Part shown: piece after piece, positions 1-10,251 of the stretch | Position numbering within the stretch: the first letter of the stretch is position 1 | How the letters are laid out: every line of letters starts with the position of its first letter | DNA from: Gammaproteobacteria bacterium | GTDB taxonomy: Bacteria; Pseudomonadota; Gammaproteobacteria; Enterobacterales; Kangiellaceae | NCBI GenBank assembly: GCA_002401655.1 | Contig: NVTT01000052.1 | Coordinates: 6,256 to 16,506 of the forward strand | Length of the DNA stretch: 10,251 nt | Direction of reading: 5' to 3' | Made by a program: the position numbers and the translations under genes | The notes under the pieces: model-generated | Told to the model about the DNA's origin: nothing | The model's input: the letters and a program-made list of their open reading frames with translations, nothing else | Database searches by the model: none

Positions 1-698
1 GTGATAAGTTAGTGGTGATTGGTAATACGGGTAGTAATAACACTAGGGAAGCCATTCGGGCGACGGAATATGGGTTTGCATCGGGCATGCACGCAGCATT
101 ACAAATTAACCCATACTACGGAAAGACCAGCCCTAAAGGCGTAGAAGCTCATTTAAGAAAAGGACTCGATATTGGCCCTGTCTTTATTTACAACGTTGAA
201 GGTCGAACTGGCCAAGATATCCCTAACGAAATTATTGAGTCAATCGCGACCCACCCTAATTTTATTGGGGTGAAAGAGTGTGGTGGAAATCATCGGATTG
301 CCCATTATGAAAAACAGGGTATTCCTTGTTGGTCTGGTAATGACGACGAAGCTTTTGATGGCCGACATCAACATAAAAGCCATGGTGTTATTTCTGTGAC
401 TGCTAATTTGTTACCGGGACTAATGAAACGTTTGATGGATTCGGCAGACGAGTCGGCGCTTAATCAGCAGTTGCAGCCGATGTTTGATTGGTTGTTTTGT
501 GAACCAAACCCAATAGCAATCAATACCGCGTTAGGAATGACTGGGGCGATTAAGCCTGTATTTCGATTACCCTATATGCCACTAGATCTGAAAAAGAGAG
601 AAATTGGATTAGCGTTATTAAAAGCGTTAAATTCGAGTGAATACGTCGGTGACAGTCTTTCTTTAATGGCTGATGATGAATTTAAAGTGGTTGTTTAG
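1..698 (+). CDS. dapA: 4-hydroxy-tetrahydrodipicolinate synthase, plant-type (5' truncated)
   Basis: The gene enters from the left edge; the first full codon is at 3 (reads DKLVVIGNTG...) and the stop is TAG at 696-698, so about the last 70% of the protein is visible. DapA condenses pyruvate with aspartate semialdehyde in the first committed step of lysine and diaminopimelate synthesis, in the cytoplasm. Counting the GTG at 12 as residue 1, the catalytic residues are present: PYY 34-36 (E. coli Tyr107 equivalent), Tyr60 and Arg65 in YNVEGRTG (Tyr133, Arg138), and Schiff-base Lys88 in GVKEC (Lys161). Asn9, Glu13 and Tyr35 align with E. coli lysine-inhibition residues Asn80, Glu84 and Tyr106, so feedback inhibition is likely. 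The segments GRTGQDIP, WSGNDDE, LFCEPNPIAINTAL, PVFRLPY and the tail DDEFKVVV resemble plant DHDPS more than the E. coli enzyme. The usual Pro of YNVP is Glu63. The gene converges on the next one with an 18-base gap and no clear terminator. Confidence 0.9.
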   Translation, partial: DKLVVIGNTGSNNTREAIRATEYGFASGMHAALQINPYYGKTSPKGVEAHLRKGLDIGPVFIYNVEGRTGQDIPNEIIESIATHPNFIGVKECGGNHRIAHYEKQGIPCWSGNDDEAFDGRHQHKSHGVISVTANLLPGLMKRLMDSADESALNQQLQPMFDWLFCEPNPIAINTALGMTGAIKPVFRLPYMPLDLKKREIGLALLKALNSSEYVGDSLSLMADDEFKVVV

Positions 699-716
699 TC
701 GGTAATCAATTTATCA

Positions 717-1247
717 TTATTCAGCCAAATGCCGATCTTTTAATTTAACGTAATTATTAGCCGAATATTGGAAGAACCTTATTTCTTCTTCCGTTAGCGG
801 TCTTATTTTTCGTGCAGGTGAACCGACCCACAAAAATCCGCCTTCTAATTTTCGTCCCGGCGGAACCAAGCTATTTGCACCTAATATCACATTAGAATGA
901 ATAATGGCATCATCCATTATCACCGCACCCATTCCGATTAAGCAATTACTCTCAATGATACAGCCGTGGATCATCGCTTTATGACCAATGGTGACATTAT
1001 CGCCAATGACTAGTTTATGTCCTTCAGGATTATAAGGTCCCGCATGGGTCACGTGCAAAACGCACCCATCTTGAACACTAGTTTTAGAGCCAATACTAAT
1101 CGAATGAACATCACCTCGAATGGTTGTCATAGGCCAAACAGAACTATCATCACCGATTGTGACCTGACCCAAGACAAGTGCGCTTGGGTCGATAAAGACT
1201 CTGTTACCTAATTGCGGAGAATGATTTTCGAATGATCTTACACTCAT
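717..1247 (-). CDS. gamma-carbonic anhydrase family protein (YrdA-like)
   Basis: 176-residue left-handed beta-helix protein of the gamma-carbonic anhydrase/YrdA/CaiE/PaaY group, normal length for the family. Hexapeptide-like turns (for example IGDDSSVW, IGSKTSVQDG, IGDNVTIGH, IGMGAVI, ILGANSLV) run through most of the chain, ending in the typical VGSPARKIRPLTEEE and a C-terminal helix. Residues matching Methanosarcina Cam are present: Arg44, Asp46, Gln59, Asp60 and the zinc-ligand histidines His65, His89 and His94. Family members are trimeric metalloenzymes; some hydrate CO2, while many bacterial members have no proven activity, so catalysis is inferred. ATG at 1245-1247 has a weak AAGAGA-type ribosome site upstream. 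It lies 52 bases after the trmL stop on the same strand and is probably cotranscribed with it. Confidence 0.9.
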   Translation of the reverse strand: MSVRSFENHSPQLGNRVFIDPSALVLGQVTIGDDSSVWPMTTIRGDVHSISIGSKTSVQDGCVLHVTHAGPYNPEGHKLVIGDNVTIGHKAMIHGCIIESNCLIGMGAVIMDDAIIHSNVILGANSLVPPGRKLEGGFLWVGSPARKIRPLTEEEIRFFQYSANNYVKLKDRHLAE

Positions 1248-1299
1248 AAACTTGGGTCTCTTATCTTAAACAATTTAACCAAAAATTAGCGTTACACTA

Positions 1300-1764
1300 T
1301 TAACTTCCACCGGCAAAACCTTGTTGACGCCAAGCCTCATAGCTAATGATTGCAACAGCATTTGACAGGTTCAGGCTACGATTATTCGCCATCATGGGTA
1401 AACGAATTCTTAGTTCTTCAGGAACACTTTGCATTGCTTCATCGGACAAACCATGAGTTTCAGCACCAAAAAGCAACACATCACCGGGCTGATAAGCTAT
1501 TTCACAATGGTTTCTTGTACCTTTGGTGGTACAGGCGATGATTCGATGTTCTTTCATTGCCAATGCAAAGGTAGGGTAATCTTTATAACGAGTGGTATTT
1601 TCTACATCGCGGTAATCTAAACCCGCTCGCCTCACTTTTTTCTCATCAAGATCGAATCCCATCGGTTCTATCAGATGAAGTTTACAACCATTGTTAGAAG
1701 CCAACCTCATGATATTTCCAGTATTCGGAGCTATTTGGGGTTCGAAAAGTGCTATATGAAACAT
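1300..1764 (-). CDS. trmL: tRNA (cytidine(34)-2'-O)-methyltransferase
   Basis: 154-residue SPOUT-family methyltransferase (YibK/TrmL, about 157 residues in E. coli). It transfers a methyl group from SAM to the 2'-OH of wobble nucleotide 34 in certain tRNA-Leu isoacceptors. Visible motifs: NTGNIMRL 14-21, [20 protein letters not shown] 32-51, FGAETHGL 99-106 (E. coli-type proteins have FGPETRGL) and the C-terminal trefoil-knot segment [19 protein letters not shown] 129-147. The frame also opens at a TTG at 1773 (adding MVT), but ATG 1762-1764 gives the family-standard start MFHIALFEP and is preferred. No strong ribosome site is visible. A promoter lies 30-60 bases upstream. Gamma-carbonic anhydrase follows 52 bases downstream, probably in the same transcript. 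Confidence 0.95.
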
Positions 1765-1797
1765 AGTGACCAATAGGGTATTCGGTAAAGTTGTGAA

Positions 1798-1826
1798 AGT
1801 GTACTTTGTGCTATGTTAGCGGTCAA
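1798..1826 (-). promoter_or_regulatory. sigma70-like promoter for trmL
   Basis: Read on the minus strand: -35 TTGACC (1821-1826, 5 of 6 to consensus), a spacer of exactly 17 bases, and -10 TACACT (1798-1803, 4 of 6). A start point near 1790 would give a leader of about 25-30 bases before the trmL ATG at 1764. It would drive trmL and the carbonic-anhydrase gene. Pattern match only. Confidence 0.5.
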
Positions 1827-1915
1827 TAGAGATGAAATTAGACTTGAGAATAAGATTTAGGATTTTTATAAGGTGCCGTCACTAATTTTTCGTTTACCAA
1901 AAATTGAAGTCTAAA

Positions 1916-1950
1916 CTTATCAAATCGTGTTGCGATTATCTATTGATAAG
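1916..1950 (-). terminator. possible weak hairpin terminator of the SDR/saccharopine-DH-like pair
   Basis: CTTATCA (1916-1922) pairs with TGATAAG (1944-1950), with an inner stem AATCG/CGATT (1923-1927 and 1933-1937), a TGTTG loop and a 6-base bulge. On the minus strand only TTT follows directly, with another T-run further on. A second AT-only hairpin, AATTTTT/AAAAATT, lies at 1884-1905. The position, after the stop at 1979 and before the trmL promoter, is right for a terminator, but the weak U-tract and the bulge make it doubtful. The 214 bases between trmL and the next gene (1765-1978) otherwise hold only the trmL promoter and an AT-rich palindrome near 1966-1977. Confidence 0.3.
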
Positions 1951-1978
1951 CCTAGGCATCAATTAATTTTTTAAAAAA

Positions 1979-3031
1979 CTAGCTAAATACCGTCTCTTTC
2001 ACGCCGGCCAACTTATGAACAAGTTGGTTATCAATTAATTTCGAGGGTGTAAAAGCCCCCCCTTTGACATCATTTGAGAGTAAAAATTGAGCCACTTCTA
2101 CCGCGCCAAGATAAGTGAGTTCATATCCATTACAAGTTTCTAGTTTAGCAGTAATTTTATCGCCTTTCGCATTTGTAACTTGTCCCCAAACATAAGTGTT
2201 TAATTTAGCACGTTGTTCTTTATTAGGGCCTTTTGAGTTTGCTGCAATTTTCTTTTTCATTTGATTTTGAACAAAATTTAATTTTAATATCCATCTAAAC
2301 ATATTCATGCGCTTCATGTTTTTTGAGGCTCTTGGAGACATGGGAATAAAAACTTCAATATTCGGTATGCCTGTAGAGTGGTAAGCCGTTGAAACATCAC
2401 CCCATGGAATGGTGATCGCATTTTTAGGACCGTTGCCAAAATCAATGGTTTCGCACTTATAAGCCATCGGCACTCGAATGATGTTGCCATCTTTACGAAT
2501 TCTTCCGCCTTCACCCAACCCTTCAACAGAGGTTTTTGCGGTGCCTGGGCTAAAACCACTAGCTGTATCAAAGCCAAGTTGTAAATGAGTGGCGTCTGGC
2601 ATTTTGTCTTTTAATTGGCTGGCTAAACAATCGGTTGGGATCACATCAAAACCAACGCCGGGGCATAAAACAACTCCCGCTTCTTGGGCAAGCGCGTCTT
2701 TATCTTGCGCCATTTCAAATACTGCGATCTCTCCAGTGATATCTGTGTAATGAGTCTTAGTGGCAATACAGGCATCCATCATAGGCTCGGCGGTGGCAGA
2801 AAAAGGACCAGCGCAATGGATAACGGTATCAATATCTTTTAAGGCATTCTCAATATTTAGAGCAAAATCTAAACCGAACACTCGACTTTCTAAATCCAGT
2901 TTTTTCGCTAAAGATTCGATGGCGTCTTTATTTCTTCCCGCTAAAATAGGCTTTATTCCGCGCTCGATAGCAAATTCTGCAATGAGTTCACCTGTGTAAC
3001 CGTTTGCGCCATAGATCATTAGTGTTTTCAT
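1979..3031 (-). CDS. saccharopine dehydrogenase-like NAD(P)-binding oxidoreductase
   Basis: 350 residues with an N-terminal Rossmann fold: GANGYTGE 8-15, then AGRN 31-34 after the second strand, where Arg33 suggests NADP(H). HCAGPF 72-77, HYTDITGE 94-101 and CPGVGFDVIPTD 123-134 are typical of the family that includes mycobacterial trans-acting enoyl reductase. Despite the name, most members are not lysine-pathway enzymes but act on varied substrates, often lipid-like. No signal peptide is evident. ATG 3029-3031 has GAGAG about 8 bases upstream. It lies 17 bases after the stop of the upstream SDR gene, so the two form an operon, divergent from the phosphatase/acyl-CoA dehydrogenase operon. 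A role in reducing or oxidising an acyl intermediate of the neighbouring pathway is inference; the substrate is unknown. Confidence 0.8.
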   Translation of the reverse strand: MKTLMIYGANGYTGELIAEFAIERGIKPILAGRNKDAIESLAKKLDLESRVFGLDFALNIENALKDIDTVIHCAGPFSATAEPMMDACIATKTHYTDITGEIAVFEMAQDKDALAQEAGVVLCPGVGFDVIPTDCLASQLKDKMPDATHLQLGFDTASGFSPGTAKTSVEGLGEGGRIRKDGNIIRVPMAYKCETIDFGNGPKNAITIPWGDVSTAYHSTGIPNIEVFIPMSPRASKNMKRMNMFRWILKLNFVQNQMKKKIAANSKGPNKEQRAKLNTYVWGQVTNAKGDKITAKLETCNGYELTYLGAVEVAQFLLSNDVKGGAFTPSKLIDNQLVHKLAGVKETVFS

Positions 3032-3048
3032 GTTTTTCTCTCGTTTTA

Positions 3049-3879
3049 TTAACGTTGTTTTTTCTTGCTGGCAATTATTTGAGGAACCTTTTTGATCATG
3101 CCTTTCATAAACATTTTAGGGAAAAAGCGTTTAAAGCGATAAGCCTTTCTTGCATAGTCATGGCTTATTACCATAAAAGTGTCCTTTTCTATCCCATTTA
3201 TTACATCCATTGCAACATCATCTGCAGTGATTTTTGAATTTTCCATCCACTTTTGCACTAATGGTTTTAATCCCTGCTCAGAAGGAGACATGGAATCTAA
3301 TAAATTTGTTTTGAAAAATGCAGGGCAAATCACCGAAACACCTATATTTCTATAAGCTAACTCTGATCGTAAGGTATCACTCAAAGCAACAACGCCCGCT
3401 TTGCTCACGTTATAAGATAACATAGACGGCGCCAACATAATTCCTGCGGCTGAAGCCGTATTGACCACATGACCTGGACCGTCTTGCTCCATTAAAGGTA
3501 ACCAATAATTACAGCCTCGATATACGCTGGTCAAATTAAGGTTAATCGCTCTATGCCATTGCTCAGGTGGGCAATCAACCATCATTCCGGTTGTCGCTAT
3601 ACCCGCATTGTTGACGATAATATCCAAACCATCCCAACGACTTTTTAAATCTTTAGCAATTGAAATAAAATGCTCATCTTCGCCAATATTACAATAGAGA
3701 GCGATTGCTTCTGCACCTAATTTATTAGCATCTTCTGCAACTTGTTTAGCGCCATCAATATTGATATCCACAACTGCTATCTTCCAACCGAGCTTGGCAA
3801 ATTTCATCACGATTGCTTTACCTAAGCCACTTGCACCACCGGTGATCAAAACTCGCTTTTTTGTAAATCTTGCTAACAT
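3049..3879 (-). CDS. SDR family oxidoreductase
   Basis: 276-residue classical short-chain dehydrogenase/reductase. Cofactor motif TGGASGLG 13-20, Asp38 at the end of the second strand (VVDIN, favouring NAD(H)), NNAG 90-93, and the catalytic set Asn115, Ser143, Tyr156 and Lys160 (YNVSK). The C-terminal part beyond about residue 200 is longer than in minimal SDRs and ends very basic (SKKKQR). It probably oxidises or reduces a hydroxy/keto group. It is the first gene of a two-gene minus-strand operon and starts 158 bases from the divergent histidine-phosphatase gene, with a TetR-type palindrome between them, so shared control is likely. The start is ATG 3877-3879; no strong ribosome site, GGGCAG is the nearest purine-rich run. 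Substrate unknown. Confidence 0.88.
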   Translation of the reverse strand: MLARFTKKRVLITGGASGLGKAIVMKFAKLGWKIAVVDINIDGAKQVAEDANKLGAEAIALYCNIGEDEHFISIAKDLKSRWDGLDIIVNNAGIATTGMMVDCPPEQWHRAINLNLTSVYRGCNYWLPLMEQDGPGHVVNTASAAGIMLAPSMLSYNVSKAGVVALSDTLRSELAYRNIGVSVICPAFFKTNLLDSMSPSEQGLKPLVQKWMENSKITADDVAMDVINGIEKDTFMVISHDYARKAYRFKRFFPKMFMKGMIKKVPQIIASKKKQR

Positions 3880-3916
3880 TCAACTGCCCTTAATCTATAA
3901 ATGAGTTAATCGACAT

Positions 3917-3922
3917 ATCATA
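3917..3922 (-). promoter_or_regulatory. candidate -10 box for the SDR/saccharopine-DH-like operon
   Basis: On the minus strand this reads TATGAT, 5 of 6 to the sigma70 -10 consensus. The hexamer 17 bases upstream (TGTTGT, 3940-3945) is a poor -35, as expected if an activator is needed or the promoter is weak. The palindrome at 3951-3968 lies just upstream. Confidence 0.35.
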
Positions 3923-3950
3923 CACGAATCATATGCGAAACAACACAAAA

Positions 3951-3968
3951 AGCGAACGCTCGTTCGTT
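3951..3968. promoter_or_regulatory. putative TetR-family operator in the divergent control region
   Basis: A perfect inverted repeat CGAACG (3953-3958) / CGTTCG (3961-3966) separated by CT, with the outermost A/T pair (3951/3968) also matching. GAACG/CGTTC half-sites are common in TetR-family operators. It is a CpG-rich block in a very AT-rich 158-base gap between divergent genes. A TTGACT that could be a -35 for the phosphatase operon lies just beyond it at 3970-3975, though no good -10 follows at the right distance. The TetR gene at 6140 is the obvious candidate binder. I saw no second copy elsewhere in the window. Confidence 0.55.
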
Positions 3969-4037
3969 ATTGACTTTTGATTGCTTGATACGTTAAGCTC
4001 AATACATCGCATAAACATTAACGATTAAATCACAATA

Positions 4038-4868
4038 ATGCAGCATATTTATCTTATTAGACACGGTCAAGCAAGCTTTGGTGCGGAAAACTATGACAAA
4101 CTTTCCCATCTCGGAAAGCGGCAGGCGGGTGTCATTGGAAATTATTTCGCTCAACAAAATATAGCGATTGAGCGGATTATTCACGGGAAAATGTCTCGCC
4201 AGCAAGAAACCGCAGAGATCATCGCAGAAAAGGCAGGATTTAAGAAAAGTTTAATTCTCCATGAAGGCGCCAATGAGTTCGATAGTGAGAATTTAATAAA
4301 ATATTATTTGCCTTTACTTGCTAAGCAGTCAGAAGAATTAGACAAGATTATGCAAAGTGGTGAACACTGGTGGGCGACCGGTGAAAATTTTGAATTGTTT
4401 TTTCGCGCCTTAGTAACACTGTGGCAACAGGATAGCCATTGCCCTTTTGAATCTTGGTTGGATTTTAAAGATCGATGTATTGATTGCCTTACCGATATAG
4501 CACAAATGAATGAGACAGGTAAAAAGGAAAAAGGCATCACTTTATTGGCTACTTCTGGAGGATTAATTTCAGTGACTATGCAGTCAATTTTAAGTTCTAA
4601 TAAGAGTCCTTTTAACGATCAAGCCTTTATGGATATGAATCTGACTATCAATAATACCAGTATTAGTGAAGTGGTATGGCAAGCGAATCGCTCGGTTGAC
4701 TCTATTAATTCGGTTGATGATTCTATTAACTCAGCTGATGACTCTAATAACTCAGCTGATGACTCTAATAACAAGCCCATATTGAAAAACCGTAACCGAC
4801 TATTAAGCTTTAACAATATTACACCGTTACAATTAGCTCAAAAACCCGAATTAATTACTCGAAAGTAA
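4038..4868 (+). CDS. histidine phosphatase family protein with atypical active site and repeat-bearing C-terminus
   Basis: 276 residues. The N-terminus YLIRHGQASFG (5-15) carries the phospho-accepting His9 and Arg8 of the histidine phosphatase (phosphoglycerate-mutase-like) fold; Arg54 (MSRQQETA) and Glu80 (ANEFDSE) fit the second Arg and acidic residue. Where the family normally has the second catalytic His (as in THGG or SHGG), this protein reads ATSGG 171-175, with Ser173. Residues 219-245 are a low-complexity acidic/polar tandem repeat (SADDSNN type), followed by a basic tail. It is the first gene of the operon; its stop overlaps the ribosome site of the acyl-CoA dehydrogenase gene. No Shine-Dalgarno is visible before ATG 4038, but the start matches the family exactly. 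It might dephosphorylate an acyl-phosphate or other intermediate of the pathway; this is inference. Confidence 0.85.
   Translation: MQHIYLIRHGQASFGAENYDKLSHLGKRQAGVIGNYFAQQNIAIERIIHGKMSRQQETAEIIAEKAGFKKSLILHEGANEFDSENLIKYYLPLLAKQSEELDKIMQSGEHWWATGENFELFFRALVTLWQQDSHCPFESWLDFKDRCIDCLTDIAQMNETGKKEKGITLLATSGGLISVTMQSILSSNKSPFNDQAFMDMNLTINNTSISEVVWQANRSVDSINSVDDSINSADDSNNSADDSNNKPILKNRNRLLSFNNITPLQLAQKPELITRK
4692..4772 (+). repeat. in-frame 21-bp tandem repeat inside the phosphatase gene
   Basis: Four 7-codon units encoding SVDSIN (one codon short), SVDDSIN, SADDSNN and SADDSNN. The last two units (4731-4751 and 4752-4772) are identical at the DNA level; the first two are diverged. Units are multiples of three, so copy-number change would keep the frame. 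It forms a flexible acidic linker between the phosphatase core and the C-terminal tail. Identical adjacent units suggest recent slippage or duplication. Confidence 0.9.
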
Positions 4869-4871
4869 GGA
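4867..4871 (+). promoter_or_regulatory. ribosome binding site of the acyl-CoA dehydrogenase gene
   Basis: AAGGA, 7 bases before ATG 4879. It overlaps the TAA stop of the phosphatase gene (4866-4868), an arrangement that favours translational coupling. It is one of the two strongest Shine-Dalgarno sites in the operon; the other is AGAAGGA before the SDR at 7995. Confidence 0.75.
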
Positions 4872-4878
4872 TAAAATT

Positions 4879-6060
4879 ATGAATTTTGAAATTGAAGATT
4901 GGTTAAAAAATCAATTAGAAGAAATACAGAACTTTGTTGATGAGGAGTTAATCCCCATCGAATTGGAAATTCTTCACAGTGATTTCTTTGAAGTAGAACC
5001 TCGTTTAAAGGCACTGAGAGAAAAAGTGAAAGCGAAAGGCTTGTGGGCGCCACATGTTTCCGCGTCTATTGGTGGCTGCGGTAAAAGCCTAATGCAGTTA
5101 GGTTTAATATCTGAAGTGCTAGGGCAAACGATGATTGGTCACTACGTATTTGGTTGCCAAGCTCCCGATGCAGGCAATACTGAGTTGCTACATAAATTTG
5201 GTACAGATGAGCAAAAAGAGCAGTGGATGAAGCCTTTAGTCAATGGCGATATTAGAAGTTGTTTTGGCATGACTGAACCTGCAACTGCTGGATCGAATCC
5301 TACTCTTTTAGAAGCATCTGCCGTGCTAGATGGCGATGAGTGGGTTATCAACGGTCGAAAATGGTTTACCTCATCGGCTGACGGCGCTCAATTTTGTATT
5401 GCGATGGTGGTGACAGATCCTGATGAATCAAAGCATAAAAAAGCGAGTATGATAATTGTTCCAACGGATAATCCGGGTTACAAATTTATTCGTAATATTT
5501 CAATTATGGGTGATGTTGGTTCCGGTTATTTTTCCCACGCTGAAGTTGAATTTGTTAATTGCAGAGTGCCAAAATCAAATATTATTGGCACTGTCGGCAG
5601 TGGTTTTGCCCTCGCTCAAGAACGCTTAGGGCCTGGTAGAATTCACCACTGTATGCGATGGCTCGGGATTTGTAGACGTTCTCTAAATGAAATGATTAGT
5701 TATACTAAAACGAGAATGATCACTTCAAATAAGTCTTTATCCGATTTACAAGCGATTCAAAATTGGATTGCCGAATCAGCCGTCGAAATTGAAGCAGCGC
5801 GAGTGCTTGTTTTACAGACCGCTTGGACAATCGAAAATGTTGGGTTTGAGGCGGCGAGAAACCATGTATCAATGATTAAATATCATGTCGCTAATGTGAT
5901 GCAAAGAGTCGTCGATAAAGCATTACAAAGTCATGGCGGTTTAGGCATGACCGATGATATTATTTTAGCGCATTTTTATCGCCACGAGAGAGCCGCACGA
6001 ATATATGACGGTCCTGATGAAGTACATAAAATGGTTGTTGCTAGAAACTTACTAAAATAG
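4879..6060 (+). CDS. ACAD10/ACAD11-type acyl-CoA dehydrogenase family protein
   Basis: 393 residues, full length for a free-standing acyl-CoA dehydrogenase (FAD flavoprotein). In order: N-terminal helical domain; CFGMTEP 128-134 and WVINGRKWFTSS 155-166 of the middle beta-domain; ERLGPGRIHHCMRWLG 248-263, a signature of the ACAD10/11 group; QSHGGLGMTDD 350-360; and RHERAARIYDGPDEVH 368-383. In ordinary medium- and short-chain enzymes the last motif is YEGT with the catalytic Glu; here Asp377 (YDGPDEVH) takes that place, as in ACAD10/11. In that group the flavoprotein acts with an APH-type kinase on 4-hydroxyacyl-CoA, removing phosphate from the 4-phospho intermediate on the way to a beta-oxidation substrate. 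The matching kinase gene is two genes downstream, supporting the same role. Chain length of the substrate is unknown. Confidence 0.93.
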   Translation: MNFEIEDWLKNQLEEIQNFVDEELIPIELEILHSDFFEVEPRLKALREKVKAKGLWAPHVSASIGGCGKSLMQLGLISEVLGQTMIGHYVFGCQAPDAGNTELLHKFGTDEQKEQWMKPLVNGDIRSCFGMTEPATAGSNPTLLEASAVLDGDEWVINGRKWFTSSADGAQFCIAMVVTDPDESKHKKASMIIVPTDNPGYKFIRNISIMGDVGSGYFSHAEVEFVNCRVPKSNIIGTVGSGFALAQERLGPGRIHHCMRWLGICRRSLNEMISYTKTRMITSNKSLSDLQAIQNWIAESAVEIEAARVLVLQTAWTIENVGFEAARNHVSMIKYHVANVMQRVVDKALQSHGGLGMTDDIILAHFYRHERAARIYDGPDEVHKMVVARNLLK

Positions 6061-6139
6061 GATACTTACTCCAGTAATTAAATGTTAAAAGTAATTTGGG
6101 TTGGATTCTAAATAATGGAAACTCTATGACGGAAATATT

Positions 6140-6844
6140 ATGACAGTCTGGAATGGCGAAAATAATTTCGCCCTTTTTAAAAAGAGCGTACCGATTGGTA
6201 GCCAAGCTATTTGGTCGGCTTTTTATCACTTGCACAAAGAGAAAGTACAAGTACAAAAAGAAAATGTGGCGATTGAAAAGCTTCAAATTATAATTAAAGC
6301 GACGTTTAAATTATCAAATCAAAAAGGCTTTTCTCTGATGAGCCTTCGCGATCTTAGTCAAACAACTAATATGAGTATGGGCAGTCTATATAATTATATT
6401 GGTAGTAAAAGTCAGCTAGCAGAAATGATTCATCAATTTTTGCCTCATATTTTTGATGCATGTATTGGCGAGCAACTTCGATCCAGCGATGCCCCTGATA
6501 TTAAATTAGAAAAATTAATCCGTGGTCATATCTTTATTAGTGAAGCATTACAGCCTTGGTTCTTTTTTGCCTTTATGGAAACCAAGCATTTAAGCCGAAG
6601 TGTTAAAGAAATTGCAAAAAGTAATGAGATCTATTCTGAAGAATTAATGGAATGTTTTATAGCGCAAGGTATAGAGCAAAATATTTACCAATCGTGTAAT
6701 TTGTTTTTAACTAGTATGATGATTAAATCATTACTTCAAAATTGGTATATCAAACATTATAAGTACAAAGCTTCTGATGTTAGTTGTGAAAATTATATAG
6801 AATACATCGAAGAAGTCATAAAAAAACAACTCATACTTAATTAA
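6140..6844 (+). CDS. TetR/AcrR family transcriptional regulator
   Basis: 234 residues as called. The TetR helix-turn-helix domain spans about 43-93, with the recognition region NMSMGSLYNYIGSKSQL (77-93), followed by a helical ligand-binding domain. The 42 residues before the domain are unusual for the family. The ATG at 6140 has ACGGA (6129-6133) at 6-base spacing. A GTG at 6266 would give a standard-length protein of about 192 residues starting VAIEKLQ, but its ribosome site is poor, so the longer form is kept with some doubt. The gene sits inside the operon, between the acyl-CoA dehydrogenase and its kinase. It likely represses the operon and is relieved by an acyl-CoA or hydroxy-acid ligand; the operator is probably the palindrome at 3951-3968. 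Ligand and target are inferred. Confidence 0.88.
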   Translation: MTVWNGENNFALFKKSVPIGSQAIWSAFYHLHKEKVQVQKENVAIEKLQIIIKATFKLSNQKGFSLMSLRDLSQTTNMSMGSLYNYIGSKSQLAEMIHQFLPHIFDACIGEQLRSSDAPDIKLEKLIRGHIFISEALQPWFFFAFMETKHLSRSVKEIAKSNEIYSEELMECFIAQGIEQNIYQSCNLFLTSMMIKSLLQNWYIKHYKYKASDVSCENYIEYIEEVIKKQLILN

Positions 6845-6896
6845 ATAGACTATTTGTAAAATCCATATTTAGAGAGAATATTAGGAATGACGCGTA

Positions 6897-7952
6897 ATGG
6901 GTGAATTTATTTTATCACAAGACTCTAGAGAGCCTGACAAACTTCCGATTGAAAACTTGGCTCATTATCTAGCGGATAAAATGCCTGTCTTTATTCAATC
7001 AAAACAACTTCATATTAAACAGTTTTCTGCTGGCGCTTCCAATTTAACTTATCAATTAACCAGTGGCGAGCAATCCGTTATTTTAAGAAGACCACCCAGT
7101 GGCACTAAAGCCGCATCTGCCCATGATATGGTCAGAGAATATAACGTCATAAAAAGTGTTGGCGCATTTTATAACCTATCACCTAAACCATTACTTTTGT
7201 GTGAAGACGAGAATGTCATTGGTGAAAAGTTCTTTATCATGGAACAAATTATTGGGCTAGGTATTGATAAAAATTTGCCCGTAGAAATGAGTAAAAAACA
7301 ACAATTAAAACTATGCGAGAACTTTGTCATTGGGCTCTCTCAGTTACATAGCATTGATATTAGTTCAAAAGAACTGTCCCAATTAGGCAAGCCGGAAGGC
7401 TATGTTGAAAGACAGTTAGAAGGCTGGCAAAAACGATTTATCAAAGCAAAAACCGATGATGTTGGTTCTAGTGATAAGATATATCAATGGTTGTCGATCC
7501 ACTTGCCGAAAAACTCAGGCTATCAATCGTTAGTTCACAATGACTACAAATTCGATAATTTAATATTAGATCCCGATAAGCCAGAAAATATAAAAGGTGT
7601 TTTAGATTGGGAAATGACCACACTGGGTGATCCATTATTAGACTTGGGTTGCACTCTCGCCTACTGGGTTAATGCAGATGATGATGCAGGTATGCAAGCC
7701 ATTCGTATGATGCCAACCCACCTTGATGGAATGATGACTCGACAGCAAGTATTTGAATCCTATTGTTCTATTAGAAAGATTAAAAGTTTTGACTTGGCGC
7801 CGTATTATGTATTTGGTTTATTTCGTTTAGCGGTTATCGCTCAGCAAATTTACTATCGTTTTTATCATGGGCAAACCGATAATCCGAAATTCAAAAATTT
7901 TGGTCAATTAGTTAATATTTTATTAAACAAAGCAGAACAAGAAATAGCATAA
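6897..7952 (+). CDS. phosphotransferase (APH-fold), ACAD10/11 kinase-domain type
   Basis: 351 residues of the aminoglycoside phosphotransferase/choline kinase-like fold, matching the kinase domain at the front of animal ACAD11 rather than antibiotic kinases. FSAGASNLTYQL 43-54 is the nucleotide loop; VILRRPPSGT 61-70 resembles the LRKKPPG of ACAD11; Glu81 fits the alphaC Glu. The Brenner motif HNDYKFDN (214-221) contains catalytic Asp216, and LDWEMTTLGDPLLDLG (236-251) contains the metal-binding Asp237. Bacterial relatives such as LvaA of Pseudomonas putida phosphorylate the 4-hydroxyl of a hydroxyacyl-CoA, which then goes to the acyl-CoA dehydrogenase-type partner; that partner is encoded at 4879. 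The start is ATG 6897, with AGGA at 6883-6886, 10 bases away. Antibiotic resistance is very unlikely. Confidence 0.9.
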   Translation: MGEFILSQDSREPDKLPIENLAHYLADKMPVFIQSKQLHIKQFSAGASNLTYQLTSGEQSVILRRPPSGTKAASAHDMVREYNVIKSVGAFYNLSPKPLLLCEDENVIGEKFFIMEQIIGLGIDKNLPVEMSKKQQLKLCENFVIGLSQLHSIDISSKELSQLGKPEGYVERQLEGWQKRFIKAKTDDVGSSDKIYQWLSIHLPKNSGYQSLVHNDYKFDNLILDPDKPENIKGVLDWEMTTLGDPLLDLGCTLAYWVNADDDAGMQAIRMMPTHLDGMMTRQQVFESYCSIRKIKSFDLAPYYVFGLFRLAVIAQQIYYRFYHGQTDNPKFKNFGQLVNILLNKAEQEIA

Positions 7953-7994
7953 GGCAGGCATTTCAAAATAATTTAATAGCAGAAGGAAAGCATT

Positions 7995-8765
7995 ATGAAT
8001 GAAGCACTATTTAATTTGGATGGGAAAGTAGCATTAGTGACAGGAGCAAGCCGAGGAATTGGCGAAGCAGTAGCCCGTCTTTTTGCAAAGCAAGGCGCCA
8101 AGGTTGTTATCGCCAGTAGAAATCAAGACGCATTGGATGAGCTCGCAAAAAGAATTAATAGCGATAATGGAAACGATAATGTGATCGGCATGGCGTGTCA
8201 TATTGGAAATTCAGAATCGGTCACAGAATTACTCGATAAAGTGATGAAAAAATTTAGCAAAATTGATGTGTTAGTTAACAATGCCGCTACCAATCCATTT
8301 TTTGGCGAGTTACTTGATACGCCTGAGTCGATGATTGATAAAACCATTGACGTTAACATCAAAGGTTATTTACAAATGAGCCAATTAGTCGGCAAGGTAA
8401 TGAAAGCAAATGGTGGCGGAAGTATTATTAATACGGCATCAGTAAATGGTGTGAGTGCCGGGCCAATGCAAGGAATTTATTCAATGACTAAAGCGACGGT
8501 TATCTCGATGACTGGCGCAATGGCTAAAGAAGTTGCTAGATATAATATTAGAGTAAACGCCGTTTTACCAGGATTAACCGATACAAAATTTGCATCGGCA
8601 TTAACTAAAAATGACAAAATGCTTAACTCAATTTTACCATTAATTCCCATGGCAAGAATGGCTCAACCAGAAGAAATTGCCCCGGCGTTTTTATTCTTAG
8701 CGTCTGATGCTTCTTCTTATATTACGGGAATTAATTTACCAGTTGATGGCGGGTTATTAGCTTAA
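7995..8765 (+). CDS. SDR family oxidoreductase (DHRS4/3-oxoacyl reductase-like)
   Basis: 256-residue classical SDR. TGASRGIG 16-23, Arg42 after the second strand (ASRN, favouring NADP(H)), NNAATNPFFG 95-104, the catalytic set Asn121, Ser149, Tyr162 and Lys166, and the C-terminal YITGINLPVDGG. NNAA-NPFFG is shared with DHRS4-like carbonyl reductases. The last gene of the operon, 42 bases after the kinase gene, with a strong AGAAGGA 7 bases before ATG 7995. In the Pseudomonas lva cluster an SDR reduces a 4-keto acyl-CoA to the 4-hydroxy form that the kinase uses; this one could play that part or oxidise the 3-hydroxy product. Substrate not proven. It converges with the AraC-type gene 11 bases downstream, with no terminator hairpin visible. 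Confidence 0.9.
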   Translation: MNEALFNLDGKVALVTGASRGIGEAVARLFAKQGAKVVIASRNQDALDELAKRINSDNGNDNVIGMACHIGNSESVTELLDKVMKKFSKIDVLVNNAATNPFFGELLDTPESMIDKTIDVNIKGYLQMSQLVGKVMKANGGGSIINTASVNGVSAGPMQGIYSMTKATVISMTGAMAKEVARYNIRVNAVLPGLTDTKFASALTKNDKMLNSILPLIPMARMAQPEEIAPAFLFLASDASSYITGINLPVDGGLLA

Positions 8766-8776
8766 ACTCCAACTTA

Positions 8777-9667
8777 TCATTCAATGGGTAAATAAATATC
8801 TGTCACCATTTCGTTTTCAGTGACATTAGGAAAAAAACTTACGCGGTGAAAAAATAAAGGAAAGTCCCTTATTTTTTCATCGCTTAGCTCTAACCAGTTT
8901 GAGTACAAAAACTCAATTGCAGCACCAAGCTGAGTATCTGCACCGATTACTCTCAATAATGCACAACGTCCGTGAGGAATTGTTCTATTAATGATTCCAG
9001 TGCTTCCCTCCTCAATTTCTGATTCGATACTACAGGCTATATCAAATCGATAATCATCGGGGGCAGTTGTTTGTGGATCATCATAAACAAAATTAAACGT
9101 CCTACTTTTTGATGGTGGTAATTTATTATCCTTTCGCCATGAAATAAATTTTTGGATGCTGCTTCCAAGTAATGCGGGACTTCCTTTGTGCTCAAGAACG
9201 GCAACTTTGGTTTTATTAAATTCGACTATATTAACATCCGACATTCGAAATTCAGTTTGCATAGACTTTTTCCTTAATTGATTTAACTGATTAAAACTAG
9301 TTTCCCAAGAGCTATCAAGCGGTTTTTTTTGAAACTCACGAGGAGATAAGTTGAATTGTTCTTTAAATGCTCGTGAAAAAGATTCAGACGATTCAAAGCC
9401 TGCTTCAAAAGCAATATCAATAATCTTAATGTTATGGCGAAAAGCCAATTGATAGGTGGCGCGTTTAAATCGTAATGCTTTCACTAATGAGAATATAGAA
9501 ATACCATAATAAGCATTGAACTGGCGTTGCAAGTGGTACTTAGAAAAACCGAATTGAACGGCTAAATTATTTAAAGAGAGATCACCATCAAGATTCATTT
9601 CTATATAAGAATATAAAGCTTTTAACTTGGGTTGATCAGTCTCGTTATTCAATAGACTCCCTTTCAT
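8777..9667 (-). CDS. AraC family regulator with GyrI-like effector domain (Rob-like)
   Basis: 296 residues. The DNA-binding domain is N-terminal, as in Rob: first helix-turn-helix about 31-52 (LSLNNLAVQFGFSKYHLQRQF) and second about 81-102 with IAFEAGFESSESFSRAFK and the LSPREFQK signature. After a linker, about 140-296 matches the GyrI-like/AraC effector-binding fold: DYRFDIAC 205-212, HGRCALLRVIG and YSNWL...IRDFPLFF near the end. Such proteins bind small, often aromatic or cationic, molecules and activate efflux or stress genes; the ligand here is unknown. It is divergent from the P-loop gene at 9787. It shows no clear link to the acyl-CoA operon apart from the tight convergent arrangement. 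No Shine-Dalgarno is visible before ATG 9665-9667. Confidence 0.9.
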   Translation of the reverse strand: MKGSLLNNETDQPKLKALYSYIEMNLDGDLSLNNLAVQFGFSKYHLQRQFNAYYGISIFSLVKALRFKRATYQLAFRHNIKIIDIAFEAGFESSESFSRAFKEQFNLSPREFQKKPLDSSWETSFNQLNQLRKKSMQTEFRMSDVNIVEFNKTKVAVLEHKGSPALLGSSIQKFISWRKDNKLPPSKSRTFNFVYDDPQTTAPDDYRFDIACSIESEIEEGSTGIINRTIPHGRCALLRVIGADTQLGAAIEFLYSNWLELSDEKIRDFPLFFHRVSFFPNVTENEMVTDIYLPIE

Positions 9668-9786
9668 ATTAATAATTACGTTTTCATTAGTTTTGTTTAT
9701 TCTATAAAAGATATGATACCCTTTATAAAAAATAAAACATGATATTTGTTGTTAATTTATCCAATTTTAGAAATGGACTATTATCT
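9668..9786. promoter_or_regulatory. AT-rich divergent intergenic region
   Basis: 119 very AT-rich bases between the AraC-type gene (minus) and the P-loop gene (plus). Several TATAAA/TATCAT-like hexamers are present on both strands, for example TATAAA at 9705 and 9724 and TATGAT at 9711, but none has a convincing -35 at the right distance. No strong inverted repeat was seen. It must hold the AraC promoter; exact boxes cannot be assigned. Confidence 0.4.
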
Positions 9787-10251
9787 GTGAAAAAGATTAT
9801 CATTATCGGCAATTCAGGTTCTGGAAAATCCACATTGGCTAATCAGTTATCGAGTAAATACTCGCTGGTGCAGTTAGATCTAGATTCTTTAGCTTGGCAA
9901 AATACAATTCCTCCACAGCGTAAAGAATTAGCTGAAAGTTCAAAAGATATTCGTCTATTCACCGATGCTAATAAAAATTGGGTCATCGAAGGATGTTATG
10001 CCGATCTAATCTCTTTGGTTGTATCAACAGCTACACAATTAATTTTTGTTAATCCAAGTATTGAGGTTTGTATTAATAACTGTAAGAGTCGTCCGTGGGA
10101 GCCTCATAAATATAGTAGTAAAGCAGAGCAAGATAACAATCTTCAAATGTTAATCAAATGGGTAAAGCAATATAGTGAAAGAGACGATGAATTCTCCCTA
10201 ACTGCCCATCAAAATTTATTTGATCGTTTTGATGGCGATAAGATTGAATAT
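9787..10251 (+). CDS. small P-loop NTPase/adenylate kinase-like protein (3' truncated)
   Basis: An open frame of 155 codons runs off the right edge with no stop. It begins VKKIIIIGNSGSGKST: a first strand followed by Walker A GNSGSGKST (8-16). Then come VQLDLDSLAWQ (DxD-type segment typical of shikimate/adenylate-kinase-like proteins of the FlaR/topology-modulation group), WVIEGCYADL, LIFVNPS and SRPWEPHKY. Such proteins are cytosolic and probably phosphorylate a small molecule; no substrate is established. GTG 9787 gives the family-like start; an in-frame ATG at 9739 would add 16 residues with no homology-like features, and neither has a good ribosome site. It is divergent from the AraC/GyrI regulator, which may control it. 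Confidence 0.8.
   Translation, partial: MKKIIIIGNSGSGKSTLANQLSSKYSLVQLDLDSLAWQNTIPPQRKELAESSKDIRLFTDANKNWVIEGCYADLISLVVSTATQLIFVNPSIEVCINNCKSRPWEPHKYSSKAEQDNNLQMLIKWVKQYSERDDEFSLTAHQNLFDRFDGDKIEY

Follow-up and report, generated by a model that had tools for sequence, protein, structure and literature searches.

A stretch of 10,251 nucleotides from a gammaproteobacterium of the family Kangiellaceae (contig NVTT01000052.1, positions 6,256 to 16,506; hereafter the window) carries five genes in the same orientation, and the question is whether they constitute a pathway for hydroxylated acyl-CoAs. A preliminary description had read them as a split ACAD10-like operon; its observations were confirmed, whereas its interpretation was supported only in part.

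Gene layout and recurrence of the cluster

According to the ORF list and Pfam, the five genes lie where they had been placed, all on the forward strand. These are HisP, with a histidine-phosphatase fold (4038..4868, PF00300), an acyl-CoA dehydrogenase (ACAD) homologue of the ACAD10/11-LvaC type (4879..6060, PF00441/02770/02771), a TetR-family regulator that had gone unnamed between ACAD and kinase (6140..6844, PF00440), an APH-fold kinase, here a candidate hydroxyacyl-CoA kinase (6897..7952, PF01636), and a PRK07035-like SDR oxidoreductase (7995..8765, PF13561). The gaps calculated from the ORF coordinates, 10, 79, 52 and 42 bp, leave no room for an LvaB-sized gene, and no CoA ligase is present among the 12 distinct ORFs of at least 90 aa in the window; the lack of an LvaB-like subunit and of a ligase in the cluster had thus been noted correctly. 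Elsewhere in the source genome there are 12 AMP-binding matches. Neither a transporter nor a sigma-54 LvaR was seen in the window, which has the TetR gene instead, and LvaE is likewise missing from it. Two further genes are found on the opposite strand, namely a PRK05650-like SDR, assigned from domain matches and divergent from the operon (3049..3879), and a gene for a saccharopine-dehydrogenase-like NAD(P)-binding protein in the divergent flank (1979..3031, PF03435).

Among the best 80 of 320 matches, a sample which favours closeness to the query, the module is found again in Pseudomonadota, Thermodesulfobacteriota and Spirochaetota. In the 59 upstream-complete loci of this sample, the kinase has an ACAD nearby in 52, a TetR gene in 45 and HisP in 40, HisP being missing from 19 and ACAD from 7. 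The downstream SDR occurs in 28 of its 64 downstream-complete loci; 18 of the 59 upstream-complete loci carry the divergent SDR on the opposite strand, and 18 of 59 have, at most 7 kb from the kinase and likewise on the opposite strand, a saccharopine-dehydrogenase-like gene. A search for the same five-gene order in other genomes had been suggested: the parts do recur, but the full set is found in only 14 of the 49 fully covered loci of the best 80 of 320 matches, the order varies, and several relatives have rearranged genes or no HisP. Since these parts recur jointly in tens of distantly related genomes, the grouping exceeds chance. Furthermore, in a set of 249 Pseudomonadota genomes (kinase E<=1e-60, ACAD E<=1e-90) the kinase is present in 67, and ACAD is found in all 67 of these.

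The dehydrogenase and the kinase

In ACAD, the signature RLGPGRIHHCMR corresponds to residues 249-260 and Asp377 occupies the catalytic-base position, both as previously noted. When mapped by eye on the alignment, R249, H257, R260 and D377 match R626, H634, R637 and D753 of mouse ACAD11, in the part of PMC12440821 available. All four are kept in 57 of 57 sequences of the window clade (clade I) and in 19 of 19 of the ACAD11 clade (clade II), whereas the set occurs in 0 of 11 other ACADs; these outgroup rows carry none of R249, H257 and R260, but align poorly there. Among solved structures, it is also ACAD11 that matches the window ACAD best. In a quick tree search with SH-aLRT support only, made from rows within a length range and without ACAD10 and LvaC, the window ACAD falls outside the clade that holds ACAD11, clade I being supported at 99 and clade II, with human ACAD11, at 100. 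A Massilia sequence lacking the RLGPGR motif (L105) falls between clades and outgroup, and the clade counts leave it out. Identity to the human ACAD11 segment is 41.5% for the window ACAD, as against 55.9-59.2% for the 11 best bacterial members of clade II. Clade I has Tyr or Phe at position 376, beside the catalytic Asp, where clade II has Ala, and carries Trp261 beside R260; given these differences, its substrate or chemistry may differ.

The kinase carries the counterparts of the catalytic D220/N225 and the CoA-contacting R86/R176 of ACAD11 (D216, N221, R80 and R172, mapped by eye), as well as D237. The first four are invariant in all 29 rows of alignment A3, which comprises the window kinase and 28 of the 89 listed kinases. 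Its closest PDB sequence matches are 9o56, 3dxp and the ACAD11 kinase, with 30.6% identity to the mouse ACAD11 kinase segment. In a quick tree of the same type (SH-aLRT only, rows within a length range, without ACAD10 and LvaA), it did not group with the ACAD11 kinase: 91 window-type rows were split, by a branch with an SH-aLRT of 97, from mouse ACAD11 kinase, 3dxp and 8 bacterial rows.

Both active-site residues and homology agree with the proposal that the two enzymes are of the LvaA/LvaC-ACAD10/11 kind. The term split ACAD10-like is nevertheless loose, as both lie outside the ACAD11 clades, at the modest identities given above, and have their own TetR and palindrome. Since the key residues are conserved in both proteins, it is likely, as far as sequence can indicate, that the kinase phosphorylates a hydroxyacyl-CoA and that ACAD eliminates the phosphate.

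HisP and its altered catalytic centre

HisP shares the RHG motif, the second Arg, the acid Glu and the fold with branch 1 of the histidine phosphatases, and differs from it in that all rows examined have Ser for the second catalytic His. Indeed, R8, H9, R54 and E80 are invariant, and the second His is replaced by Ser173, in 46 of 46 and 42 of 42 HisP rows. Three near copies (L022, L063, L065) and three sequences with an RHA motif (L011, L037, L044) had been dropped before alignment A1, and seven plasmid-collection rows were additionally left out of A2; L011 and L044 also read TSGG, L037 being masked there. Two other PF00300 genes of the source genome have, by reading, His at this position. The best structural match of HisP is PGAM5.

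In the 249 genomes, ACAD is found in 39 of the 41 with HisP versus 33 of the 208 without it, and the kinase in 37 of 41 versus 30 of 208, so that 4 of the 41 HisP genomes have no kinase. A constant linkage was rejected: with the same E-value thresholds, 23 of 43 HisP genes (22 when the weaker kinase of L173 is counted) are not near kinase or ACAD, a few of them on short contigs. A restriction of Ser173 to operon-linked HisP was rejected too, the unlinked genes also having Ser. No fusion was found among 694 candidates for the window HisP; the HisP of L067 gave 2 among 1302, one a complete kinase-HisP singleton and the other a HisP breaking off into an unrelated tail.

HisP is most likely a dedicated partner of the kinase/ACAD pair with an altered catalytic centre, and most likely no ordinary phosphatase. 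Since it retains the nucleophile His, both Args and the Glu, catalysis is not necessarily lost, and it is possible, though we would not expect it, that HisP is active despite Ser173 and recycles dead-end 4-phosphoacyl-CoA or free 4-phospho acids to the hydroxy form. The invariance of R8, H9, R54 and E80 means that selection maintains the nucleophile and the phosphate pocket, and free 4-phosphohydroxyhexanoate was measured in cells, according to the available text of PMC11342911. Yet every member examined has Ser where the alignment of PMC3866925 (in the part available) shows a C-terminal catalytic His described as fully conserved, and a phosphatase beside a kinase would create a futile cycle unless it were selective.

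TetR, its putative operator and neighbouring genes

Residues S79, G81, Y84, Y86 and K90 in the HTH region of TetR are invariant in 63 rows. In 43 of 72 loci, taken from the best 80 of 320 matches, the palindrome AACGAACGNNCGTTCGTT is found ahead of the first gene with up to 3 mismatches, compared to 0-6 of 72 for 40 shuffled palindromes. With up to 4 mismatches, it is present in 46 of the 54 loci of this sample with TetR in the gene run versus 4 of the 18 without (Fisher 1.9e-6), although at this threshold one shuffled palindrome matched in as many as 33 of 72 loci. The pattern was first spotted in this very material, in 30 upstream regions taken from the window and the loci counted, so the counts are not on fresh data, and one scan tallied overlapping shifted matches apart. 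The palindrome tracks the regulator gene, as for a TetR-regulated operon, and the putative operator of the window, AGCGAACGCTCGTTCGTT, lies at 3951..3968, with no strand assigned.

A TTGACT hexamer, read from the sequence, stands directly downstream of it at 3970-3975; it was not listed by the sigma-70 promoter scan, which gave 22 versus 18.5 (sd 4.2) by chance and was no better. In the source genome, scanned at 75% completeness, the window palindrome (1 mismatch) stands out, with one other site at 2 mismatches. A wide TetR regulon was rejected there, the 10 matches with up to 3 mismatches being fewer than the 20 of a reversed control pattern; the saccharopine-dehydrogenase-like gene is a possible regulon member. 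The operator of T. thermophilus PaaR/TTHA0973 (PMC6651687) shares the half sites CNAACG/CGTTNG with this palindrome, but serves another regulon. The palindrome provides a handle on the inducer, and hence on the substrate.

In 30 of the 59 upstream-complete loci of the best 80 of 320 matches, in other phyla, the kinase has ETF genes within 7 kb, and in 21 the opposite strand encodes both subunits; in many ETF loci of this sample the palindrome precedes the operon's first gene on the side of the ETF genes. Since a redox-neutral enzyme would not need ETF, these neighbours cast some doubt on a redox-neutral elimination, and a redox-coupled reaction is possible: ACAD could be a true alpha,beta-dehydrogenase working with ETF, the kinase acting on another metabolite or readying the substrate for oxidation, and the Tyr or Phe before the base in clade I, unlike clade II, would suit this. 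We consider it improbable. None of the 18 loci with the window-like divergent SDR flank shows ETF (same best 80 of 320 matches), the catalytic base is an Asp, the R/H/R site does not vary, and the kinase occurs without ACAD in 0 of 67 genomes, though ACAD occurs without kinase in 5 of the 72 ACAD-bearing Pseudomonadota genomes. Furthermore, ETF genes also serve ordinary beta-oxidation.

Proposed pathway and comparison with known systems

On balance, we favour the view, probable rather than assured, that the window holds a catabolic operon under TetR control, through which hydroxylated acyl-CoAs enter beta-oxidation, with all of the following steps. The APH-fold kinase would use ATP to phosphorylate an acyl-CoA on a hydroxyl group, most probably the one at C4. 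In ACAD, Asp377 would act as the base while R249, H257 and R260 hold the phosphate, which would be expelled with transient use of FAD to give enoyl-CoA. The SDR may convert ketoacyl-CoA to hydroxyacyl-CoA or oxidize a later intermediate; it scores 354 bits against NF005446, below the cut-off of 373, and an LvaD-like role is conceivable. The most likely role of HisP is to bind either the phospho-acyl-CoA or the kinase and to limit the phosphorylated intermediate, and TetR would bind the palindrome in the divergent promoter, controlling operon and neighbour genes until relieved by acyl-CoA. We infer these reactions, together with substrate position and chain length, SDR direction, HisP role and TetR binding and ligand, from the genes, residues, clades, conservation, palindrome and co-occurrence read in the DNA. 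The literature search yielded no measured activity for any window-clade enzyme, and no paper on PA1828-PA1831, which we take to be possible P. aeruginosa homologues.

The lva operon of P. putida, reportedly described by Rand in 2017 with LvaA/B/C/D/E, likewise has kinase, ACAD and SDR together, according to papers that cite it; the window lacks its LvaB-sized gene, ligase, transporter and LvaR, and has TetR and HisP. Among the papers listed by the literature searches, only PMC6692424 was found to describe a HisP-containing operon, and the available part of the A. baumannii mucin paper PMC5757984 holds no such cluster. The former, published in 2019, reports in its available text homologues of LvaA, HisP, LvaC and LvaD in a levulinate-associated region of P. 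citronellolis. Like the window, this LA18T cluster has a histidine phosphatase beside the LvaA/LvaC homologues and no LvaB; it differs in gene order, in the adjacent ligase and transporter and in the LvaR-type regulator. This resemblance would fit a levulinate pathway in another order, which we judge quite unlikely: ligase, transporter and sigma-54 LvaR are missing from the window, TetR is there instead, and the window ACAD lies outside the ACAD11 clade (in a tree without lva proteins), whereas the reported identity of LvaC is 56% to ACAD11 and 62% to ACAD10 (PMC11342911, available text). The earlier phrase, a variant of the lva layout, finds no support as worded, given the own TetR and palindrome and the position outside the ACAD11 clades in trees without ACAD10, LvaA and LvaC. 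Very improbable is a kinase acting on a hydroxylated isoprenoid or steroid, with ACAD handling the side-chain CoA ester: the 25-hydroxy steroid kinase (PMC8449060) is also APH-like and phosphorylates an alcohol before its elimination, and its structures 9ft5/9fsg take ranks 2, 4 and 5 in Foldseek with the kinase model, but identity is only 18-19%, the best PDB sequence matches are those named above, and no sterol genes were recognised in the window.

While HisP beside lvaA/lvaC homologues was already in print in 2019 (PMC6692424, available part), the spread of the module over phyla, the palindrome tracking TetR, the Ser for the second His of HisP and the HisP-ACAD co-occurrence are added here. 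Reports of the mammalian 4-hydroxy acid enzymes ACAD10 and ACAD11 date only from 2024-25. In the available texts of PMC12440821 and PMC11342911, they have in common with the window an APH-fold kinase and an ACAD with Asp base and R/H/R site; in the window, the genes are separate and outside the ACAD11 clades, have their own TetR and palindrome, HisP and SDR, and the HAD domain is absent. According to the same part of PMC11342911, the ACAD10 HAD domain is unusual, in that its phosphatase activity is negligible and it holds the kinase back, and ACAD10 parts are replaceable by Burkholderia kinase and ACAD relatives with 4-hydroxyhexanoyl-CoA. A HisP gene does stand where ACAD10 has its HAD domain, as had been pointed out, but the analogy is one of position only. 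Across bacteria, a phosphatase-fold protein without one catalytic residue accompanies the same kind of enzyme pair. Tentatively, HisP could be an altered phosphatase fold governing the hydroxyacyl-CoA kinase, in which case LvaB or HisP in bacteria and a degenerate HAD in animals would be three unrelated partners that keep a phosphorylated acyl-CoA intermediate under control. A HisP that restrains or channels the kinase would represent an independent solution to the problem met by the ACAD10 HAD domain, testable in simple bacterial proteins.

Gene content of the module and its spread

In the window, HisP (4038-4868), ACAD (4879-6060), TetR (6140-6844), the APH kinase (6897-7952) and SDR (7995-8765) share one direction, according to ORF and domain annotation. 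About 45 residues of the TetR protein (6140-6270) precede its HTH region, and the end of this leading segment resembles its counterpart in relatives. Upstream of the operon lie a divergent SDR (3049-3879) and a divergent saccharopine-dehydrogenase-like gene (1979-3031), preceded by dihydrodipicolinate-synthase-family, hexapeptide-repeat and SpoU-methylase genes (12-1773) that are apparently unrelated to it. An AraC/GyrI-like regulator (8777-9667), convergent with the operon SDR, was matched only in the close relative L009 among the best 80 of 320 kinase matches. The closest of these 80 loci, from the MAG Kangiella sp. NORP56, shares 92% (kinase) and 97% (ACAD) with the window, which makes a Kangiellaceae-like gammaproteobacterium the probable host. 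The source genome of the window measures 2.95 Mb with a listed completeness of 75%.

These best 80 of 320 matches were surveyed for the module, with at least 4.5 kb upstream available in 59 loci, at least 2.6 kb downstream in 64 and both in 49. The 59 upstream-complete loci carry ACAD in 52 cases, TetR in 45 and HisP in 40, with all three together in 28, and SDR is present in 28 of the 64 downstream-complete ones. The preliminary description proposed looking for the same five-gene order in other genomes. The full set is found in 14 of the 49 loci covered on both sides (HisP and ACAD in 33); the order is altered elsewhere, such as ACAD-SDR-APH-HisP-SDR in Pseudoalteromonas and HisP-APH-SDR-ACAD in Caballeronia, and also in Azospirillum, Ideonella, Streptomyces and Deinococcus. 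No annotated HisP was found within 6 kb in Cytobacillus, Ruegeria and Massilia, nor any HisP at the Gemmatirosa locus.

By Pfam families, ETF genes lie within 7 kb of the kinase in 30 of the 59 upstream-complete loci, and 21 loci encode the two subunits on the strand opposite to it; ETF is seen in none of the 18 that carry an opposite-strand SDR. Near the module, 3-hydroxyacyl-CoA dehydrogenase and enoyl-CoA hydratase occur in 15 and 7 of the 64 downstream-complete loci, respectively. In L028, L067, L073 and other loci (Thermodesulfobacteriota, Spirochaetota), the module is preceded by ETF beta and alpha genes in the opposite orientation.

Active sites and phylogeny of the kinase and ACAD

Among solved structures, the window kinase aligns best with 9o56 (262 bits), followed by 3dxp (146) and the ACAD11 kinase (144). 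Its D216, N221, R80 and R172 correspond to ACAD11 D220, N225, R86 and R176 and, together with D237, are invariant in all 29 aligned kinases. Foldseek with the predicted model (mean pLDDT 91.7) ranks 3dxp first and 25-hydroxy steroid kinase second, fourth and fifth. The closest solved relatives of the window ACAD are the ACAD11 entries 2wbi, 8v3u and 8v3v (284-278 bits) and 4hr3 (278 bits), after which scores drop to 167 bits. PMC12440821 ties certain ACAD11 residues to phosphoacyl-CoA recognition and catalysis; their counterparts, mapped by eye on the alignment with the solved relatives, are R249, H257, R260 and D377. All four are kept in 57/57 ACADs of window type (clade I), 19/19 grouping with human ACAD11 (clade II) and 0/11 outgroup ACADs, which align poorly there.

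In a quick ML tree, a branch with SH-aLRT 99 sets clade I apart and another with SH-aLRT 100 does so for clade II; both, with the ACAD of L105, are split from 11 other ACADs (SH-aLRT 100). Position 376 is Tyr (55) or Phe (2) in clade I and Ala in 19/19 of clade II. At position 261, clade I has Trp in 57/57, and clade II carries one of T, S, A, L, C and V. In a quick kinase tree, a branch with SH-aLRT 97 separates 91 window-type kinases including 9o56 from a group made up of 3dxp, the kinase of mouse ACAD11 and 8 bacterial sequences. The two splits differ, as kinases of both types accompany clade II ACADs (window type in L097 and L100, the other in L160 and L169). Given the separate clades and the differences at 376 and 261, we infer that the window ACAD and kinase are cousins of ACAD11, not orthologues, in trees that include ACAD11 but not ACAD10, LvaA or LvaC, and that the pocket probably differs.

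Since both active sites are conserved and ACAD accompanies the kinase in 67/67 kinase genomes (of 249 Pseudomonadota; 5/72 ACAD genomes lack a kinase at the cut-off), the best reading is that the kinase would phosphorylate a hydroxyacyl-CoA and the ACAD would then eliminate the phosphate. What chiefly casts doubt on this predicted chemistry is the presence of ETF genes nearby, together with the pocket of clade I.

HisP and its association with the module

The residues R8, H9, R54, E80 and Ser173 of HisP are invariant in 46 aligned sequences and hold in 42 further matches outside the source genome; the C-terminal His of histidine phosphatases is described as fully conserved in PMC3866925. The predicted model (mean pLDDT 87.4) has the histidine-phosphatase fold, with PGAM5 as top structural match, and places Ser173 straight after strand 167-172, ahead of helix 174-185. 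That the other catalytic residues never vary speaks for a protein that binds phosphate or has an altered catalysis, and the putative role could be either governing of the kinase or product repair.

HisP occurs in 41/249 genomes. The kinase is present in 37/41 of these vs 30/208 without HisP, and ACAD in 39/41 vs 33/208, counts that ignore shared ancestry (12 families, 27 of the 41 genomes in three). A kinase or ACAD is found within 8 kb for only 20 of the 43 HisP genes (21 counting the weaker L173 kinase), thus the tie of the others to the module is one of co-occurrence. In 6/8 HisP-bearing genomes of family f11 (L142-L144, L147-L149), a distance of 0.6-0.8 kb separates HisP from an SDR and a kinase of window type, and ACAD is at a separate genome site.

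A 21-bp tandem repeat within the window HisP (4697-4772, 3.6 copies) encodes a low-complexity insert, and the HisP of L009 is 21 residues shorter. A single 597-aa kinase-HisP fusion (P0003), with both domains complete and FTSGG present, could have arisen through stop loss or misassembly.

An upstream palindrome and comparison with known systems

The palindrome AACGAACGNNCGTTCGTT (3951-3968) is located 69 bp 5' of the HisP start, ahead of the first gene, and is kept upstream of the operon in taxa that range from Kangiellaceae to Spirochaetota and Thermodesulfobacteriota. With up to 3 mismatches allowed it has 69 matches in the 1.245 Mb of the 80 loci (overlapping shifts counted separately). Of these, 62 fall in the 450 bp upstream of an operon gene and are spread over 42 loci; the range for 20 arm-shuffled palindromes was 1-18 matches. 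It is found 5' of the first gene in 43/72 loci at up to 3 mismatches (0-6 for 40 controls) and in 50/72 at up to 4, where the controls ranged from 0 to 33, with 20 and 15 as the values below the top one. At the latter threshold, it accompanies 46/54 gene runs with TetR vs 4/18 without, with a Fisher value (1.9e-6) that is too small because the loci are related and also served in motif discovery.

According to PMC6692424, a histidine phosphatase adjoins the LvaA and LvaC homologues of P. citronellolis, so a cluster of this kind with HisP had already been reported. The present analysis adds the module spread, the Ser found in HisP, the placement in separate clades and the palindrome; our literature search recognised no paper describing any of these. 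The motif in the HAD domain of ACAD10 is incomplete according to PMC11342911, and this domain, whose phosphatase activity is negligible, restrains the kinase. Furthermore, the half sites of the PaaR operator, as given in PMC6651687, resemble those of the window palindrome.
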